64,000 nt of DNA, taken from an uncultured Ruminococcus sp. GTDB lineage: Bacteria > Bacillota > Clostridia > Oscillospirales > Acutalibacteraceae. The stretch spans positions 1 to 64,000 of the forward strand of contig CADACB010000007.1 of NCBI GenBank assembly GCA_902786345.1, given 5' to 3'. Shown here in pieces: positions 1-64,000 of the stretch. The translations under genes and the position numbers were made by a program. The notes under the pieces were generated by a model that had not been told where the DNA came from, ran no database searches, and was given only the letters and a program-made list of their open reading frames with translations. Each line of letters starts with the position of its first letter. The first letter of the stretch is position 1.

Positions 1-14
1 ACTTTTCCTTTCAT
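1..14 (-). CDS. 5' end of a further leftward gene (partial)
   Basis: A start codon at 14-12 on the minus strand is preceded by a GGAAG-type ribosome site (complement of 21-25). Only four codons lie in the window, so the product cannot be named. It would continue the leftward run after the sliding clamp gene. Confidence 0.35.
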
Positions 15-31
15 TCTAAACTTCCTTTCAT

Positions 32-64
32 TATGGTCTATCCGCATTAAGCAGACAGACCATA
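32..64 (-). other. stem-loop between the clamp gene and the next leftward gene
   Basis: The arms TATGGTCT (32-39) and AGACCATA (57-64) pair perfectly around a 17-nt loop. No U-tract follows on the minus strand, so it is a poor rho-independent terminator. It may be a processing or partial termination site between the clamp gene and its downstream neighbour. Confidence 0.4.
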
Positions 65-79
65 AAACAATCTTTTTAT

Positions 80-1237
80 TTACGCTATAAGTTTCTTTAT
101 CTTATCAATAGATGTATTTTCCAAGCTCGTTGGGAGCGTTAGAATAGTATAGTTGCCATCGGACATTACAATAGGTGACAGTTGACTATAATATTTGCAA
201 ACCGGACTTAGTTTTTCTGTTTTAAATAACTGCATACTCTCCATATAAAAGCCCGGATTTACACCAATAATAAATTCTTGTTTTGGTTTAACATAATCAC
301 TCAACTCTATTGTATCTACGGTTGCGTAATCTGCACTAAATATGCCAGTGTACATTTTATCATCTGTGAAATATAATCCCATAGGAATTTTAGCATACTT
401 GCTTCCACTGCATATTTCCTTATACTCTTTACAAATAGGAATAACATCATCTGCATTTATTCTATTTGAAAATTCTGGCATATATGATGGTATCGCATTA
501 TGATAATTGAAATATTCACCCTCAATAAGCCTTGTTTTAAATGTAAAATCATCGGAAGTAACACAAAAATACTTCTTATCTGCATATAATGAAATCATAT
601 CATTATTCTTTGTGATTATTTTCTTCATCTGCTTTGCAACAACTGCCGGAACAATTATTTTAACATCATTATTTATTATCCATTTGTCAATATTATAAAT
701 AGCCATTCTATAGCCATCAAGTGCTACTATATCAGTATCAAACGTGTTAAAATATATTCCTTTATTTGCAGGTTTCGCATCTCTTTCAGAAGTAAATTTG
801 CTTAGATTTTCCAATACACTAACAAATTCATCTTTGTTCACTGTACTTATTCCATTTTCATCAATAGCAGTTTCAGATACAAGATAGTATGACGGGTCAA
901 CATCCCAATCTGCAACGCAACATTCACCTGTCTTTTTTTTGTTTGTTGCAATTATTTTCTTTCCTTCGGTTCTGATTGTAACATTGCCGGGAATGTTCAA
1001 CATTCTTTTGAATATGTTATATTCTGCAAGTGCTTTTCCGCTTTCGGAAACATTTGCCTTAACAAAGATGTTGACAACCTGTTCAAGATTTGTTGCACTA
1101 AATGTAACAATACCTGTCTCTGAATTGGCGGACATATAAACTGACCTTTGATTAACAAATTGTGATTTGATATTCAAACATACCGATGCTCTTTCAACTG
1201 TTGCCTTAAAATCCTTTGAATTGATTGTAAATTTCAT
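80..1237 (-). CDS. dnaN: DNA polymerase III beta subunit-like sliding clamp
   Basis: This 385-residue protein has the length and pattern of bacterial beta clamps, which encircle DNA as ring dimers and tether the replicative polymerase. LDGYRMA at about residues 173-179 matches the family's TDGHRLA signature, and the C-terminal YTILTLPTSL resembles the family's final strand. The start at 1237 follows a GGAG site. The gene is the leftmost complete one and probably leads into replication genes outside the window. A phage clamp implies a phage-encoded or recruited polymerase. The family call is firm. Whether the clamp works with the host or a phage polymerase is not shown. Confidence 0.85.
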   Translation of the reverse strand: MKFTINSKDFKATVERASVCLNIKSQFVNQRSVYMSANSETGIVTFSATNLEQVVNIFVKANVSESGKALAEYNIFKRMLNIPGNVTIRTEGKKIIATNKKKTGECCVADWDVDPSYYLVSETAIDENGISTVNKDEFVSVLENLSKFTSERDAKPANKGIYFNTFDTDIVALDGYRMAIYNIDKWIINNDVKIIVPAVVAKQMKKIITKNNDMISLYADKKYFCVTSDDFTFKTRLIEGEYFNYHNAIPSYMPEFSNRINADDVIPICKEYKEICSGSKYAKIPMGLYFTDDKMYTGIFSADYATVDTIELSDYVKPKQEFIIGVNPGFYMESMQLFKTEKLSPVCKYYSQLSPIVMSDGNYTILTLPTSLENTSIDKIKKLIA

Positions 1238-1238
1238 T

Positions 1239-1430
1239 TTAATTATTCTCCTTCATTGATTCACATATTTTAGTATTTAGTTCAGATAACCTTGTTTCAT
1301 ATTCTCGTATCTTTCTGTTAAATTTGCTGGTAGGCATAAGACGTTGTGCCTGATTAACGCTTTGCATTGCAGATAAGATACAATCTGACAATATTTCTAA
1401 TTCCTCTTTAGATAAAGTAATTTCCGGCAT
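1239..1430 (-). CDS. small alpha-helical protein, unknown
   Basis: A 63-residue charged protein, probably two helices (ELEILSDCILSAMQSVNQAQ, then a Lys/Arg/Glu-rich coiled-coil-like second half). It starts after GGAGGG and ends one base before the clamp start, so the two genes are probably translated from one message. No family is recognised. A clamp-associated role is only a guess from adjacency. Confidence 0.6.
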   Translation of the reverse strand: MPEITLSKEELEILSDCILSAMQSVNQAQRLMPTSKFNRKIREYETRLSELNTKICESMKENN

Positions 1431-1445
1431 TTTAGTTCCCTCCGA

Positions 1446-2054
1446 TTAAATAGGTTTAATGGTTGCATAAATATCGCAATATGTAGAATCGAAATAGTCA
1501 TCAACTTTTTCCAAAAACCAAGACTCATTCTCGACTTCAGCCTTATAACTATTCCAGTTTCCTCCACCTATTCTTGCGCGAATATATAAAACGTCTGCTC
1601 TACCTGCATACTTGTTCCATACCGTATATTGTTTTCTGATTGCCTTTTCCCATTTTTTAAGAATGAATTTTACATTCTTTCGTTTCTTTCCGTGAATAAG
1701 ATTCCATCTTAAATCTCCATTTTCATCAAGGTATTTTTTCATAATAGCCTTTGTTCTTTTACTATGTTCATACCATCGTGGATGAGGTGAAAATCTCGGT
1801 ATACCTTGACACATCTGTTCATATATCCAATGAGCCGTTCCTGTTACTTCTTCTTTGATTTCTTCCTCTGTTAATGGTTTTTCTTCCGACATAAGCCTAT
1901 ATCCTCTTAATCTCGGAACATCTATTCCATTTTCTTCCGCAATTTTTGACAAATCATTGATTTTTGCATACGCACCTAAATCCATTGTTTTTCCTCCTAT
2001 TATAAGCATATCTTTTCTTTCTCTTGCTGCATCCTGTATATCAATTTGATTCAT
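1446..2054 (-). CDS. conserved-looking phage protein of unknown function
   Basis: About 202 residues. The start at 2054 is chosen because GAGG lies 9 bases upstream; the alternative ATG at 2063 abuts that site. Middle and C-terminal parts are basic and aromatic (WNLIHGKKRKNVKFILKKWE, then a Tyr/Trp-rich end), giving a nucleic-acid-binding look. No known motif was found. It sits between the clamp pair and a 303-residue unknown in the same leftward unit. Confidence 0.6.
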   Translation of the reverse strand: MNQIDIQDAARERKDMLIIGGKTMDLGAYAKINDLSKIAEENGIDVPRLRGYRLMSEEKPLTEEEIKEEVTGTAHWIYEQMCQGIPRFSPHPRWYEHSKRTKAIMKKYLDENGDLRWNLIHGKKRKNVKFILKKWEKAIRKQYTVWNKYAGRADVLYIRARIGGGNWNSYKAEVENESWFLEKVDDYFDSTYCDIYATIKPI

Positions 2055-2075
2055 AAATATCATCCTCGTACATTT

Positions 2076-2987
2076 TTATTTTCTTACATACAATTCCTTT
2101 TTACCATAAGTTATTTTTGTGATATTCCTGCAAGTCAATGCTTTATCCTCGCTATCTCTACTCCAAGTTGATGCCCCAAGTTTATCAATGATAGCATTAC
2201 CCTCTTTTGTTGTGCAGAAATTATATCCAAAAAAACAATCATTATTTATCAATATTCTCATCAAATGATATGGCACGATTTTTCCGATAGCTGTCTTTCC
2301 GTTCATTTCAAATTCAACTTTCAACGTCTTTGCATCAACACTTCTTAAACCTTTAGCAATTTCCATTTCAAAAGGTTTAACAGTATTAGGGTCATTCATC
2401 AAATTTTCTACCGCTATTCTATGTGCTTTAACGCTCATCCAATGTTTTTTATCATTTTCGAGCTTTGTAAGCACCAATTTTTCAAAATCAACAATTCCAG
2501 TAAGAATATTCTTTATGTCATACTGTGAAAGCCCTGAACTTGAAATCCATTTCATCATCAGTGCCGGTTGACCTTTATCGTTGAAAATATATTCTCTTGC
2601 TTCTTGAAATATTTGTTCTTTCCGACCTTCGTATGCTCCATCAATAGATAAACTATCATAATACTTTGAAAAATAAAATTCAGCTTTGGAATTGAAGTCT
2701 GTGACTGCTTCATCAAACATAATGACATTTTCCGGCAGTTCTTTGTTTCTCCATAAATCCAAATCATAACTGTCTACTATATAAAACTTATTGTCAGATA
2801 CAATAGCACAGATTTCCATTTTGTCTATATCAATTACGCTGCCGAAAGAATATGCCGAATATACAAACTGAGCTTTACCGATTGTTGCACAGGTGAATAA
2901 TGTTTTTCTGTCAGTTTTGTCAGCATCAATAATGAAACTACTTTCACCATTGTTAATGTGTTTTATAAATTCATCAATAATCCTCAT
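2076..2987 (-). CDS. 303-residue phage protein, unknown
   Basis: A mixed alpha/beta soluble protein with no signal peptide or membrane segment. It begins after a perfect GGAGG at 2987 and is followed with short spacing by the 1446-2054 gene. I recognise no catalytic motif. The last third (EMNGKTAIGKIVPYHLMRIL) could be a small beta domain. Its position near the clamp suggests a replication or nucleotide role, but nothing in the sequence proves it. Confidence 0.6.
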   Translation of the reverse strand: MRIIDEFIKHINNGESSFIIDADKTDRKTLFTCATIGKAQFVYSAYSFGSVIDIDKMEICAIVSDNKFYIVDSYDLDLWRNKELPENVIMFDEAVTDFNSKAEFYFSKYYDSLSIDGAYEGRKEQIFQEAREYIFNDKGQPALMMKWISSSGLSQYDIKNILTGIVDFEKLVLTKLENDKKHWMSVKAHRIAVENLMNDPNTVKPFEMEIAKGLRSVDAKTLKVEFEMNGKTAIGKIVPYHLMRILINNDCFFGYNFCTTKEGNAIIDKLGASTWSRDSEDKALTCRNITKITYGKKELYVRK

Positions 2988-3018
2988 AATGAATACCTCC
3001 TGCTAAATATTCGTTTTA

Positions 3019-3309
3019 TTATTTTATTTCAGTCCAATTATTACGGCGAATAATTCTCCGCATATTCTCCACACCAACCGGGTTCATCGAATGAATGCGA
3101 ATAGGATATTTTCTCCCTGTCATTTCAAGCCAGTCCAAAAGCCTAATATAATCGCCACCATCAGCAGAATAGTCTCCTGAATCGTGGTCAATATCTATCA
3201 ATTCAATCGGATATTTTGTGCAACAAATCAGTGCTTTCGCCTCATTAACGCTCTTAACCCAAATATAACCACTGGGAGCTGGACGAATATCATCTACCCA
3301 TATCTTCAT
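3019..3309 (-). CDS. cyclic-phosphate-processing receiver-domain (cREC) protein
   Basis: A 96-residue stand-alone domain with the order MKIWVDDIRPAP, then IDIDHDSGDY at about residues 38-47, then IRIHSMNP near residue 72. This is the pattern of the cREC family, a receiver-like fold thought to process cyclic phosphates and common in phages and conflict-system loci. It has a good GGAGG start. Family knowledge suggests it might act on RNA or nucleotide 2',3'-cyclic phosphates. The substrate here is unknown. Confidence 0.65.
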   Translation of the reverse strand: MKIWVDDIRPAPSGYIWVKSVNEAKALICCTKYPIELIDIDHDSGDYSADGGDYIRLLDWLEMTGRKYPIRIHSMNPVGVENMRRIIRRNNWTEIK

Positions 3310-3340
3310 ATTTTCCTCCTATCAATTTTTTTATTTGTAA

Positions 3341-3667
3341 TTAACTGATTATATATTCATCAATATTTATATCCGTACAGTCTTTTATAAACCGCATCAG
3401 TTCATCTGTATTATTGATTCTTATTCCGAAATAATGTGTGTCAGGAACTACACACCAATAATATCCGCTTTGAGTAATGTAAATTGGAAATGTATGTTTA
3501 GCTTGTAAAATCTTTTTCATTGATTCTGTTTCCAGTCTTAAATTTGCCTGATTGGACATTGTTTCTACATCACTTCGTCTTGCAAAATTGGTATATCCAC
3601 TACACTGTTGATGATACTTGTCTTTTCTGTGATTCTTTGAATGTTTCATATACTGTTCATAGCTCAT
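3341..3667 (-). CDS. 108-residue protein, unknown
   Basis: The start at 3667 is favoured because AGGAG lies about 10 bases upstream. A longer frame to 3715 would overlap the preceding gene by 43 bases and has no better site. The N-terminal half is basic (KHSKNHRKDKYHQQ) and the C-terminal half acidic. The stop of the upstream gene (3673) lies inside the ribosome-site region, so translation is probably coupled. No family is recognised. Confidence 0.55.
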   Translation of the reverse strand: MSYEQYMKHSKNHRKDKYHQQCSGYTNFARRSDVETMSNQANLRLETESMKKILQAKHTFPIYITQSGYYWCVVPDTHYFGIRINNTDELMRFIKDCTDINIDEYIIS

Positions 3668-3672
3668 TTTGC

Positions 3673-3849
3673 TCAGTCTCCTATCAGGGTTGCGATTGCC
3701 GTCATATATAACCATTTTTTCGCTTCCTCTTTGTTCTTTGCTTTAGCAATATAAACTATCTTTTCCTGTATCTTTGGTTCTGCAATGAGTTCTTCTATTC
3801 TTTTCCCAATCAGTTTATATGCTTCTTGATTTGTCATTGCTGCCATAAG
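3673..3849 (-). CDS. small helical protein, unknown
   Basis: About 58 residues, mostly helical and charged (EAYKLIGKRIEELIAEPKIQ). The start at ATG 3849 is preceded by AGAGGGTGG. A GTG nine bases upstream would add three residues. It is tightly coupled to the genes on both sides. No family is recognised. Confidence 0.5.
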   Translation of the reverse strand, partial: LMAAMTNQEAYKLIGKRIEELIAEPKIQEKIVYIAKAKNKEEAKKWLYMTAIATLIGD

Positions 3850-3863
3850 AATAGCCACCCTCT

Positions 3864-4184
3864 TTACTTGATTTTTCCTGTTTCAAATAGTCCTTGTTTA
3901 TACCTTCGATGTTCTCTAATCGTTTTATTCCACGAATTTTTATCAGGTTTATATCTGCCGTCTTTTCTTCTGTCTTTTAACTGTTCTCTACACTTTGAAT
4001 ATTTCTCTGGGTCTATAATAAAGGTGATGAGTCGCCTTGAAACTTTGTACTCTGCCGCTAATGCTCTTTGACTATATAGACCGGAAGCATATTTTTCTTT
4101 TATTTCCTCTCTTTGCTTATCGGTTAATTTGATTCTTCTGTCATACTGTTTAGGCAGACAGATTTTTTCAGATTTGAAAGGCAT
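3864..4184 (-). CDS. basic helix-turn-helix DNA-binding protein
   Basis: A 106-residue, very basic protein. The segment KLTDKQREEIKEKYASGLYS followed by QRALAAEYKVSRRLITFII (about residues 18-56) is a classical helix-turn-helix of the resolvase or terminase-small-subunit type. An Arg/Lys-rich tail follows. The start at 4184 is set by GGAGG 8 bases upstream and overlaps the end of the upstream gene by 17 bases, suggesting coupling. It is likely a sequence-specific regulator. The longer upstream frame is a non-coding extension. Confidence 0.65.
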   Translation of the reverse strand: MPFKSEKICLPKQYDRRIKLTDKQREEIKEKYASGLYSQRALAAEYKVSRRLITFIIDPEKYSKCREQLKDRRKDGRYKPDKNSWNKTIREHRRYKQGLFETGKIK

Positions 4185-4488
4185 TTTCTTCCTCCTTGAT
4201 TCTTCTTTCCACAGAATAATGAACAATCTCTTTCCTAACTGCAAGAGTAGATAAATCATAACGGCATAAAGAACTAATATATCTTTTATTTACATTCCAC
4301 CATTCGATAGCTTCCCACACACTTTTAAACTCAATAGCATGAGGTCTATAATCGTCAAATACAGGATAGCCAGTTGACCTTGAGGACGCATAAATATCAT
4401 AACTCGCATATTCATAATATTGTTTCTCGGTATCAAGCAGGTTTCCACCATAGTCTTTTATTCTTTTCATACTAAGTAGATATGCCAT
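4168..4488 (-). CDS. 106-residue protein, unknown
   Basis: The start at 4488 has GGAGG seven bases upstream; a longer frame to 4506 lacks such a site. It is rich in Tyr, Trp and Ser with no recognised motif, and probably is a small soluble alpha/beta protein. Its 3' end overlaps the start of the helix-turn-helix gene. Confidence 0.55.
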   Translation of the reverse strand: MAYLLSMKRIKDYGGNLLDTEKQYYEYASYDIYASSRSTGYPVFDDYRPHAIEFKSVWEAIEWWNVNKRYISSLCRYDLSTLAVRKEIVHYSVERRIKEEENAFQI

Positions 4489-4523
4489 TGTTTTTCCTCC
4501 AATCAAATATTCGTTTTATCGTA

Positions 4524-4778
4524 TTAAATAATTGTATTATCAATTTCGTCAATCCAAATAAGTACCTTTAGTCCGTAAGAATCAGAAGAAGTAGGATATT
4601 CGCCTACAGAAATTCTTTTTATCTCATGTTCTCCAAATATTTTTTTAGCATGATGTATATTCATAGCTGCCTCAAAAATTTTATCAGAATATTTAAAACT
4701 TCCTGATTTCAACGCACATACAATCAAATCACAATTCATTAATTCTTTGTTGTATTCAATCCAATTTTTCAGTTTCAT
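4524..4778 (-). CDS. 84-residue protein, unknown
   Basis: It starts after GGAGG. The sequence contains NCDLIVCALKSGSFKYS and a C-terminal strand LKVLIWIDEIDN, which could form a small alpha/beta fold. No known family. It lies in the leftward polycistronic run. Confidence 0.55.
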   Translation of the reverse strand: MKLKNWIEYNKELMNCDLIVCALKSGSFKYSDKIFEAAMNIHHAKKIFGEHEIKRISVGEYPTSSDSYGLKVLIWIDEIDNTII

Positions 4779-4817
4779 AATTAATGCCTCCTGTTAAAAT
4801 ACTTGTTTTATTTGCAG

Positions 4818-5006
4818 CTAATTTGCCATATCATAAATTCTTTGCGGTACATTGTAAATATAATCTCCGCAGCGTACAAGCATTGCATTTTTGCCGTAAT
4901 ACCGTTCTTTCATCCCTTTAATACTTCCGCTTTTATGAAAGTTAGGGTATTGTTCAATATGAACCTTCCGCCCTCTTGTTACCGATAAATATTTAACTCT
5001 GCTCAT
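4818..5006 (-). CDS. small basic protein, unknown
   Basis: A 62-residue protein rich in Arg, Lys and Tyr, with a strong GGAGG start. The basic composition suggests nucleic-acid binding, but no motif is recognised. It is separated by 11 bases from the 5020-5379 gene. Confidence 0.55.
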   Translation of the reverse strand: MSRVKYLSVTRGRKVHIEQYPNFHKSGSIKGMKERYYGKNAMLVRCGDYIYNVPQRIYDMAN

Positions 5007-5019
5007 TTGCCATACCTCC

Positions 5020-5379
5020 TTATGCTATCTTGTAATACTTTTCTCGCAGCTCCAGCAGTTTTTCTGATAAGGGTCGCTTATCATTTGTAGCTTCTAAAAA
5101 CATACTGGTTGTAAAGCTATCAAGGATTCTGCTATACTGAGTTAATTCATCTTGCATTTCAAAATCGTGCCGGAACTTTTCAGCATCAGATTTTGCAATA
5201 TTCCGAATTTTTGTCATATCCTCTGCCGGAATATAGCTTTCATGAACATAGAATGTAATGTTTCCTGCCGGAGAAATGTGTGCTATGTTTTTATAATCAC
5301 CGTTTTCCATTACTGCAGAATTACATACCGTTGTACCGTTTCCAAGACAACCCATAAACAGTTTAAAAGGTCTTTTCAT
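5020..5379 (-). CDS. 119-residue protein, unknown
   Basis: The start at 5379 (MKRPFKLF) is chosen from a GGAGAG site upstream; a longer frame would start at 5397 inside a preceding small frame. The C-terminal half is helical (LSEKLLELREKYYK). No family is recognised. Confidence 0.55.
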   Translation of the reverse strand: MKRPFKLFMGCLGNGTTVCNSAVMENGDYKNIAHISPAGNITFYVHESYIPAEDMTKIRNIAKSDAEKFRHDFEMQDELTQYSRILDSFTTSMFLEATNDKRPLSEKLLELREKYYKIA

Positions 5380-5381
5380 TT

Positions 5382-5495
5382 TTATCTCTCCTTCCATTTA
5401 CTGCAAAATTCATTGATTGTATGACTGCTCTGTCCGTACTCTGCTATATAGTTATACAAGGCTGTTATAAATTCCTTTTCTTTATCCGATAATTT
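5382..5495 (-). pseudogene. short open stretch with protein-like sequence and no clear start
   Basis: The minus strand from 5495 to 5382 reads KLSDKEKEFITALYNYIAEY then about 16 more residues and a stop, a plausible helical peptide. It has no ATG or GTG in frame; an in-frame TTG exists after about 13 codons. It overlaps the end of the zinc-finger gene in the +1 frame, so it could be the detached tail of that gene after a frameshift, or an unstarted remnant. Confidence 0.3.
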
Positions 5496-5685
5496 TCATC
5501 TGCTCAGGTGTTAGGCTGTTTATATCTTTGTTGTAAAACAATGCACACTTATTACAGCAAGTTACCCATATAGGCTTATTGGATACAACTGGGTCAAAAC
5601 ATTTCATTTCGTACTTTACCGGCTTGCCGTCACAAAAGTGACATCTGTATTGATTTCTTTCGGGCGAAGGTATTATTTTTAACAT
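5482..5685 (-). CDS. nested in-frame product: C-terminal zinc-binding half
   Basis: The ATG at 5685 is preceded by AGGAGG with eight-base spacing, a much better site than the one for the full-length protein. The 67-residue product would contain CHFCDGKP and CCNKCALFY, likely one zinc ribbon. Either this is the real second gene fused in frame to the first, or both forms are made. Confidence 0.4.
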   Translation of the reverse strand: MLKIIPSPERNQYRCHFCDGKPVKYEMKCFDPVVSNKPIWVTCCNKCALFYNKDINSLTPEQMKIIG

Positions 5686-5937
5686 TTTATTTTCCTCCTG
5701 AACTATCGGTAAATTAAGTTTCAAAACATCTAATCTATGGCTCATCTTTTCCGCACACAATTCACAAAAATAATAACCAAGCCGAACCATATCAAAGTTA
5801 TCGTAGAATGGTTTACAGTTAATTCGACCAGTCAAAATGGTTGTACGCTTTATTCCAAAACAATCAGTAGATGTTTCTGTCTGTATTTCTTTACCGCAAC
5901 AATCACAGTAATATTTTGTTGTTGTAATCTTTGACAT
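5482..5937 (-). CDS. zinc-finger protein with two Cys-rich halves
   Basis: About 151 residues. The N-terminal half has CDCCGKE and a later CELC (zinc-knuckle style); the C-terminal half has CHFC and CCNKC. The start at 5937 follows GGAG; a GTG nine bases earlier is the alternative. A perfect AGGAGG lies inside the gene ahead of codon 85 (ATG at 5685), so the second half can also be made alone, or two genes have fused. The role is unknown, probably binding nucleic acid or protein. Confidence 0.6.
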   Translation of the reverse strand: MSKITTTKYYCDCCGKEIQTETSTDCFGIKRTTILTGRINCKPFYDNFDMVRLGYYFCELCAEKMSHRLDVLKLNLPIVQEENKMLKIIPSPERNQYRCHFCDGKPVKYEMKCFDPVVSNKPIWVTCCNKCALFYNKDINSLTPEQMKIIG

Positions 5938-5954
5938 CAATATCACACTCCAAT

Positions 5955-5976
5955 CGTGTTGTTCTGTCTGACTTTT
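5955..5976 (-). promoter_or_regulatory. leader motif GTCAGACAG-ACAACACG, copy 1
   Basis: On the minus strand this reads AAAAGTCAGACAGAACAACA-CG just ahead of the zinc-finger gene's ribosome site. The same motif recurs in front of, or near, four other early genes (7888, 15457, 17844, 21999). Its function is unknown. Confidence 0.5.
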
Positions 5977-5983
5977 CGATTTT

Positions 5984-6475
5984 TTATAAAACCCTCTTTA
6001 AACTACCACCGCATTTTCCGTGAATATAGCATTGAGGATTTCTTACGCTATCTGTCATTCTTTGCTTATATATTTTCTTGTGACATAAGGTACATTCAAG
6101 AATGTATTTGGCTATAAGCTCGTTATCTCTATGAACACCTTTTTCTTCGGCACTGTTACACCTTTTGATGTTATACCCATAGGTTCTATTGACCAAGGCA
6201 GCGCATCTTTTCCAGTTTGCTCCGTGTCCGTGGCATCCCTTAACCGAATGAAGCAACTCGTGAATTATGGTGTTTTTTAGTCCTTCCTCGTTGTTATTTT
6301 CATCCAGCAAATCGGCATTGATGTTAATTGTAAATCCGCCCGGAACGGTTCTGCACTGTCCCCATCTGCTTTTAGCTCTGGTATTTACTTCCCACCTAAG
6401 AATTTTTCCGTATCTGATACCAATAGCATCAAGCTCTTTCATACAGATTGTTGCGTATGTCATTAAATCTCTCAT
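5984..6475 (-). CDS. SprT-like zinc metalloprotease
   Basis: A 163-residue protein with HELLHSVKGCHGHGANWK at about residues 72-89. This is the HExxH-type zinc site plus the trailing His-Gly-x-x-W of SprT/Spartan proteins, which in cells degrade DNA-protein crosslinks. A C-terminal CTLCHKK with a later Cys pair forms a zinc ribbon, as in bacterial SprT. The start follows GAGAGGTG. It is transcribed from the promoter at 6516-6544. A role in clearing host or phage proteins from DNA is inferred from the family. Confidence 0.8.
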   Translation of the reverse strand: MRDLMTYATICMKELDAIGIRYGKILRWEVNTRAKSRWGQCRTVPGGFTININADLLDENNNEEGLKNTIIHELLHSVKGCHGHGANWKRCAALVNRTYGYNIKRCNSAEEKGVHRDNELIAKYILECTLCHKKIYKQRMTDSVRNPQCYIHGKCGGSLKRVL

Positions 6476-6493
6476 AGTTTAGCACCTCTCTTT

Positions 6494-6510
6494 TAGTAAA
6501 TCATTTACTA
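6494..6510. promoter_or_regulatory. palindromic operator TAGTAAA/TTTACTA, copy 1
   Basis: The arms TAGTAAA and TTTACTA face each other around TCA. The site lies just downstream of the -10 of the minus promoter at 6516-6544, across the expected transcription start. Matching palindromes occupy the same place at 11354 and 15687, so one regulator probably controls three units. Confidence 0.6.
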
Positions 6511-6515
6511 TATAT

Positions 6516-6544
6516 AGTATAGCATATTATTTGAAGTTCGTCAA
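6516..6544 (-). promoter_or_regulatory. sigma-A-type promoter for the SprT-like gene
   Basis: On the minus strand TTGACG (6544-6539), a 17-base spacer, then TATACT (6521-6516). Upstream lies AAAATAATTTAGAACAATC (6547-6566 region). The same string sits at the same distance upstream of the RNA polymerase gene promoter at 23923. Confidence 0.7.
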
Positions 6545-6578
6545 TAGATTGTTCTAAATTATTTTTAATTTTTTAATT

Positions 6579-6623
6579 AAAAACTCAACTCCCAGCACAC
6601 AGGAATCTATGTGCTGAGTATTG
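6579..6623 (-). terminator. rho-independent terminator
   Basis: Minus-strand hairpin with a seven-base perfect core and an imperfect lower stem, followed by a run of five U. It lies downstream of the ribbon-helix-helix gene. Confidence 0.65.
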
Positions 6624-6653
6624 AATTTTCAATCAACATTATAACTTGACTAC
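6579..6653 (-). ncRNA. candidate ~75-nt phage small RNA (promoter-to-terminator cassette)
   Basis: A consensus promoter (6688-6660) would start RNA near 6653. Thirty bases on, a strong hairpin (CAGCACA 6616-6610 with TGTGCTG 6599-6593, extended by CAA-ACT with AGTTG) is followed by UUUUU. No start codon with a ribosome site lies between. The arrangement predicts a short stable RNA. Alternatively the hairpin only ends transcripts from the ribbon-helix-helix gene while the promoter reads through to the protease gene. Confidence 0.45.
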
Positions 6654-6659
6654 ACTTAA

Positions 6660-6688
6660 ATTATAACACACTGTTATCAGTTTGTCAA
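6660..6688 (-). promoter_or_regulatory. consensus sigma-A promoter
   Basis: TTGACA (6688-6683), 17-base spacer, TATAAT (6665-6660) on the minus strand. The spacer core CTGATAACAGTGTG is almost identical to that of the promoter at 18423, pointing to duplicated promoters. Confidence 0.75.
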
Positions 6689-6691
6689 TGA

Positions 6692-6937
6692 TTATTTATT
6701 ATTTACTAAAAAATTTTCTATTGCTTCTTGTAAAATAGCACCATAGGTTATGCCGAGTTCATCACACTTTGCTTTGTACTGTTCCGCTACTTCTTTTTTA
6801 ACACGGATAGATATTTGTGTATATGTTCTTTTATTATAGTCATTATTAGCCTTATAGCCTGTCCGTTTGGCATATTCCCTTTGTCTTGCGTTTTTGCGTT
6901 CTCTGGCTTCTTCTTCTGTAAATCGCCGCTTTGCCAC
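6692..6937 (-). CDS. ribbon-helix-helix (Arc/MetJ-type) transcription regulator
   Basis: An 81-residue protein with a very basic N-terminus (KRRFTEEEARERKNARQREY) and a C-terminal YTQISIRVKKEVAEQYKAKC followed by a second helix ending AILQEAIENFL. That strand-helix-helix layout is typical of Arc-like repressors, which bind short palindromes as dimers. It starts at GTG 6937 after GGAG. The TAGTAAA/TTTACTA palindromes at 6494, 11354 and 15687 are attractive but unproven targets. Confidence 0.7.
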   Translation of the reverse strand: MAKRRFTEEEARERKNARQREYAKRTGYKANNDYNKRTYTQISIRVKKEVAEQYKAKCDELGITYGAILQEAIENFLVNNK

Positions 6938-6951
6938 TTTATCATCTCCAT

Positions 6952-7377
6952 TTATTCATATTCCTGTGTAGCTCCTGCTGGTAAGTTATCAACCCATTCA
7001 GACAAAAGTTTTAGTTTTTCAAATTTGATTTTTTCTGCTTGCTCATCACTGATTCTTGAAGGTATAGTAAACTCGACTGCTAAATCTCCTTTTATCCACT
7101 TGAATCCGTCCGGCAGATTATCTGTGTCAATTTCATTATATTTCCAAGCAAAAGATATATACATATTTGGTTGCTTGTTCTCTCCGATGTGGGATTCACA
7201 ACAACTAATAGTCTTATATCCTTTATCATTTAGTTTTACAATTATATCCTGCATATTTATATCTATATAGATAAGTTCTGCCGGAGGATAATACTTGCAT
7301 ATACACTTATTTATCTGTCTGAAACATTGCGGACATACATAGTTTTCTAATAGCTTTTTTGAACGTCTGATTGACAT
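6952..7377 (-). CDS. zinc-ribbon-containing protein, unknown
   Basis: About 141 residues. The start at 7377 (MSIRRSKK) has AGGAGGG eight bases upstream. The N-terminal CPQCFRQINKCICK is a four-cysteine zinc site; KTISCCESHIGE at mid-length could add ligands. The rest looks alpha/beta. No family name is assigned. The stop is 14 bases from the ribbon-helix-helix gene. Confidence 0.55.
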   Translation of the reverse strand: MSIRRSKKLLENYVCPQCFRQINKCICKYYPPAELIYIDINMQDIIVKLNDKGYKTISCCESHIGENKQPNMYISFAWKYNEIDTDNLPDGFKWIKGDLAVEFTIPSRISDEQAEKIKFEKLKLLSEWVDNLPAGATQEYE

Positions 7378-7390
7378 AATCATCACCCTC

Positions 7391-7861
7391 CTATCTTGCA
7401 TTATACTGATTGTATCTTGTGATGTTATCGCTATCTATGGAGTATTCGGCAGCGGCATATAAAGGCTTTAAATCAATTCCATTAGCCACATACCCTTCTT
7501 TTATTACATTGAAGTAATAAGCGTCTGGCGGATAGATACCCTTTCGATTCTTGTTCATAACATAAACCATAGCTTGCTCTTCATTACCGCTACTATCCAT
7601 TATAACGGGAATAACCCTCTTTGTATAGTATAACGGATAACCTTCGTATCTGTCAAGATTTTGTATATCTGTTTTATGATTTAGTTCCCATACTACAACC
7701 GGCACAACATCATTTTTATTACCTGTATAGATAATATCAGCGTGGCAATTAAAGACTAATTTCCAGCCGTATAATTTTCCATTACCTACAACGTTTGTAT
7801 GCGGACATCTGCGGCTCATCTGCTCAATATTCATATTACTTCCATAACTAATATATAACAT
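7391..7861 (-). CDS. gamma-glutamylcyclotransferase-like (GGCT/AIG2) protein
   Basis: 156 residues beginning MLYISYGSNMN; YGSN at residues 6-9 is the signature loop of the GGCT fold. LDRYEGYP at about 72-79 supplies the expected catalytic glutamate. Family members release 5-oxoproline from gamma-glutamyl or related amines. The substrate in a phage is unknown. The start follows GGAGG. The presence of an amidoligase at 21115 raises the possibility that the phage both makes and cleaves unusual amide bonds, which is speculation. Confidence 0.75.
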   Translation of the reverse strand: MLYISYGSNMNIEQMSRRCPHTNVVGNGKLYGWKLVFNCHADIIYTGNKNDVVPVVVWELNHKTDIQNLDRYEGYPLYYTKRVIPVIMDSSGNEEQAMVYVMNKNRKGIYPPDAYYFNVIKEGYVANGIDLKPLYAAAEYSIDSDNITRYNQYNAR

Positions 7862-7887
7862 ATATTTTCCTCCTTAATATTCGTTAT

Positions 7888-7908
7888 CGTGTTGTTCTGA
7901 CTGATTTT
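7888..7908 (-). promoter_or_regulatory. leader motif GTCAGACAG-ACAACACG, copy 2
   Basis: The minus strand reads AAAATCAGTCAGAACAACAC-G, a slightly diverged copy, 25-45 bases ahead of the GGCT-like gene start and directly after the terminator at 7918-7953. Confidence 0.45.
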
Positions 7909-7917
7909 CCTGATTTT

Positions 7918-7953
7918 GAAAAATCACAAAGCCTGATTTCTCCGACTTTGTGA
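7918..7953 (-). terminator. rho-independent terminator
   Basis: TCACAAAG (7953-7946) pairs perfectly with CTTTGTGA (7931-7924) on the minus strand and is followed by TTTTTC. It ends the unit containing the 7971-8150 gene. Confidence 0.75.
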
Positions 7954-7970
7954 CAATCCAATTCCTGCAA

Positions 7971-8150
7971 TTACTTTCTCAGACTTTTTAGATACTTCTG
8001 CCGTGACTTTTCATCCGGCAAACTCATTACTTTTCGGCAATGTTCGTGTATATCCTTGCTGTCAATCGGCGGATTTTTCGGCTCAAACTTTTCTTTTAAT
8101 CCTGCGCCAATCCACACCGCTAAAATACCTATTACTATTAGTAGATTCAT
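7971..8150 (-). CDS. small single-pass membrane protein
   Basis: 59 residues: NLLIVIGILAVWIGAGL is a single membrane-spanning helix at the N-terminus, followed by a charged cytoplasmic-looking tail rich in Lys and Asp. The start at 8150 is set by GAGGAGG. No family is recognised. It could be a small membrane effector of the host takeover set. Confidence 0.6.
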   Translation of the reverse strand: MNLLIVIGILAVWIGAGLKEKFEPKNPPIDSKDIHEHCRKVMSLPDEKSRQKYLKSLRK

Positions 8151-8180
8151 AATCATTCCTCCTCTGTTTCATAGTATTGA

Positions 8181-8366
8181 TTAATAATTCAAGTCGATTT
8201 GTAATGTATTACCATTCAATGATGTGCCTATAACCAAATACAAATTTGTTAGGATTAACGGTTTAAGTTCTACCAACGAGGTAATATCATTTCCGTCAGT
8301 ATCAAAGTATTTGATATTTTTTGCATTAAAATATATTTCTGTTTTTCTTAACTCACCTAATGTCAT
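8181..8366 (-). CDS. small protein, unknown
   Basis: 61 residues from MTLGELRK, with the same GGAGGAATGATT leader as its neighbours. Largely beta in appearance (IYFNAKNIKYFDTDG). The MTxxEL opening resembles the two paralogues at 8369 and 16047, so it may be a distant member of the same group. Confidence 0.55.
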   Translation of the reverse strand: MTLGELRKTEIYFNAKNIKYFDTDGNDITSLVELKPLILTNLYLVIGTSLNGNTLQIDLNY

Positions 8367-8368
8367 AA

Positions 8369-8587
8369 TCATTCCTCCTCTGTAATATCATCTAAAAGAT
8401 TTATTGTCAGCACATCTGAATTACTTTCCAAATTGTCAATAGAAGATACTTCCATATCCGCATATTCGGTATAATATACTTCTTCTGCCGTTCCAGTCCA
8501 TATAACCCCTTCTGTATTATGACTCCAAAGATTTATCGTTTGAAGTCCATCGTCAACAAAGAGTTCGCAAAGTTCCTGTACCGTCAT
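8369..8587 (-). CDS. small acidic protein, paralogue of the 16047-16232 product
   Basis: 72 residues from MTVQELCEL. It shares MTVxEl at the start, a central TGTAEE/TGTTET segment and an ADMEVSSID/SDMLDCEII segment with the 61-residue protein at 16047, so the two are paralogues. The start at 8587 follows AGGAGG. The strongly acidic surface suggests a protein-binding or DNA-mimic role, which is not demonstrated. Confidence 0.6.
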   Translation of the reverse strand: MTVQELCELFVDDGLQTINLWSHNTEGVIWTGTAEEVYYTEYADMEVSSIDNLESNSDVLTINLLDDITEEE

Positions 8588-8652
8588 AACAATTCCTCCT
8601 AAAATCAATGTCCCATAAATTTATTACAAGCCTCTTCATTTTCAGCTTTTAT

Positions 8653-9159
8653 CTATTCTTCACGCTCGGTTTCTTCCTCCCAAGCCGAGATTATCTGTTC
8701 TGCCTGTTCAACATAATCCGCTCTGTTTTCATCAATGGATTCTTTATAAACCTCAATCAGCTTATCCATATAATCTTCACGAGAAATAACATAGTTATAA
8801 GCATCTATATACTGTATCTGATAATCTTCTTTTTCATCGTCATCAAGGTCAAGATATTCAATAACTTCCTTTTCAAAGTCCTCATTTAACATATCCAGCC
8901 CCCAAGCAAAATCACCATCATTGCAGTAATAGTCGCTCCAATTTTCATAATGTTCTGTATCGTGATAAATTGTATAATGGTCATCATCAAGCCAAGAATT
9001 TCCACCAACATTAATGAATGTGTCAAGAGTCGCCGTCTGAGTTTCTTCATCATAGTACAAATAAACATCAGTCTGATACTGGTTGCAGTCTTTCGCAAAC
9101 TCCATAAGCATCTCTGTAAGCTGTTCAACAAGTTCCTCACGATTTTTAAGTTCTTTCAT
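8653..9159 (-). CDS. strongly acidic 168-residue protein
   Basis: Very rich in Asp, Glu and Tyr (DLDDDEKEDYQIQYIDAYNY) with a low predicted isoelectric point. It starts after GAGGAGG. Small, highly acidic early phage proteins are often DNA mimics that block restriction, CRISPR or nucleoid proteins. That is only a composition-based possibility, and no family is recognised. Confidence 0.6.
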   Translation of the reverse strand: MKELKNREELVEQLTEMLMEFAKDCNQYQTDVYLYYDEETQTATLDTFINVGGNSWLDDDHYTIYHDTEHYENWSDYYCNDGDFAWGLDMLNEDFEKEVIEYLDLDDDEKEDYQIQYIDAYNYVISREDYMDKLIEVYKESIDENRADYVEQAEQIISAWEEETEREE

Positions 9160-9246
9160 AGTAAATTCCTCCTCATATTATAAAATATTTCATTTTACTC
9201 TGTCATATCATCCAATTGGTTTTTCTCTATATATTTTTCCCATTTA

Positions 9247-9633
9247 TTATTCCTCCAAAAGTTCTGGGTTGTCAAAAACATTCCCAACAACTTCCTCGAC
9301 AAACACGTTGTAAGCATTACACAACGGAGAAACACAACCGCCATTTCTTGCTTTATAACGAGCTTCTTTTTTGTCCCAATAAACCTCATATAATAGTTTT
9401 AAATTTTGTATTCTGACAATATCCCCCTCAAAAATATCCTTCCCGTTCTTCTTGTCTTTCACCCCTGTGTACTGACCGACGCTTTCAGGGATAACTTCAA
9501 AATGTGTATTATAATATCCCGAACATATACCATGATAATTTATGCCTTGCGAAAAATCTTCAAAATGAACATAATAACCATACACCCATCTCTTACTATC
9601 TTTACATATCCCTCTAAAATGTATCTCTTTCAT
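9247..9633 (-). CDS. YopX-like phage protein
   Basis: 128 residues with FRGICKDSKRWVYGYYVHF, then VGQYTGVKDKKNGKDIFEGD at about residues 53-72. This is the signature of the YopX family, common in Firmicutes phages including SPbeta. The function is unknown. It has a good GGAGG start. Confidence 0.8.
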   Translation of the reverse strand: MKEIHFRGICKDSKRWVYGYYVHFEDFSQGINYHGICSGYYNTHFEVIPESVGQYTGVKDKKNGKDIFEGDIVRIQNLKLLYEVYWDKKEARYKARNGGCVSPLCNAYNVFVEEVVGNVFDNPELLEE

Positions 9634-9635
9634 GT

Positions 9636-9842
9636 TTATACCTCCTCAAACAATCGCATTTCATTTTCATATCCCTGATAATGACGATATTCTTCTTCGT
9701 GTTCTTCCTTGTCATCTCTGTAAACATCGTATGCTCCGCATTTCGGACATACTATGTCATTGAGTAACCCCAGTTCGTTTCTTTCAGGAATATTCAAACT
9801 AAACTTTTTTCCGCAGCATCCGCAAAAATATTTATACTCCAT
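9636..9842 (-). CDS. small zinc-ribbon protein
   Basis: 68 residues with CGCCGKKF near the N-terminus and CPKCGAY about 25 residues on, a classical four-cysteine zinc ribbon, followed by a Glu/His/Tyr-rich tail. The ATG at 9842 is used; ribosome binding is probably by the GGGGAGAAAAG of the upstream leader motif (9856-9882). Confidence 0.6.
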   Translation of the reverse strand: MEYKYFCGCCGKKFSLNIPERNELGLLNDIVCPKCGAYDVYRDDKEEHEEEYRHYQGYENEMRLFEEV

Positions 9843-9855
9843 AATCAACCATCTT

Positions 9856-9882
9856 TTCTCCCCGTCAAGCCGGTAGGTCAGC
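9856..9882 (-). promoter_or_regulatory. leader element GCTGACCTAYCRGGCT-ACGGGGAG, copy 1
   Basis: Directly after the stop of the 9885 gene, the minus strand reads GCTGACCTACCGGCTTGACG then GGGAGAAAAG. A close copy precedes the 10622 gene (10791-10816). The GGGGAG part may serve as ribosome site; the GC-rich part may be a structured or protein-bound leader. Confidence 0.45.
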
Positions 9883-9884
9883 GG

Positions 9885-10217
9885 TCAGAATATTCCTAAA
9901 AGTTCCTTAACAGCATCATTAATTTCATAGCGTTCAATTATTACATCTCCGAATGTTTCATATTCACTACTTATCATATACATTTTCTCTTTGACTGTTT
10001 TAACACTATATGATGCAGATTTTGGATAACTCCAACCAACATATTTCCATCCAGTCCACTTACTGTTAGACTTTCGCTTAATTTCACAACACATTGAATA
10101 TTTATTATATTTCAATGTTCCCTTTACAGTTTCAGCGGCTTGTTTTATCTTTTCGACTTGTTCTATAGTAATAACTTTTTTATTCATACTTATTGTCTGT
10201 GCCTGAACTAAATCCAT
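9885..10217 (-). CDS. 110-residue protein, unknown
   Basis: The start at ATG 10217 is favoured by AAAGGGTGG upstream. Central WTGWKYVGWSYPKSASYSVK suggests a small beta-rich fold; the ends are helical. It is read from the promoter at 10323-10351 with a leader of roughly 100 bases. No family is recognised. Confidence 0.55.
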   Translation of the reverse strand: MDLVQAQTISMNKKVITIEQVEKIKQAAETVKGTLKYNKYSMCCEIKRKSNSKWTGWKYVGWSYPKSASYSVKTVKEKMYMISSEYETFGDVIIERYEINDAVKELLGIF

Positions 10218-10322
10218 ATATACCACCCTTTCACATTATAGCATTTTGCACCGCTAATTTCAACATACCAATTTTGAATTGTTCAATATTTTGTATGTCA
10301 TTGCCTCAACTTCACTACACTA

Positions 10323-10351
10323 ATTATAACACACTATTAGCAGTATGTCAA
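10323..10351 (-). promoter_or_regulatory. consensus sigma-A promoter
   Basis: TTGACA (10351-10346), 17-base spacer, TATAAT (10328-10323) on the minus strand. The spacer TACTGCTAATAGTGTGT closely resembles those at 6660 and 18423. Confidence 0.75.
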
Positions 10352-10382
10352 TATATTTTTGAAAATATTTTATATTTTTTTT

Positions 10383-10416
10383 GATAACGGCTTTTTGTTA
10401 TACTCCTGCCGTTATC
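10383..10416. other. stem-loop
   Basis: GATAACGG (10383-10390) and CCGTTATC (10409-10416) form a perfect eight-base stem just after the 10424 gene. An A-run, not a U-run, follows on the minus strand, so it is not a standard terminator for the leftward genes. Confidence 0.5.
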
Positions 10417-10423
10417 GGAGTTA

Positions 10424-10603
10424 TCAGAAGTCAAGAATGTCAAACAGATAATCCATTTCAAGTCCTAATTCATCCATCAGGATTTCCGCTGCATCGTCAG
10501 GATTCTCAATCATAAGCTCCCTGACCTCTTCTATGACTTCTTCTGCTTCCTGCTTTGTCATCTCGTCACGCCGCATAAGAATTTCTATTACGGAATTTTC
10601 CAT
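10424..10603 (-). CDS. small acidic helical protein
   Basis: 59 residues beginning MENSVIEILMRRDEMTKQEA and continuing with a Glu/Asp-rich helical sequence ending FDILDF. It starts after AAGGAG with good spacing. Acidic and helical, with no known family; an anti-defence or protein-binding role is possible but unproven. Confidence 0.65.
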   Translation of the reverse strand: MENSVIEILMRRDEMTKQEAEEVIEEVRELMIENPDDAAEILMDELGLEMDYLFDILDF

Positions 10604-10621
10604 TATATAATCGCTCCTTTT

Positions 10622-10780
10622 TCAATAATCGCAAGTTGCACATACTTTTCCGATACCTTCAAGATAACATCCATCAGAAAACCATTCGCAGTTCTCATCC
10701 ATCCATTCATCTCTTTCTTCTGCCGTATCAAACTCTTTTATCGGTGTTCCCGTTATCCAATCTTCGACATAATACTTCAT
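10622..10780 (-). CDS. small protein, unknown
   Basis: 52 residues from MKYYVEDWITGTPIKEFDTA. The start at 10780 follows AAAGGAA; a longer frame to 10849 would translate through the conserved leader element and is disfavoured. Two cysteines near the C-terminus (CATC) could bind metal. The opening resembles short phage proteins built around a single beta-hairpin and helix. Confidence 0.6.
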   Translation of the reverse strand: MKYYVEDWITGTPIKEFDTAEERDEWMDENCEWFSDGCYLEGIGKVCATCDY

Positions 10781-10790
10781 ATTCTTTTCC

Positions 10791-10816
10791 TTTCTCCCCG
10801 TAGCCTGATAGGTCAG
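10791..10816 (-). promoter_or_regulatory. leader element GCTGACCTAYCRGGCT-ACGGGGAG, copy 2
   Basis: The minus strand reads GCTGACCTATCAGGCTACGG then GGAGAAAGG immediately before the 10622 gene. It matches copy 1 at 9856-9882 in both the GC-rich and the GGGGAG parts. Confidence 0.45.
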
Positions 10817-10824
10817 CTTCTTTG

Positions 10825-11331
10825 TTATATAGACTGTACACTTTCCCACAATTTTAATTCTGTTCTCGACTCTGCAATGCAGCGTATAGTTTCCGTTGCA
10901 TCTTCACCACTTGCCATACATTCCTGTAAATCATCTTCCCAATATGCAATATCAGCTTTGATTTTTTCAATCTTTTTTGCGTACTTATCAGGATGTTTCG
11001 TATAATATCTTTGAATACGTTCTAATTCTCGTTGTTTTCTTGTTTCTTCATCACGCCGTCTAATTTTCGTTTTCTCTTGCTCTGTGTAACCAAAAATTAT
11101 TGTTCCGCATCCGTTTAATTTACTGAAACGTAAAAGAACTTCTCTTCCATCCCATACATACTTATACAACAGACCATTATACATATCGCCGTACCTATTC
11201 TCGTATCTATTAAGCTCCTGTTCCATATACTGACAACAGATAGATGTTTGTTTAACCGTTAACCATTTACTATTGTTTGCGCCGATTCTGTCAAAAATAG
11301 ACTTCAAAAATACATCTTCAAACCATTTCAT
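10825..11331 (-). CDS. 168-residue protein with long charged helix
   Basis: The start at 11331 (MKWFEDVF) follows AAAGGCGGT; an ATG at 11349 is the alternative. The second half is a long coiled-coil-like stretch (RRRDEETRKQRELERIQRYY and on) rich in Arg, Lys and Glu. No family is recognised. It is transcribed from the promoter at 11376-11404. Confidence 0.55.
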   Translation of the reverse strand: MKWFEDVFLKSIFDRIGANNSKWLTVKQTSICCQYMEQELNRYENRYGDMYNGLLYKYVWDGREVLLRFSKLNGCGTIIFGYTEQEKTKIRRRDEETRKQRELERIQRYYTKHPDKYAKKIEKIKADIAYWEDDLQECMASGEDATETIRCIAESRTELKLWESVQSI

Positions 11332-11353
11332 ATTTATACCGCCTTTCATTGCA

Positions 11354-11404
11354 TAGTAAATTATTTACTATAACAATTATATCATACTGTTTTCAGTATG
11401 TCAA
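11354..11404 (-). promoter_or_regulatory. promoter with palindromic operator, copy 2
   Basis: TTGACA (11404-11399), 17-base spacer, TATAAT (11381-11376). TAGTAAA (11354-11360) and TTTACTA (11364-11370) lie just past the -10, as at 6494 and 15687. AATAATTTAGAA occurs farther upstream. Confidence 0.7.
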
Positions 11405-11515
11405 TATGTATTTTTATATTTTTCTAAATTATTTTTCTTTGTTTTTCATTATTTGATTTTTATGTTTGGTAGCGGCTTTTATTTTACTTCCTACCGCCAT
11501 TGGAATTTTTTAATC

Positions 11516-11707
11516 TTAAAGATTTTTGACTGGCATACCTCTACGCTTATATGTATCTACTTCCCAATCTGCCGCAGGTTTAGCCGATGCCCATTCGTAT
11601 TTGTTCTGATAATATTCCTCTACTTGCTCCTTACTGTCTGCATAGCAAAGATTTGTGCAATACACTTTTTCTGAATACCTGAATGATACAAGATACCAAT
11701 TTTTCAT
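11516..11707 (-). CDS. small protein, unknown
   Basis: 63 residues rich in Tyr, Trp and Lys (MKNWYLVSFRYSEKVYCTNL). It starts after GAAAGGAAA. Probably one small soluble domain; no family is recognised. Confidence 0.55.
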   Translation of the reverse strand: MKNWYLVSFRYSEKVYCTNLCYADSKEQVEEYYQNKYEWASAKPAADWEVDTYKRRGMPVKNL

Positions 11708-11768
11708 AGTAAATTTCCTTTCTTGATATGTAAATTTTAATTTTTAAATATTAGATTTTTCTGTATTC

Positions 11769-11969
11769 TTATTTGATTAGCTTGTTGGCAAGGAATTTCA
11801 AACCCTTTAACGCCCATGCCGGAGAATAGAAAATGTTACTTGCAACCATTCCGACTATGTTCTGTCCAATTATAAACCTTGCTTTCATTTCCTTAACTGA
11901 CATCATCTTTGAGATTACGCAGTTAAACGCAAGATACAAACACAAAAGACCAATCATTAAAATACTCAT
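11769..11969 (-). CDS. small membrane protein
   Basis: 66 residues: an N-terminal hydrophobic stretch (ILMIGLLCLYLAFNCVI) is a clear membrane helix, and a second weakly hydrophobic segment follows (FIIGQNIVGMVASNIFY). It starts after GGAAGG. The function is unknown; such early phage membrane peptides can affect superinfection or host physiology. Confidence 0.6.
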   Translation of the reverse strand: MSILMIGLLCLYLAFNCVISKMMSVKEMKARFIIGQNIVGMVASNIFYSPAWALKGLKFLANKLIK

Positions 11970-11976
11970 TTTATCG

Positions 11977-12174
11977 TCATCCTTCCTTTCTAACTATCGA
12001 ACGTAAAACCATTGTCCCATAAATCGTCTGCTCCGAGATTTCTCTCGCTTTCTTCTTTGCAGATGACATTGTTGTTGCTTCAATTTCCCTTGTGGTTTCA
12101 TATCCGCCGTTCTTCAACTGTGGATTTCCTCTCCAAAATGTAGCAATATACTTTTTCATTTTATATTTCATCAT
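11977..12174 (-). CDS. small basic protein, unknown
   Basis: About 65 residues, Lys/Arg-rich (MKKYIATFWRGNPQLKNGGY). Two adjacent ATG codons (12174 and 12171) follow GAGAGGG. The fold looks like a beta strand pair with a helix of the kind that converts host calls into small adaptor proteins; no family is recognised. Confidence 0.55.
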   Translation of the reverse strand: MMKYKMKKYIATFWRGNPQLKNGGYETTREIEATTMSSAKKKAREISEQTIYGTMVLRSIVRKEG

Positions 12175-12188
12175 AATTATACCCTCTC

Positions 12189-12707
12189 TTATCTTTTAAC
12201 AATTTCAAATTCAATAGGCTGTTGCTTTGCAAGTCTGTCTATGATTTTATCCATCTCAGCGGAATGAAGTATAATATCATTCCTTCTATAACTCAAACCG
12301 TTACGCAGATACTTGTAAAACCTTTTTCCAAATTCATCCGCAGATAATGTTACACGCTCTGGGCTATACACTTCAATAGTATCACAATACCTTCCTTTGA
12401 TTTTAAAGGCTTCTGTGAACTGTTCAAGCGTTTTCCCACGCTTTAACATTCTGATAAGATGTTTATAATAGTCATTATAGCTGGTATATTTACTTCCGAT
12501 TTTTAGTTCAAAACCAAGTTTCGGTTCGTCACCTCTGAAATTTTCCGCAAACTTTATAAAATCCTGTTCACTACTGTAAAGTTCCGCCCTAAATTCATCC
12601 TTTTTTCTGCCGCAGTTGTCGTTATTACAACCCTGTCTGCTGAAATGAATGATTTTTCCGTCCGGCAGTTTTACAATTTTCGTTTCAAAGATTATTGAAT
12701 AACTCAT
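12189..12707 (-). CDS. 172-residue protein, unknown
   Basis: The start at 12707 (MSYSIIFETKIVKLPDGKII) has GGAGG upstream. A much longer frame to 12911 overlaps the preceding gene and is rejected. Contains CNNDNCGRK early on (possible metal or turn site). No family is recognised. It follows the 12721 gene by 13 bases. Confidence 0.6.
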   Translation of the reverse strand: MSYSIIFETKIVKLPDGKIIHFSRQGCNNDNCGRKKDEFRAELYSSEQDFIKFAENFRGDEPKLGFELKIGSKYTSYNDYYKHLIRMLKRGKTLEQFTEAFKIKGRYCDTIEVYSPERVTLSADEFGKRFYKYLRNGLSYRRNDIILHSAEMDKIIDRLAKQQPIEFEIVKR

Positions 12708-12720
12708 TATGATACCTCCA

Positions 12721-12966
12721 TTATAATAACTTTCCTGCATTTTTTCTAAGAAATGTAAACGCCTGACTTCTGTTAGGGAATGTAGGTAAATCCTCCCACA
12801 AGAAAATAGGGTCAAATAACTTTGCTGATGTACGGTAATAATCCGATACGATTTTGTAAATTTTCCACTTGTTACCGATTCCGTCAACCCTATATTCATT
12901 TCCATTAGCAATACAAGATAGATATTTAAATCCGAAAATATCCTGTTGAATATCTACTTTATACAT
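12721..12966 (-). CDS. 81-residue protein, unknown
   Basis: Starts after GAGGAGG. Beta-rich N-terminal half (EYRVDGIGNKWKIYKIVSDY) and a basic helical end. No family is recognised. It is tightly linked to the genes on both sides. Confidence 0.55.
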   Translation of the reverse strand: MYKVDIQQDIFGFKYLSCIANGNEYRVDGIGNKWKIYKIVSDYYRTSAKLFDPIFLWEDLPTFPNRSQAFTFLRKNAGKLL

Positions 12967-12978
12967 TCTAATTCCTCC

Positions 12979-13284
12979 TCAAACCTCTGTATATATACCA
13001 ATCTGATAATCATATCCGCAGATAGATATTATCATTTCCCCATTGATATATTTTACCCTCTTGCATTTTTCCATCATAGGGATAATAATATATCTTCTGT
13101 TTTCTATTCCGTCCGAAACATCCAAATTAGCTATAAAATATACTATATTCACGCTGCTTTTTCTGTTTATATCCTTAACATAAAAGCCGTCAATAGGTCG
13201 TTTTACGCCGTTGTTACCTTCTATAAGCCTTTGTTTATCAAGATACTTTTCCGACTTATCAAGTGTTACTGCAATTCGTTTCAT
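12979..13284 (-). CDS. 101-residue protein, unknown
   Basis: Starts after GAGGAGG and overlaps the upstream gene's last codon (13281-13284), so translation is coupled. Mixed alpha/beta with GEMIISICGYDYQIGIYTEV at its end. No family is recognised. Confidence 0.55.
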   Translation of the reverse strand: MKRIAVTLDKSEKYLDKQRLIEGNNGVKRPIDGFYVKDINRKSSVNIVYFIANLDVSDGIENRRYIIIPMMEKCKRVKYINGEMIISICGYDYQIGIYTEV

Positions 13285-13484
13285 TGTGATACCTCCTCAA
13301 AATATGCCGTATCTCCTAATCTTCCAGCGAAGTCAAAGAAAATTACAAGTGTAGATTTTCCGTGTTTGTAGTACAGATTTATCTCGCCGGTCGGGAATTT
13401 CCATTCCTCGTGTAATTTCCACCAATTAAAGCGGTTTTTCATCTGATTCTTAACCGTTGCAAGTTTCATTCCTTTGTTTAACAT
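13281..13484 (-). CDS. small basic protein, unknown
   Basis: 67 residues, Lys- and Trp-rich (NRFNWWKLHEEWKFPTGEIN). Starts after GAGGAGGG. It overlaps both neighbours by a few bases in a translation-coupled chain. No family is recognised. Confidence 0.55.
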   Translation of the reverse strand: MLNKGMKLATVKNQMKNRFNWWKLHEEWKFPTGEINLYYKHGKSTLVIFFDFAGRLGDTAYFEEVSQ

Positions 13485-13690
13485 CTGACTTCCCTCCTCT
13501 GTGCCTTTGCAGATTTTACGAAGTACATAATATCTTTCAGGCTTCCTTTAGTGCTGAAAAATTCTGTTGTGCCGTCACTTATGATATAATCCGCAGTTCT
13601 TTGATAATCCGTTCTTACTGCTTTTCTATCCTCTGCTGTGACTTTACGAACAATTATTCCGTGTTTTTCAATATACGCTTTTTTTGTCAT
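13478..13690 (-). CDS. small basic protein, unknown
   Basis: 70 residues with a good GGAGGG start. Basic and Thr-rich (VRKVTAEDRKAVRTDYQRTA), probably soluble. Its stop overlaps the next start. No family is recognised. Confidence 0.55.
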   Translation of the reverse strand: MTKKAYIEKHGIIVRKVTAEDRKAVRTDYQRTADYIISDGTTEFFSTKGSLKDIMYFVKSAKAQRREVRC

Positions 13691-13705
13691 TGATTAACCC
13701 TCCAA

Positions 13706-13948
13706 TCATTTCCACATTCCGAAGGGAGGCATTTTCCTACCCTTGTAACTGCCGCCGATTCCACAACCTTCCAGTGGTTCATATTCTTCTACCCAATAAT
13801 GATAATTAATACCCATTATATCACGCATTCCTTTTGCGTATTCTCTTGCTTTCTGCTCATTGTCGAAAACCAAAATATCTCCGTTTCCATCTTTGCAGGT
13901 TGAATGACAACCACTTATACGACTTTTACAACTAACCACATATTTCAT
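13706..13948 (-). CDS. 80-residue Cys/Gly-rich protein, unknown
   Basis: Begins MKYVVSCKSRISGCHSTCKD after GGAGG. The central NEQKAREYAKGMRDIMGI is helical. Three N-terminal cysteines could bind metal. The order of strand, loop and helix resembles other small proteins in this arm such as the one at 10622. Confidence 0.55.
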   Translation of the reverse strand: MKYVVSCKSRISGCHSTCKDGNGDILVFDNEQKAREYAKGMRDIMGINYHYWVEEYEPLEGCGIGGSYKGRKMPPFGMWK

Positions 13949-13963
13949 AATGATACCTCCACC

Positions 13964-14710
13964 TTAAAATTCTGTTTTTGCAAAATATTCTTTTCTTGCC
14001 TTATAATAGGCTTTTCTCTGAGTGTTGGTAAAATTCAACTCGTCAAAATAATGCGTTAATTCATCCTCACCCTCTGTATAAGTGATTGTTCCGAATACAC
14101 TTAGAACATCATAATCAGCTTGCCAGTTGATTCCATATTCGTGGTTATTCATCTCATACAAAAACGCATTTTTTTGATATTCAAAGTTGTTATTCATCTG
14201 TTCCTTTTGTTCTTCCAGTTTTTTCAAAAGCTCAATATGATGTTTGACAAATTCCGCATCATCATAATAAGCAAATGAAACGGGGTTATATGTCATTGAT
14301 TCTGTTTTACGCTTAAAATCTGCCTTTTGTTCTTTCGTTGGATTGATACAAAAGATAGTGATATATTCTTGCTGCATTCCATAATAGTTACGCAAGTAAC
14401 GTGATTTTTGATTATATTCATCATAGCTGTGCAGCGGCTCTGATATTTCTGACTCCGTAAATAAAATATTATGAAGTCTGTTTATATATATCTTTTTTAG
14501 TTCTTCTGTAGTTTCGTGATAATGGTGTAGCTGATAATCGTTAGCGTAGTGAATATGATGATTATTTTTATACACCAACACACTATAACCGAATCCTCCA
14601 TCAAAATCAACGAAGTAAACATTATGTCCCTTTATACATTCAGATTCCAGAGACAATTTTATTGCCTCTTCCTCTGTGATTTCCCTTATCATATCAATAT
14701 TCCAATTCAT
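13964..14710 (-). CDS. 248-residue phage protein, unknown (DUF-type)
   Basis: Contains KGHNVYFVDFDGGFGYSVLV followed by a His-rich stretch with ANDYQLHHYHE at about residues 28-66, a segment I associate with a conserved uncharacterised domain in Clostridia phages and plasmids. A Glu/Lys/Gln-rich helix lies in the second half. The start follows GGAGG. No reaction can be assigned. Confidence 0.6.
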   Translation of the reverse strand: MNWNIDMIREITEEEAIKLSLESECIKGHNVYFVDFDGGFGYSVLVYKNNHHIHYANDYQLHHYHETTEELKKIYINRLHNILFTESEISEPLHSYDEYNQKSRYLRNYYGMQQEYITIFCINPTKEQKADFKRKTESMTYNPVSFAYYDDAEFVKHHIELLKKLEEQKEQMNNNFEYQKNAFLYEMNNHEYGINWQADYDVLSVFGTITYTEGEDELTHYFDELNFTNTQRKAYYKARKEYFAKTEF

Positions 14711-14724
14711 AATGATACCTCCTG

Positions 14725-15336
14725 TTACACCATTTTCTTGAATAGGTTTCCGCCCAATCTATACATATCTCCGTCTGATTGATGACCTACACCGTTAAAG
14801 ATAAAATCCGCTTTATCTTCTTCAATTCCTCCGGCTACAAAGAAGTTATCATTGTAATCATAGGGTATATAATCTGTTTTCCTATCTCTACAAGAATTAT
14901 ATACTGCATAAATCAACCCGGTTTCAACCATATAGATATGGATTCCGTTCACCTCAATCTCGAAGTAAATTCTTCCCATATACCAATCATCATTTTTTAC
15001 ATAGTCAACATTGATTAAACGGTACTGATTAAATCCCATTCCCGCAGCTCTGATGTTATCTTTGCTTTCCATCTCGTGTAGTGCTTTCAGAATTTCGGGC
15101 TTCATTGTGGCAAAGTTTTCAAATATAGCCAGTTGCTTGTCAAGCTCTGTATCAAAGTATTTTGTACCCATACAGATATAAAGTCTTTCGCCGTTATTGA
15201 ATGTGACCGAATAATCAATGCAGCCTCTATATTTTCCTCTGCAAGCCTTACCCGTTCTTGTGCCAGTTTCCGCACCGAAACATTTTGCGAGTCTATCCAT
15301 TTTATCCTGTCTGATACTTGTTTTTGTTTGTTTCAT
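14725..15336 (-). CDS. 203-residue protein under a structured RNA leader
   Basis: The start at 15336 (MKQTKTSI) has GGGAGG upstream; a longer frame to 15363 is not supported. The N-terminus has RTGKACRGKYRGCIDYSVTF. The rest is alpha/beta with Tyr/Asp-rich loops. No family is recognised. Its leader holds copy A of the structured RNA (15359-15440) at the same spacing as copy B before the 16429 gene, suggesting shared post-transcriptional control. Confidence 0.6.
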   Translation of the reverse strand: MKQTKTSIRQDKMDRLAKCFGAETGTRTGKACRGKYRGCIDYSVTFNNGERLYICMGTKYFDTELDKQLAIFENFATMKPEILKALHEMESKDNIRAAGMGFNQYRLINVDYVKNDDWYMGRIYFEIEVNGIHIYMVETGLIYAVYNSCRDRKTDYIPYDYNDNFFVAGGIEEDKADFIFNGVGHQSDGDMYRLGGNLFKKMV

Positions 15337-15358
15337 ATTACTACCTCCCTGATTATAT

Positions 15359-15440
15359 AGCATATCAGATACTTTAGACTGTCTGATGTAGCCTTAACAG
15401 TCCCGGAAAATCCGGCGACTGCCTATCGGTCGTTTATGCT
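15359..15440 (-). ncRNA. structured leader RNA, copy A
   Basis: Minus-strand RNA closed by AGCAUA (15440-15435) with UAUGCU (15364-15359). Inside are GAUAGGC, a hairpin AGUC-(G)CCGG/CCGG-GACU, the unpaired string GUUAAGGCUAC, and a hairpin AUCAGA/UCUGAU with loop ending UCUAAAGUA. Copy B at 16772-16857 keeps the same layout and the same three single-stranded strings, with different stem bases. Both lie 9 bases before the ribosome site of the next gene, and both closing stems contain the upstream gene's TAA stop. It looks like a cis-regulatory RNA, but no known riboswitch class fits. Confidence 0.65.
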
Positions 15441-15664
15441 ATTATATTATAATTATCGTGTTGTGCTGTATGACTTTTCGCTGATTTAATTGCTTTGTTT
15501 CGTTCTTCCCTGATTCTGATTTCTTCCTTTTTTGCCGTTGCTTCTTCCAACTGCATTTTTAATTCTGCTCATATTTCTTCATTTCTTACATAGCATAAAG
15601 CCCTTGCAAGATTCAAACATCTATCCCAAGCCGCTTTATATTCCGGCGTAAACAATCGTTTCAT
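15434..15664 (-). pseudogene. small gene interrupted by one in-frame TGA
   Basis: From ATG 15664 (after GAGGGCGG) the frame reads MKRLFTPEYKAAWDRCLNLA and reaches TGA at 15571-15569 after 31 residues. It then stays open for 44 more codons of charged helical sequence (AELKMQLEEATAKKEEIRIR) to TAA at 15434. A single Trp-to-stop change (TGG to TGA) would explain it. TGA ends other genes here, so recoding is unlikely. The 31-residue peptide may still be made. Confidence 0.55.
15457..15478 (-). promoter_or_regulatory. leader motif GTCAGACAG-ACAACACG, copy 4
   Basis: The minus strand reads AAAAGTCATACAGCACAACA-CG inside the distal part of the broken small gene, about 17 bases before structured RNA copy A. 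Its presence within a reading frame argues that the nucleotide motif itself is kept. Confidence 0.45.
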
Positions 15665-15686
15665 ACTTACCGCCCTCTCTGTTTGT

Positions 15687-15739
15687 TATAGTAAATCATT
15701 TACTATAACAATTATAGCATACTGTTGTACACTTGTCAA
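15687..15739 (-). promoter_or_regulatory. promoter with perfect palindromic operator, copy 3
   Basis: TTGACA (15739-15734), 17-base spacer, TATAAT (15716-15711). Just past the -10 lies the longest version of the palindrome: TATAGTAAA (15687-15695) and TTTACTATA (15699-15707) around TCA. AAAATAATTTAGAA is found upstream of the promoter. Confidence 0.75.
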
Positions 15740-15768
15740 TAGCAGTTTCAGAATTTTTCTAAATTATT

Positions 15769-15957
15769 TTAATCCATTGTGTAATAATACGCTGTCATAT
15801 AATCTTTAAAGTATGCTCCCTGTCGCTGATAATACGGTTTTTCCTGCTCCGCCTGATATTCCGCCTTCGTCATCATTACCTCTTCTATATCCGTTCCGTG
15901 CTGATTTCCCCAGCTGTTCCGCACAAAGTAGTATTTTCTTTTCCTCTGATTTGCCAT
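15769..15957 (-). CDS. small basic protein, unknown
   Basis: 62 residues from MANQRKRKYYFVRNSWGNQH. The start at 15957 follows AAAGGATGG. Basic N-terminus, Tyr/Gln-rich end (KPYYQRQGAYFKDYMTAYYY). The upstream microprotein's stop is 15 bases before its start. No family is recognised. Confidence 0.55.
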   Translation of the reverse strand: MANQRKRKYYFVRNSWGNQHGTDIEEVMMTKAEYQAEQEKPYYQRQGAYFKDYMTAYYYTMD

Positions 15958-15971
15958 TGTAAACCATCCTT

Positions 15972-16031
15972 TCAGTCCCACAATTTTTTATAGATTACCG
16001 CCACAATAATAATTCCGATTATTAACTGCAT
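15972..16031 (-). CDS. 19-residue membrane microprotein
   Basis: ATG 16031 is preceded by GGAGGG at ideal spacing and encodes MQLIIGIIIVAVIYKKLWD, one membrane helix with a short basic end, then TGA. Its ribosome site is as good as any neighbour's, so it is probably translated. Small phage membrane peptides of this size can alter membrane enzymes; the target is unknown. Confidence 0.55.
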   Translation of the reverse strand: MQLIIGIIIVAVIYKKLWD

Positions 16032-16046
16032 TTTTATTCCCTCCAA

Positions 16047-16232
16047 TCAGCAAACAGTCATATTAAATGACCCTCTGTATATATCCCAGTTGATAATTTC
16101 ACAATCCAGCATATCAGATTCCGCTATTGTTTCCGTTGTTCCTGTGTATTCTTCGTCTGTGTTGATATTACATATTTCAACATCATAAATTCTGCCAGTT
16201 AGTAACGTTTCAAAAAATTCCTTTACTGTCAT
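16047..16232 (-). CDS. small acidic protein, paralogue of the 8369-8587 product
   Basis: 61 residues from MTVKEFFETLLTGRIYDVEI. It shares the N-terminal MTVxE, TGTTET-like and ESDMLDCEII-like segments with the 8369 gene product. It starts after AGGAGG. Both are acidic; no function is known. Confidence 0.6.
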   Translation of the reverse strand: MTVKEFFETLLTGRIYDVEICNINTDEEYTGTTETIAESDMLDCEIINWDIYRGSFNMTVC

Positions 16233-16235
16233 AAT

Positions 16236-16406
16236 TTATTCCACCTCCTGCCATCTTTCAAGTCGTTCAATCTCATCCGCTTCCATCTTGCCGAGTGCCG
16301 GGAATATGAAGTATAAAATATTCATTATCACATCGCCCATTGCAAGCAACAGACAAAATGCAGCGGGTAAAGCCATAACTACTATTAACATTCCAAGATT
16401 TTCCAT
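16236..16406 (-). CDS. small two-segment membrane protein
   Basis: 56 residues: MENLGMLIVVMALPAAFCLL then LAMGDVIMNILYFIFPAL form one or two membrane helices, followed by an acidic amphipathic tail (KMEADEIERLERWQEVE). The start at 16406 has GAGAGGAAG upstream. The stop is 4 bases from the next start. Possible small membrane effector. Confidence 0.6.
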   Translation of the reverse strand: MENLGMLIVVMALPAAFCLLLAMGDVIMNILYFIFPALGKMEADEIERLERWQEVE

Positions 16407-16428
16407 TGTTTATCTTCCTCTCTTTAGA

Positions 16429-16749
16429 TTAAAATTTGATATTTCTTTCCATACACCAATCTGATAGTGATTGTTTAGTCGGTACATTGTAATGATGTTT
16501 TCCTTCTACTAATACGCCCTTCCGATTGATATAATATTCCTGCAATACAACGCCGTAAAATGGATTTTTTTCAATAATATATATATGATAATATCCATTG
16601 TTAAACTGGGTACAAAATGCGCCTCCATATCTCCACCATTCGGCGGAAATTCCATTGTTTTCAGGTCTTGCTTGTTTAATTTCAGAAACAATTTTCCTGC
16701 CTCTCTCATCCACATTGATATAAACATTTGGAATTGCTTTTACTTTCAT
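16429..16749 (-). CDS. 106-residue protein under a structured RNA leader
   Basis: Starts after GGAGG with structured RNA copy B 9 bases farther upstream. Contains EWWRYGGAFCTQFNNGYYHI and YYINRKGVLVEG, a beta-rich look. No family is recognised. It shares no obvious similarity with the 14725 gene, so the common leader is not explained by simple gene duplication. Confidence 0.6.
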   Translation of the reverse strand: MKVKAIPNVYINVDERGRKIVSEIKQARPENNGISAEWWRYGGAFCTQFNNGYYHIYIIEKNPFYGVVLQEYYINRKGVLVEGKHHYNVPTKQSLSDWCMERNIKF

Positions 16750-16771
16750 TTTTTATCCTCCTTCATTGTTC

Positions 16772-16857
16772 AGCATACACGGTACTTTAGATTTCCGTTG
16801 TGTAGCTTTAACACTTCGGCAGATTCCTCCGCCGTTGTGCCTATCAGCTTTTATGCT
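16772..16857 (-). ncRNA. structured leader RNA, copy B
   Basis: Closed by AGCAUA (16857-16852) with UAUGCU (16777-16772). It has GAUAGGC, then a hairpin CAC-GGCGGA/UCUGCC-GUG, the unpaired string GUUAAAGCUAC, and a hairpin ACAC-CGG/CCGUGU with loop ending UCUAAAGUA. Stem sequences differ from copy A while pairing is kept, which is the covariation expected of a functional RNA. The TAA stop of the 16851 gene is part of the closing stem. Confidence 0.65.
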
Positions 16858-17396
16858 TTAACCGTTCTCTTCCTGCTAATTTCCCAGCCGTAATGCTCCG
16901 CTATATAGTCGCCGAGTCTTGTTGTGTATTTGCTTATATCGCCGGGGGTTACTTTACCATAGTAAATTTTATCCCTGAAATTTTCCCTTTGTTCTTCCGA
17001 TATTTCCGGCTTCCACATTCTGTATAGATAGTCATTTCTTCCATCGTGATGATAACCGGTGCTTCTGAAATTTCCCCATCTGTCAATGTACCATTCTTTG
17101 TAGTCGCAGCAACCAAAGTCCAAACAGTCCTCCAAATTGTCAACCTCTCTATAGCCTTGTACTGTGCCGTTCCATCTGCCTATTTTTCCGATTACAATGA
17201 TACTTTCCGGGAGGCTTATACTTTCAAGCTCTGATTTAGTATCATCAAAGTAGTAGTCATTATTCTCAATAACAACATTGTATGCTTCTTCCTCAGTGTC
17301 GCTGGGATATTCTGCCTGTGCTTCCTCTATTGCGTTTTGTATATCCTCTCTATCCCACATTTCCACACTGCTCCAAAGTGTGAATCTTTTTGACAT
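16851..17396 (-). CDS. 181-residue protein, unknown
   Basis: Acidic N-terminal half (EEAQAEYPSDTEEEAYNVVI) and an aromatic middle with WYIDRWGNFRSTGYHHDGRN. It starts after GGAGG. No family is recognised. Its final codons and stop (GCA TAA) form one side of the closing stem of structured RNA copy B. Confidence 0.55.
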   Translation of the reverse strand: MSKRFTLWSSVEMWDREDIQNAIEEAQAEYPSDTEEEAYNVVIENNDYYFDDTKSELESISLPESIIVIGKIGRWNGTVQGYREVDNLEDCLDFGCCDYKEWYIDRWGNFRSTGYHHDGRNDYLYRMWKPEISEEQRENFRDKIYYGKVTPGDISKYTTRLGDYIAEHYGWEISRKRTVKA

Positions 17397-17443
17397 AACG
17401 ATTACCTCCTGAAAATTTGATTTTTGAAAAATTATTCTTTTCT

Positions 17444-17471
17444 GCCGCCTTTGTTTTTTTACTCCGGCGGC
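17444..17471 (-). other. GC-rich stem-loop between two genes
   Basis: GCCGCC and GGCGGC pair around a 16-base A-rich loop on the minus strand, in the 84-base gap after the 17481 gene. A U-poor stretch follows, so termination is uncertain. Confidence 0.4.
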
Positions 17472-17480
17472 TTTGTTTTC

Positions 17481-17819
17481 TTACCCTGCACAAAAACTTA
17501 ACAATTTATTAAGATTAAACCGATTCGCCTGTTCTAACTTTTCCTCGCTTATTTTCTTTACAACCTGCCATTCCTCGCCATTCTTTTTCCTTTGGAATGT
17601 CTCCGCCAGATATTCGCCTGTGCCGTTATAGTATTTGAAGTAATATACTCGGCGATATGTTTCCGTTGTTTCATCCTCTGCAATTAAATTCAAGAATGAA
17701 GGATAATCATAACCGTATGCCGGGTTGTGCAGATAGTTAGCAACATCGAATTTATATCCGTTTGGTGCTTCCGTTTGAATAAGTTTCTTAATGTATGATA
17801 CTTTCAGATTTCTTGACAT
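17481..17819 (-). CDS. 112-residue protein, unknown
   Basis: Starts after GAAAGGTGG and 25 bases after leader motif copy 3. The middle is Tyr-rich (RRVYYFKYYNGTGEYLAETF) and the end is helical. No family is recognised. Confidence 0.55.
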   Translation of the reverse strand: MSRNLKVSYIKKLIQTEAPNGYKFDVANYLHNPAYGYDYPSFLNLIAEDETTETYRRVYYFKYYNGTGEYLAETFQRKKNGEEWQVVKKISEEKLEQANRFNLNKLLSFCAG

Positions 17820-17843
17820 AAAAGTTCCACCTTTCAGTTATAG

Positions 17844-17883
17844 TATTGTTCTGTCTGACTTTTGCCGGGTTTAGCCGCCCGGC
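17844..17883 (-). promoter_or_regulatory. leader motif GTCAGACAG-ACAACACG, copy 3, after a GC-rich hairpin
   Basis: A hairpin GCCGGG/CCCGGC (17883-17864 region) directly precedes AAAAGTCAGACAGAACAATA on the minus strand. The motif then leads into the ribosome site of the 17481 gene. A hairpin or terminator also precedes copy 2. Confidence 0.45.
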
Positions 17884-17893
17884 TCGGCTTCTT

Positions 17894-18391
17894 TTAACAC
17901 GCTGCTATTCTGACTCTACCTTGTGTCTTGATTTCCTCACTACCAAATTTTGACCGGATTTCATCAAGTGTGAATTTCTTTTTTGAGATTTTAGCGTCCT
18001 CCGGTCTGTGCCAGCTCCACGCTTTTTTCTTGCCGCACCACTTAAAACCGGCTGCCTTCAGAGATTCTTTACACTTGTATGTATCGCCTGTTACCCATAT
18101 CCACGTACCAATCAATTCAATGATGATACCGTCAAGCCCGATTATGCGGTTGATGATGTTCATAAACTCCTCCGGCGTTTCCGTTGTGGATTCTGCCGCC
18201 GTGTATGTTCTGCCGTCTGCCGTTGTATGAATGTTTTTCAGACGTTCAAAAAGCTCTGCATACTCGGCGTTGATTTCCTGCATATCAGATGTTCTGCCGC
18301 CTCTGTCCGGGTGATTGTTCATACATAGCACCCTGTACGCTCTTTTCAGCTCCTCCGCCGTTCTCGGTATGGGATTAAACCATTTTTTCAT
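17894..18391 (-). CDS. J-domain (DnaJ-like) protein
   Basis: 165 residues with an N-terminal J domain: TAEELKRAYRVLCMNNHPDR then GGRTSDMQEINAEYAELFER. HPD at about residues 27-29 is the catalytic tripeptide that stimulates Hsp70 ATPase. The C-terminal half contains GTWIWVTGDTYKCKESLKAA and KWCGKKKAWSWHRPED, a second small domain seen in phage and plasmid J proteins. The gene is first behind the promoter at 18423. A likely role is to redirect host DnaK, for example in replication or folding. Confidence 0.8.
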   Translation of the reverse strand: MKKWFNPIPRTAEELKRAYRVLCMNNHPDRGGRTSDMQEINAEYAELFERLKNIHTTADGRTYTAAESTTETPEEFMNIINRIIGLDGIIIELIGTWIWVTGDTYKCKESLKAAGFKWCGKKKAWSWHRPEDAKISKKKFTLDEIRSKFGSEEIKTQGRVRIAAC

Positions 18392-18422
18392 AGTGTTGAC
18401 CTCCTTTAAATTTTCTATACTT

Positions 18423-18451
18423 ATTATAACACACTGTTATCAGTATGTCAA
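18423..18451 (-). promoter_or_regulatory. consensus sigma-A promoter
   Basis: TTGACA (18451-18446), 17-base spacer, TATAAT (18428-18423). Upstream, TTTAGAA (18458-18464) and TTCTAAA (18469-18475) form a palindrome that contains the AATAATTTAGAA element found near several other promoters and at 23898. Confidence 0.75.
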
Positions 18452-18495
18452 TAATAATTTAGAAAATATTCTAAATTATTTTTCTTCCCTTAATT

Positions 18496-18849
18496 TTAAG
18501 ATTCAAGATACGATTTTTTGACATTTAAAAATACACACCATCCGCACTCGTCAATGGATTCAACACCCCAGAACCATGTACTACCGTTATTAGAATTGAA
18601 GTAACCATTCTCGCAACTCTCAAGCATTCCCTCGCATTCTGATTTACAATCAAGCTCCGGTACTGCCTCGCTTAAAGCCTTAAAAAAGCGTTTAATTGCT
18701 GTCTTGTAGGATTTACAATCTGTAAATATATCACAAGCAATATTGTCGTTTTCACGTACTATTGTAACTGTTTCCCATTTGTTTTCGTTTACATCGTCAA
18801 TAAAGTTCTCAAAATCATCTTGACTTGTAAAACTTCTAACTCTAATCAT
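18496..18849 (-). CDS. 117-residue protein, unknown
   Basis: The start at 18849 (MIRVRSFTSQDDF) follows AAAGGTGG; a longer frame to 18912 reads through a structured GC-rich leader and is rejected. Acidic with five cysteines (ELDCKSECEGMLESCENGYF). No family is recognised. The 96-base leader has a CCGCC/GGCGG hairpin at 18916-18929. Confidence 0.55.
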   Translation of the reverse strand: MIRVRSFTSQDDFENFIDDVNENKWETVTIVRENDNIACDIFTDCKSYKTAIKRFFKALSEAVPELDCKSECEGMLESCENGYFNSNNGSTWFWGVESIDECGWCVFLNVKKSYLES

Positions 18850-18944
18850 AATAAAACCACCTTTAATTAATTTACAACTGGCAGCGGCTTTGAACGCTCC
18901 GCCCGGCTGCATTACAACCGCCCGGAGGCGGCTGTCATCTGCAT

Positions 18945-19265
18945 TTAGATAAACTCGATATTTGCATTGTTGGTAATTTCAACCATTACAGACTCCTGAT
19001 TGAGTGCTGATTTAATGCTATTGATTATTGCTTTATAGTCGATGTCGGTATCGCTTGCAATTTCAATTCTGATTGATTTTTCAAATACTATGTTGCCGGT
19101 TGACTGCATTTTATAGCAACCTTCACATTCAGTAATTGTAAAAGCGTATATCTCAAAGTCGTTGAGAAGGATATTTGCAAGTATGCTTTTTGCGGTGCTG
19201 GTTGTTACCTCTTGACACTCCGTATTTTTGTCGTTGAGTCCGACTGTTAATTTGTACTTTTTCAT
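18945..19265 (-). CDS. first early leftward gene, 106 residues, unknown
   Basis: Starts after GGAGG and is the first gene read from the repressor-facing promoter at 19318. The sequence is beta-rich with several ITEC/IEIA-type strands. No family is recognised. Being under the XRE operator, it is likely a lysis-lysogeny or immediate-early gene. Confidence 0.6.
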   Translation of the reverse strand: MKKYKLTVGLNDKNTECQEVTTSTAKSILANILLNDFEIYAFTITECEGCYKMQSTGNIVFEKSIRIEIASDTDIDYKAIINSIKSALNQESVMVEITNNANIEFI

Positions 19266-19317
19266 TTTTAAGTACCTCCTTGATTTGATTTATCGCTGTA
19301 TCCCTGCGACTGTATAT

Positions 19318-19346
19318 ATTATAGCCGATTATTTGGTTATAGTCAA
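19318..19346 (-). promoter_or_regulatory. early leftward promoter with XRE-type operator O1
   Basis: TTGACT (19346-19341), 17-base spacer, TATAAT (19323-19318). The spacer holds TATAGCC-(8)-GGTTATA (19320-19341), a near-perfect inverted repeat. The same operator, perfect, lies in the promoter at 22136, and a diverged copy covers the repressor's own promoter. Confidence 0.75.
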
Positions 19347-19388
19347 TAGTACGGTTATACAAAGATATGATAACTTTTTTGTGCAATT

Positions 19389-19424
19389 TGTAGTCTTTTA
19401 TTTGGCTATATTTTGGTGTATAAT
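19389..19424 (+). promoter_or_regulatory. repressor-gene promoter with operator-like site O2
   Basis: TATAAT at 19419-19424 has only a weak -35. TGTAGTC-(8)-GGCTATA at 19389-19410 matches the operator at 22138 in 18 of 22 positions. Binding here would give autoregulation. Confidence 0.55.
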
Positions 19425-19456
19425 AGATACACTAAAAATCAAAGAGGGGGTATATT

Positions 19457-19663
19457 ATGCCGCTTAAATATAAAATCAATGTTTTATCTGCCCTAAAAGA
19501 TAAAGGATATACCACATATCGACTATCCAAAGAAAAAATATTAAGTCATGGCTCTGTACAGAAAATAAGGGAAGGCGAGGTATTAAGCACCGAAGGGATA
19601 ACTACATTATGTAAACTCTTGAATATGCAACCGGGCGATCTTTTAATTTATGTTGATGATTAA
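19457..19663 (+). CDS. XRE/Cro-family repressor
   Basis: 68 residues: KINVLSALKDKGYTTYRLSK then HGSVQKIREGEVLSTEGITT, a compact Cro/C1-type helix-turn-helix with a C-terminal LCKLLNMQPGDLLIYVDD typical of small XRE proteins. It starts after AGAGGGGG. It is the only rightward gene between the two arms and faces the leftward early promoter, the classical position of a phage repressor. The TATAGCC/GGCTATA sites are its probable operators. Confidence 0.8.
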   Translation: MPLKYKINVLSALKDKGYTTYRLSKEKILSHGSVQKIREGEVLSTEGITTLCKLLNMQPGDLLIYVDD

Positions 19664-19892
19664 ACGCTTTTAAAACGCCTATATATGCCCGTACAGTGCT
19701 TTTATTTAGATAATTAGTATAATTATATTCCTGATTTATAAAACGCTTAAAACGGTTTATATTTAATTTTTTTTATCTGATACCAACTATCAATTATTCA
19801 ATCATCTTAATTTTTCAATATTCAAAAATTCTGTATCTGATTCCGTCCGATATGCTCTGCCGGGATTGTCTGCAGCCATCAATTTATTTATG
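19664..19892. other. AT-rich spacer after the repressor gene
   Basis: No gene seen. AACGCTTTTAAAACG and a later AAACGCTTAAAACGGTTT are weak inverted repeats followed by T-runs and could end repressor transcripts. Confidence 0.3.
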
Positions 19893-20822
19893 TTTTTCAA
19901 AATTGAAAAAATCCGTCAGATTTCCGCAGCATCCCCAATTTTCCGAAGTTTTGAAAAATTAAAAACCTGCTCTGATTGTCTGATGTTCCGCAGATAATTA
20001 TTAGTTTTTCAAAATTCCATTTTTTTGATAAGCTCCGCACCAAGTACAGAAAATTCCAATTTTTAAAAATTATCATTCCGATTTATCCAGCTTGTAATAT
20101 ATCTGATTTTTCAAAATTCCATTTATTTGTGTATCTGCTCCTGATGTATCCAATAGAATTTTGTTTTTCAAAATTCTATTTTTTTGTCCTGATGTACAGA
20201 TTTTCCCAATATTTAAAAATTATGATTTTCCGGTATGCTCTATCTGATTTCTGTTATTTTTCAAAATTCAAATTATTTGTACAATTCCAAATTTCCAGTA
20301 TTTTGAAAAATTAAATCTTTTTGTGTTCATGTTTCCTATTCTTTGATGTTTTTCAAAATTCAATTTTCCTGTATTTATTTTTCTAAAAATCCCAATTTTG
20401 AAAAATTATTATATTGTGTTTTCTATTTCCAATTTCAAGAAGTTTTTTAAAATCTGATTTTTCTGGCAACAAATACCAATTTTATATAATTTTGAAAAAT
20501 ATTCTTTTATCGTTCCGACTACCTAATTATTATAGTTTTTGAAAATTGAATTTTTCTGTTGACTGTTTCCACTTTTCCGGGATTTTGAAAAATTATGATT
20601 TCTGAATAACTCTATCCAAATTTTTCCCATTTTGAAAAATTATTCTTTTTTCTGCTCCATTCCAAATAAAAGCAATTTTGAAAAATCATCTATTCCAATT
20701 TTCTTAAATTTTTAAAAATAATAAATCCATCGTTTTTCAATATTGAATTTTTCTGACATTCATATACAAAAAAGCTGGATTTTGAAAAATTAGCAATAGA
20801 AAATTTGTAGTTTTTCAAAATT
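19893..20822. repeat. long array of alternating TTTTTCAAAATT elements
   Basis: Exact forward copies start at 19893, 20005, 20107, 20164, 20257, 20349 and 20811. Reverse copies (AATTTTGAAAAA or one mismatch) start at 19947, 20299, 20394, 20488, 20581, 20628, 20674 and 20778. Degenerate copies fill gaps near 20058, 20207, 20535 and 20733. Units recur about every 45-57 bases, mostly alternating in orientation, with unrelated sequence between. Forward units extend as GTTTTTCAAAATTC then TTTTTTTG. No credible gene lies within. Candidate partition, origin or architectural protein-binding site. Confidence 0.75.
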
Positions 20823-20835
20823 TCATTTTTTAGGC

Positions 20836-20882
20836 AAATAAAAAGATAAGCCGGAGTTTTTACGTTCCGACTTGCTTTATCT
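20836..20882 (-). terminator. terminator of the amidoligase unit
   Basis: On the minus strand AGATAA (20882-20877) and GTCGGA pair with TCCGGC and TTATCT (20855-20844), leaving a five-base bulge, and TTTTTATTT follows. It sits right after the 20886 gene. Confidence 0.65.
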
Positions 20883-20885
20883 GAT

Positions 20886-21056
20886 TTATTCGTTTTCGCT
20901 GAATATTACCCAATCAAAGATTTTTATACCAACTGTGATATACTGATTGATTATTCGTTTGGCTTGCTGTTCGTTCTCGATTTGATAATCAGTCGTGCCG
21001 GCATTTTCAGCCGTGCATCCGGTCTTATTGTCGTGATAAATAACCAATGTTTTCAT
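20886..21056 (-). CDS. 56-residue protein, unknown
   Basis: MKTLVIYHDNKTGCTAENAG and onward, ending FDWVIFSENE. The start at 21056 follows GGAGG at good spacing. It is downstream of the amidoligase gene and shares its transcript. The small alpha/beta sequence resembles no family I know; the pairing suggests a carrier or partner of the ligase, which is speculation. Confidence 0.6.
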   Translation of the reverse strand: MKTLVIYHDNKTGCTAENAGTTDYQIENEQQAKRIINQYITVGIKIFDWVIFSENE

Positions 21057-21114
21057 AGCTGTTGACCTCCTTATTTTAGCCGGGAAGTTTTACCCTCCCG
21101 GCTTATTCGATTGT

Positions 21115-21954
21115 TCAGATTTCTGCTATTGCTTTTTCGTAAAGTTTTACGATTTTGTTTGCCGTGATTTGTGCTTTGTGCTTGCGGTATTCTGTCATAT
21201 TCTTGTATCGTCTTGTATCTATCTCTGTATCATTAAAATGTTTGATGAAGTTTTCTATTATACAATTTCCTACTGCTTTTATAAACCTTGCGACTCTCAT
21301 CATCTGTTCTGCATTCTGATACTTGCAGAGTCTGAATTCAATCGTATTGTTGTGCTGCAAATTTATGAAGTTTGTGTGATTCAGTGCATTTGAGTATCTG
21401 TCGATTTTATCTGCATAGTATGTAAAATCACGCCCCCAAAATGCCGCCGTTTTGTTTGATGTTTCCTGCATTTTTTCACAAAGCGGTACAAACAAACTAT
21501 GATAAAAGCGTCTCAGATAGTCCATAGTCTCACGGTTGATATATTCTCTATTGCCATAATGTGTATGTGTTCCGCAGTTATCACCAACTCTCAAATTGCC
21601 GTTTGTGATAAGTTTATCAAAAGTTGTAAAAGTCTTTGAGATACTATTCAAGCCATTGAATATAGGGCTTTTATATTCAACGTCAACCGTACAATCAGAA
21701 GTCGGAAGGAATTTAGCTGCTATAAATTCAGACCTTGCGGTTAAATCGCTGTATGATGTTTCAAACTCCCAGCCGAATGTATCGCCGGTGTTCTTGACTT
21801 TACCATGTCGCCTGTTGTTGTCGCTGTTATAGCCAGCCATACCGTGTGCGTGGAAGTCGCACATATAGGCGTTACGTCCGCCACGTCTTGCAAGTGGCAT
21901 CGCCACTGTTGCACACTGTCTGCATCCGGGAAAGTTACAAATAGGATTTTTCAT
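21115..21954 (-). CDS. phage amidoligase (glutamine-synthetase-like COOH-NH2 ligase)
   Basis: About 279 residues. An N-terminal CxxC-type segment (CNFPGCRQC, then CDFH) binds zinc. The catalytic part has GWEFET at about residues 60-65, a central CTVDVEYKSPIF, then GDNCGTHTHYGN and NTIEFRLCKYQNAEQMMRVA. These match the amidoligase family, which uses ATP to join carboxyl and amine groups, possibly modifying proteins or cell-wall peptides. The start at 21954 follows GAGG. It stands alone in the control region under the XRE operator at 22138. Confidence 0.75.
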   Translation of the reverse strand: MKNPICNFPGCRQCATVAMPLARRGGRNAYMCDFHAHGMAGYNSDNNRRHGKVKNTGDTFGWEFETSYSDLTARSEFIAAKFLPTSDCTVDVEYKSPIFNGLNSISKTFTTFDKLITNGNLRVGDNCGTHTHYGNREYINRETMDYLRRFYHSLFVPLCEKMQETSNKTAAFWGRDFTYYADKIDRYSNALNHTNFINLQHNNTIEFRLCKYQNAEQMMRVARFIKAVGNCIIENFIKHFNDTEIDTRRYKNMTEYRKHKAQITANKIVKLYEKAIAEI

Positions 21955-21998
21955 AGTTAATAACCTCACTTTATGTTAATTTTTGAAAATTTATTAAT

Positions 21999-22019
21999 CT
22001 TGTTGTGCTGTCTGACTTT
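21999..22019 (-). promoter_or_regulatory. leader motif GTCAGACAG-ACAACACG, copy 5
   Basis: The minus strand reads AAAGTCAGACAGCACAACAA-G, 45 bases ahead of the amidoligase start, at the end of a long structured leader. Confidence 0.45.
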
Positions 22020-22129
22020 GGAAGGCTCTTGTTTATCTCCCGTCCCCCTTGCAACCGTCAGCCGCCGCCACGCTGTATAGGTTTTTAGCCGCCTATACTC
22101 ACTGTTGAGGCGTTCCCGTGTGCCTCACT
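22020..22129 (-). promoter_or_regulatory. structured 5' leader of the amidoligase transcript
   Basis: The expected transcript start is near 22129. The leader of about 175 bases is far more GC-rich than its surroundings and contains two hairpins: GAGGC/GCCTC and GTATAGG/CCTATAC with loop CGGCTAAAAA. Such a long folded leader suggests RNA-level control. Confidence 0.45.
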
Positions 22130-22135
22130 GTCATA

Positions 22136-22164
22136 ATTATAGCCGATTATTTGGCTATAGTCAA
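22136..22164 (-). promoter_or_regulatory. leftward promoter with perfect XRE-type operator O3
   Basis: TTGACT (22164-22159), 17-base spacer, TATAAT (22141-22136). TATAGCC (22138-22144) and GGCTATA (22153-22159) form a perfect inverted repeat spanning the spacer, matching O1 at 19320. Confidence 0.75.
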
Positions 22165-22326
22165 TACAAATTTTTAAAAATTTTGATTTTTTGGCAAAGT
22201 TTGACTTTATGCACAAACGAGTAATAATGTATTTGTGCAATATCAATAAATATATGGTATATTATGGTAAAATAGCAAGGTGTCAGCCGGGATATTGATA
22301 TATATACATTATATACAGAAAAATTG

Positions 22327-22377
22327 AATTTTGAAAAATAAGCAAAAACCGCATAAATACTATGATTTTTCAAAATT
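22327..22377. repeat. outlying pair of TTTTTCAAAATT elements
   Basis: An exact reverse copy (22327-22338) and an exact forward copy (22366-22377) of the 19.9-20.8 kb array element, 28 bases apart, on the other side of the amidoligase gene. Confidence 0.7.
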
Positions 22378-22774
22378 TGAATTTTTTGTATTAAAATCAG
22401 GAAGATAATACCTATTGAATAACTATGTTTTATGGTAATATATGGATATGCTATTTGCCTATCTGATTAGTAGGTTTATATAAAGTGTTGCAAATGCAAC
22501 AGATTATAACTATACAGTATTTTATGTATATTGTGTATATTTATACATAACCTGATTAAAAAGTATAGGTTTTATGCGGTTTTTTGAATGAATGAAAATG
22601 AATATACAATGATGAATGTATTTTTATACAAAAATTGCATAAATATACATAATTTCTCGAAAATATTCATTTTATAATGAATATTTATACATTCTAATTA
22701 GTTAGTAAAAATCACAAAATAGTGATAATATTATACCGATAATAACAATAAAAGCGGCTTTTTATGCGGTTTTT
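22344..22774. repeat. three copies of TTTATGCGGTTTTT
   Basis: Forward copies at 22571-22584 and 22761-22774, and a reverse copy at 22344-22357. The stretch between is AT-rich, without a convincing gene, and contains ATGAATATTTATACATT-like inverted sequences. Confidence 0.5.
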
Positions 22775-22812
22775 CAAGTCTATTTTTTGCACTTTTATAG
22801 ACTTGTTTTTTT
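22775..22812 (+). terminator. rho-independent terminator with no gene upstream
   Basis: CAAGTCTAT (22775-22783) and ATAGACTTG (22797-22805) form a perfect nine-base stem followed by seven T. No rightward gene lies within 3 kb upstream, so it either ends repressor or array transcripts or belongs to an unseen small RNA. Confidence 0.65.
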
Positions 22813-22931
22813 AAACCCTCAATAATAGGGGGTAACTTTACATCACAAACTACCGTAAATTGCCAGCCGAGGACATCATGTGTTTCCCTTCACCCTCTTC
22901 AATTTTTAAACTTTAATCCCCTTATAACCCT

Positions 22932-23141
22932 CAATTTTTCGCACTTATCGAAAAATAAATTTTGCTTATCCAAACTCTCAAAGTTTCGCATTTTAAACCA
23001 AAATAACAGCTCCACCGAAACGATTATTTTTCATCTGTAAATTACCAATGTTTCGCAATTAAATTCAAAAATTTTCGAGCTTCCGAAAAATACATTAAAA
23101 TTTACTTTATTTTTCGATTTCCAAAATACCAATTTTTCGCA
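22932..23141. repeat. four direct repeats CAAWKTTTCGCA (iteron-like)
   Basis: Copies at 22932-22943, 22979-22990, 23046-23057 and 23130-23141, all in the same orientation, interleaved with CCGAAA/TTTTTCG strings. Direct repeats next to very AT-rich DNA resemble a replication-initiator binding region. Confidence 0.5.
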
Positions 23142-23303
23142 GGTAATAATTGAATAATAATCCAAAAATGAAAATAATCATATTATTTATAAGTAAAATG
23201 ATTCTTTTTATAACAAAATAACAGCATATTATTCTTAATTTTTGTTCCGAAAATTCTTTAAAAATATTTCTTTTCCTCCGAAAATTTAGCAATACAGTTA
23301 CTT

Positions 23304-23360
23304 CATTATACTATACTTTAATACTATTCTTATATTAATACAATTCAGTATAGTATAATG
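23304..23360. repeat. 14-base perfect inverted repeat
   Basis: CATTATACTATACT (23304-23317) and AGTATAGTATAATG (23347-23360), loop 29 bases, in extremely AT-rich DNA. Confidence 0.65.
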
Positions 23361-23456
23361 TAAATAATTAATAATAGTATTATATTATATATATATATAT
23401 ATAATTAATAAGAGTATTAAATTATAGTAAATAATTAAGAATAGTATTAATTATTA

Positions 23457-23521
23457 TACAATTACTTATTTAATACGATTCTTATATAATAATATATATT
23501 ATATATAAATAAGTAATTGTA
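23457..23521. repeat. 16-base perfect inverted repeat
   Basis: TACAATTACTTATTTA (23457-23472) and TAAATAAGTAATTGTA (23506-23521), loop 33 bases. With the repeat at 23304 and the TA-rich run between, this is a likely duplex-unwinding or protein-binding site. Confidence 0.65.
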
Positions 23522-23897
23522 CAGTAACCCTATATTCATTTGAGCCTATCGGCTCTTATTGCTGCCATTGCTCAGACTAACAGCCTTATGAAAATATATC
23601 CCAGAGCAATGTCATCAATAAACATTCTCCTACTAATTAAAATTATTGGTTTACATTTCATTAAGGTTACATCTTAACACTAATATTTTTTTATACAAAA
23701 AAAAGAAATTTAAAACGGTATTATTTGGGATTTAAATTCAGTCTTTACACAAGCCGCCCGATACCCTCTCTAAAATCAATTCTACGCCAGTTTAAGACCA
23801 TTTTATATCTTACCCTATGTAACTATATTATTTTTTGTTTCGTGTCTTGTAGGTCATTTTAAGTAATTTTACAAGTATCGAATATTTTTTTACTTTA
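23522..23897. other. non-coding stretch before the polymerase promoter
   Basis: No gene seen. It holds a short hairpin GAGCC/GGCTC near 23539 and an inverted repeat ATTGCTC/GAGCAAT around 23570-23615; otherwise plain AT-rich DNA. Confidence 0.3.
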
Positions 23898-23951
23898 TTC
23901 TAAAATAATTTAGAACAATCGCTTGACAGACTTGAAATGTTATGTTATAAT
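23898..23951 (+). promoter_or_regulatory. promoter of the RNA polymerase gene with upstream palindrome
   Basis: TTGACA (23923-23928), 17-base spacer, TATAAT (23946-23951). Upstream, TTCTAAA and TTTAGAA (23898-23915) form a palindrome. AAAATAATTTAGAACAATC ends two bases before the -35, identical in sequence and spacing to the SprT-like gene promoter at 6539. A consensus promoter means host polymerase can start this operon. Confidence 0.8.
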
Positions 23952-24045
23952 TATTTTAGAGTTATTAGATGCGGAAATTTTAATATTTTTTTATTTTATA
24001 TAATCAGTAAGAATAATAATATTTTGTATTATTGGAGGAGGATAT

Positions 24046-25701
24046 TTGAAACAAACAAGCGTACACCAATTCATCTATAAGATAGAAAGCAAAATGCTAA
24101 AACAAGCAAATTGGCATTTGACACTCCCTTTGAAGGTTGCTATGGAACAATACCCGGAATTGATTGTGTCCTTAAATGAAAGTCAATGCCTAAGATTCAT
24201 AGATGAAATTAATGGTACTTCGGATAGAACGGCAAAAGTCCGCAGTATTCAAAAAACTATTAAACAAATTAAAAAATTACCTAAGAGCAGAGAGAATAAA
24301 AAGCTAATTGAAAATAACTATGAATACCTTTACAACTTGCAATTTCAAAAAGACTATATGTGTGTAATTATGAATTGTAAGTCTGATTACGATAGGGCAA
24401 ATTTAGGATTCACTATAAGTTTTGGTAACGGATGCACCATTAAATACAAAAGATTACTCGGTACAAATGGCGGTATTAAAAATTCGACAATAGTTTATGT
24501 CAACGAGAACATTTACGATGAATTAAAAAAGCGAATAGACAACGGTAGAAATAAATCAAAAGAGTTTGTTCCTGCTAAATTAGAAGCATATCAGGCTCTT
24601 GTGTGTAGCGGTTCTACTCCCCTACCTTTACCTAAAGGATTTATAGTAGTTAAAGATTGTATAACAAAATTTAAAGAAGATGTTTATCTTATTGATGATT
24701 CAGAGGATGGAGAACCAAAACTTACGTATGAAAATGATTATGAAATCGAACATAATGATTCTGACGGTTTCGGTTTAATGTTGCCATCCTATTCCCGAAA
24801 AATAAATGAATATCTAAATGGTAAATCAAATACTATCGCCGGAATAAATACTCGTTTTGCGTGGACTAAGGGAATGTTATATACATTCGACTTTATAGAG
24901 TTTGCGGAGAAAATCGCTAACAATTATGTCGTAACTGATGTATGGGGACAAAAGCGTGATGTTAGGGATGCAGAAGTTATACTCACAGAATCAATGCTGA
25001 AGCTCTGGGATAGTTATGATAGCTGGGAAGATTATTATGAAAACTGTAAGCAGAATCATTATCAATTTTCTTGTGCGAAAACTACACCGGAAGAATTGGA
25101 ATCTATTAGATTTACTAATTATCAATTCTTGCAAAGCTATGAATTTACGGATGATGAACTATATGAATTATGCAAACCAGCAATAGATGAAATTAAAGAT
25201 GTCATTGGATTTGATTATAGAAAGAGTTTGGCTTTTCTTGCAGGTTTTGGCTTAAATGATAAAAATGTATTTAAAGGCGATACTGAATCTTATGTTAAAG
25301 CATTGATGATTGAGCCAAAATTGATAGATGACCCATTTGTGCGAAGAAAAATTTATAATATGATTCGTACAAGAATAGAAATGGGAATGCGTGGAGCATT
25401 TTTGATTGATGCTAACTTTGCTATGATTTCTGGCGACCCTTATGCTTTGGCACAAAAAATATTTGGACTGGAAGTAACAGGATTATTAAAAAAAGGCGAA
25501 GTATATCATAAATATTGGTCTGATAAAGGCTCATTAGAAATTGTATGCTTTCGTGCGCCTATGACTTGTCATAATAATATACGTAAAATGAAATTAAATT
25601 GTAGTGATGAAATTAATTATTGGTATAAGTATATTGATTCAGTTCTTGTTTATAATGCTTGGGATTCAAGTTGTGAATCTATGAACGGAGCTGACAAGGA
25701 T
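24046..25701 (+). CDS. single-chain DNA-dependent RNA polymerase, exon 1 (YonO-like)
   Basis: 552 codons from TTG 24046 after GGAGGAGG. The product resembles the two-barrel polymerases of SPbeta YonO and crAss-like phages rather than T7. FRAPMTCHN near residue 503 matches the RxP segment of multisubunit enzymes. The exon ends MNGADKD at the catalytic loop, and the next two residues, GD, come from exon 2, giving D-K-D-G-D (residues 550-554), the magnesium-binding DxDGD motif. Splicing at U25701 is required: unspliced translation stops ten codons later. It probably transcribes the late genes. Confidence 0.8.
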
Positions 25702-26722
25702 AAACAAAACTGTCCTTGTAAAACTTGGTGAACTATTAAATAATAGGTGTCGCATTTGCGGCTAACGGTGGAACTCTAATTATTTATCGCATTGTATTTA
25801 GGCGGTGATAATTATTGGAAGAAAAATGGAAAGATATTGAAGGATATGAAGGATATTATCAAATAAGTAATTATGGGAATGTAAAATCACTTGATAGAAT
25901 TATACATCGTGCAGATGGGAAAGTATCTCATTTAAAATCAAAAATAAAGAAACAAACATATAATTCTGATGGATATTTAACAGTAAAATTATCTAAAAAT
26001 GGAATTGATGTAAGAATAGCAACACATATATTAGTAGCCAAAGCATTTGTTCAGGGATATTTTGATAAGGCAGAAATTAATCATATTGATTGTAATAGAA
26101 CAAATAATTGTGCGGATAACTTAGAATGGGTAACACATTATGATAACATTGCCTATTCGATAAAATGCGGAAATCATATAAGCGTTTATGCCGATTATTC
26201 AGGTAGTAATAATCCTAATTATGGCAATCATAAATTAAAAGAATTATATGCAAATAATAAAGATTTGGCAAAAGTTAAACAAGGTAGAGTAGGACAGCAG
26301 AACGGCAGGGCTATTCCTATTAAGATGATTTTAAAAAATGGCGAAGAAATAAAATTTTCCTATATTGGAGAATGTAGTAAATATATTATAAAAAATTCTT
26401 TGACAGATAATAAAAATATCAAAACACTTAATGATGTGATAGGTAAATGTTTAAAAAATAACACTACTTACAAAAATATAAGTTTCTCAAGATTATAATA
26501 ACTTTTTGATAAATAATTAGACAATACCGTGCCAAGCCATTATGGAAACATTTTGGAAGGTGTAACGACTATGGAATACGGGCTGTGTCATCTTGTGATA
26601 TGCCTATGAATCCAGTACATTTACGGTGAAATTCCGTAAGTGGAAGTGCCAAGCTATATAATAAAATATAGAAGAGATAGTCTATCCCCCTAATAAATAT
26701 CGGGCAACCGAGGGTATAAATG
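25702..26722 (+). mobile_element. group I intron in the RNA polymerase active-site codons
   Basis: Exon 1 ends ACAAGGAU, which pairs with the intron's GUCCUUGU (25712-25719) as an eight-base P1 ending in the required U-G wobble. The intron ends in G (26722). The downstream core has GUGUAACGACUAU (near 26560) and GAAGAGAUAGUCUAUCCCCC (near 26670), matching the two strands of P7 in phage group I introns such as those of Twort. An HNH gene sits in a peripheral loop. Removal restores the DxDGD frame exactly. Confidence 0.88.
25815..26498 (+). CDS. intron-encoded HNH homing endonuclease
   Basis: 227 residues from TTG 25815 after GGCGGTGAT. An N-terminal NUMOD4 motif (WKDIEGYEGYYQISNYGNVK) is followed by an HNH core (EINHIDCNRTNNCADNLEWV, residues 87-106). 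Such enzymes cut intronless alleles so that the intron is copied in. The C-terminal part (about 100-227) should recognise the target, here presumably the polymerase active-site codons, an ideal conserved site. Confidence 0.88.
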   Translation: MEEKWKDIEGYEGYYQISNYGNVKSLDRIIHRADGKVSHLKSKIKKQTYNSDGYLTVKLSKNGIDVRIATHILVAKAFVQGYFDKAEINHIDCNRTNNCADNLEWVTHYDNIAYSIKCGNHISVYADYSGSNNPNYGNHKLKELYANNKDLAKVKQGRVGQQNGRAIPIKMILKNGEEIKFSYIGECSKYIIKNSLTDNKNIKTLNDVIGKCLKNNTTYKNISFSRL

Positions 26723-27868
26723 GGTGACACTAATATGTGTACTGACAATCCAATATTACTTAAAAACACGAAATCACTACCAGCCATTATTTGTTTGCAA
26801 AAAAAAGCAGTAAAAGTAATCCCAACAGAGTACGATATTATAGAAGCAAATAAACTTGCATTTAATGACGATATAGGTACAATCACAAATAGGGTTACTT
26901 CAATGTTTGAATTGCAAGCCGGATTCGATAAAGATAGTGCAGAATATAAAGAACTTGAATATCGTATAATGTGCGGACAGCATTATCAACAATGCAGTAT
27001 AGATAGAGCAAAGGGCATTGTAGCCAAGCCTATGCCTCCCTATTGGTTTACATCACGAGGCATATCTGAAAATAATTTTTCAGAAGATGAAATACAATTC
27101 CAAAAGAAAATCATGGCATCACATAAGCCGTATTTTATGACCTATGTTTATTCTAATTTAAAAACCGAAAATAACAAGTATTTGAGAAATAGTAATAGTA
27201 ATGCAGTTCGTAGATTTGCAAAATACGGAATTGAAACTTTACAAGACTTAGAGAACTATAAATCTAAAACCGTTGGAATGAAAAAATTTTTGGAGTTTTA
27301 TAAATTACTATCTCCTGTTGGTAACAATGCTTGTGTTGTTAATAGGATTGCGTGGTTATTTGAAAAAGAATTTTGCAGCTACCTGAAAAGGCTATCTTCA
27401 TTAGAAAAAAATACAGATAAATGTTCATTTGATTATAGTATCCTCAAATCTGATACCGAGTATTCTCAATCTAATTATGATAAGATTTATCAAATATACA
27501 AAGATTATACTGTTTTGCTGAAATCATATTTAATTAAAGCACACGCTGAAAAATTAGATAAGTTTGATAATTGGGTCGAAATTCAAAAATATATACATTG
27601 GTTTCAAGACAGATGTTATCAAGTATGCTGTAATGCAGACGAGTTAAATAATATCGTAATTGACATTTGCTATCAGTCAGAAAATACAAAACAGTTTGCG
27701 TGGGATATATGCGGTGATGTCATTATCAAAAATTTATTGAATAGATATGGTGGCAAGATTAGTTATCCTTATTGTGTTAAAGAAAATGGCGAATTTACAT
27801 ATTTTGGTAAGAAATTTGAAATGAGGTCGATAAATATTTTGGAGGAATCGAATGATTATATTGGATGA
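26723..27868 (+). CDS. single-chain RNA polymerase, exon 2
   Basis: 382 codons including the stop, joined in frame to exon 1 for a 933-residue enzyme. It opens with GDTNMCTDNPILLKN, completing the DxDGD loop. The remainder is helical and includes CGQHYQQCSIDRAKGIVAKP. An ATG at 26720 overlaps the intron's last three bases, but no ribosome site precedes it and the product alone would lack half the active site. The stop overlaps the next gene by 17 bases. Confidence 0.8.
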   Translation, partial: GDTNMCTDNPILLKNTKSLPAIICLQKKAVKVIPTEYDIIEANKLAFNDDIGTITNRVTSMFELQAGFDKDSAEYKELEYRIMCGQHYQQCSIDRAKGIVAKPMPPYWFTSRGISENNFSEDEIQFQKKIMASHKPYFMTYVYSNLKTENNKYLRNSNSNAVRRFAKYGIETLQDLENYKSKTVGMKKFLEFYKLLSPVGNNACVVNRIAWLFEKEFCSYLKRLSSLEKNTDKCSFDYSILKSDTEYSQSNYDKIYQIYKDYTVLLKSYLIKAHAEKLDKFDNWVEIQKYIHWFQDRCYQVCCNADELNNIVIDICYQSENTKQFAWDICGDVIIKNLLNRYGGKISYPYCVKENGEFTYFGKKFEMRSINILEESNDYIG

Positions 27869-28727
27869 AAAGCAATATGCCCGAAGATGCTTAGAAGAAA
27901 ACTCTTTGGGCGAGAATACATATATCACATTGTCTATTATAGCGAAATACTATTATTTTGATTGTGGGTATAAAAAGAAAAAGATTAAAGAATTACTGAA
28001 AGAATTTCTAACCACTAATTATATTGCATTTCCAAAAGAAGAAAATGCTTGGAATAATAATATAGAGAAGATTGTGAACAAGGTTAATAAACAAAAATTG
28101 TACGAAATTTCGGGAGTTAAAATAACCAAAGCAGAAATAGATAGAATACAGACATTACAGAATAAGTTATTAGAAAAACTCGCTTTTACCATGCTATGCC
28201 TTGCAAAATTTCACAATGCTAAAAATGAAAATAACAATGGATGGGTAACAACATTAGGTAAAGAACTTTTGAATTTAGCAAACATAAATTGCCCTCAAAG
28301 TAGGTTGAATATCCATATTAATAATTTATATGAAGCTGGGTTACTTGATTTACCGCTGCGGTGCGATAATACAAATTGCAGAATTAACTTTATTGACAAT
28401 GACGGTGATGAAGAATTATTTGTATCTGATTTTAGGAATTTGGGATTTGAATATTTACTTTATTGCGGAGAAAATTATATTAGATGTGCAGAGTGCGGTG
28501 CATTAACAAAAGGAAATAAAAATGGTACAAAAAAATATTGTTCAAAATGTAATAGTTATTCTAAATTAGGTTTTAAAATTCGTTATTGTATAGATTGTGG
28601 AACTCCTTTTAAAGTTGCACCAAATGTTGCTACAAAAATAAGATGCGATACCTGTCAACATAAACATAATAATCTTAATAAAAAGAAATGGCGAGACAGC
28701 AAAAATGATAAATCTATATGTATATAA
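27852..28727 (+). CDS. zinc-finger protein coupled to the RNA polymerase gene
   Basis: 291 residues, with the start overlapping the polymerase gene after GGAGG. The N-terminal two-thirds is helical with RLNIHINNLYEAGLLDLPLR, a winged-helix-like segment. The C-terminal 90 residues carry zinc ribbons: CAECGAL, CSKC, CIDCGTP and CDTC. Translation coupling makes it a candidate accessory or promoter-recognition factor for the phage polymerase, an inference from position only. Confidence 0.65.
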   Translation: MIILDEKQYARRCLEENSLGENTYITLSIIAKYYYFDCGYKKKKIKELLKEFLTTNYIAFPKEENAWNNNIEKIVNKVNKQKLYEISGVKITKAEIDRIQTLQNKLLEKLAFTMLCLAKFHNAKNENNNGWVTTLGKELLNLANINCPQSRLNIHINNLYEAGLLDLPLRCDNTNCRINFIDNDGDEELFVSDFRNLGFEYLLYCGENYIRCAECGALTKGNKNGTKKYCSKCNSYSKLGFKIRYCIDCGTPFKVAPNVATKIRCDTCQHKHNNLNKKKWRDSKNDKSICI

Positions 28728-28950
28728 CATTATAAATACTAATGTTTAATACTATAATTTTTAATAAAATGCGAAAAATGCTTTTGGAGATGAAGAAAAA
28801 TATACCAAGTAAAATTAGGTATTATAACTACGAAACATTGAGGGTTAAAAACTGTTTTTGTTGATATTAAATAAAATTTGTATTTTCCTTATATGGAAGG
28901 AATAAAACTTCCTATTCTCATTTCTTTATCTTTCTCTTATGTGGTGGCTA
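28728..28950. other. intergenic region before the tRNA cluster
   Basis: No convincing gene. A 31-codon frame from ATG near 28770 lacks a ribosome site. CTTATATGGAAGGAATAAAACTTCC contains a small hairpin. Confidence 0.3.
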
Positions 28951-29042
28951 TTAACGACCATCCTTCTATAAAAATTTGGGTTACAAGAAGATAATTATTC
29001 CAATACCATTTTGGTGGTATGTGGAATCAAATTGGTCGTTAA
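28951..29042 (+). ncRNA. candidate structured RNA upstream of the tRNAs
   Basis: TTAACGACCA (28951-28960) and TGGTCGTTAA (29033-29042) form a perfect ten-base outer stem. Inside, ATTCC-ATACCA pairs with TGGTAT-GGAAT (28997-29027). The fold ends 15 bases before the first tRNA. It might be a processed leader, a small RNA or a decayed tRNA-like element; no known class is recognised. Confidence 0.5.
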
Positions 29043-29057
29043 ATTTCCACTTGATAT

Positions 29058-29130
29058 TCCCACATAGTTCAGTTGGTAGAGCAACAGACTATTAATCTGT
29101 GAGTCGCACGTTCAAGCCGTGCTGTGGGAG
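29058..29130 (+). tRNA. tRNA with anticodon AUU (Asn by codon AAU)
   Basis: A full cloverleaf: acceptor TCCCACA/TGTGGGA, D arm GTTC/GAGC, anticodon arm ACAGA-CTATTAA-TCTGT, T arm GCACG-TTCAAGC-CGTGC, discriminator G, no encoded CCA. It aligns closely with bacterial tRNA-Asn but has A at position 34 where tRNA-Asn normally has G. It should read AAU, plentiful in this AT-rich genome. Confidence 0.88.
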
Positions 29131-29200
29131 CTTCGGAATTACCCTTGTTGTCTGCGGACTAAAGGTAGTTGTAATGGACGAGTCTGTTACAACTTTAAAT

Positions 29201-29279
<79 letters not shown>

Positions 29280-29320
29280 AATAGCCTTATGGCTAAATTT
29301 ATAAAGGTGGAAAGATAAAT

Positions 29321-29494
29321 TTGAAAGAAATTAAGTTAGAAGAAATGAAGTTATTGTTGAAGAACGAAATAATTAGGAATACAAAAAACGGTTTTGTCAA
29401 TCGTGATGGTGTTCAGGTAGGCTTTTATAAAACTTGTCATAACAAACGATTTTTAGAAGATAAGTATGTTGATATTGCGAAAAATCTTGTTTGA
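29321..29494 (+). CDS. 57-residue basic protein, unknown
   Basis: Starts at TTG 29321 after GGTGG: MKEIKLEEMKLLLKNEIIRN then a Lys/Arg-rich second half with VQVGFYKTCHNKRFLEDKYV. The stop overlaps the leader of the next gene. Probably one small domain; no family is recognised. Confidence 0.6.
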   Translation: MKEIKLEEMKLLLKNEIIRNTKNGFVNRDGVQVGFYKTCHNKRFLEDKYVDIAKNLV

Positions 29495-29505
29495 CGAGGT
29501 ATTAT

Positions 29506-30951
29506 ATGGCAAAGAAAAAATTAAAAAGTGACGGGATATATTTTACAGGGATGTCCTCCGAGGATGTCACGGGTTCGCAGTATTATATTAAATACGGCAA
29601 CAGTAAAATCCTCATTGAATGTGGACTTCATCAATCGGCAAGTAATGATTATCTTGATAGCTACAAAATTAATAATCAAAAGTATAAATTTAAACCTTCT
29701 GAATTAGATTATGTATTTATTGGACATTGCCATATTGACCATACTGGCAATATTGGCAGATTAGTCAAACAAGGATTTCGTGGAAGGATAATTACAACAA
29801 GCGAAACTGCTAAGATAATGAAACCATTGTTACTCAATTCAAGCATGATAGTTCAAAACGAGGCAAAGATTTTGTCACTAAAGTACAAGCGTAACTATTC
29901 CCCACTTTACACAGATGAGGATATTTATAACGCATTTGAGCTTATTGATACATACGATGGGTATAATACTATTTACACATTGAATGACAATGTTAGTTTC
30001 AGGTGGTTTAAAAATTCGCATTGTATCGGTGCTGTGCAATTACAGCTTATTCTCAAAGACGAGTATGGTAGAACAAAGAAAATACTATATACATCGGATA
30101 TTGGTGCATTACATACTAATAATCATTATGTGCCTGATACCGAGATTCCGCAATGTTATTCTGATGTTACCATTATGGAAAGCACATACGGAAATGAAAA
30201 ACGCAAAAATAATAAAACGAGAAGTTTTGACATAAATCATTTATGCACGGCGATTGATACAGTTGCCGATAGAAAAGGCACAATTATAATGCCTTGTTTT
30301 AGTTTTAGTAGAACGCAGGAAATTTTAACAACTTTGTATGATATGTACGGACACGAAGAAAACTTTGACATTCCAATTTATGTTGATTCTCAATTAAGTT
30401 GCGAAATATCAAAACTATATAATCATATTTTAACGGGTGAAAACTTAGAAAAATGGCAGAAGGTATGTAATTGGAGAAATGTCAAATTTATTGAGGATAA
30501 AGAAATTTCTAAATCAATTATAGCAAATAAATCCACAAAGATTGTTTTGTCATCTTCTGGGTTTTGTACAAACGGAAGAATTATTGGTTGGCTGCGAAAA
30601 TATATCGCAGATGAAAAATCAATGGTGGTTTTTAGTGGTTATGTTGGTGATAACCCATCCTATTTGTCTTATCGCATAAAAAATTATCGTGACCATAAGC
30701 AGATTAAGATTAATGGTGAAATGATAAATAATAAGGCTGATTGTATTTGTTTGTCAACTTTTAGTTCACACGCTGGATTTGATGATTTAGTAAAATACGG
30801 AAGTTCTCTAAATACGAATAAAGTTGTATTAGTACATGGTTCAAGAGATGCTAAGAGTTGTTTAGCAAAGAAAATGGCAGAAGCCGTTTCTAAAAATGAC
30901 AAAACTTATAAAATTGTAGAAAGTCATAAAGATATGATAATAAGATTATAA
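29506..30951 (+). CDS. beta-CASP metallo-beta-lactamase-fold nuclease (RNase J/CPSF-73 type)
   Basis: 481 residues. GHCHIDHTGN at about 73-82 is the HxHxDH metal site. HCIGAVQLQL, then YTSDIG further on, give later metallo-beta-lactamase motifs. FSFSRTQEIL and SSGFCTNGRI mark the beta-CASP insertion, and FSSHAGFDDL and LVHGSRDA match its final motifs. Such enzymes are RNA endo/5'-exonucleases or archaeal/eukaryotic mRNA 3'-end nucleases. The start at 29506 follows GAGG. It may process host or phage transcripts. Confidence 0.85.
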   Translation: MAKKKLKSDGIYFTGMSSEDVTGSQYYIKYGNSKILIECGLHQSASNDYLDSYKINNQKYKFKPSELDYVFIGHCHIDHTGNIGRLVKQGFRGRIITTSETAKIMKPLLLNSSMIVQNEAKILSLKYKRNYSPLYTDEDIYNAFELIDTYDGYNTIYTLNDNVSFRWFKNSHCIGAVQLQLILKDEYGRTKKILYTSDIGALHTNNHYVPDTEIPQCYSDVTIMESTYGNEKRKNNKTRSFDINHLCTAIDTVADRKGTIIMPCFSFSRTQEILTTLYDMYGHEENFDIPIYVDSQLSCEISKLYNHILTGENLEKWQKVCNWRNVKFIEDKEISKSIIANKSTKIVLSSSGFCTNGRIIGWLRKYIADEKSMVVFSGYVGDNPSYLSYRIKNYRDHKQIKINGEMINNKADCICLSTFSSHAGFDDLVKYGSSLNTNKVVLVHGSRDAKSCLAKKMAEAVSKNDKTYKIVESHKDMIIRL

Positions 30952-30965
30952 GAGAGGTAAAAGAA

Positions 30966-31619
30966 ATGAATAATAAAGAAAATATATCTGAAACATTTAA
31001 CTATTGTTATGAAGATAAATTTGATATTGAAGATGACGAACAACGAAAAATACTTATCAATACAGAAATTGATGAATGGATAATTGATACGGTTGTTTAT
31101 GCTATTTTACGTTATAACCAAATGGATAAGGGCAAACCCATTGAAAATAGAAAGCCGATTTATATTTATATAAATAGTCCGGGGGGAGATGTTATTTCTG
31201 GTTTAGGATTAATTAGTGCAATCAAGAATAGTATTACACCTGTTTATACTGTAAATATGGCTCTTGCAGCATCTATGGCTTTTCATATTTTTATTGCAGG
31301 ACACAAAAGGTTTGCAATGCCTTATTCAGTATTTCTTTGTCACGAAGGTCAAATATTTACATTTGGTTCTACCAGCAAAGTCAAAGAGCAAATTGATTTT
31401 GAATCAAATGAATTAGGAAAAGAAATTAAAAACTATGTTATTGCACAAACTAAAATAGACGAACAATTATATGATAAAAAATACAAAACGGAATGGTATT
31501 TTATGTCGCAAACTGCAAAAGAACTGGGCGTAACAGATTGTATAATTGGAACAGATTGTGTTATGGACGATATTCTTCCCGGTGCGCCAGAAGCGATATA
31601 TGCTCAAAATGAAGGCTGA
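30966..31619 (+). CDS. ClpP-like serine protease
   Basis: 217 residues with IYIYINSPGGDVISGLGLIS at about 65-84, ALAASMAFHI holding the nucleophile Ser near residue 103, and SVFLCHEGQI holding His near 126: a ClpP/crotonase-fold protease. Phage ClpP-like enzymes often mature the prohead; cellular ClpP degrades proteins with ClpX. Its place among RNA polymerase and phosphoesterase genes, well before portal and capsid, leaves both roles open. The stop overlaps the next start (TGATG). Confidence 0.82.
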   Translation: MNNKENISETFNYCYEDKFDIEDDEQRKILINTEIDEWIIDTVVYAILRYNQMDKGKPIENRKPIYIYINSPGGDVISGLGLISAIKNSITPVYTVNMALAASMAFHIFIAGHKRFAMPYSVFLCHEGQIFTFGSTSKVKEQIDFESNELGKEIKNYVIAQTKIDEQLYDKKYKTEWYFMSQTAKELGVTDCIIGTDCVMDDILPGAPEAIYAQNEG

Positions 31620-32821
31620 TGAATTTGCAAACACATAGAAACAATGATGAAACAGAGCTGCAATTTCTATGGCGGTTGGGAACTGCCAAGAAAAACGGTT
31701 TAATAGATATATCTTGGAAAGAAATTGCAGAGATTATGAACTCAGAATGTAGAACTCCTGATGAAGAACAATACGGAGAGGCAAGGTACAGAAAAATCTA
31801 TCAGTCAGGCGAAAGATTATTAAATGATGGTGTATTTTTCAGTGAAGATACATATTTACAAGAAATAACCGCAGCAAAACAATCTCTCCAAAAGGAAAAG
31901 CAAAAGTTATCAGATGAACGGATGGCTTTAAAAAACATATTAAGACATAATGCAAGATTAGAAGAAAATTTAAAATATCTTGAAGGTTTAATTAAAGAAA
32001 ATGGGAAAACGACTTTTAAAAATTATAGCAACCACATAGAACAGTCAGACAATGACTTGTTTATATGTTTATCAGATTTTCATTTAGGCTCTGATAATGA
32101 TAATTATTTTGGTTCATATAATTCAAATATAGCAGAAAATCGGCTAAAAGAATATTTATTAAAAATTATTGACATACAGAAGATACATAAATCAGAAAAC
32201 GCCTATGTAGCTTTGCTTGGTGATATTATCAACGGAGAGATACGACATACAGTACAACTTCAAAATCGAGAGAATCTTATAGAGCAAGTCCAAAAATCCG
32301 CCGAATTGATTTCTGCTTTTATTTATGAGTTGAGTAAACATTTTAAGAATGTATATATAAATAGTGTGGCTGGCAATCATTCACGCACATCAATGAATAA
32401 AGATGAAGTTTTAAGAGACAACAGGTTAGATACGCTTATACCGTGGTATATTAAAGCTAAACTATCAAATTGCGAAAATGTAGTTTTCAATACAGCAAAT
32501 ATTGACCCTACTATTTCTAATTGGATAATCAGAGGAAACAAATATTTAATGGTTCACGGAGATTATGACAGTTTTAGCGAAAGCGGAATTTCCAAACTTG
32601 TAATGATGTTAGGTTTTAAACCAACGGCTATATTTTACGGTCATTTTCATAGATGCTCATTTGATGAAATTGCGGATATAAAAATCATTAGAAGCGGAAG
32701 TTTTAGCGGTGCTGTTGATGATTATACAATTTCAAAGCGTATGAGTGGTTCACCTTCGCAAATGGTATGTGTTATTGATGATAACGGTGTACAAACTTGT
32801 TATCCGATTAAACTAATATAA
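31619..32821 (+). CDS. calcineurin-like metallophosphoesterase
   Basis: 400 residues. The N-terminal 90 residues hold a helix-turn-helix-like part (ISWKEIAEIMNSECRTPDEE), followed by a coiled coil, then the phosphoesterase: LSDFHLGSDND near 148, LLGDIINGE, AGNHSRTSMNKDE, VHGDYDSF and YGHFHR. These are the ordered metal-binding motifs of the family (Mre11, SbcD, lambda phosphatase). Similar proteins occur in SPbeta-like phages next to the polymerase gene. Probably a nuclease or phosphatase acting in DNA or RNA metabolism. Confidence 0.82.
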   Translation: MNLQTHRNNDETELQFLWRLGTAKKNGLIDISWKEIAEIMNSECRTPDEEQYGEARYRKIYQSGERLLNDGVFFSEDTYLQEITAAKQSLQKEKQKLSDERMALKNILRHNARLEENLKYLEGLIKENGKTTFKNYSNHIEQSDNDLFICLSDFHLGSDNDNYFGSYNSNIAENRLKEYLLKIIDIQKIHKSENAYVALLGDIINGEIRHTVQLQNRENLIEQVQKSAELISAFIYELSKHFKNVYINSVAGNHSRTSMNKDEVLRDNRLDTLIPWYIKAKLSNCENVVFNTANIDPTISNWIIRGNKYLMVHGDYDSFSESGISKLVMMLGFKPTAIFYGHFHRCSFDEIADIKIIRSGSFSGAVDDYTISKRMSGSPSQMVCVIDDNGVQTCYPIKLI

Positions 32822-32841
32822 AAGAAAGAGAGAAATAAAAA

Positions 32842-33135
32842 ATGGGAACATCAGAAATAATTAAAAAATTAGCGAAACGTATGTATGATAACGTTTCGGA
32901 GAATGAGATAAGACAATGTACAGAATTTTGCAATAACTTAGTAGATATATGCACAGAGGCATTGGTTAATAATGAAAAAATAATATGGAAAGGTTTTCTC
33001 AGTATGGAGGTAATTGAACGGGCTGCAAGAAAAGGCAGACATCCACAAACAAATGAAATTGTTACATTTCCTCCTGTAAAATCGGTTAATTGTAGAATAA
33101 GCAAGGCAATTAAAGATGCGGTTAATGGGAAATAA
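32842..33135 (+). CDS. HU/IHF-like DNA-binding protein
   Basis: 97 residues with FLSMEVIERAARKGRHPQTN matching the GFGxFxVxxRxARxGRNPxTG signature of HU (residues about 54-73), then the two closing strands. It bends or compacts DNA. A phage HU gene near the polymerase gene is also present in SPbeta. It starts after GAGAG. Confidence 0.85.
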   Translation: MGTSEIIKKLAKRMYDNVSENEIRQCTEFCNNLVDICTEALVNNEKIIWKGFLSMEVIERAARKGRHPQTNEIVTFPPVKSVNCRISKAIKDAVNGK

Positions 33136-33144
33136 ATGTATTGA

Positions 33145-33573
33145 ATGAAAACATTGGAATTCAAAGAATATGCAAATTTAGGTGAATATATTTATGAGTT
33201 ATTGGTAAATCAGAGAAAAACAATCGGCGTGGCAATATTAAAGAAAGATGTTGCTATGCTTTTAGACAGATTAATAGAATATGACGATTTGGCATACGGG
33301 CAAATAAATTTTTCAGAGTATGACAACACTTATGACAAAGAATACTACATAATTGTTAATTCTAATTGTGATATAGATGTTATTCCCGTATATGATGTTG
33401 GGGTAGCATATCCAGCAGAAGTGGATATTCTTCTGTTAGATGAATTTATAGATTCAAAAATATTATCAGTAAATGATGGATGTTTACGATATAGTTTCCA
33501 AATAAAAAATAAGAAAAGTTCTTTATGTGACACTTGCTGCTACGATTGTAATAACTGTCCTTATAACAAATAA
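33145..33573 (+). CDS. 142-residue protein with Cys-rich end
   Basis: Helical N-terminus (NLGEYIYELLVNQRKTIGVA), acidic middle, and a final CDTCCYDCNNCPYNK that likely binds zinc. The ribosome site is weak, so coupling to the HU gene is likely. It is the last gene before a strong terminator. No family is recognised. Confidence 0.6.
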   Translation: MKTLEFKEYANLGEYIYELLVNQRKTIGVAILKKDVAMLLDRLIEYDDLAYGQINFSEYDNTYDKEYYIIVNSNCDIDVIPVYDVGVAYPAEVDILLLDEFIDSKILSVNDGCLRYSFQIKNKKSSLCDTCCYDCNNCPYNK

Positions 33574-33585
33574 ATAATAGAATTT

Positions 33586-33612
33586 AACGGATTGCTTCGG
33601 CAATCCGTTTTT
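33586..33612 (+). terminator. strong rho-independent terminator
   Basis: CGGATTGC (33588-33595), loop TTCG, GCAATCCG (33600-33607), then TTTTT. It closes the RNA polymerase operon and separates it from the virion genes, which must have their own promoter or depend on read-through. Confidence 0.92.
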
Positions 33613-33652
33613 AGTTGATATTTCAGAAAATAGTTGATACGGAGGTGGTAAA

Positions 33653-34567
33653 ATGCCAAAAATAGCAGAACAGCAAAAATGTTGTTGTTGCGGCGAAACA
33701 CTTAGTATTACTAAATATTATAAATCATATAGCAATTTTTATAGCAAGGGTATTTTACCAATATGCAAAGATTGCTTTGGAAGAAAATTTGGTGAATACG
33801 CAAGGGTTTTTAAGAGCAATAAGATAGCTATGCAAAGAATGTGTATGGCATTTGATATTTATTTTAATGAAACAGCATTTGATAAATGTGACACGAAAGA
33901 TGATGCGGTAGTAGGCAAGTATTTTAGAAATTTGAATTTGGGTCAACATAGTGAAAAGAGTTTTGACGATTCATTAAAAGATGGAATATTTGAATTTTCT
34001 GGAGAGCGTAAAAGGGTTAATGGTGTACGTGTAGCCTATGTAGATGAATATGATAATGTTCAAGAAGAAATAGATGAAAAAATTAACCCTAAAGATATTG
34101 AAAAATGGGGAATTGGATTTGATGCTGCGGATTATGGTATTTTAAATTCTCATTACAAAACATTAAAGAAAGCGAATCCCAATATGGATGATAACCAAGA
34201 AATTTTTATAACAGATTTGTGTTATGCAAAAATGCAACAGATGAAAGCATTAAGAGAAAATCGAGTTGATGATTATAACAAGCTAACGGAAAACTACAGA
34301 AAGACATTCCAACAATCTGGAATTAAAATGGTTCGTGATAATACGTCTGTTAATGATTTTTCTGTAGGTGTGAATATTGAAGCAATAGAAAAATATACTC
34401 CTGCCGAGTTTTATAAAAATCAAGATTTATATAAGGATTTTAATGGTATTGGTGAATATATTACGAGGTTTATGTTACGACCGTTAAAAAATTTAATGTA
34501 TGGAAGTACCGATAGAGATAAAGAATATTGTGTAAAAAGCGAAGATGATGGTGATTATGATGAGTAG
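33653..34567 (+). CDS. terminase small subunit candidate with zinc finger
   Basis: 304 residues. The N-terminus has CCCCGETLSITKYY and ICKDCFGRK, a zinc-ribbon or treble-clef site; the rest is helical. It directly precedes and overlaps the large terminase gene, the usual place of the DNA-recognition subunit. Function rests on position; there is no classical small-terminase helix-turn-helix. It starts after GGAGGTGG and opens the morphogenesis operon. Confidence 0.6.
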   Translation: MPKIAEQQKCCCCGETLSITKYYKSYSNFYSKGILPICKDCFGRKFGEYARVFKSNKIAMQRMCMAFDIYFNETAFDKCDTKDDAVVGKYFRNLNLGQHSEKSFDDSLKDGIFEFSGERKRVNGVRVAYVDEYDNVQEEIDEKINPKDIEKWGIGFDAADYGILNSHYKTLKKANPNMDDNQEIFITDLCYAKMQQMKALRENRVDDYNKLTENYRKTFQQSGIKMVRDNTSVNDFSVGVNIEAIEKYTPAEFYKNQDLYKDFNGIGEYITRFMLRPLKNLMYGSTDRDKEYCVKSEDDGDYDE

Positions 34568-36467
34568 CACTATTAGAAACACAAAAAGAGTCCAACAAAG
34601 TAATACAAACTATAATAGTTATGAAGAAAACTATATTCCTAATACTAAGTTTGACCCCAAAAACGATATGGACGAAAGACAGAAAAATGTGTACCAAAAG
34701 TTTACAAACGAACATTTTTTAGGGAAAGAAAGCACTACTGTTAATTTTATGTTGTGGGTTACTTTTTTTAGAAGGAATTTACATAGGTTTGCTATTGATT
34801 ATTTAGGCATAACATTACACCTATATCAAATAATATGGCTTTATTTAATGGGAGTAAAACAGTTTTTTGTTGTTATAGCCAGTAGAGCTTCGGCTAAGTC
34901 TTGGATAATAGCTTTATATGCTTGTTGCAAATGTATATTATATCCCAAAATGATTATTGTACTTAGTTCAAGTACGAAAGGACAAAGCAAATTGCTTATA
35001 TCCGATAAGATTGAAAAAGACTTAATGGGGCGTTCGCCTGCACTAAGACGTGAAATAAAAAAAGTGGTAGTAAATCAGGCAGTGATGGAAGTTCATTTTA
35101 GAAATGAAAGTATTATAAAAGTCGTTCCAGCCCTTGATAATGCGAGGGGAGCAAGGAGCAATGCTGTAGTTCGTGAAGAATTTAGAATGATTAAAAAATA
35201 TATAGACGACAGTGTACTTTCACCCTTTCAAATATCAAGACAGCCTGAATATATAACAGATATATACTATTCAAATATAAAAACTTTACAAGAGGAATCT
35301 ATAGATATTTATATTTCTTCGAGTTGGTTCGATAACAATAGCGAAGATTCTTGGATGTGGGATATTGTTGATGAACAGTATAAAGATATGCTCAATGGGA
35401 AACCAGCTTGTGTTTTAGCTTTTGATGAAAGTATCGCATTAAAACATAACATTAGAACTCAGAAATATTTTCAAACGGAAAAGAAAAAACAAGACCCTAT
35501 AACTTGGAGATTGGAATTTATGAATGAACGATTAAAGGAAAATCGTTCAGCGTTTTTTACCTATGATTTGCTCAAAAAGAATCAGAACTGTAAGCAGCCA
35601 TTTTATCCACGAACAGAAATAGATTTTAGAAGTAAAAAGAAAAACTCCTATGGTATTCCCAAAATGAAAGGTGAAATTAGAATTGTTGCTTGTGATATGG
35701 CATTTATTACAAACAATGGAAATGATAATAGTGTTTTTAGTTGTTTAAGGCTTTTGCCTGAAAGCGTATCTCATTCAAATAATGATGGTAGCGAGTTATT
35801 ATTCGATAATGGATATAGAATTATTGTCCCTTATCTTGAATCTGTGCAAGGCGGCGAAGTCCGGAAGCAATCAATTAGAATAAGGGAATTATTTAATGAT
35901 TTTGATGCAGATTACATATGTCTTGATACCAGAAATGCCGGTGTAGCTGTGTATCAGGCACTTGCAAGACCGTTATTTGACGAAGATAGAAATATAGAAT
36001 ATGCACCTTTATCTTGTATGAATAATGAAACAATTTCAAATATGATAAAAGTTGAGGGTGCAGAGCCGAGAATATTTGCAATAAATGCAAGCCAAAAACT
36101 AAATTCTGATATAGCACTTAATTTTAGGAGAAGATTAGCAGAGGGAAAAATAGATTTTCTTGTAAATTTTGAAACAGCGAAAGAAGATATATTACCAAAA
36201 ATCAATGAATATATTTCTGCCCCTGATGGTGACACAGCAAGTTTTTATGAAGTACCATTTTTGGAAACACAAGCATTATTTGCTGAAACCGTTGAACTTG
36301 TTTATGAAAAGAAACAAGACACGGGTTTGATAGTAGTTCGTGAACAAGGTACTAATAGAAAAGACCGTTACACCTCTGTTTCTTATGGTGCTTGGTTATG
36401 CGAGTTGTTGGAAAGAGATTTAGTTTCAACAAATAATGACTATGAATATACAGTGTTAATCAATTAA
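34560..36467 (+). CDS. terL: terminase large subunit
   Basis: 635 residues. VVIASRASAKSW (about 104-115) is the Walker A region with the Arg-rich form of phage terminases, and VVREEFRM near 204 holds the Walker B acid pair. The C-terminal half has RIVACDMAFITNNG (nuclease Asp), YICLDTRNAGVAV and a late DILPKINEYI. It drives DNA packaging and cuts concatemers. ATG 34560 follows GGTGAT inside the end of the previous gene; ATG codons at 34545-34557 are alternatives. Confidence 0.88.
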   Translation: MSSTIRNTKRVQQSNTNYNSYEENYIPNTKFDPKNDMDERQKNVYQKFTNEHFLGKESTTVNFMLWVTFFRRNLHRFAIDYLGITLHLYQIIWLYLMGVKQFFVVIASRASAKSWIIALYACCKCILYPKMIIVLSSSTKGQSKLLISDKIEKDLMGRSPALRREIKKVVVNQAVMEVHFRNESIIKVVPALDNARGARSNAVVREEFRMIKKYIDDSVLSPFQISRQPEYITDIYYSNIKTLQEESIDIYISSSWFDNNSEDSWMWDIVDEQYKDMLNGKPACVLAFDESIALKHNIRTQKYFQTEKKKQDPITWRLEFMNERLKENRSAFFTYDLLKKNQNCKQPFYPRTEIDFRSKKKNSYGIPKMKGEIRIVACDMAFITNNGNDNSVFSCLRLLPESVSHSNNDGSELLFDNGYRIIVPYLESVQGGEVRKQSIRIRELFNDFDADYICLDTRNAGVAVYQALARPLFDEDRNIEYAPLSCMNNETISNMIKVEGAEPRIFAINASQKLNSDIALNFRRRLAEGKIDFLVNFETAKEDILPKINEYISAPDGDTASFYEVPFLETQALFAETVELVYEKKQDTGLIVVREQGTNRKDRYTSVSYGAWLCELLERDLVSTNNDYEYTVLIN

Positions 36468-36507
36468 ATACAATGTTGCTTTTATTATAGAAGAAAGGAG
36501 GGAGTAT

Positions 36508-38124
36508 GTGAAAAATAATAGACAATACAAGAAGTCATATAAAAAAACTTCTGAAATAAATACCTATAACAAGCCGAAAACCTATGAATATAATTCATAT
36601 AGCGATAGTATATTTTACCCCGATTGGTTTGCCGGTATTGACCTAATAGAGAAATATAACCCCGATGTTTTAAAAAATATCGTGCGTGACCCAATGGCTC
36701 ATAACGAAACATTGAGGGAAATATCTCAAATGCTTTATAACACAAATGGTATATATACAAATACTGTAGATTATATGACAGCTATGCCTACATTAGACAG
36801 GGTAATAGTCCAACACGGAAAAAATAAAAATAAGAAAAGGCAAAATAAAGAGTTAATGGAGTCTGTTTTACGAAAAATCAAAGATGATGAAATCGTAAGA
36901 GATGCCTTATTCCGAGGTATGATAGAAGGAATAGCTTTCTATTATTTTGAAACAACTAATAGACCAAATTCAAACCGCAAATTTATGACAGATTATGATG
37001 TTGACAGTATCATTGAAATAAACGATTTGGGTATTAATGCAAGTATCATTTCCCTCCCAACTAATTTTACTAAAATTATTGGTATCAAAAATTCATCTTA
37101 TGTTATTGCTTTTAATTTGGACTATTTTGATATTACAAATGGCGAATCTACAAAAAATAAACTTAAAAAATATCCACAGGAAATCAGAGAGGCATATCAT
37201 CAAAAGAAAACCCATTTCAATAAAGAGGGTGGAAATTGGGTTGTTTTAGATAATAACAAAACCATCGTACATAAAATTCGTTCAAAGCGTGAGGAACGAT
37301 ATGGCAGACCATTAGTATTAGCGGCTATCAATGATATTTTGTATAGCGATTATTTTACCAAAACCAAAAGAAATGTTTTGGATGAAATAAATAATCGTAT
37401 AGTTGTTCAGCATTTCCCGGAAGGTCGGGATAAAGGTACATCAGCTTTAACACAACAGCAACAGCAAAATCAACACGAAGCTGTTAAAAATGCAGTAATG
37501 AGTAAGAATAATCGTGGTGGTATATCATTCTTTTCTGTTGCGGCAGGTACAAAAATTGAAGCTATAAAAGTTGCTGATACAGATATTTTTGATTCAAAAA
37601 ATGAATCTAATCTTGATGATAAGGTAGCTTTGGGAATGGGTATTGCCTCTTCCCTATTGAATGGTAGTGCAAGCGGAAGTTACTCAGCACAAGAGAATAA
37701 TCTTGAACTTGTAACTTCGCAGATATTCCAATGGGTTAAACAAATAACTGCCGAATTGAATAAGTGTATATCCAAAAATATCATTAAAGATGATAAAAAT
37801 ATGGTTGAACTCAAATATTTACCTATAACCCACGTAAACAAGAGTAAAATGGTTGGCTATGCAAAAGATTTATACTTGCAAGGTAGAGGAAGTCTCGCAT
37901 TTTGGGCTGCTGCCTGTGGTATTTCTCCTGATGTGTTCTTTGCATTATTAGATGAAGAATTAGAGCAAGGCTACGAGGAAAAATATCCTGTTCACGCAAC
38001 ATCTTATACATTATCAAAGGATGATAAAAAAACAGGCAGACCGAAAACAGATAATCCAACGGATAAAACCGTACAAACAAGAAGCAATGGTGGAAATAGC
38101 AATCCATCACCTACAGATAAATAA
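36508..38124 (+). CDS. portal protein
   Basis: 538 residues from GTG 36508 after AAAGGAGGG. It follows the terminase gene directly. The clip/stem region (NVLDEINNRIVVQHFPEGRD), a Gln-rich stretch, then ALGMGIASSLLNGSASGSYS and an extended helix (ELVTSQIFQWVKQITAELNK) are typical of phage portals such as SPbeta YonE. Twelve copies would form the DNA channel at one capsid vertex. The extreme C-terminus is Lys/Asn/Pro-rich and disordered. Confidence 0.85.
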   Translation: MKNNRQYKKSYKKTSEINTYNKPKTYEYNSYSDSIFYPDWFAGIDLIEKYNPDVLKNIVRDPMAHNETLREISQMLYNTNGIYTNTVDYMTAMPTLDRVIVQHGKNKNKKRQNKELMESVLRKIKDDEIVRDALFRGMIEGIAFYYFETTNRPNSNRKFMTDYDVDSIIEINDLGINASIISLPTNFTKIIGIKNSSYVIAFNLDYFDITNGESTKNKLKKYPQEIREAYHQKKTHFNKEGGNWVVLDNNKTIVHKIRSKREERYGRPLVLAAINDILYSDYFTKTKRNVLDEINNRIVVQHFPEGRDKGTSALTQQQQQNQHEAVKNAVMSKNNRGGISFFSVAAGTKIEAIKVADTDIFDSKNESNLDDKVALGMGIASSLLNGSASGSYSAQENNLELVTSQIFQWVKQITAELNKCISKNIIKDDKNMVELKYLPITHVNKSKMVGYAKDLYLQGRGSLAFWAAACGISPDVFFALLDEELEQGYEEKYPVHATSYTLSKDDKKTGRPKTDNPTDKTVQTRSNGGNSNPSPTDK

Positions 38125-38132
38125 TTGTTATC

Positions 38133-38164
38133 AAGAGGACTGTACCAATAGGTGCGGTTCTCTT
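38133..38164 (+). terminator. stem-loop after the portal gene
   Basis: AAGAGGACTGTACC and GGTGCGGTTCTCTT pair over 14 bases with three G-U wobbles and an AATA loop. A TATATATATA run, not a pure T-run, follows, so termination may be partial. Confidence 0.55.
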
Positions 38165-38198
38165 TATATATATAACCACACGAAAGGCGGTGATAAGT

Positions 38199-39365
38199 AT
38201 GAAAATGTTTGAAATGTCAAGCAAAGAAAATAAAAATGGCAGGAGACACTTTAAAGCAATTTTATATCGAATCCATCCTGATTCTTGTGTGGATGAAACA
38301 AATCAAGTTGGCACAGAATATCAGAAAAACGGCATTACTTGGATAAGAGAATACTGCGAAAAGGCTTTGCCAAGTATTGAGGGTATGAGTTTAAGGTGTG
38401 AATTTATTGATGATGACAGAACTGAAATATTGGGTCACGGCGATACAGGAATTGTTGATGGCGAACCAGTATATGAAGATGCTGTCGTTATAGGCACATT
38501 CAATAAAGGTTATATAGACGATATTGAAATAGATGATGAAATTATCACCGCTTGCATTGGCGAGGGTGAAATTGATTCTCAATGTTATCACAATTTTGTT
38601 GAGAAATTGGAAGAAAATGCCGCAAAAGGTATTTATCCCAGCGGCAGTATTGAAATTATGAGAACAGAAGATAACAATTCTATCATTTACAAATATGGAT
38701 ATAAAGACAAAGGCAGAATACCCACAAAATTTATCCATTCTGGCTATGCCCTACTCGGTATAATGCCAGCGGATGATAGTGCTAAATTGATTGAAATTAA
38801 CGAAAATAAGGAGGATTCAAACGAAATGACTGATGTAGAGATTAAGGCTTTGATTAGTGAAGCTATTGATAATTTTACAAATCAAACTGCTGAAATTAAT
38901 CAATGTAAGGCTGATTGTCAAGCAGAGATTGATAAAATCACAGCAGAAAAGAACGAACTTGTTGCTACTTCTGAGCAGATTCAAAAAGCTCTTGATGAAG
39001 TAAAAGCAGAGCGTGATGCTCTCGATGAAAAATATAGCCAGCTTTGGGCTGAAACAGAAACTTTAAGAAAAGCTCTTGGCGAAGCAAAAGCAAGAGAAAG
39101 AATAGGAGAACTTAACTCCGCTATTGCAAGTTTTTCTGACGAGGAAAAAGATTATGCAAAAGCTGAAATTGAAGCGTTTAATGCCGACCCAGTGGCATCC
39201 GAAATCAATAGTGTTGTAAGTAAGATTTGGGAAGGTATCGGCAAATCTGCAAAGAAAGCAGAAGAAAAGGCTATTGCAGAACAAAATGCTCTTGAAACAC
39301 CAAAAACAGAAGATATTTTTGGCGAGATTATAGACAATGACGTTGAAGATATAAGTATTTTTTAA
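38199..39365 (+). CDS. prohead protein: protease-like N-terminus plus scaffold-like coiled coil
   Basis: 388 residues between portal and capsid genes. Residues 1-210 form an alpha/beta domain (GHGDTGIVDGEPVYEDAVVI) in the place usually taken by a prohead protease. Residues 211-350 are a long charged coiled coil (EIDKITAEKNELVATSEQIQ), as in scaffolding proteins. The start at 38199 follows AAAGGCGGTGAT. An internal start at 38826 could give scaffold alone. No protease catalytic residues can be named with confidence. Confidence 0.6.
   Translation: MKMFEMSSKENKNGRRHFKAILYRIHPDSCVDETNQVGTEYQKNGITWIREYCEKALPSIEGMSLRCEFIDDDRTEILGHGDTGIVDGEPVYEDAVVIGTFNKGYIDDIEIDDEIITACIGEGEIDSQCYHNFVEKLEENAAKGIYPSGSIEIMRTEDNNSIIYKYGYKDKGRIPTKFIHSGYALLGIMPADDSAKLIEINENKEDSNEMTDVEIKALISEAIDNFTNQTAEINQCKADCQAEIDKITAEKNELVATSEQIQKALDEVKAERDALDEKYSQLWAETETLRKALGEAKARERIGELNSAIASFSDEEKDYAKAEIEAFNADPVASEINSVVSKIWEGIGKSAKKAEEKAIAEQNALETPKTEDIFGEIIDNDVEDISIF
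38826..39365 (+). CDS. nested in-frame scaffold product
   Basis: ATG 38826 lies in frame within the prohead gene, 11 bases after AAGGAGG. The 179-residue product (MTDVEIKALISEAIDNFTNQ onward) would be just the coiled-coil scaffold, as with lambda Nu3 inside gene C. The ribosome site is as strong as that of the outer gene. Confidence 0.5.
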   Translation: MTDVEIKALISEAIDNFTNQTAEINQCKADCQAEIDKITAEKNELVATSEQIQKALDEVKAERDALDEKYSQLWAETETLRKALGEAKARERIGELNSAIASFSDEEKDYAKAEIEAFNADPVASEINSVVSKIWEGIGKSAKKAEEKAIAEQNALETPKTEDIFGEIIDNDVEDISIF

Positions 39366-39387
39366 TTAAGAAAGGAAGGTAATATAA

Positions 39388-39822
39388 ATGATTAAGTGTG
39401 AAACTTGGGGGATGTATGACGTAGCAAAGAATAACCCTGTGATTACTTCTACATCCGCAGTATCTAATTATACATTTTTGACAGTTGATGGCGACCTGTA
39501 CCTGATTTCTAATGTTGTTACGGGTGATAACGCTTATGTTGATGACAATACTTTCGCTGCTGGTGAGTATTTGAATGGTTATCTTGTAAAGGCTTGGGAA
39601 GGTCAGAAATTGGTTGCTGACGAAAAACATATTGCTTACGGTTCTGGTGAAACTTACGCAAGCATTACAGCAGGTACAACCCTTTTGACAGTTGATAGTA
39701 ACGGTAAACTTGCTATTGCTTCATCTGCACCTACATCTGGTGTATATTTTAAGGTTACAGATAAATGTACTCTGACTGGTAAAGCTGTAAAGATTAAAGT
39801 TATGGTTGTAGATGCAACCTAA
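39388..39822 (+). CDS. head decoration/cement protein candidate
   Basis: 144 residues, beta-rich and Gly/Thr/Ala-rich (GSGETYASITAGTTLLTVDS), directly upstream of the capsid gene. Codons are less AT-biased than in neighbours, which suggests very high expression, as for the capsid gene. Location and composition fit a small capsid-decorating protein; no family is recognised from sequence alone. Confidence 0.6.
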   Translation: MIKCETWGMYDVAKNNPVITSTSAVSNYTFLTVDGDLYLISNVVTGDNAYVDDNTFAAGEYLNGYLVKAWEGQKLVADEKHIAYGSGETYASITAGTTLLTVDSNGKLAIASSAPTSGVYFKVTDKCTLTGKAVKIKVMVVDAT

Positions 39823-39849
39823 TTAAGAAGAAAGGAAGGTTAATATATA

Positions 39850-40977
39850 ATGAGTATTGTAGAAATGAATAACATCCGTAAAGATACAGATGCTGTATTT
39901 AACGGACATATTTTAACAAAGACATCTCCTGTTGTTGAGGTATTTTCTGCTATGGTTAATGGTGAGTCTTTGGAGAAGTTTGGCAAGAAAGCAGATAAGG
40001 CTGTTGAATATATCAAAGGTCTTGGTAGCCGTGCAATGGATGGCGATACTTCTGCTGTTTCCGAGCTGAACACAATTAGAAGATTTACTATTGAAAGCCC
40101 TATAATGCAAGAAATGAAACTGCTTGGTATTTTCGGTACATATCAGAATGTTGGTTATGATGAAACAATAGAAAGAGAAATTTATACACATAGCGGTGAA
40201 CGTTCTCGTCAGCAAGCTGGCATTGGTGATGTAGTATTCCCTGTTACTACTGTTGAGAGATATACAGTTCCTACATTTACTGTTTCTGGCGGTTATGCTG
40301 TTGACTATCGTAGAGTATCTCTTGGTGATATGTCTAAGGAGAATGAGGGCATTGCAGAAGTCAAGACTGATATTCTGAACAATGCAAAAAGAGCTATTGT
40401 AAAGAAAGTGTATAATGCAATTAAAAATGCAACTGGTGTTAAGTTCGTATTTGAAGGTGCAGGTCTTACTAAGGCTGGTGTTGACGGTGTACTTGGCGCT
40501 GTTCGCAGATTTGGTCGTCCTTCCGTTGTCGGTGATTATGCTATGATTTCACAGTTTACACCTTGGGCTGGTTATGTAGGTTCTATCAACTCTAATACTA
40601 TTACAGGTGTATCCCAGAAGGTTCTTGATGAAATCGCTGCAAATGGTGTTCCTGCAATGTATAATGGTGCTATTCTTGCTGAAATGGAGAATCCTTATGA
40701 TTTGACAGATGCAAGTGGTTCTTGGACTGATGGTACTAACACTAATACAAACTTCAAGACAATGCTTCCTGCTGGTCTTGCTTTTGTTATTCCTGCTGGT
40801 GCTAAATCTCCGATTGCAACTTGGACTCGTGGCGGTCTGACATCTATGACTGGAACAGATGTTAAGACAGGTAAACTCGTAACAAGATTTGATATTGAAG
40901 TGGCTGCTGATGTAGCAAAAGGTCAAGAGTATCAAATCGGTATGCTCTTTGATACAAATTTGAGTAATTTATCATAA
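39850..40977 (+). CDS. major capsid protein
   Basis: 375 residues following the scaffold and decoration genes. It has an N-terminal helical arm (GKKADKAVEYIKGLGSRAMD), then a beta-rich body (PVTTVERYTVPTFTVSGGYA) and GRPSVVGDYAMISQFTPWAG, consistent with an HK97-like shell protein. Codon choice is smoother than in most of the window, a mark of strong expression. It starts after AAAGGAAGG. A hairpin terminator follows. The call rests on position and general fold. Confidence 0.8.
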   Translation: MSIVEMNNIRKDTDAVFNGHILTKTSPVVEVFSAMVNGESLEKFGKKADKAVEYIKGLGSRAMDGDTSAVSELNTIRRFTIESPIMQEMKLLGIFGTYQNVGYDETIEREIYTHSGERSRQQAGIGDVVFPVTTVERYTVPTFTVSGGYAVDYRRVSLGDMSKENEGIAEVKTDILNNAKRAIVKKVYNAIKNATGVKFVFEGAGLTKAGVDGVLGAVRRFGRPSVVGDYAMISQFTPWAGYVGSINSNTITGVSQKVLDEIAANGVPAMYNGAILAEMENPYDLTDASGSWTDGTNTNTNFKTMLPAGLAFVIPAGAKSPIATWTRGGLTSMTGTDVKTGKLVTRFDIEVAADVAKGQEYQIGMLFDTNLSNLS

Positions 40978-41026
40978 TAAAAAAAACTAAGTTTGTAGGA
41001 TAGACACCTACCACTTATCGTATGGT

Positions 41027-41062
41027 CGTTGCATTGCTTTTAGTGATGCAACGATTTTATTA
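41027..41062 (+). terminator. terminator after the capsid gene
   Basis: CGTTGCAT (41027-41034) and ATGCAACG (41046-41053) pair perfectly around 11 bases, followed by ATTTTATTATTTATT. It may raise capsid output relative to downstream genes. Confidence 0.65.
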
Positions 41063-41087
41063 TTTATTTGAATTGGTGGGTGACAAT

Positions 41088-42062
41088 ATGAATAAAATAG
41101 ATGAACAGTTTAAAAAGGAAATATCATTAAAATTTCCAAATTTAGAAATTTTAAATACGTACACAGACCATAAATGTATTATAGATGTTAAATGCAAAAT
41201 CCATGATTATTATTTTAGCAAAAAAGCAGCATTATTATTACACTCAAAACATGGTTGTAACAAATGCGCAACAGAAAGTATAAAAAACCATATTAGTAAA
41301 ACTAATGAATGGTTTGTTACAGAACTTTGCAAAAATAATCCAACCATAACACCATTAGAGGAATACATTAATATGTACACCAAGATAAAGGTTAAGTGTA
41401 ATAACTGTGGAAAAGAATATTATGCTAAACCAAATGATTTAATAAATGGACACGCTTGCAAAGATTGTTCGATAATAAAGATTAGTATAAGCAAGCAAAA
41501 ATCGCATGATGTATTTATACAACAATTTAATGATAATAACCCTTTCGCTAATAGTATTACTATATTATCAAAATATGTCAAAAGTAGTCAAAAAATAAAA
41601 TGTCGTTGTAATGTTTGTGGCTATGAATGGGAAACTTATCCAAATACATTGGTGGGTGCAACAATAACTAAAAGTAGAAGTGGCACGGGATGTCCAATAT
41701 GTAGAAATTCACATGGAGAACAGATAATTTATAATTATTTAGTACAAAATAATTATAATGTTATTCGACAAAAGGAATTTGAAGGGTTATTAGGTTTAGG
41801 AGGTTTCCCTTTAACTTATGACTTTTTTCTTCCAGATTATAATATTTTAATAGAAGTTAATGGAATACAACATTATAAACAAATTGAATTTTTTGGTGGA
41901 AAAGAAAAATTTAACAAACAAAAAGAACACGACTATAGAAAACAAAAATACGCAAAGAATCATGGTTATGATTTAATAGAAATAAAATATTATGGCGAGA
42001 ATTATTCAGAAGAAAACCTTATAATGCAATTAAACTCACAGATTAATACATTAGTAGGTTAA
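41088..42062 (+). CDS. free-standing homing-endonuclease-like protein (zinc fingers plus Vsr-like nuclease)
   Basis: 324 residues, with the start at 41088 after GGTGGGTGAC. Three zinc-binding repeats (CNKCATES, CNNCGKEYY with CKDCS, CNVCGYEW with CPICRN) precede a PD-(D/E)xK domain: TYDFFLPDYNILIEVNGIQH followed by KYAKNHGYDLIEIKYYGENY. This architecture occurs in phage site-specific nucleases that invade intergenic spaces. Its insertion between capsid and downstream structural genes, with AT-rich codons, supports recent mobility. The longer upstream frame overlaps the terminator and is rejected. Confidence 0.72.
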   Translation: MNKIDEQFKKEISLKFPNLEILNTYTDHKCIIDVKCKIHDYYFSKKAALLLHSKHGCNKCATESIKNHISKTNEWFVTELCKNNPTITPLEEYINMYTKIKVKCNNCGKEYYAKPNDLINGHACKDCSIIKISISKQKSHDVFIQQFNDNNPFANSITILSKYVKSSQKIKCRCNVCGYEWETYPNTLVGATITKSRSGTGCPICRNSHGEQIIYNYLVQNNYNVIRQKEFEGLLGLGGFPLTYDFFLPDYNILIEVNGIQHYKQIEFFGGKEKFNKQKEHDYRKQKYAKNHGYDLIEIKYYGENYSEENLIMQLNSQINTLVG

Positions 42063-42087
42063 TATATTTTAAAGGAGAATCAAACCT

Positions 42088-42276
42088 ATGCAAAATACAG
42101 AAAACTTTTATTGTTATTCTTTAAGACTTTTCCATTATCTAAGCGCATTTGATGAAAAATGTAGTGCTTCAAGAATAAGCAAAACAAGTGGAAACAGATA
42201 TTGGGTATTTAAAAAGTCTGATAGGTTAGATAAAATAATTCAATCATATAATGCGACAAAACATAATTTTAATTGA
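42088..42276 (+). CDS. small protein resembling DUF5659-type domain
   Basis: 62 residues: FYCYSLRLFHYLSAFDEKCS then NRYWVFKKSDRLDKIIQSYN. The strand-helix-strand with YWVFK followed by a helix is like short phage proteins of the DUF5659 group, which have no known function. It starts after AAAGGAG and sits beside the nuclease gene. Confidence 0.55.
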   Translation: MQNTENFYCYSLRLFHYLSAFDEKCSASRISKTSGNRYWVFKKSDRLDKIIQSYNATKHNFN

Positions 42277-42310
42277 AAACAAAACAAATAGTTGAAAGAA
42301 GGAAGTAATT

Positions 42311-42799
42311 ATGGCAACGACAAAAGTAGTAGAAGAATTTAATCTGGATGCAAAAGTTACGGTTAAAAACATAGCAAATTGGACTGTTGGATTTGTCAGA
42401 TTGACTGATGGCAATGGCGATATTAGTATTGCTCCAAATGGTCAAATTAGATTAACAAGAAATGAAATAATTTCGCAAGTTCAATCTGGAAATAAATTGC
42501 TTGCTGGAATAGATGGTATGGGTAGCCACGCAACATTGTTTATTGATGATGCACCAACCAGAGTTGAACTTGATTTTGATAGTGAAGATGGCAAGAAAAA
42601 GCAGCTCTGTTTTAGTGAGGAACTTGTCAATAAGGTGTTTAGCCTTAAAACTCAATCTGCTTTTGAAAAGAGTTTTGCTGAGTCTTTTGTAACAAGAGCT
42701 GAAAAGTATGCAGTAATACAAGCTATTAAAAAGTTAAAAATAAATGACCATAGCAAAATAACTTTTGCTGAAAAATACACGGGATATTCTTTGGAATAA
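42311..42799 (+). CDS. structural protein, head completion region
   Basis: 162 residues. The N-terminal half is beta-rich (VKNIANWTVGFVRLTDGNGD) and the C-terminal half helical (RAEKYAVIQAIKKLKINDHS). It lies between capsid and connector genes, where head-tail joining proteins are coded. It starts after GAAGGAAG. No family is recognised. Confidence 0.55.
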   Translation: MATTKVVEEFNLDAKVTVKNIANWTVGFVRLTDGNGDISIAPNGQIRLTRNEIISQVQSGNKLLAGIDGMGSHATLFIDDAPTRVELDFDSEDGKKKQLCFSEELVNKVFSLKTQSAFEKSFAESFVTRAEKYAVIQAIKKLKINDHSKITFAEKYTGYSLE

Positions 42800-42811
42800 T
42801 GGAGGTGGCTA

Positions 42812-43210
42812 ATGGCTGATACACCAACTACTGCACAAGATGTATATGATAGTTTTGAAGCATCGTTCCAAGATAAATGTGTCATTCCCGAAGAATTGGA
42901 AAAAGTTTGGTTGTTAAAAGCTATTGGCAGATATTCTGTTGAACTCTCCCCCATTACTTTTAATAAGGATGAAAATGTTTTTGACACCAAATTAGATAGA
43001 TATACTATTGATACTTTGGGTGCTTTTATGAAACAAAGTTATCAAGAAAGAGAAACATCCAAAGTGAATAAGCGAGTTTCTATTGTTAGCAAAGATATTA
43101 GTATCAATTCTGGCGGTCACGATAAAACCGCTGCTCGCAATGAATTGGAGTATGACCGCAATAAATCAGCGGAAATGATAGATAATCAAAAACCTACTGC
43201 TTATGTATAA
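42812..43210 (+). CDS. head-tail connector candidate
   Basis: 132 residues, mostly helical at the start (TAQDVYDSFEASFQDKCVIP) with a short beta part. Small helical proteins at this position are commonly connector or adaptor proteins that dock on the portal. It starts after GGAGGTGG. The call is from location. Confidence 0.55.
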   Translation: MADTPTTAQDVYDSFEASFQDKCVIPEELEKVWLLKAIGRYSVELSPITFNKDENVFDTKLDRYTIDTLGAFMKQSYQERETSKVNKRVSIVSKDISINSGGHDKTAARNELEYDRNKSAEMIDNQKPTAYV

Positions 43211-43222
43211 GGTGGTGTGTAG

Positions 43223-44296
43223 ATGGCAACAGAATGGTATTTAATGACTACACCACACGACCAAGTAAGCGGTTACGAAAGTGAAGCACTTGATGATTTC
43301 GCAGAGGAAGGATTTGCTGAAATTCTTGATTCTGATTTAGCAGAAGATGCTGAATTATGTAACTATGATTTATCCGAATGTCAATCTATCAGAACGGTAG
43401 TGCAAAACAATGTGGCTAATACACAACTACAATCTATTACAAGACAATTCTTACTGCCGATTGGAACTTGTAAAGCTGGAATGTATATAAAATACAAAGA
43501 CCGTTACTGGCTCATTACAGGTTGCGTTGATGATAACAAAATGTATGAAAAAGCCGTTGCTATACTGTGCAATTATTTATTAACTTGGCTAAACAAAGAA
43601 AAACAACCTGTTCAAAGGTGGATAAGTGCAACATCAGCATCGCAATATAATAATGGCGAAACTTCTTCAAAACATTATTATTTAAGAAGTGACCAGTTAT
43701 TAATATTTATGCCAGATGACGATGAGAGTTTGATGATAGATTCTATGAATAGATTTATTATTGATAAACGTTGCAAATTATATGAACAAGGATTTACTGA
43801 TGATATAACTATTGATACAAGTAAAGATGTAATTACATATAGATTAACACGCTCAGATTCGGTCTTATTTGATTACCAAGATAGTGGCGTATATCAATTT
43901 ATGGCAACGCAAGATGAACAACATACGGATGATGGCTACTATGTGATTGATGGTAAGGGATATTGGTTATGTGGTAAAGCGACTTTACCATTACCCACTA
44001 CATCTTCTGAGCCATTAACATCTAAAATTGTTTCTGATTCAGACGAAATATATAACCAGTTAGAGCCTACTGGTTTTTTGGCTAAATTCTATGATGAGTA
44101 TGGAAATGAAACAAATGTAACACCTCAATGGTCTGTAAGTGACTTTGAGGACGATTTAGATATAGAAGAAGATGGACATTTCATTTACATTTCTGTTGAT
44201 AATAAAAATCTTATAAATAAAAAGTTCATTTTATCTTTATCGGCTGAAAATTATAAGACTGTCTTTAAGACTATAACGATTAAAGCATTTATGTAA
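43223..44296 (+). CDS. head-tail junction protein with Ig-like end
   Basis: 357 residues. The N-terminal 200 residues are alpha/beta (YIKYKDRYWLITGCVDDNKM). The C-terminal 90 residues (GFLAKFYDEYGNETNVTPQW then FILSLSAENYKTVFKTITIK) look like a bacterial Ig-like fold. It probably forms part of the neck or tail terminator. It starts after AAGGTGG. Confidence 0.6.
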   Translation: MATEWYLMTTPHDQVSGYESEALDDFAEEGFAEILDSDLAEDAELCNYDLSECQSIRTVVQNNVANTQLQSITRQFLLPIGTCKAGMYIKYKDRYWLITGCVDDNKMYEKAVAILCNYLLTWLNKEKQPVQRWISATSASQYNNGETSSKHYYLRSDQLLIFMPDDDESLMIDSMNRFIIDKRCKLYEQGFTDDITIDTSKDVITYRLTRSDSVLFDYQDSGVYQFMATQDEQHTDDGYYVIDGKGYWLCGKATLPLPTTSSEPLTSKIVSDSDEIYNQLEPTGFLAKFYDEYGNETNVTPQWSVSDFEDDLDIEEDGHFIYISVDNKNLINKKFILSLSAENYKTVFKTITIKAFM

Positions 44297-44309
44297 GGTG
44301 GTGTTTACC

Positions 44310-44795
44310 ATGAGAATTGCTACAACTGCTGAAAGAGGTAGATTCAAAGAAGAAATTAATACGGCTTTATATAAAAGCGAAGAAATAAAAGAATTGCTAC
44401 TTGGTGATACAAATGGAATGAGTTCATCAACTATTCATTCAGAATTTCAAAAATATGTAAAATCACATTTATTTATAGATGATACAATAAAAGAGACTCG
44501 AACATTTATTTTTTATGATGTTTTTATTCCTCAAATTTATTCTAATATTAAGGAATGTAAAGTCGTAATGTATTTGATTTGCCATTTGGACATTTTAGAT
44601 AATTATTTTAAAGAGGGATATTATGGTAATCGCGCAGATGTTTTATCTCAAATGGTGGAAAATGTTTTAATAAATGATACAACAAAGTCTTATAGTTTTG
44701 GAATTGGAAGATTAAAATTAGACAGCGTTAATCCATACAACTCCAAAAAATTTTATGGTTGTATAATGGAATTTGGAGTCCCAAATTTTAGATAA
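44310..44795 (+). CDS. tail completion/neck protein candidate
   Basis: 161 residues from ATG 44310 after AAGGTGGTG; a GTG at 44298 is the alternative. It has a helical N-terminus and a central beta segment (ETRTFIFYDVFIPQIYSNIK). It lies between connector and tail tube genes and its stop overlaps the next start. The function is inferred from position. Confidence 0.55.
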   Translation: MRIATTAERGRFKEEINTALYKSEEIKELLLGDTNGMSSSTIHSEFQKYVKSHLFIDDTIKETRTFIFYDVFIPQIYSNIKECKVVMYLICHLDILDNYFKEGYYGNRADVLSQMVENVLINDTTKSYSFGIGRLKLDSVNPYNSKKFYGCIMEFGVPNFR

Positions 44796-45580
44796 TGAAA
44801 CTTGATTACGGAACGCAGTTAAGTAGTTTTCCTATTAAGCTGTCGATTGGTACTTTGAGAAAACCAACATTAAATGAAATAGGAAAAATAACATTCGATA
44901 AGTTTATATTTTACGAATTTCTTATAAAAATGACACCTGAACTATACTATACAAAATTACTTAAAAACAACGAAAGTATGGAATATTGGCTATCATTAAG
45001 TGAAGAAAGAAAACAACGCATAACACTATTTGAGTTAATTCAAAAGGAAGAAATTTTGCGAAATTTATACTTAGAAGTTTTAAATTTTTTCTTTTTGGAA
45101 ACCGTAGTCTATCAAGACAACCATTTCTTGTTATTAAAAGGGATTTATGTTGATGAAAAACAAAAAAATCAAGAAATACAAGGTATAATTTCACAAGAAA
45201 ATATGCAAGAAATTCTTGAACTTTTGCAGCAAATATGTTGTATATATTCAGAAAATGAAAATATCAACAATATGAAATTTAAAAATAATTTAGCAAAAAA
45301 AATAATGAATAAGATATTAAAAGCAAAAAAGAAGGATAACGACAAAATAGATATAAATTTAACAATTCCAAATATAATATCTGCCGTTTGTAATAGACAT
45401 CCTTCTTTGAATTATACAAATATCGGTGAGTTGACTATATTTCAATTGTTTGATTCTTTTTATAGGCTAAGAACTAATATAATTTTTGATATTAATTCTA
45501 CAAGTGTTTCTGTATGGGGAGACGAAAAGAAAGCTTTTGATTACTCATTTTGGTATATGAATAATTATGATAATAAATAA
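44795..45580 (+). CDS. tail-module protein, unknown
   Basis: 261 residues, translation-coupled through TAATG. Mainly helical (MQEILELLQQICCIYSENEN) with a C-terminal SLNYTNIGELTIFQLFDSFY. Just upstream of the tail tube gene, it could be an assembly chaperone or minor neck component. No family is recognised. Confidence 0.5.
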   Translation: MKLDYGTQLSSFPIKLSIGTLRKPTLNEIGKITFDKFIFYEFLIKMTPELYYTKLLKNNESMEYWLSLSEERKQRITLFELIQKEEILRNLYLEVLNFFFLETVVYQDNHFLLLKGIYVDEKQKNQEIQGIISQENMQEILELLQQICCIYSENENINNMKFKNNLAKKIMNKILKAKKKDNDKIDINLTIPNIISAVCNRHPSLNYTNIGELTIFQLFDSFYRLRTNIIFDINSTSVSVWGDEKKAFDYSFWYMNNYDNK

Positions 45581-45606
45581 AAAACGATTTACAAGGAGGA
45601 AATAAT

Positions 45607-46362
45607 ATGGCAGAATTAAATAAGGCTAATCGACAAGTGTGTGATGTTGATATTCGTATATTAAAAACTATGCAACCATTTCTTAAATTTGATACAGCTA
45701 ACACCACCACAGCAGGGTTAAGTGGTGATAGTGTTTATGCTATGGCAAAAGGATCTCGTAGAATTGCATTTGCTAACCCACTTGAAGGAACAATGACTAT
45801 TGAAGCCCAGGTATACCCATTCAAATTATTTGCTTTGTTCTCTGACGGAGTAATTGATTCTAATGCTGTTTATGCTGACTCTCAAACTGTTACTTGCAGC
45901 ACCGCCGGAGAACTTGAATTGAGCGTTGGAGACGGGCAAGAAATCAAAGCTGGTACAGTATTTGTTTATCCCGAAGAAAACTTTGGAGATGAAAAAACTA
46001 TGATTTCAGGCACATTCGCAAGTGGTAAATTTACTGCTACCGATGAAACAAAAATAGCTGTAGGTTCTAAGTATGATATTGGGTATATTGTTTCTCGTAC
46101 ATCTGGAATAAGAAAAATTACTTTTAATAACAAAAAGTTGCCAAAAGATTATTATATTACTCAGCGAACAGTTGATAAAGATGATCAAGGATTTATGACG
46201 CCGTTTATTATGACGGCTTACAAAGCATCAATTCAACGTGATTTTGAACTTTCCTTTAGTTCCGAAGGCGACCCAGCCTCTGTTACATTGAATTTTGACT
46301 TAATGGAAGATAAAGACGGCAACATTTTTGATATGATAGAACTTTCAGATGATGCAGAGTAA
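45607..46362 (+). CDS. major tail tube protein
   Basis: 251 residues, beta-rich (EGTMTIEAQVYPFKLFALFS, then TSGIRKITFNNKKLPKDYYI) and ending in an acidic strand. Smooth codon use and a strong AAGGAGG suggest high expression. Position upstream of chaperone-like genes and the tape measure is that of the tube subunit. Hexamers would stack into the tail. Confidence 0.75.
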   Translation: MAELNKANRQVCDVDIRILKTMQPFLKFDTANTTTAGLSGDSVYAMAKGSRRIAFANPLEGTMTIEAQVYPFKLFALFSDGVIDSNAVYADSQTVTCSTAGELELSVGDGQEIKAGTVFVYPEENFGDEKTMISGTFASGKFTATDETKIAVGSKYDIGYIVSRTSGIRKITFNNKKLPKDYYITQRTVDKDDQGFMTPFIMTAYKASIQRDFELSFSSEGDPASVTLNFDLMEDKDGNIFDMIELSDDAE

Positions 46363-46393
46363 CTTATATTTTAATAAATCATAGGTGATAATT

Positions 46394-46636
46394 ATGATTA
46401 AAAACTGTGAAGTTTTAGTTAATAATGATTACATAACTGTAATTAACTATGATGGTAGATATGTTCAAATACCATCTATAAACAAAAAAGCGAAATATGT
46501 AAATGTAATATTTAGAGATGGTCGTTATACCATTGTTGATGATAAATATACAGAAATCAAGTCTACAAAAAACAAATCGTCAATTTGTAAGACAACCAAG
46601 AAAACAACTATTGAGAGAAACTACAACAATAAATAA
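46394..46636 (+). CDS. 80-residue protein, unknown
   Basis: The start at 46394 follows GGTGAT. N-terminal beta strands (CEVLVNNDYITVINYDGRYV) and a Lys/Thr-rich end. It lies between the tail tube gene and a strong terminator. No family is recognised. Confidence 0.5.
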   Translation: MIKNCEVLVNNDYITVINYDGRYVQIPSINKKAKYVNVIFRDGRYTIVDDKYTEIKSTKNKSSICKTTKKTTIERNYNNK

Positions 46637-46681
46637 ACAATTTATTGATAGTAGGTAACATTTGTTGTATTGAATTTGATA

Positions 46682-46732
46682 AAGGAAGATAATACTTAAC
46701 TTAATGTTACAGTAATATCTTCCTTTTTTTTT
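46682..46732 (+). terminator. rho-independent terminator after the tail tube unit
   Basis: AAGGAAGATA (46682-46691) pairs with TATCTTCCTT (46716-46725), followed by a run of about nine T. It would boost tail tube over downstream genes. Confidence 0.85.
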
Positions 46733-46755
46733 ACGTTATACGAGGAGGAAGATTA

Positions 46756-46980
46756 ATGAAAAGTATAAAATTCAATTCATTAAATGATGCTATTGAATGT
46801 TATGGTCGTAAAAATTTAATTGCCATAGATTGTATCAAACAGATCATATTTTACACATCATATGGATGCCAACCAAAATTTGTCTTTGAAAATGAAACAA
46901 AGCCCGGTCGTATTACTGCGTGGTTTTTAAAAAGTGAAACAAATTATGTATATAAAAAATGGTTAGAGAATTCATTATAA
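46756..46980 (+). CDS. small protein, unknown
   Basis: 74 residues (MKSIKFNSLNDAIECYGRKN and onward), alpha/beta, starting after GAGGAGG. It ends 13 bases before the RecU-like gene and is probably cotranslated. No family is recognised. Confidence 0.55.
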   Translation: MKSIKFNSLNDAIECYGRKNLIAIDCIKQIIFYTSYGCQPKFVFENETKPGRITAWFLKSETNYVYKKWLENSL

Positions 46981-46993
46981 TAAGGAGAATATA

Positions 46994-47497
46994 GTGAATG
47001 TAGGCAAAATTTTTGAAGAACAAATAAAAAGGTCAATTCCTGATTATGCTTTATTATATCGGCTTCCCGATGCAGCTCAATCTTTTGATAAAAATAAATC
47101 TTTGCGTTTCAGCAAAAAAAATCCTTTTGATTTTTTGCTATGGGATTCAAAAAGGCATATCCTTTATGCATTAGAATTAAAAACTGTAAAAGGAAGTTCT
47201 ATTTCGTTTGAAAGAAAAAATGGCGATAAAGGCAATATACATTATCATCAAATAGAATCATTAAATATATGGAATAGATACGATGGTATAATTTGTGGGT
47301 TTATTATTGAATTCCGTAAAATTGAAACAACAATTTTTTTAGATATAGATTCGTTTAACAGTTTGGTTAATAGTTTAAATAAGAAAAGCTTTAACTACTC
47401 CGATTTAATAAAAAACAAGCTAAATTATAAGATTATTTCACAGAAGAAAATCCGTACACGTTATATATATGATATGGATAGTTTTTTACAACGGTAA
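46994..47497 (+). CDS. RecU-like Holliday-junction resolvase
   Basis: 167 residues from GTG 46994 after AAGGAG. MNVGKIFEEQIKRSI, then NPFDFLLWDSKRHILYALEL followed by KTVKGSS supply the D and ExK of a PD-(D/E)xK nuclease, and HYHQIESLNIWNRYDGIICG matches the RecU helix and following strand. RecU cuts four-way junctions. In a phage it would resolve recombination intermediates before packaging. It sits inside the tail genes beside a tyrosine recombinase. Confidence 0.78.
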   Translation: MNVGKIFEEQIKRSIPDYALLYRLPDAAQSFDKNKSLRFSKKNPFDFLLWDSKRHILYALELKTVKGSSISFERKNGDKGNIHYHQIESLNIWNRYDGIICGFIIEFRKIETTIFLDIDSFNSLVNSLNKKSFNYSDLIKNKLNYKIISQKKIRTRYIYDMDSFLQR

Positions 47498-47543
47498 TAG
47501 TAAATTTATATAAAATTTAAATGATTTATGGGAGGAAAGATAA

Positions 47544-48080
47544 ATGAAAATAAAAAAAGAATTAGAACTTGTTAAATATATCGCATTAGTTGACAATTTG
47601 GCAAAAGAATATTTTGATATTGAGGGAAATTTTACCCCACATTTCGGTGAATTAAATGCAATGAGATGTTTTTATAACTTTTGCGTTGAGGATGATATTG
47701 CAGGATTACCACATAATCTTGAAGATGTTACGGAGCTTGTTCCATTGATTAAGAATAAAAAGTTTTTAAAGGCTTTTACCGTTTTCAGAAAAAATCGTGC
47801 AGACAATTGTGAACTCACATTCGGAAACGCTTACGAAACGGCAAATTTAATTGTCGATGAAAGAAAATTCTCGTTTAATCGTATTACAGAAGTTCTGAAA
47901 ATAACAATAGGCAATTTGTTAGACGAAATTAACAACGTACTTTTGCCTGAAAATATAGAAAAGATTGAAAAGATTGCTAATGAAATTAAAGATGGAAATA
48001 TTAGTGCAGACACAATAGCCGAAGCGGTAGGAAAGTCCGAAACATTTAAACAGATAATTAGCAGCAAGAAAGCCGAGTGA
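47544..48080 (+). CDS. tail assembly chaperone candidate
   Basis: 178 residues, helical and acidic (MKIKKELELVKYIALVDNLA, then IEKIEKIANEIKDGNISADT). It lies between tail tube and tape measure genes, the usual place of chaperones. No slippery heptamer leading into a second frame was found. It starts after GGAGG. Confidence 0.5.
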   Translation: MKIKKELELVKYIALVDNLAKEYFDIEGNFTPHFGELNAMRCFYNFCVEDDIAGLPHNLEDVTELVPLIKNKKFLKAFTVFRKNRADNCELTFGNAYETANLIVDERKFSFNRITEVLKITIGNLLDEINNVLLPENIEKIEKIANEIKDGNISADTIAEAVGKSETFKQIISSKKAE

Positions 48081-48084
48081 TAGT

Positions 48085-48516
48085 ATGCCTGTTACTCGGA
48101 ATATGAATGAACTCAATTATATGTTGCAAAAAGAATTGCGAAAAGCAATGACGATCACAGCAAAAAAGATACTTGCCGATATGTATAAAGAAACTGGCAA
48201 TTTTTATGCAGGTGGTGAACCTGATATGTATGTAAGAACTGGTGCATTAGGCGATACGCCTACAACGACAGCGATTACAGTTAGTGGAAATGCAATGTCT
48301 TTTGAAGCGTTTTTAAATACTCAGCATCAATACACAACTGGTAAAAATCCTAATATGTTGCAAGTATTAAGATTAACAAATGATTTAAAGACTGACCAAC
48401 CCGGCATAGGTCGTTTATTGGAATCAAAGGGTTCTCCTCGATTTTGGGATAGAGTTTTGCAACAAATGGAAAAAACATACGATGATGTATTAAGTAGCTT
48501 TTTTACAAGAGCGTGA
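48085..48516 (+). CDS. HK97-gp10-like tail/neck protein
   Basis: 143 residues with KKILADMYKETGNFYAGGEP then YVRTGALGDTPTTT; the RTGAL turn and the surrounding helix-strand pattern resemble the gp10 family of head-tail joining proteins. It begins four bases after the previous stop with a weak ribosome site, so coupling is likely. Confidence 0.6.
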   Translation: MPVTRNMNELNYMLQKELRKAMTITAKKILADMYKETGNFYAGGEPDMYVRTGALGDTPTTTAITVSGNAMSFEAFLNTQHQYTTGKNPNMLQVLRLTNDLKTDQPGIGRLLESKGSPRFWDRVLQQMEKTYDDVLSSFFTRA

Positions 48517-48529
48517 AGGAAGTGATAAA

Positions 48530-49576
48530 ATGACACAGGATGGTAGAAGTACAGTATATAATCAAATAACCACCAAAGAGAAACTGGCACAAGTAAACCC
48601 TGAAAATATCGCTTTGGCAAATGATTTTATAGATTATCTTAAATCTATAGACAGGTCTAAGGGTACTATTTATCAATATAAATCGGTATTAAATGTATTC
48701 TGGTGTTGGAATTTAGAGTTTAATAAGAATAAATTTTTTGTAGAATTAACTAAAAGAGAAATTTCTAAATTTCAAAGTTATGCTATGAATACTTGGAATT
48801 GGTCACCCAAAAGAATAAGAACTGTTAAAGCGATAATGAGTAGTTTGTCAAATTATATCGAAAACATATTAGATGATGAATATGATGACTATAAGCCGAT
48901 AGTTCGCAAGATAGAGTCCCCCTCCGATGTTTCGGTAAGAACGAAAACGGTTTTTAAAGCAGAGGAATTAGAAGGTCTTTTATCTACTTTGGTAGAACAG
49001 AAACAATATCTTAAAGCCTGTGTTTTAGCTATTGCAATGAGTAGCGGAAGAAGAAAAGCGGAGTTAAGAAGATTTAAAATATCATATTTTAAACCAGAAA
49101 ATTTGATTTGCGGTGGTGCTTTATATAAAACTCCTGAAAAGATGATAACAAAGGGTAAAGGTTCAAGAGGGAAACTCTTGGACATTTTTATTTTAGCGAA
49201 AACATTTGACCCATATTTAGACTTATGGATGCAAGAAAGAGAAAGATTGGGAATCGACACAGACCTATTATTCCCTAAACGTCAAAGTGACAAATATGTA
49301 AATGAAATGTTAGATATATCAACTTTGGATTCGTGGGCTAAAACATTTTCGGCTATGTTAGGCAAACCATTTTATTGGCATAGTTTAAGACATTATTTTA
49401 CAACTAAACTGAAATCTTCCGGAATACCTGACAGTGTGATACAGGATATTATAGGTTGGGAATCTGCGGATATGGTAAAGATATATGACGATACCCCCAG
49501 AGAAGAACAGTTTGAAAAATATTTTGGTGCAGAAGGAATTAAAAAGGTTGACCATACATCATTAGAAAATCTTTGA
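48530..49576 (+). CDS. tyrosine recombinase (YomM-like)
   Basis: 348 residues. The N-terminal SAM-like core-binding domain (SKGTIYQYKSVLNVFWCWNL) is followed by the catalytic domain: Arg in SSGRRKAELRRF (near 170), WHSLRHYFTTKL (His and Arg, near 283) and nucleophile Tyr in MVKIYDDTP (near 318). It starts after GAAGGAAG. Location between a neck gene and the tape measure is odd for an integrase but matches my recollection of SPbeta YomM, which has a role in lytic growth. It may resolve genome forms or drive integration. Confidence 0.85.
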   Translation: MTQDGRSTVYNQITTKEKLAQVNPENIALANDFIDYLKSIDRSKGTIYQYKSVLNVFWCWNLEFNKNKFFVELTKREISKFQSYAMNTWNWSPKRIRTVKAIMSSLSNYIENILDDEYDDYKPIVRKIESPSDVSVRTKTVFKAEELEGLLSTLVEQKQYLKACVLAIAMSSGRRKAELRRFKISYFKPENLICGGALYKTPEKMITKGKGSRGKLLDIFILAKTFDPYLDLWMQERERLGIDTDLLFPKRQSDKYVNEMLDISTLDSWAKTFSAMLGKPFYWHSLRHYFTTKLKSSGIPDSVIQDIIGWESADMVKIYDDTPREEQFEKYFGAEGIKKVDHTSLENL

Positions 49577-49596
49577 ATAAAGAAGGGAGGTAAGTA

Positions 49597-52101
49597 ATGG
49601 CAGATAAAGATTTTAGAGCCATTATAAAGGCTCAATTAGATACTTCTGATATACCTAATCAAATAAGAACACATATTGAAAATCAAACTATTACTTTTAA
49701 TAATATTAGTTTTAATAGGAATAGTTTAATAAGTCAAATACAATCTGTTTTAGACAATTATCAATTTCGTATAAATTTGGGCGCAAATAATCTGTTCAAT
49801 AATGATTTTTTGCAGCAAATGCGACAGAGTGGTAGCAATGCTGGGCAACAATTTGCAAGTAGTTTCAATAGAGCAATAAATGGTATAGATTTGCATAACG
49901 GTGGCATAGGTCATGTTAATGGGATGTTACAGCAGTTAGGCTTTGACCGTAATTCATTAAGAACAATTACTGAAAACCTCGGCAATATGAAATTGCAAAT
50001 TGACAGCATTAAAACTACTATGTTATCTTCGGGCAATATCCGATTAACTATTACTGGTCAAGACGAATTATTACGCTCGGTACAAATTGTAAGAGATTTT
50101 GATAAAGAAACAGGTAATATAATAAATACTTCAAAATCTTTTCTTCAAAATTTTGCACAAATAGAGCAACAAACGAAAAAAAATGAAGCAGCAATATCAA
50201 AATATTTATCAAAATTAGACACACTAAGAATTAAATCTACAGACCAAAATACCACCAAACCCATTGAAAACGAAGCACATCTTGAAGCCTTGGCAAGCGA
50301 GTTTGATAGGGTTCGTAGCATAATTGAGGGGTTAAACGGTGCTTCATCGCAAACATTTGTTGCGATGAAAGCAAATGTCGAAAGCGAAATAAATAGCCTT
50401 GGGAATCTAATTACTTCATTACAAAATGCAGAATATGCAGCAAGTCAATTAAGGGCAAAACCTGTTGAAACGGTCAAAGCAGAGCAACTTGAATTACTTA
50501 GAGTTTTTATTGCAGACATACAAAAGGCAGGTATATCTTTAGACCAGTTTACCAAGGTAGATATTAATAGTCTAAGAAGTATGTTACAAGGAGTATTTGA
50601 TGCAGATGGACTAAAGCAGTATTTAAACACTCTTTCAGTCGCAAAAGCGGAGTTTAAAGGGTTAAAGCAAGAAGCGGCTCAGTACGCAAGTGCATCTGAG
50701 GTAAATATTCTTAAAGGCAAAATGGAAGTTTGGCTTAATAAAAATACAAGAGCCTCAAGAGAATACGGTAATACAATACGTGAACTAATTAATGAATTAG
50801 ATCGTTTATCGGCTTCTGGTGGAGTATTACGTACAGAGTTAAAAAAGATTTTTAATAATTTTAAAGAGGTGGATATTGCAGCAAACGCAGCCGGACTAAA
50901 AGGGCGCACTTTCCTCGATACTATGAAGGGAACTGTCACAAGTCTATCAAGATACTTTTCTTCAATGACACTGATAACAAAAGCGATCGAAGGTTTTGGG
51001 GCTATGTTCGACAATGTACTCAAAGTCGATACCGCAATGACCGAATTATATCGTGTAACCGATTTGACAGAAAAGCAATATGATCAATTATTTGATAAAA
51101 TGGTTGTGGGCGCAAAAAAATATAATGCCTCTTTAACTGATGTCATAAATACTACCGCAGAATGGGTAAGATATGGTTTCAATGCAAATGTAGCAGAACA
51201 GTTAGCGGAATTAACTGTTATGTATCAGCACGTTACAGACTTAGACCATAAAGTCGCAACAGAAAATCTTTTAACTGCTTATAAAGGATTTCAGCCATCT
51301 CTCGATGCGCGATTTAGTGGAGATTCAGTTGCTGCTGTAGAGCGAATTATGGACATATACGATAAACTCGGAAATGAATTGCCTGTATCGGCAGCGCAAG
51401 TAGCGGAAGGTGTCAATAAATCAGCTTCGGTATTACAAGAAGCTGGTGCAACATTAGAGCAAGCATCCGCTTTAATTGTTGGTGGTGGTAGTGTTACTCA
51501 GGATTTCAGTGCTATGGGCAACGCTATTAAAATTTCAACGCTAAGAATACACGGAATGAAGGGTAAATTAGAAGAATTAGGAGAAGAAGTTGACGAAAAC
51601 ATATCATCTGTGTCTAAAATACAGACTCAAATACTAAATTTAACACACGGCAAAGTAAATATTTTTGAAGATGATGGTGAACATTTTAGAAATATATACG
51701 ATGTATATAAGGATATTGCAAGTATATGGGATTCGTTGAGTGACACAGAGGCGGCAGAATTACTTGAATTGATTGCTGGAAAAAATCGTTCAAACTCAAT
51801 ACAGGCACTTGTAACAAACTGGTCTGATGTAGAGAAATCTATCAGAGCAGCAAATAACGCATCGGGAACGGCGAGGGAAGAACAAGAGCGTTATTCGCAA
51901 AGTTTAAAAGGTCGAATAGACTCTTTAAATGCATCATTACAAGCAACTTCCAATACTATTCTTTCTTCTGATTTGCTTAAAGACGGAACAAGCCTGCTGA
52001 ATGGCGCTGTTAATAGTTTGGACTTTATAATCAATAAATTAGGAACTATACCTACGCTAATAATGGCAATTACAACCGTTTCATCAATTAAAAACTTCGG
52101 T
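49597..52101 (+). CDS. tape measure protein, exon 1
   Basis: 835 codons starting after GGGAGG. The N-terminal half is a long coiled coil. Near the end are the conserved TP901-type tape measure features (VINTTAEWVRYGFNANVAEQ, EGVNKSASVLQEAGATLEQA). Reading ends in KNFG at 52101, followed by 14 non-homologous codons and a stop, so the gene is broken here unless 52102-53220 is removed. Joining at those points continues in frame as KNFG-QFYSSV. Confidence 0.8.
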
Positions 52102-52646
52102 AGAGATAAAAGGTTTTCTCTTCAATGGATATGCCGAAAGTAATAATGGTTCTATATAGATATATATAGTTTAGATATTACGGCTGTTGAGATACAACAG
52201 TTTAAACGAAGCCTCAATATGCTGGGAAAATGGTACAACATAGCCACTCCCCTATTTCGGTGACGAATTTGGGTTGTAACAGAGTTATGCTCCATTGGTC
52301 AGCAGGGACAGGTCTTAATACCAAGCAGTCGTTTTATTAAGACAAGCCCTCACTGTAGCGACAACAGGTGGTCGTAGTTATATGCAACGATGCTACGATA
52401 AGATGCGCTCGGAACGAACTGAGATATGACAGTTGGCGTTGTGCAATCCGAAAGGAAATTTTATAACGTAGCGGAGATTTGCCCTCTGCTTTCATATCGG
52501 CTTGACCCTATTTGTATAAAGGGTGGCAAAATTATACAGTAGCAATTATCTCAAATCTACATAGATATTTCAATAAAAGGGTGTTTATGTTGTTTATGGC
52601 GAATAGGATAATATTTAAAAAGAATTAAAATAATATAATATAATTA

Positions 52647-53165
52647 CTACCATTTATATCCGCAATTTTTACACTCAAACTGTGACCTTGCTGTTTTGCT
52701 AAACAAACCGAAAGCATAGCCGTGTACTACCCTTTTTGTTGCCGAAATTTTTTTTATGTTAATAGATTGACAAGTGGGACACTTAGGTTTATTTATGATG
52801 ACTGGTTTGGGTTGGTATTTTTCTGGATGTTCCTCTCTATCTTTTATTCTTTGTTCACGTTCGGCTTGCTCTTTTAAGTGTATTTGATGTTTTTCTTGTG
52901 AAAATTTTGATTGTTTGGATAATTCGTCGTCAATAAAAACATTATACCATTTGTTTGTGGTATTATATTTGTTTAAAGATTGTTCTTTATAATAAATCAC
53001 TTCATATTTAGAAAAATAAATTCTATCTTCTTTTGATATAGCTTTGTCAAGTTTGTTATATTTGCCAACTACTCCATAATTACAGTCTATACAGACAAAC
53101 ATAAAGTCTGGAAAAATCATACCACATACAGGGCAGCATCTTATAAATCCATCCAAAATTATCAT
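52647..53165 (-). CDS. antisense zinc-ribbon protein inside the tape measure intron
   Basis: 172 residues from ATG 53165 after AAAGGTG. CCPVCGMIF and CIDCNYG at the N-terminus, a charged coiled coil in the middle, and CPTCQSINIKKISATKRVVH followed by SQFECKNCGYKW at the C-terminus give two zinc ribbons; the final domain is a common small ribbon in Firmicutes. It is the only leftward gene in the late region and has a consensus promoter of its own (53182-53210), so it can be expressed independently, perhaps in a prophage state. Confidence 0.72.
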   Translation of the reverse strand: MIILDGFIRCCPVCGMIFPDFMFVCIDCNYGVVGKYNKLDKAISKEDRIYFSKYEVIYYKEQSLNKYNTTNKWYNVFIDDELSKQSKFSQEKHQIHLKEQAEREQRIKDREEHPEKYQPKPVIINKPKCPTCQSINIKKISATKRVVHGYAFGLFSKTARSQFECKNCGYKW

Positions 53166-53181
53166 CACCTTTTTTTGTTTT

Positions 53182-53210
53182 ATTATATCATTATTAACAT
53201 ATTTTGTCAA
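53182..53210 (-). promoter_or_regulatory. consensus sigma-A promoter inside the intron
   Basis: TTGACA (53210-53205), 17-base spacer, TATAAT (53187-53182) on the minus strand, ten bases from the predicted intron end. It drives the antisense zinc-ribbon gene. Confidence 0.8.
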
Positions 53211-53220
53211 CGTTATCAAG

Positions 53221-56200
53221 CAATTTTATAGTTCGGTATTTAGTAAAGTTAATGATGATTTAGGAATAACTAAGGATAATATAAATACTCTGTCAAATCA
53301 AATAGGAATATTAGGTGTCAGTTTTGCAGATATAAAATCTGCTTTTGAATCAACAGACTTATCAGGAGGTAAAAGAGGTTTTAAAGGTGTATTAAATCTT
53401 TTTTCAAAAAGCATTACGAAAACAGATGTTGAATGTTTACAACATTATAACAGTTTAATCAAACTTGGAGTCCCACAAAATAAAGCCTTTGAAGCTTCTA
53501 TGAACGCAGCTTCAGAAGAAGCAAAAGAATTAGCTAAAAATGCAGAAAGTGCTGAAGTAGATTTAAAAAAATTAAAAGTAAGCGAAAACGGTTCTCGTCT
53601 TGCCACAATAGGATTAACCCTCGCAACAACAGCCTTAAATGTCGCATTGTCTATGGGAATATCTTTTGCCATTCAGGGTGTTATTTCGCGATTTACGGAA
53701 TGGTCAGAAGCGTCAAAAAGAGCGGCTGAAGCAGCAAAGGAAGCATCAGAATCGGCAAATGAACTAAAAGATTCTTTTACAAATTTAGATGAATATAAAG
53801 ATAAAATCAACTCTCTTAATGAAGCACTTGATACAGGCAATTTATCACAATCAGAAGCGAGAGAAAAACGCGAAGAACTTATGTCCATCCAAGAAGAACT
53901 CATTAAAAAATACGGCGGCGAAAAGGATGCAATTGATAACATAACAAATGCTATCAAAGGTGAGAAAGACGCGTTAGACGAGTTAAAGGCTGCTGAAGCA
54001 AAGGATTGGAATAAGTCTCACGATAGCGAAATTTCTAATGCGGAAAGTTTCTTCAGCGATGTTGTTGAGTTAAATGTCGATTGGGGGTTTTATACGTCAG
54101 GGCGTAAGTATAATGCTACGGCTGAGGAAGTATTCAAAAATTGGTATAAAGATAACCAGTCAAAAATTTCATTTTTGACACAATATGATGGTTATATAAC
54201 TAATATAAAATTCAAAGGCACAAGAGATCAGATTGTTTCATATTATGATGATCTATACGATTACCTAAATGATTATCTAAAACAAAACGCAGAGTTAATA
54301 TCAGATGACACAAAACAACAATTGTCGATGTTGCGAACAAGTGTTTCCGATGCACGAAACTATATTTTAAACGGCAAAGACAACAATGATGATTACAACA
54401 CAAATAAAAACGTATTAAATACAGCATCCGAAAACGCTTTGTTAAGCGATAGTTATTATAATTCTCTTTACAAAAAGTATCAAGAAAAAATTAAAGCATA
54501 TAATGATGCTTTATTAGACGATGATAAAGATCGCATTGAAAAAATGTATGATGATGTTTATGCATCGTATACTGAACTATCTAAGGAAATCACATATGAT
54601 GTTGGAAATGTAAAATCAAGCACGATTAAAAATTGGCTTAATGATTATCAAAAAAAAATAAACTCATCTTTGGGGAATATTCCTCTCCTGAAAGACATTA
54701 GACTCTCACTGAAAAATCCTGTTACTGATGTTAGCAAGGGATTAAAAGAAGCGATTGGGAATATGTCTGAACTCACTACTAAAGAATGGGACGAGATTTT
54801 TTCTGGAAAATATGATAATATTGGTAGTTATAAAGGAATATCTTTAGATTATATTGATGCAGTAAAAAATTTCATAGATTACTACAATGATGTTGCGAAA
54901 GCTACGGGGGACGCAACAATAACAACTAATGAGTTTGTTGATGCACTTGAGGAATTAGGGTATATACAAGGCGAAACCAATGAGTCGTTTAGTGAGTTTT
55001 CTATCACAAAATATCAAGACGAACTTGATACCTTAAGCAAAAAACTTGAAACACTAAAAGAGGCATATAAGAATATTTCAGAAGGTAAATTTACAGAAGA
55101 AAAGAAATTAACATTAATTTCTGATAAAGATAGCGGATTTCCCGAACTTGAAGAATACATTAATAATATTGGAGAGGGAATCGAAAAAATTGCTGGAGAT
55201 AAGATAGATACTGCTATTAATAAATTAAAAGAGATTGATATTTCAAAGTTAGACGATAACGAACTTAGTTCATACAATCACTTTATTGATTATCTTTTAG
55301 ATTTAAAATCCGATTTCAATGATGCCTCTCTTGCACAAGAGAAGTTCAGAACAGAATTAGATAATACTTTAAATAGAATTAAAGCACTTGTGTCAATGAG
55401 AGACGAAATCAAGAAAAACGGAAAACTTAGTGTAGAAAGTACAAAAACAATTCTTTCCGATGACAGATACAAAAGCCTATGGAAAGATGTCAAAGATGGA
55501 AATATAGAGTCCTATACTAAGGGAATAAATAATTTAATTAATGCCGAGAAAAAGAATTTTGGTAACTTAGCAAACTCCATAATAAATGTTGATTTCGGAC
55601 AAAACATCAAAAAGATAAAAGATGAAATCAAACGCTTTGAACAGCTCTATGGTATCGACTTGAACAATTGGGAAGATTTATCCGATGATAAAAAAGAAGA
55701 ACTCAAAGAAACAAATGCCGAATTACTAAAAAAGCAAAAGGAGCTAATAAACGAATTCAATCGAAGCTACAATATTGATTTAACCTCTTTTAAAAGCTGG
55801 GCTGAAGCCAAAACAGCAATAATGAATGGATTAAGAATAGCAAACCCTGATAAAAGAGATACATTAGCAGCGATAAGAGATGAAGTATTAAAGCGAAACC
55901 CTCTGGCAATCACCAACGATAGCCAAGGTAGTGTGAGGTTTCATATAGAAGAAAACAGCGATACTTACAAGTATCTAAACGACAAATTAAAAAGAGCAGG
56001 TTATACATATGATGATTTCATCAGATATGTAGAAACAGGCTTATCAGGATTTACTGATGCAGAAATAAATAATAAAATCTCAGAAGTTGAAAGTGTATTT
56101 GGCGAGGTGCTTTCAGATTTAGCAGATAAAACTAATAATGTCTTTGATAATTTTGAAATTGACGAATCACTTGATACAACAAAATCAACTTCGGAAGCAA

Positions 56201-58527
56201 AACAGTATTTTGATTGGGTAGAACGTAAGTTAAAAAGACTTTCTGATTATAGTAAAGAGATTTATAGTAATGTTGTCAATTTTACAACGTTTAACGGGAA
56301 AAACGGTCAGTTATCAAGTGCGATTAATGCTGTTGAGCAAGAAATTGTAGCTAATCAACAGGCATATAACACATATTTGTCTTTCGCAAATAGTTTAGGA
56401 CTAAGCGGTGAATATCAAAATATGGTGCAAAATGGCTTGTTAATTGTCGAGCAAATCAAAGATTCGGATTTGCGTGACAAAATACAGCAATATCAAACAT
56501 ATTATGATAAGGCACAGTCTTGTCTTGAAACTGTAAGAAGTTTAAAAGAAACCGAGAAAAGCTATGCCAAAGAAATGCTGAGCAACGTTGATAAGTATTT
56601 TGATAATCGAATTCAACAAGCAAAATACGGTGAAGAATATCAAAACTCTGTTGATACCGAAAATAGATTCATACATAAAAACTATAGTTCCTTAAGGGAT
56701 AGTTATAATAAACAAATTGATGAAACACAAAATAAAGCAGCCAATCTTCAGTCTACTTTAAACTCTCTTGTGTCAAGAGGTTTGATACAATATGGAAATT
56801 CAGACTGGTATGAATGGGTGCGAAAGATAGACGAATGTACCATATCCGTAAATCAGTTGCGTAAAAGCACTCGCGATTTGGCAAACGAAGAATTGCAGGA
56901 TGTTAAGGACTTTTGGGATAATTATATTAGTGTAATCGATAATGATATAAAAGAGCTTGAAAATCAAAATAAAGATAGTACAAGAACTACTAATATGGAC
57001 TATGATGGGCTAAAAAATGATTACAGAGTAAAATTATCATACTTAAAAAAAGAAGCAGATGAATTAAATGCGAGATTGAATTCCGCAGTGTCAAATGGCG
57101 ATATTGAAAAATATAGCGACAAATGGTATGAATGGAAAAACAAAATTTCTGATTGTAAAAATGAAGTAATAGAACTTAGAACATCTCTACATGAATTAGA
57201 TATTGAATTTTTGAACGAACGAAAGACGTTTTGGGAAAATCGCCTGGATAGAATTGAAAGTAATATTAACAAGCAAACGGCTATTAACGAAAATTCCGAT
57301 CGAATTGATAACATCGGAACGGTTATTGATAAACTTTATAATCTTAACAAAAGCAAAAAAATTGAACTTGAAAGAGAACTTATAAACTTAAGAAACGAGT
57401 TTCAAAAATTAGATATTCAGAAATATAGTAAAGAATGGTATGAATGGCAGAAAATTTTTGAAGATTTGGAAGTTGAAATAATTAATGTAGATAATAGTAT
57501 TAGTGACTTGTCTGATACTCTTAGAGACATTCCTATTGATCGTATGAAATATGTTGCGGATATAATTTCTAAAATGCGTACATTGCTAAAAGATGTTCAT
57601 TCATTACACGAGGCACAGGGATATGAAAAGACAGCTAATGAAATATATCAAGTAATAAATAGCGGACAAGAACAAATAGAGGCATTATCACAAGAAGCTG
57701 TTAATATTGTTTTTAAGATGTCGAATGGATTGTATGGTAAAGAAGGTTCTAAACAATGGAAAGAAGCTCTTGAAGAAGTTGTGAATATTTATGAATCTAT
57801 CTATTCAGTTCAGATAGAGCAAGAACAAGAATATGATAAACTTATTGATTTAGAAATAAACGCACTAAATAAGCAAAAGGAGCAACTTCAAGAGCAAAAC
57901 AGCGAGCTTGAGAAAAAACTTTCTTTGGAAAAAGCTATTGAGTCTTTAGAGCGTGCAAGGTATCAAAAAAACAAGCTTATTTATAGAGAAGGCGTAGGGT
58001 TTGTATATGAAGAAGATAAAAACGCTGTACGTGATGCTCAACAAGAGCTTGATAATCAGTATCACCAGCAAGTTCTCGACTATTTTGATAAAGCCGTAGA
58101 AGCACTTCAAGAATTTAAAAAAAATCATAATGTGTATGATTATAAAGGTACGCAATTCAGCGAAGAAGCTTATAACGATAATAGCCTTAAAACAAATAAA
58201 TATATACACGGAAATCGAAAGTATAACTTGATTGAAAATACTTTATTTAAAACACTCCCAAATGCTTCTGATTTGTACAAATCATTATTTTCAAGTGATA
58301 TTTCCAATATCGTTACTCAAACACAAACAGATTTATTAAAGAAATCAATTAATGGATTTACAAATAATTTTGCTAACAATCGTCAAAATGCCGGAACGGT
58401 ACTTAATTTAAACATTGAGAAAGGTGCAATAACTTTGCACGATGTTAATGATGTTCAAAGTTTGTCGAAAGCTATTATTAACCAATTCCCTTTACAAGTT
58501 ATGCAGGATATAAATAAAAAACGATAA
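53221..58527 (+). CDS. tape measure protein, exon 2
   Basis: 1,769 codons including stop; joined to exon 1 the protein is about 2,603 residues, implying a long flexible tail. It begins QFYSSVFSKVNDDLGITKDN, then a hydrophobic stretch (ATTALNVALSMGISFAIQGV), followed by extended coiled coils such as KEQLQEQNSELEKKLSLEKA near the end. No start codon with a ribosome site occurs near its beginning (the first ATG, 53500, has none), so it depends on splicing for normal translation. Confidence 0.8.
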   Translation, partial: QFYSSVFSKVNDDLGITKDNINTLSNQIGILGVSFADIKSAFESTDLSGGKRGFKGVLNLFSKSITKTDVECLQHYNSLIKLGVPQNKAFEASMNAASEEAKELAKNAESAEVDLKKLKVSENGSRLATIGLTLATTALNVALSMGISFAIQGVISRFTEWSEASKRAAEAAKEASESANELKDSFTNLDEYKDKINSLNEALDTGNLSQSEAREKREELMSIQEELIKKYGGEKDAIDNITNAIKGEKDALDELKAAEAKDWNKSHDSEISNAESFFSDVVELNVDWGFYTSGRKYNATAEEVFKNWYKDNQSKISFLTQYDGYITNIKFKGTRDQIVSYYDDLYDYLNDYLKQNAELISDDTKQQLSMLRTSVSDARNYILNGKDNNDDYNTNKNVLNTASENALLSDSYYNSLYKKYQEKIKAYNDALLDDDKDRIEKMYDDVYASYTELSKEITYDVGNVKSSTIKNWLNDYQKKINSSLGNIPLLKDIRLSLKNPVTDVSKGLKEAIGNMSELTTKEWDEIFSGKYDNIGSYKGISLDYIDAVKNFIDYYNDVAKATGDATITTNEFVDALEELGYIQGETNESFSEFSITKYQDELDTLSKKLETLKEAYKNISEGKFTEEKKLTLISDKDSGFPELEEYINNIGEGIEKIAGDKIDTAINKLKEIDISKLDDNELSSYNHFIDYLLDLKSDFNDASLAQEKFRTELDNTLNRIKALVSMRDEIKKNGKLSVESTKTILSDDRYKSLWKDVKDGNIESYTKGINNLINAEKKNFGNLANSIINVDFGQNIKKIKDEIKRFEQLYGIDLNNWEDLSDDKKEELKETNAELLKKQKELINEFNRSYNIDLTSFKSWAEAKTAIMNGLRIANPDKRDTLAAIRDEVLKRNPLAITNDSQGSVRFHIEENSDTYKYLNDKLKRAGYTYDDFIRYVETGLSGFTDAEINNKISEVESVFGEVLSDLADKTNNVFDNFEIDESLDTTKSTSEAKQYFDWVERKLKRLSDYSKEIYSNVVNFTTFNGKNGQLSSAINAVEQEIVANQQAYNTYLSFANSLGLSGEYQNMVQNGLLIVEQIKDSDLRDKIQQYQTYYDKAQSCLETVRSLKETEKSYAKEMLSNVDKYFDNRIQQAKYGEEYQNSVDTENRFIHKNYSSLRDSYNKQIDETQNKAANLQSTLNSLVSRGLIQYGNSDWYEWVRKIDECTISVNQLRKSTRDLANEELQDVKDFWDNYISVIDNDIKELENQNKDSTRTTNMDYDGLKNDYRVKLSYLKKEADELNARLNSAVSNGDIEKYSDKWYEWKNKISDCKNEVIELRTSLHELDIEFLNERKTFWENRLDRIESNINKQTAINENSDRIDNIGTVIDKLYNLNKSKKIELERELINLRNEFQKLDIQKYSKEWYEWQKIFEDLEVEIINVDNSISDLSDTLRDIPIDRMKYVADIISKMRTLLKDVHSLHEAQGYEKTANEIYQVINSGQEQIEALSQEAVNIVFKMSNGLYGKEGSKQWKEALEEVVNIYESIYSVQIEQEQEYDKLIDLEINALNKQKEQLQEQNSELEKKLSLEKAIESLERARYQKNKLIYREGVGFVYEEDKNAVRDAQQELDNQYHQQVLDYFDKAVEALQEFKKNHNVYDYKGTQFSEEAYNDNSLKTNKYIHGNRKYNLIENTLFKTLPNASDLYKSLFSSDISNIVTQTQTDLLKKSINGFTNNFANNRQNAGTVLNLNIEKGAITLHDVNDVQSLSKAIINQFPLQVMQDINKKR

Positions 58528-58537
58528 TTCATAATAC

Positions 58538-58583
58538 TGCCTATTCAGATTGGTAATATACTAATGCTGAATAGGCACTTTTA
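58538..58583 (+). terminator. rho-independent terminator after the tape measure gene
   Basis: TGCCTATTCAG (58538-58548) and CTGAATAGGCA (58567-58577) pair perfectly over 11 bases; CTTTT follows. Confidence 0.8.
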
Positions 58584-58611
58584 TAATGATAGTTGAAAGT
58601 TGGTGATGGTT

Positions 58612-59136
58612 TTGACAGAAGATACAAAAGCGATAAAAGTTTTATCTGAAACAATTGCAAATATTATACATAACAAAATTTTTACACTTGATGAGAAAAT
58701 CAATACAATTGCAAAACAAGTTGAACATATTGATAATAATGAAGATACGTTAAACAAATTGTCAATAAAAAATTATTACAAGAAAAACGAGTCTGATAAT
58801 CGGTATTTATATAAAATTGATTATAACAATATTTTAAATGATTCTAAGACCTACACAGACACATTACTTCAAGAAAACGATTCAAACTATAATAATCTGT
58901 TTGATGAATTAAAAGATGAAATATCATCATTAAATAGTGATATTGGTAATTTATCAGAACTGACGACCACAAACAAATCAAGTATCGTGTTAGCTATAAA
59001 CGAGCTTAAAACAATTATCGATTCTATAGATGGTGGAGGCGGAAATTCAGATTACGGAAATTATACAAATAATTATATAATTACAGCTACTACTTTAAAA
59101 GCAAATGTTTCTAATTATTCTCTTTCATCCCAATAA
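58612..59136 (+). CDS. coiled-coil tail/baseplate protein
   Basis: About 174 residues. TTG 58612 is chosen because GGTGAT precedes it with the same spacing as at the HNH gene; ATG 58606 is possible. It is acidic with heptad-like repeats (LFDELKDEISSLNSDIGNLS) and a Gly/Asn-rich end. SKTYTDTLLQEN and TTNKSSIVLAINEL resemble segments of phage fibre proteins that trimerise. Probably a fibre or baseplate hub connector. Confidence 0.55.
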   Translation: MTEDTKAIKVLSETIANIIHNKIFTLDEKINTIAKQVEHIDNNEDTLNKLSIKNYYKKNESDNRYLYKIDYNNILNDSKTYTDTLLQENDSNYNNLFDELKDEISSLNSDIGNLSELTTTNKSSIVLAINELKTIIDSIDGGGGNSDYGNYTNNYIITATTLKANVSNYSLSSQ

Positions 59137-59156
59137 AATAACAGGTGGTGATAAAA

Positions 59157-60941
59157 ATGGCAAGACTTACTTTACAAAGTGTCCCTTATTTCGATGGCGA
59201 ACGCACACGGCAAATATTTAATTATTCTTACGCAGGTATGGAGGTCGCTAAATCAACTTTAAAAATATATACAAGAATAAATAACAAACTTGTACTAACT
59301 TCCGAAGATACAGAAAATGTTCGAAAAGGGTTTCATAAGCTGAACCATTTACTTACGAATGGATACGAATACTACGCAGTTTTGTATGTATCATATTATG
59401 ATTCAAACAGAAATATAGTAGAAGAATCATCTCAAAGTAATGTTATTAGTTTTAAATGTATATCCACTCCCGTACTAACGTGCTCAAATATAACAGCCAA
59501 TCAAATAATAAACAAGTCAAGTTACACTTTTGAATTTAACTACAATCAGCAAAACTCCGAGTTACTATCCTCTTATATTATAACCTTGACAGATTCAACC
59601 GGACAGGAAATTTATAACAGCGAAGAAATTTCTTGTACGGACACGGCTATACCTACGGTTATAGAGCACACCATTTATAATCTTCCGGAAGGAACATTCA
59701 ATATAAGTTTCTTAGGAGAAACTGTAAATGGATTATCATTTACACAGAAATTCACGATAAAAGTACAGTACAAAACGCCGGTTAATTATAGTGTAATTTC
59801 AGCTCATAATCGTCCTGATACAAGACAAATTGAATTGTCTACCAATTATAAAATTATTACCGGGAAAATAAAGAATGGAGCAAACCCAATTTATATAGAT
59901 GAAAAGAAATTAGATTTAAGTAATAACGAACTAATATATGAAGGATTAGATGTAACAAATGATTTCACGGTTATATTTTCCTGCTCCAATATTGTGATAG
60001 GAAAAAATTCTTTAGTTTTAACTAATAATGATAATTTCTGTGTTACTGTCAAACCCTGCTATGAGGTATTGTATACAGAACAAAAGGGACTTAAAAATGT
60101 AAAAAGGTTTTATTTTCTTTTAGAAGTATTAAATAAAAATCTACAATATACCGATAAAACAAAATCAACTCATAGTTTGAAACAGGTTGTTATGAGCAAC
60201 GAAATTATTCCCGTTAATGTAACGGAAAACAACGGTCAAATAATCATTAATGATAATATGGTTATCAGTTTATTCGGCAGACAAGGGAGTTATTCTATTG
60301 AAGTTGTAGATGATGATCGTTTATTTAATATGGCAGGAAATATAAGTTTTAATGGAAATCAATATATTGATATAGATTACAAGCCAAACAATAATACGAG
60401 AATAGAAGTGGATTTTCTCAGACATACAACCAGCAATCAGGCGTTCGTTTTTGGATGTCGTACAGGAACAACCGATGCATTGGGGCTGGCTTGTGGAGCT
60501 GCCTCATCATTCCCGTTATTTGGAACAGCAAGGACAAGTGTCGGTAATGTTGTGTCTGTAGAAAATAAACATACGGTATCAATAAGTCAGAATGGATATT
60601 ATCTTGACAGCATTCTAATTAAAAGTTATGAAGCAATGACTTTTGAAACGCCAATCAATTTATATATTGGAGCGCTGAATCAAAATGGGACACCCGACAA
60701 TCGAATGTTTAATGGCGATGTATATGGAATAAGAATATACGAAAATAATATTCTTATACATAATTATATACCGGTTGTTTTTTCGGGGGGCATTTCTTCC
60801 GGACTGCTTGATATTGTGGATGATCAGTATTTTCCACAAAGAACTCTTCTAAAAACTATTTCTTTATCAAAGAATACATTTAATAATTCAAGTATTTCAT
60901 CTAATTTAATATATAAAGAAGGTGATGAAGATGTTATTTAA
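59157..60941 (+). CDS. tail fibre/baseplate protein with LamG-like domain
   Basis: 594 residues from ATG 59157 after GGTGGTGAT. It contains fibronectin-like beta repeats (residues about 100-310) and a C-terminal concanavalin/LamG-type domain: FNGNQYIDIDYKPNNNTRIE, then NRMFNGDVYGIRIYENNILI. Such domains bind sugars and suggest host-surface recognition. The stop overlaps the next start region by 11 bases. Confidence 0.7.
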   Translation: MARLTLQSVPYFDGERTRQIFNYSYAGMEVAKSTLKIYTRINNKLVLTSEDTENVRKGFHKLNHLLTNGYEYYAVLYVSYYDSNRNIVEESSQSNVISFKCISTPVLTCSNITANQIINKSSYTFEFNYNQQNSELLSSYIITLTDSTGQEIYNSEEISCTDTAIPTVIEHTIYNLPEGTFNISFLGETVNGLSFTQKFTIKVQYKTPVNYSVISAHNRPDTRQIELSTNYKIITGKIKNGANPIYIDEKKLDLSNNELIYEGLDVTNDFTVIFSCSNIVIGKNSLVLTNNDNFCVTVKPCYEVLYTEQKGLKNVKRFYFLLEVLNKNLQYTDKTKSTHSLKQVVMSNEIIPVNVTENNGQIIINDNMVISLFGRQGSYSIEVVDDDRLFNMAGNISFNGNQYIDIDYKPNNNTRIEVDFLRHTTSNQAFVFGCRTGTTDALGLACGAASSFPLFGTARTSVGNVVSVENKHTVSISQNGYYLDSILIKSYEAMTFETPINLYIGALNQNGTPDNRMFNGDVYGIRIYENNILIHNYIPVVFSGGISSGLLDIVDDQYFPQRTLLKTISLSKNTFNNSSISSNLIYKEGDEDVI

Positions 60942-61869
60942 CGGAAAAAATATGTCAGGTGGTAATAATAGTTACTCACATACTACTAATACTATTAACT
61001 ACAATTTAATAACAGTGGGTTACGGAATTTATGACACCCTACATATTTTAGACGGACTTTATTATTACACTCACTCTTATGTTTATGATACATTATCAGA
61101 TACATCTATATATGATCAGTGGTTATCAGAAACTCTATTATTATCAACATTTTCAAATAGTTTATCTGGTGGAAGTATAGATTTGAATATTAAATATATA
61201 TCTGCAATAAGAATAAAAAGGAAACTTGCAAATCAATATAACAGCAAATACATAACTCTATTTGAGAAAACGGTTTCATCGGTTGATGATCTCATTACTA
61301 CGGAATATGACAATTACGCTAAGGCTAAAAATACATACACATATGCTGTATGCCCTGTTATGAAAGACGGTACTGAAGGAGAATTATCTGAAACAACAGT
61401 ATATAGTGATTTTTGCGGAGTTGCACTTTGTGATAGAGAACATTTATATTTTACCGAGTTAGAAACTAATTATTCTTTTGCAAAAAATCATAGTGAATCA
61501 ATAGTGAAAACATTATATAATAAATATCCATATGTTATACACAATGATATTATAGATTACTGGACTGGAAGTATGTCGGCAATGTGGGTTGGTATAAATG
61601 ATTATGAATATGATTTAGAAAATGCTTTTATATACAGAAGTAGGTTTTGCGATTGGTTAAACAATGGTGAAGCAAAAATTCTAAAGCTGGATGACGGACG
61701 AGAATGGCTGATTAGTATAAATGATAATATTCAGGAAAGCAGCGAAGATCACTGGCAAAAGGTAATTACTTCTTTTGATTGGACTGAGATAGGCGATTGT
61801 GAAAATGCAAAAGATCTATATAATACTGGATTGATAGAAAAAGACCCTGATAATTATGCAGTAGAGTGA
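60931..61869 (+). CDS. tail/baseplate protein, unknown
   Basis: 312 residues from ATG 60931 after AAGGTGATG, overlapping the fibre gene end. Tyr/Ser/Asn-rich with NTYTYAVCPVMKDGTEGELS resembling a fibronectin-type strand pair, and a Trp-rich C-terminal half. It is likely a minor tail or baseplate component. No family is recognised. Confidence 0.55.
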   Translation: MLFNGKNMSGGNNSYSHTTNTINYNLITVGYGIYDTLHILDGLYYYTHSYVYDTLSDTSIYDQWLSETLLLSTFSNSLSGGSIDLNIKYISAIRIKRKLANQYNSKYITLFEKTVSSVDDLITTEYDNYAKAKNTYTYAVCPVMKDGTEGELSETTVYSDFCGVALCDREHLYFTELETNYSFAKNHSESIVKTLYNKYPYVIHNDIIDYWTGSMSAMWVGINDYEYDLENAFIYRSRFCDWLNNGEAKILKLDDGREWLISINDNIQESSEDHWQKVITSFDWTEIGDCENAKDLYNTGLIEKDPDNYAVE

Positions 61870-61877
61870 GGTGAACT

Positions 61878-63605
61878 ATGAATAAAGCAACACTTGATGG
61901 CATACGATGCCTTTATCAAAAAAACCAAAAATACAAGATAGATATTGATTTTTTAGATAGAACTTGGAGAGTAATAGGTACTATTCAAGGGACTACGCGT
62001 TCGTTTGATTTGTCAATTGATAGCGAATCAGAAATACGAAGGACATTAAGTTTGACAGTAAATGTTACCGATAGCAATATGGTAGAACCTGAAAATATGA
62101 TTTGGACAGATAAATATGTAAAAGTAAATTTAGGTGTTTATGATTATAAAAAAGGTAAATATATGTATTACAAAATGGGAAGATATGTTATTACATCATA
62201 TGAATATAGTTTTGACGGAGCAGATGCACAGTTAAAACTTTCATTAGTCGACCTTATGGCTTTATTTACTGATGATAGAGGAAACCAAATAACTACCAAA
62301 TCCTCTATACCTGTTGGCGTTACAATATACCCATGCCCTATCTGTCGTTCAGAGATGACTCATAATCAAATAACCTCAGAAGAAATTGTAAACATAGATG
62401 GCGAATACTCTTATGTAAGCGAAACCATTGACACATATGAATGTCCTGACTGTGGGTTTAAAACTAATATAAGACCTAACAGTATAGTTGAATATGCAGA
62501 TATTACAAACGCACTGAAAGCAACAATAAACAGATTTTCACCCTTACCATATAATAGATTTTCATTGGAAAATCTGCAACGAGATGTATCTGAAGTGCCT
62601 TACGATTTAGATTATGATATTGGTACTTATCCCATTGAAATAATTACAGCATTAAGAGATTTATATCCCAACTATCAAACATATTTTGACACAGATGGGG
62701 TATTTGTATTTTCATCAATCCCCACGGAGGAAAGTGATTATGTCGTTATCGATAAAGATGTTATGGATAAGATTTTAATTTCAGAGAATACAAGTGGGAA
62801 CTTCGGAGAGATATGTAACGTTCACGATGTATGGGGGCAGTCTTTAAGTGCTGATAGAACTGCATTGAAAACAGATGTCAGCAATTACAATGACACAAGT
62901 ATCTATTATCTTAATTTCGATGGACTAAGTTGCCTGGAAAATAATAAAACATATTCATTTACCCCACCTCAAAGTAATAACAATGTAACGTATGTAGTAA
63001 TACAAAGTAAAACCGAAAATTTTACATCTCAGACAATGCCACTATATATAAAAACAGGTGATTGCGAGAGAAAAGTAAAGAGCGGAGAATTAATTGCTGA
63101 TGTGCCTTATGTCCTAAAAGTGGTAATGTATAAAGAAAACGGAAATATAGGTTATAAATGCATACTTCAAGGAGAGCTTCAAATTCGCGGAATCGTGAAA
63201 ACTGTAACCAAAGAACAGAGTGAAGAATCCATTCAGATAGATAAAAATAATTATGCTTGTAACAATATTTATTACAAAGTCGAACCAGATAACGTATATG
63301 CTGCTGATAAAATAGGTGAATACATTCGAGTTTGCAGCGGTGGCGACTATGATAATATATATACTACACAGTTGGCATACGAAAGAGGACGCTACGAAAA
63401 TTATAAGACTACACGTTTAAATCACAAAGCAACTATTTCAACTCTTATTGTCCCATGGCTTGATGTAAACCAAATTATTAGATATACATCACCGGTCACA
63501 GGTGAGGTTAAAAAATATTTAATTAAAAGTATAAATATAAGTATTCAGGAAGGTATTATGACTATGAATCTCTCAGAGTTTTATCCTTATTATCCGTCAA
63601 AATAG
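61878..63605 (+). CDS. distal tail/baseplate protein (DUF5048-like) with inserted zinc ribbon
   Basis: 575 residues. The N-terminus (DRTWRVIGTIQGTTRSFDLS, then RTLSLTVNVTDSNMVEPENM) has the pattern of Firmicutes phage minor structural proteins of the distal tail. In the middle CPICRSEM and CPDCGFKT form a zinc ribbon. KINLS-like strands close the protein. It probably builds the tail tip between the tube and the receptor-binding parts. It starts after GAGGTG. Confidence 0.65.
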   Translation: MNKATLDGIRCLYQKNQKYKIDIDFLDRTWRVIGTIQGTTRSFDLSIDSESEIRRTLSLTVNVTDSNMVEPENMIWTDKYVKVNLGVYDYKKGKYMYYKMGRYVITSYEYSFDGADAQLKLSLVDLMALFTDDRGNQITTKSSIPVGVTIYPCPICRSEMTHNQITSEEIVNIDGEYSYVSETIDTYECPDCGFKTNIRPNSIVEYADITNALKATINRFSPLPYNRFSLENLQRDVSEVPYDLDYDIGTYPIEIITALRDLYPNYQTYFDTDGVFVFSSIPTEESDYVVIDKDVMDKILISENTSGNFGEICNVHDVWGQSLSADRTALKTDVSNYNDTSIYYLNFDGLSCLENNKTYSFTPPQSNNNVTYVVIQSKTENFTSQTMPLYIKTGDCERKVKSGELIADVPYVLKVVMYKENGNIGYKCILQGELQIRGIVKTVTKEQSEESIQIDKNNYACNNIYYKVEPDNVYAADKIGEYIRVCSGGDYDNIYTTQLAYERGRYENYKTTRLNHKATISTLIVPWLDVNQIIRYTSPVTGEVKKYLIKSINISIQEGIMTMNLSEFYPYYPSK

Positions 63606-63677
63606 ATATACATAGTATAACCGAAGCTTATAACAATACGTTCTTTTATAAACATAAAATAAAATGGAGGTTGATTT

Positions 63678-64000
63678 ATGAGTATTACATATGAAAATCT
63701 ATCTCAAACTGTTTTCCCCGATGAGATCGATTCAAAATTTATAATGCAAGATATATCTTACGAAAACATTCAAAGAATAAAAGAATATGAAAGTATGATT
63801 AATAATGGAGATATATCTGGAGCTGAAAATTTTTTAGCTAACAATACCGATCTTATTCCTGTTTGTTTTAATGCCGATAAATGGAATAGACACGAGAATA
63901 TGATTATAGCTATAGAAAACTTTTTCAAAGATAATATCCAAGATTACATTCTTAATGTGGCTCAAAACAAAGGAGAATATAATAGTGCTAAAAGTTACAA
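63678..64000 (+). CDS. tail protein, 5' part only (partial)
   Basis: Starts at ATG 63678 after GGAGG and stays open to the window end (107 codons): MSITYENLSQTVFPDEIDSK and on, helical with ENIQRIKEYESMINNGDISG. It continues the tail module; the product is likely another baseplate or fibre component. No family can be named from the visible part. Confidence 0.65.
   Translation, partial: MSITYENLSQTVFPDEIDSKFIMQDISYENIQRIKEYESMINNGDISGAENFLANNTDLIPVCFNADKWNRHENMIIAIENFFKDNIQDYILNVAQNKGEYNSAKSY

Follow-up and report, generated by a model that had tools for sequence, protein, structure and literature searches.

Two copies of a structured RNA lie at gene junctions of a phage-like region

The window, the whole stretch of 64,000 nucleotides that was analysed, belongs to a contig of 150,194 bases from an uncultured Ruminococcus sp. 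and carries two copies of a structured RNA on its minus strand. The region looks like a phage. Ten proteins of the window were compared with PHROGs; two had a named function, the others falling into families of unknown function or having no match. The genes and features that matter here are the following.

80-1237: DNA polymerase processivity factor (PHROGs)
14725..15336, minus strand: ORF of 203 aa that follows copy 1, with its ATG 22 nt beyond the RNA and without a family match
15359..15440, minus strand: copy 1 of the twister-like RNA, 82 nt; covariance-model score 73.6 bits
15711..15739, minus strand: consensus promoter TTGACA-17-TATAAT upstream of copy 1; 12 of 12 matches, from a pattern scan only
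16429..16749, minus strand: ORF of 106 aa that follows copy 2, with its ATG 22 nt beyond the RNA and without a family match
16772..16857, minus strand: copy 2 of the twister-like RNA, 86 nt; covariance-model score 79.9 bits
16851..17396, minus strand: ORF of 181 aa preceding copy 2, with a stop codon that reaches into the P5/L2 part of the RNA and ends at RNA +7
18423..18451, minus strand: consensus promoter TTGACA-17-TATAAT upstream of the genes leading to copy 2; 12 of 12 matches, from a pattern scan only
18883..18943, minus strand: Rfam Twister-P5 ribozyme, 45.9 bits with cmscan (cut-off 37.6); predicted cut between U18914 and A18913
34545-36467: terminase large subunit (PHROGs)

The two downstream proteins had no Pfam or PHROG match at E<=0.001, that of copy 1 being tested as the longer frame 14725-15363. 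Between 14600 and 19700, no terminator-like site was found on the minus strand, where three promoter-like sites agree with the consensus at 11 or all 12 positions; as promoter-like sites totalled 20 compared to 18.3 in shuffled sequences, we gave weight only to the near-perfect ones. A long inverted repeat, TTATAGTAAA / TTTACTATAA (window 15682-15712), lies at the consensus promoter 15739-15711 and is possibly an operator. We also noted three further genes. At 17894-18391 (minus strand), adjoining a 12-of-12 promoter-like site, a DnaJ-like protein was found below threshold (23.1 bits, cut-off 27.8; PHROG 15863); a putative amidoligase is encoded in the phage gene module at 21115-21969 (minus strand; Pfam Amidoligase_2, 25.8 bits, cut-off 22); and a 561-aa protein at 24046-25731 (plus strand), perhaps a phage RNA polymerase, matches Pfam RdRP below threshold (18.7 bits, cut-off 23.8) and, strongly, PHROG 25339, of unknown function.

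The initial annotation had described two copies of a leader RNA, and its coordinates for both proved correct. The closing stem AGCAUA/UAUGCU, the three conserved strings, the internal hairpins with compensated bases and the gap of 9 nt before the ribosome site were also found as described. It had further placed the TAA of the upstream gene inside the closing stem; this TAA does overlap the stem but straddles the end of its 5' strand, and it ends a long frame at copy 2 but only a 40-aa frame at copy 1. The pattern GATAGGCR-N{18,45}-GTTAARGCTAC matched the window exactly twice, with an average of 0.00 in 100 shuffles, and the folding of both copies beat 200 of 200 shuffles (z -3.43 and -3.87 for copies 1 and 2, respectively).

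Homologues occur mostly in virus contigs

Six clear relatives, obtained by pattern scans of viral contigs and species genomes, were the material of a first model. The covariance models R1 and R2 were built from 8 sequences (alignment A3) and from 21 (alignment A5), respectively, and further pattern scans were added. The initial annotation had suggested such a search, and it did yield further homologues with covariation: the motif family comprises 33 confident copies in 17 records, including the genome of the window. This count corresponds to 35 matches minus two, one at 59195 of record G500 (26 bits), set apart from the family as a canonical twister near the cut-off, and one at 29561 of G507 (22.1 bits), rejected as its L4 fails to parse. 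Other matches were rejected as well, namely one in G405 with broken stems and no L4 strings (24.1 bits, E 0.06), one of 13.2 bits in G501 and a second-site match of 15.5 bits in G000. Four final patterns gave 99 distinct exact matches in the loci examined, 29 of which passed the structure filter.

Virus contigs make up 14 of the 17 records, six of them of 108,596 to 166,766 bases and the rest of 4,194 to 68,235; two records from metagenome-assembled genomes (MAGs) bear the titles Ruminococcus flavefaciens and Paludibacteraceae. Copies tend to come in groups: a stretch of 3.8 kb of the Paludibacteraceae contig holds six, all in one module, record G504 has four, and G492 and G499 have three each. 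The strict pattern had no match in 98 other genomes near the host, and whole-genome surveys found it in 2 of 398 genomes of the phylum (the own genome and the rejected G405), in 1 of 391 of the class (the own genome) and in 1 of 395 of the phylum of G497 (G497 itself); these surveys, run with stricter filters under which weak matches are lost, added no accepted genome. A BLAST search of phage records with one copy returned two chance pieces only, and a pattern for one P2 subtype had zero matches in viral contigs. Two other RNAs were seen along the way: a SAM riboswitch at L210:356-440 (minus strand; 48.8 bits, cut-off 44.4) on the virus contig IMGVR_UViG_3300037249_000709 (166,766 bases), and a skipping-rope RNA at L214:7722-7801 (plus strand; 69.4 bits) on the Ruminococcus flavefaciens MAG contig, which carries one motif copy.

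Covariation supports the fold and its pseudoknots

In the proposed fold, the closing stem would be P5, the GCU/AGC helix P2, the first hairpin a closed P1 and the second hairpin P4 with its loop L4, which would reach back to form T1 with L1 and T2 with L2. The parts of copy 1 are given below, 5' to 3'.

15440-15388, minus strand, 5' part and middle: P5 15440-15436; P2 15430-15428; G39/A40-like GA 15427-15426; T1 15425-15423; P1 hairpin about 15421-15398; UAA 15396-15394; P2' 15393-15391; T2 15389-15388
15387-15359, minus strand, 3' part: P4 15387-15382; L4 15381-15370; P4' 15369-15364; P5' 15363-15359

Across 21 copies, 94.5% of the pair cells of the six-helix model are paired. Shuffling the columns lowers this share to 63.8%, and sliding the partners lowers it to 39.5% or less. 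Two-sided changes occur in 21 of its 25 pairs (shuffle mean 16.7). Without the pseudoknots, 92.3% of cells are paired over the 35 matches compared to 51.4% in shuffles, a count made on the fitted alignment and including the two matches later rejected. Covariation is seen in the closing stem, the GCU/AGC helix and both hairpins. In the 21 copies, pairing of P5 reaches 92.3% of cells, the fourth P2 pair is missing in 11 copies, and 16 positions are conserved in at least 20.

The closing stem and two hairpins of the initial annotation are thus present, but as a fold they are incomplete, as two pseudoknots had been missed. In T1, the strand that follows GA in the internal loop forms three Watson-Crick pairs with the central part of the last loop; in T2, the two bases preceding P4 pair with the end of that loop. 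Both pseudoknots are paired in 33 of 33 copies, 8 of which came from patterns demanding complementary T1 and T2 letters, and for some other copies three earlier patterns fixed the T2 letters, one of them the T1 letters too. T1 takes the forms UAG/CUA, UGG/CCA and UGA/UCA (URG/CYA in most copies) and covaries at two of its three pairs, the second being GC in 21 copies and AU in 12, the third GC in 27 and AU in 6. The UGG/CCA and UGA/UCA forms were first met in copies from searches without that demand. T2 reads AC/GU in 31 copies, CC/GG in one and GC/GC in one, so that one position is AU, CG or GC (31, 1 and 1); both swaps came from the covariance-model search.

These results bear on another explanation of the two window copies, a chance duplication leaving a single local repeat without function. 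Two copies 1.4 kb apart in one genome, and a strict pattern that is absent from the 98 other genomes near the host, would suit it. It is already refuted by the covariation counts, and homologues with compensated stems occur in 16 other records, the Paludibacteraceae and Ruminococcus flavefaciens MAG contigs included; we give it no credence.

The motif resembles a twister ribozyme of type P5 that Rfam models miss

The initial annotation had called the RNA undescribed and could not match it to a known riboswitch. The RNA is structured, acts in cis as proposed there, and has homologues and strong covariation, but its likeness to twister had been overlooked: it shares topology, catalytic letters and both pseudoknots with that ribozyme. 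The helix order P1, P2, P4 with L1, L2 and L4 is present in the type P5 arrangement, one of the circularly permuted twister types P1, P3 and P5, and with Twister type P5 (RF02684) the motif shares this order, the closed P1, the open P5, a U-A step in L1, and T1 of three pairs and T2 of two between L4 and L1/L2. P5 is found in 1% of annotated twisters according to PMC6154101.

The likeness extends to single letters. In twister, G39 is the general base and A1 the general acid (PMC9901934), and noncanonical pairs A2-G39, A22-A40 and U18-A23 are reported (PMC7026644); PMC5408937 describes a T1 of three pairs plus an A-A pair, a conserved A that follows the scissile base, a U-A trans pair, and an A-G pair located between P2 and T1. 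The motif has equivalents of the catalytic A and G and the same GA/UAA, A.A and U.A partner letters. Letters equivalent to A1, A2, G39, A40, A22 and A23 are present in all 21 copies, not being imposed by the parse, and the U18 equivalent in 20, with a C in the remaining one. Those equivalent to the two catalytic bases are kept in 33 of 33 copies, for which the parse demanded GA, UAA and AAG. The letters for the A2.G39 and A22.A40 contacts occur in 21 of 21 copies and those for U18.A23 in 20, the contacts themselves being predicted.

Other twister features are altered. According to PMC5408937, the T2 of twister is GC/GC, with a conserved GC in L2, and P4 is extended by an essentially invariant G-C pair. 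In the motif, the GC/GC letters of T2 are absent in 32 of 33 copies, T2 usually being AC/GU, and none of the 33 keeps the G-C pair that extends P4: one position is A in 30 copies and G in 3, the position opposite is A in 32 and G in 1. Beside this purine-purine position, L4 has two extra bases on its 5' side in all 33 copies. The motif also departs from Twister type P5 by its paired P5 stem, by the fourth P2 pair that about half of the aligned copies do not form, and by lying below Rfam detection. As the GC/GC T2 and the P4-extending G-C pair fail, we do not class it as Rfam Twister-P5.

The Rfam comparison, also suggested initially, gave no match of the motif above the cut-off of any family. 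At E<=10, the Rfam twister models matched neither window copy and none of the four copies of locus L327, and Twister-P5 over 14 virus records listed a single motif copy. Two sequences nonetheless bridge towards Twister-P5. That single copy, a family member in G505 with a CC/GG T2, scores 31.5 bits with Twister-P5 (cut-off 37.6; E 4e-6), the match spanning nt 9-51 only, that is P2, L1 and P1, with L4 outside. Conversely, the Twister-P5 match in G500 (37.2 bits, cut-off 37.6) scores 26.0 and 23.9 bits with the R1 and R2 models, at E about 0.001. We also observed in record G497 a Twister-P5 above the Rfam cut-off (L215:11129-11187, minus strand; 52.2 bits) whose T2 is GU/AC; T2 swaps therefore occur in twisters that Rfam does detect.

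Down to E<=10, the other Rfam overlaps with the motif were below cut-off and at chance level, SNORD60 on the opposite strand of copy 1 (E 7.3) and the Avashort thermometer at one L327 copy (E 4.8). The pistol model RF02679 had no match at motif copies in the window or loci. Readings as a permuted pistol, hatchet or hammerhead were dropped, as the loop letters that we take these ribozymes to have misfit the motif. A search for missing twister permutations is reported in PMC10085705 as giving no promising candidates, and among the matches listed for the open-licence literature on twister variants and phage ribozymes we recognised no earlier account of the variant.

Taken as sequence evidence, these data make it very probable that the motif is a divergent type-P5 twister-like ribozyme, predicted to cleave itself, that Rfam models miss. 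It would be a new twister variant that most likely works like a twister. The altered T2 and P4-extending pair could lower or abolish activity, and one may ask whether the fold derives from twister and has lost catalysis, serving as a protector of mRNA 5' ends, a translation-coupling switch or a decoy. Replacement of the P4-extending pair in every copy favours such a loss, but the equivalents of both the catalytic adenine and the catalytic guanine are kept throughout, for which a non-catalytic element has no obvious reason.

The motif shares a gene-junction slot with known ribozymes

We also looked at the position of the copies relative to genes. An ATG preceded by a Shine-Dalgarno (SD)-like string lies at most 55 nt downstream of 28 of the 33 copies, compared to 15% of 6,600 random positions, and is missing within that distance in 5; the SD test is permissive, hence the random-position control. 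An upstream stop codon lies near the start of the RNA in 27 copies (26 with a stricter stop rule) compared to 9% of random positions, and both junction features come together in 22 of 33 compared to 2.6% of the 6,600. The stop codon often falls inside or beside the P5/L2 part of the fold.

Known ribozymes, twister-P5, pistol or both, are present in 9 of the 17 motif records. Twister-P5 is above cut-off in 7 of them and just below in an eighth. Ten records were searched whole for pistol and 3 of these have it, with none in the fetched regions of the other seven. The 282,873 bases around the motif hold 6 twister-P5 and 5 pistol ribozymes; 11 unrelated viral loci, chosen among chance hits of the patterns and totalling 148,629 bases, contained nothing that Rfam matched. 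Twister-P5 was found in 2 of 299 genomes of the phylum, the own genome included. These ribozymes occupy the same slot: an ATG with an SD-like string lies 18-43 nt downstream of all 13 that were checked (7 twister-P5, 1 just below cut-off and 5 pistol), the pistol at G495:60307, outside the fetched region, being left out. The Twister-P5 of the window belongs to the same gene module as the two copies, 2 kb away from copy 2, and likewise lies between a stop codon and a ribosome site; it is flanked by an S-adenosylmethionine-lyase-like gene with a weak match (18945-19265; 26.9 bits, cut-off 28) and by the next ORF. PMC10085705 reports bacterial ribozymes as enriched near other ribozymes and near phage genes.

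The proteins encoded downstream are mostly unrelated. Clustering by blastp (E<=0.01) placed 31 of them in 27 clusters, 2 of the 33 copies being omitted for want of a protein of at least 40 aa. Of the 4 pairs that were joined, only 2 are convincing; no gene class thus accompanies the RNA. This matters for the possibility that the motif is a cis-regulator binding a ligand or protein, a riboswitch or autoregulatory leader on an unrelated fold, as its usual place just upstream of ribosome sites, its 16 strongly held positions and its failure to reach any Rfam cut-off might suggest. A metabolite riboswitch would go with a constant functional class of downstream gene, and no such class was seen; the mostly unrelated downstream genes and the arrays of copies, as in the module with six, therefore disfavour a ligand-type regulator. 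Moreover, the conserved letters and both pseudoknots coincide with twister, and known ribozymes hold the same slot at neighbouring junctions. We regard a regulator of this kind as very improbable.

The slot also bears on loss of catalysis. Frequent overlap with the stop codon would suit a ribosome-sensitive structure, but pistol, another ribozyme fold, shares the slot, which argues for cleavage as the common property; a fold without catalysis appears very improbable to us. The preferred reading thus remains a twister-like ribozyme predicted to cut itself.

Predicted cleavage and its meaning for phage transcripts

Such an RNA most likely folds during transcription and then would cut itself between U and A, T1 and T2 bringing both the guanine of L1 and the GU(U^A)A adenine to the bond that would be cut. 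From the alignment, and from what PMC5408937 and PMC9901934 describe for twister, the equivalents of its U-A site are predicted as follows.

15396/15395, minus strand: predicted cleavage site of copy 1, between U15396 and A15395 (GUU^AAGG)
16810/16809, minus strand: predicted cleavage site of copy 2, between U16810 and A16809 (GUU^AAAG)

The predicted cuts lie 59 and 60 nt before the next start codon in the two window copies. The product would be a downstream mRNA with a 5'-OH, starting AA(A/G)GC... and retaining P4 and the ribosome site. A likely use would be the splitting of polycistronic phage transcripts at gene junctions into single-gene pieces, a task likely shared with canonical twister-P5 and pistol at other junctions, although pistol (RF02679), found in the same phage modules, belongs to a different family and is an analogue by position only.

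Related arrangements are described for other ribozymes. In prophage hammerhead arrays, several ribozymes also flank single genes of inconstant identity, and they were proposed to cut long phage transcripts into operon- or gene-length mRNAs (PMC3088659); they are of another class, and cleavage is shown for hammerheads in that paper and predicted for our motif. The theta ribozymes of gut phages are likewise small, with a proposed role in RNA processing, but are HDV-like and often lie beside tRNAs (PMC10879173).

As the stop codon often overlaps the fold, coupling of the motif to upstream translation is possible. We tentatively put forward a more specific scheme, which we consider rather unlikely as it stands: some phages would place one of several ribozyme classes (twister-P5, pistol or the present variant) exactly between a stop codon and the next ribosome site, and a terminating ribosome would hold the variant open, so that cutting would start only when upstream translation falls, a translation-gated mRNA processing.

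In conclusion, the motif offers a natural set that keeps the catalytic letters, re-pairs T2 and drops the P4-extending G-C pair, and thus natural double-pseudoknot variants to test. It also suggests that current twister models under-count. Moreover, the motif sits where twister-P5 and pistol do in the same phage modules, after a stop codon and ahead of the next ribosome site, and this placement makes the role of bacterial self-cleaving ribozymes directly testable.
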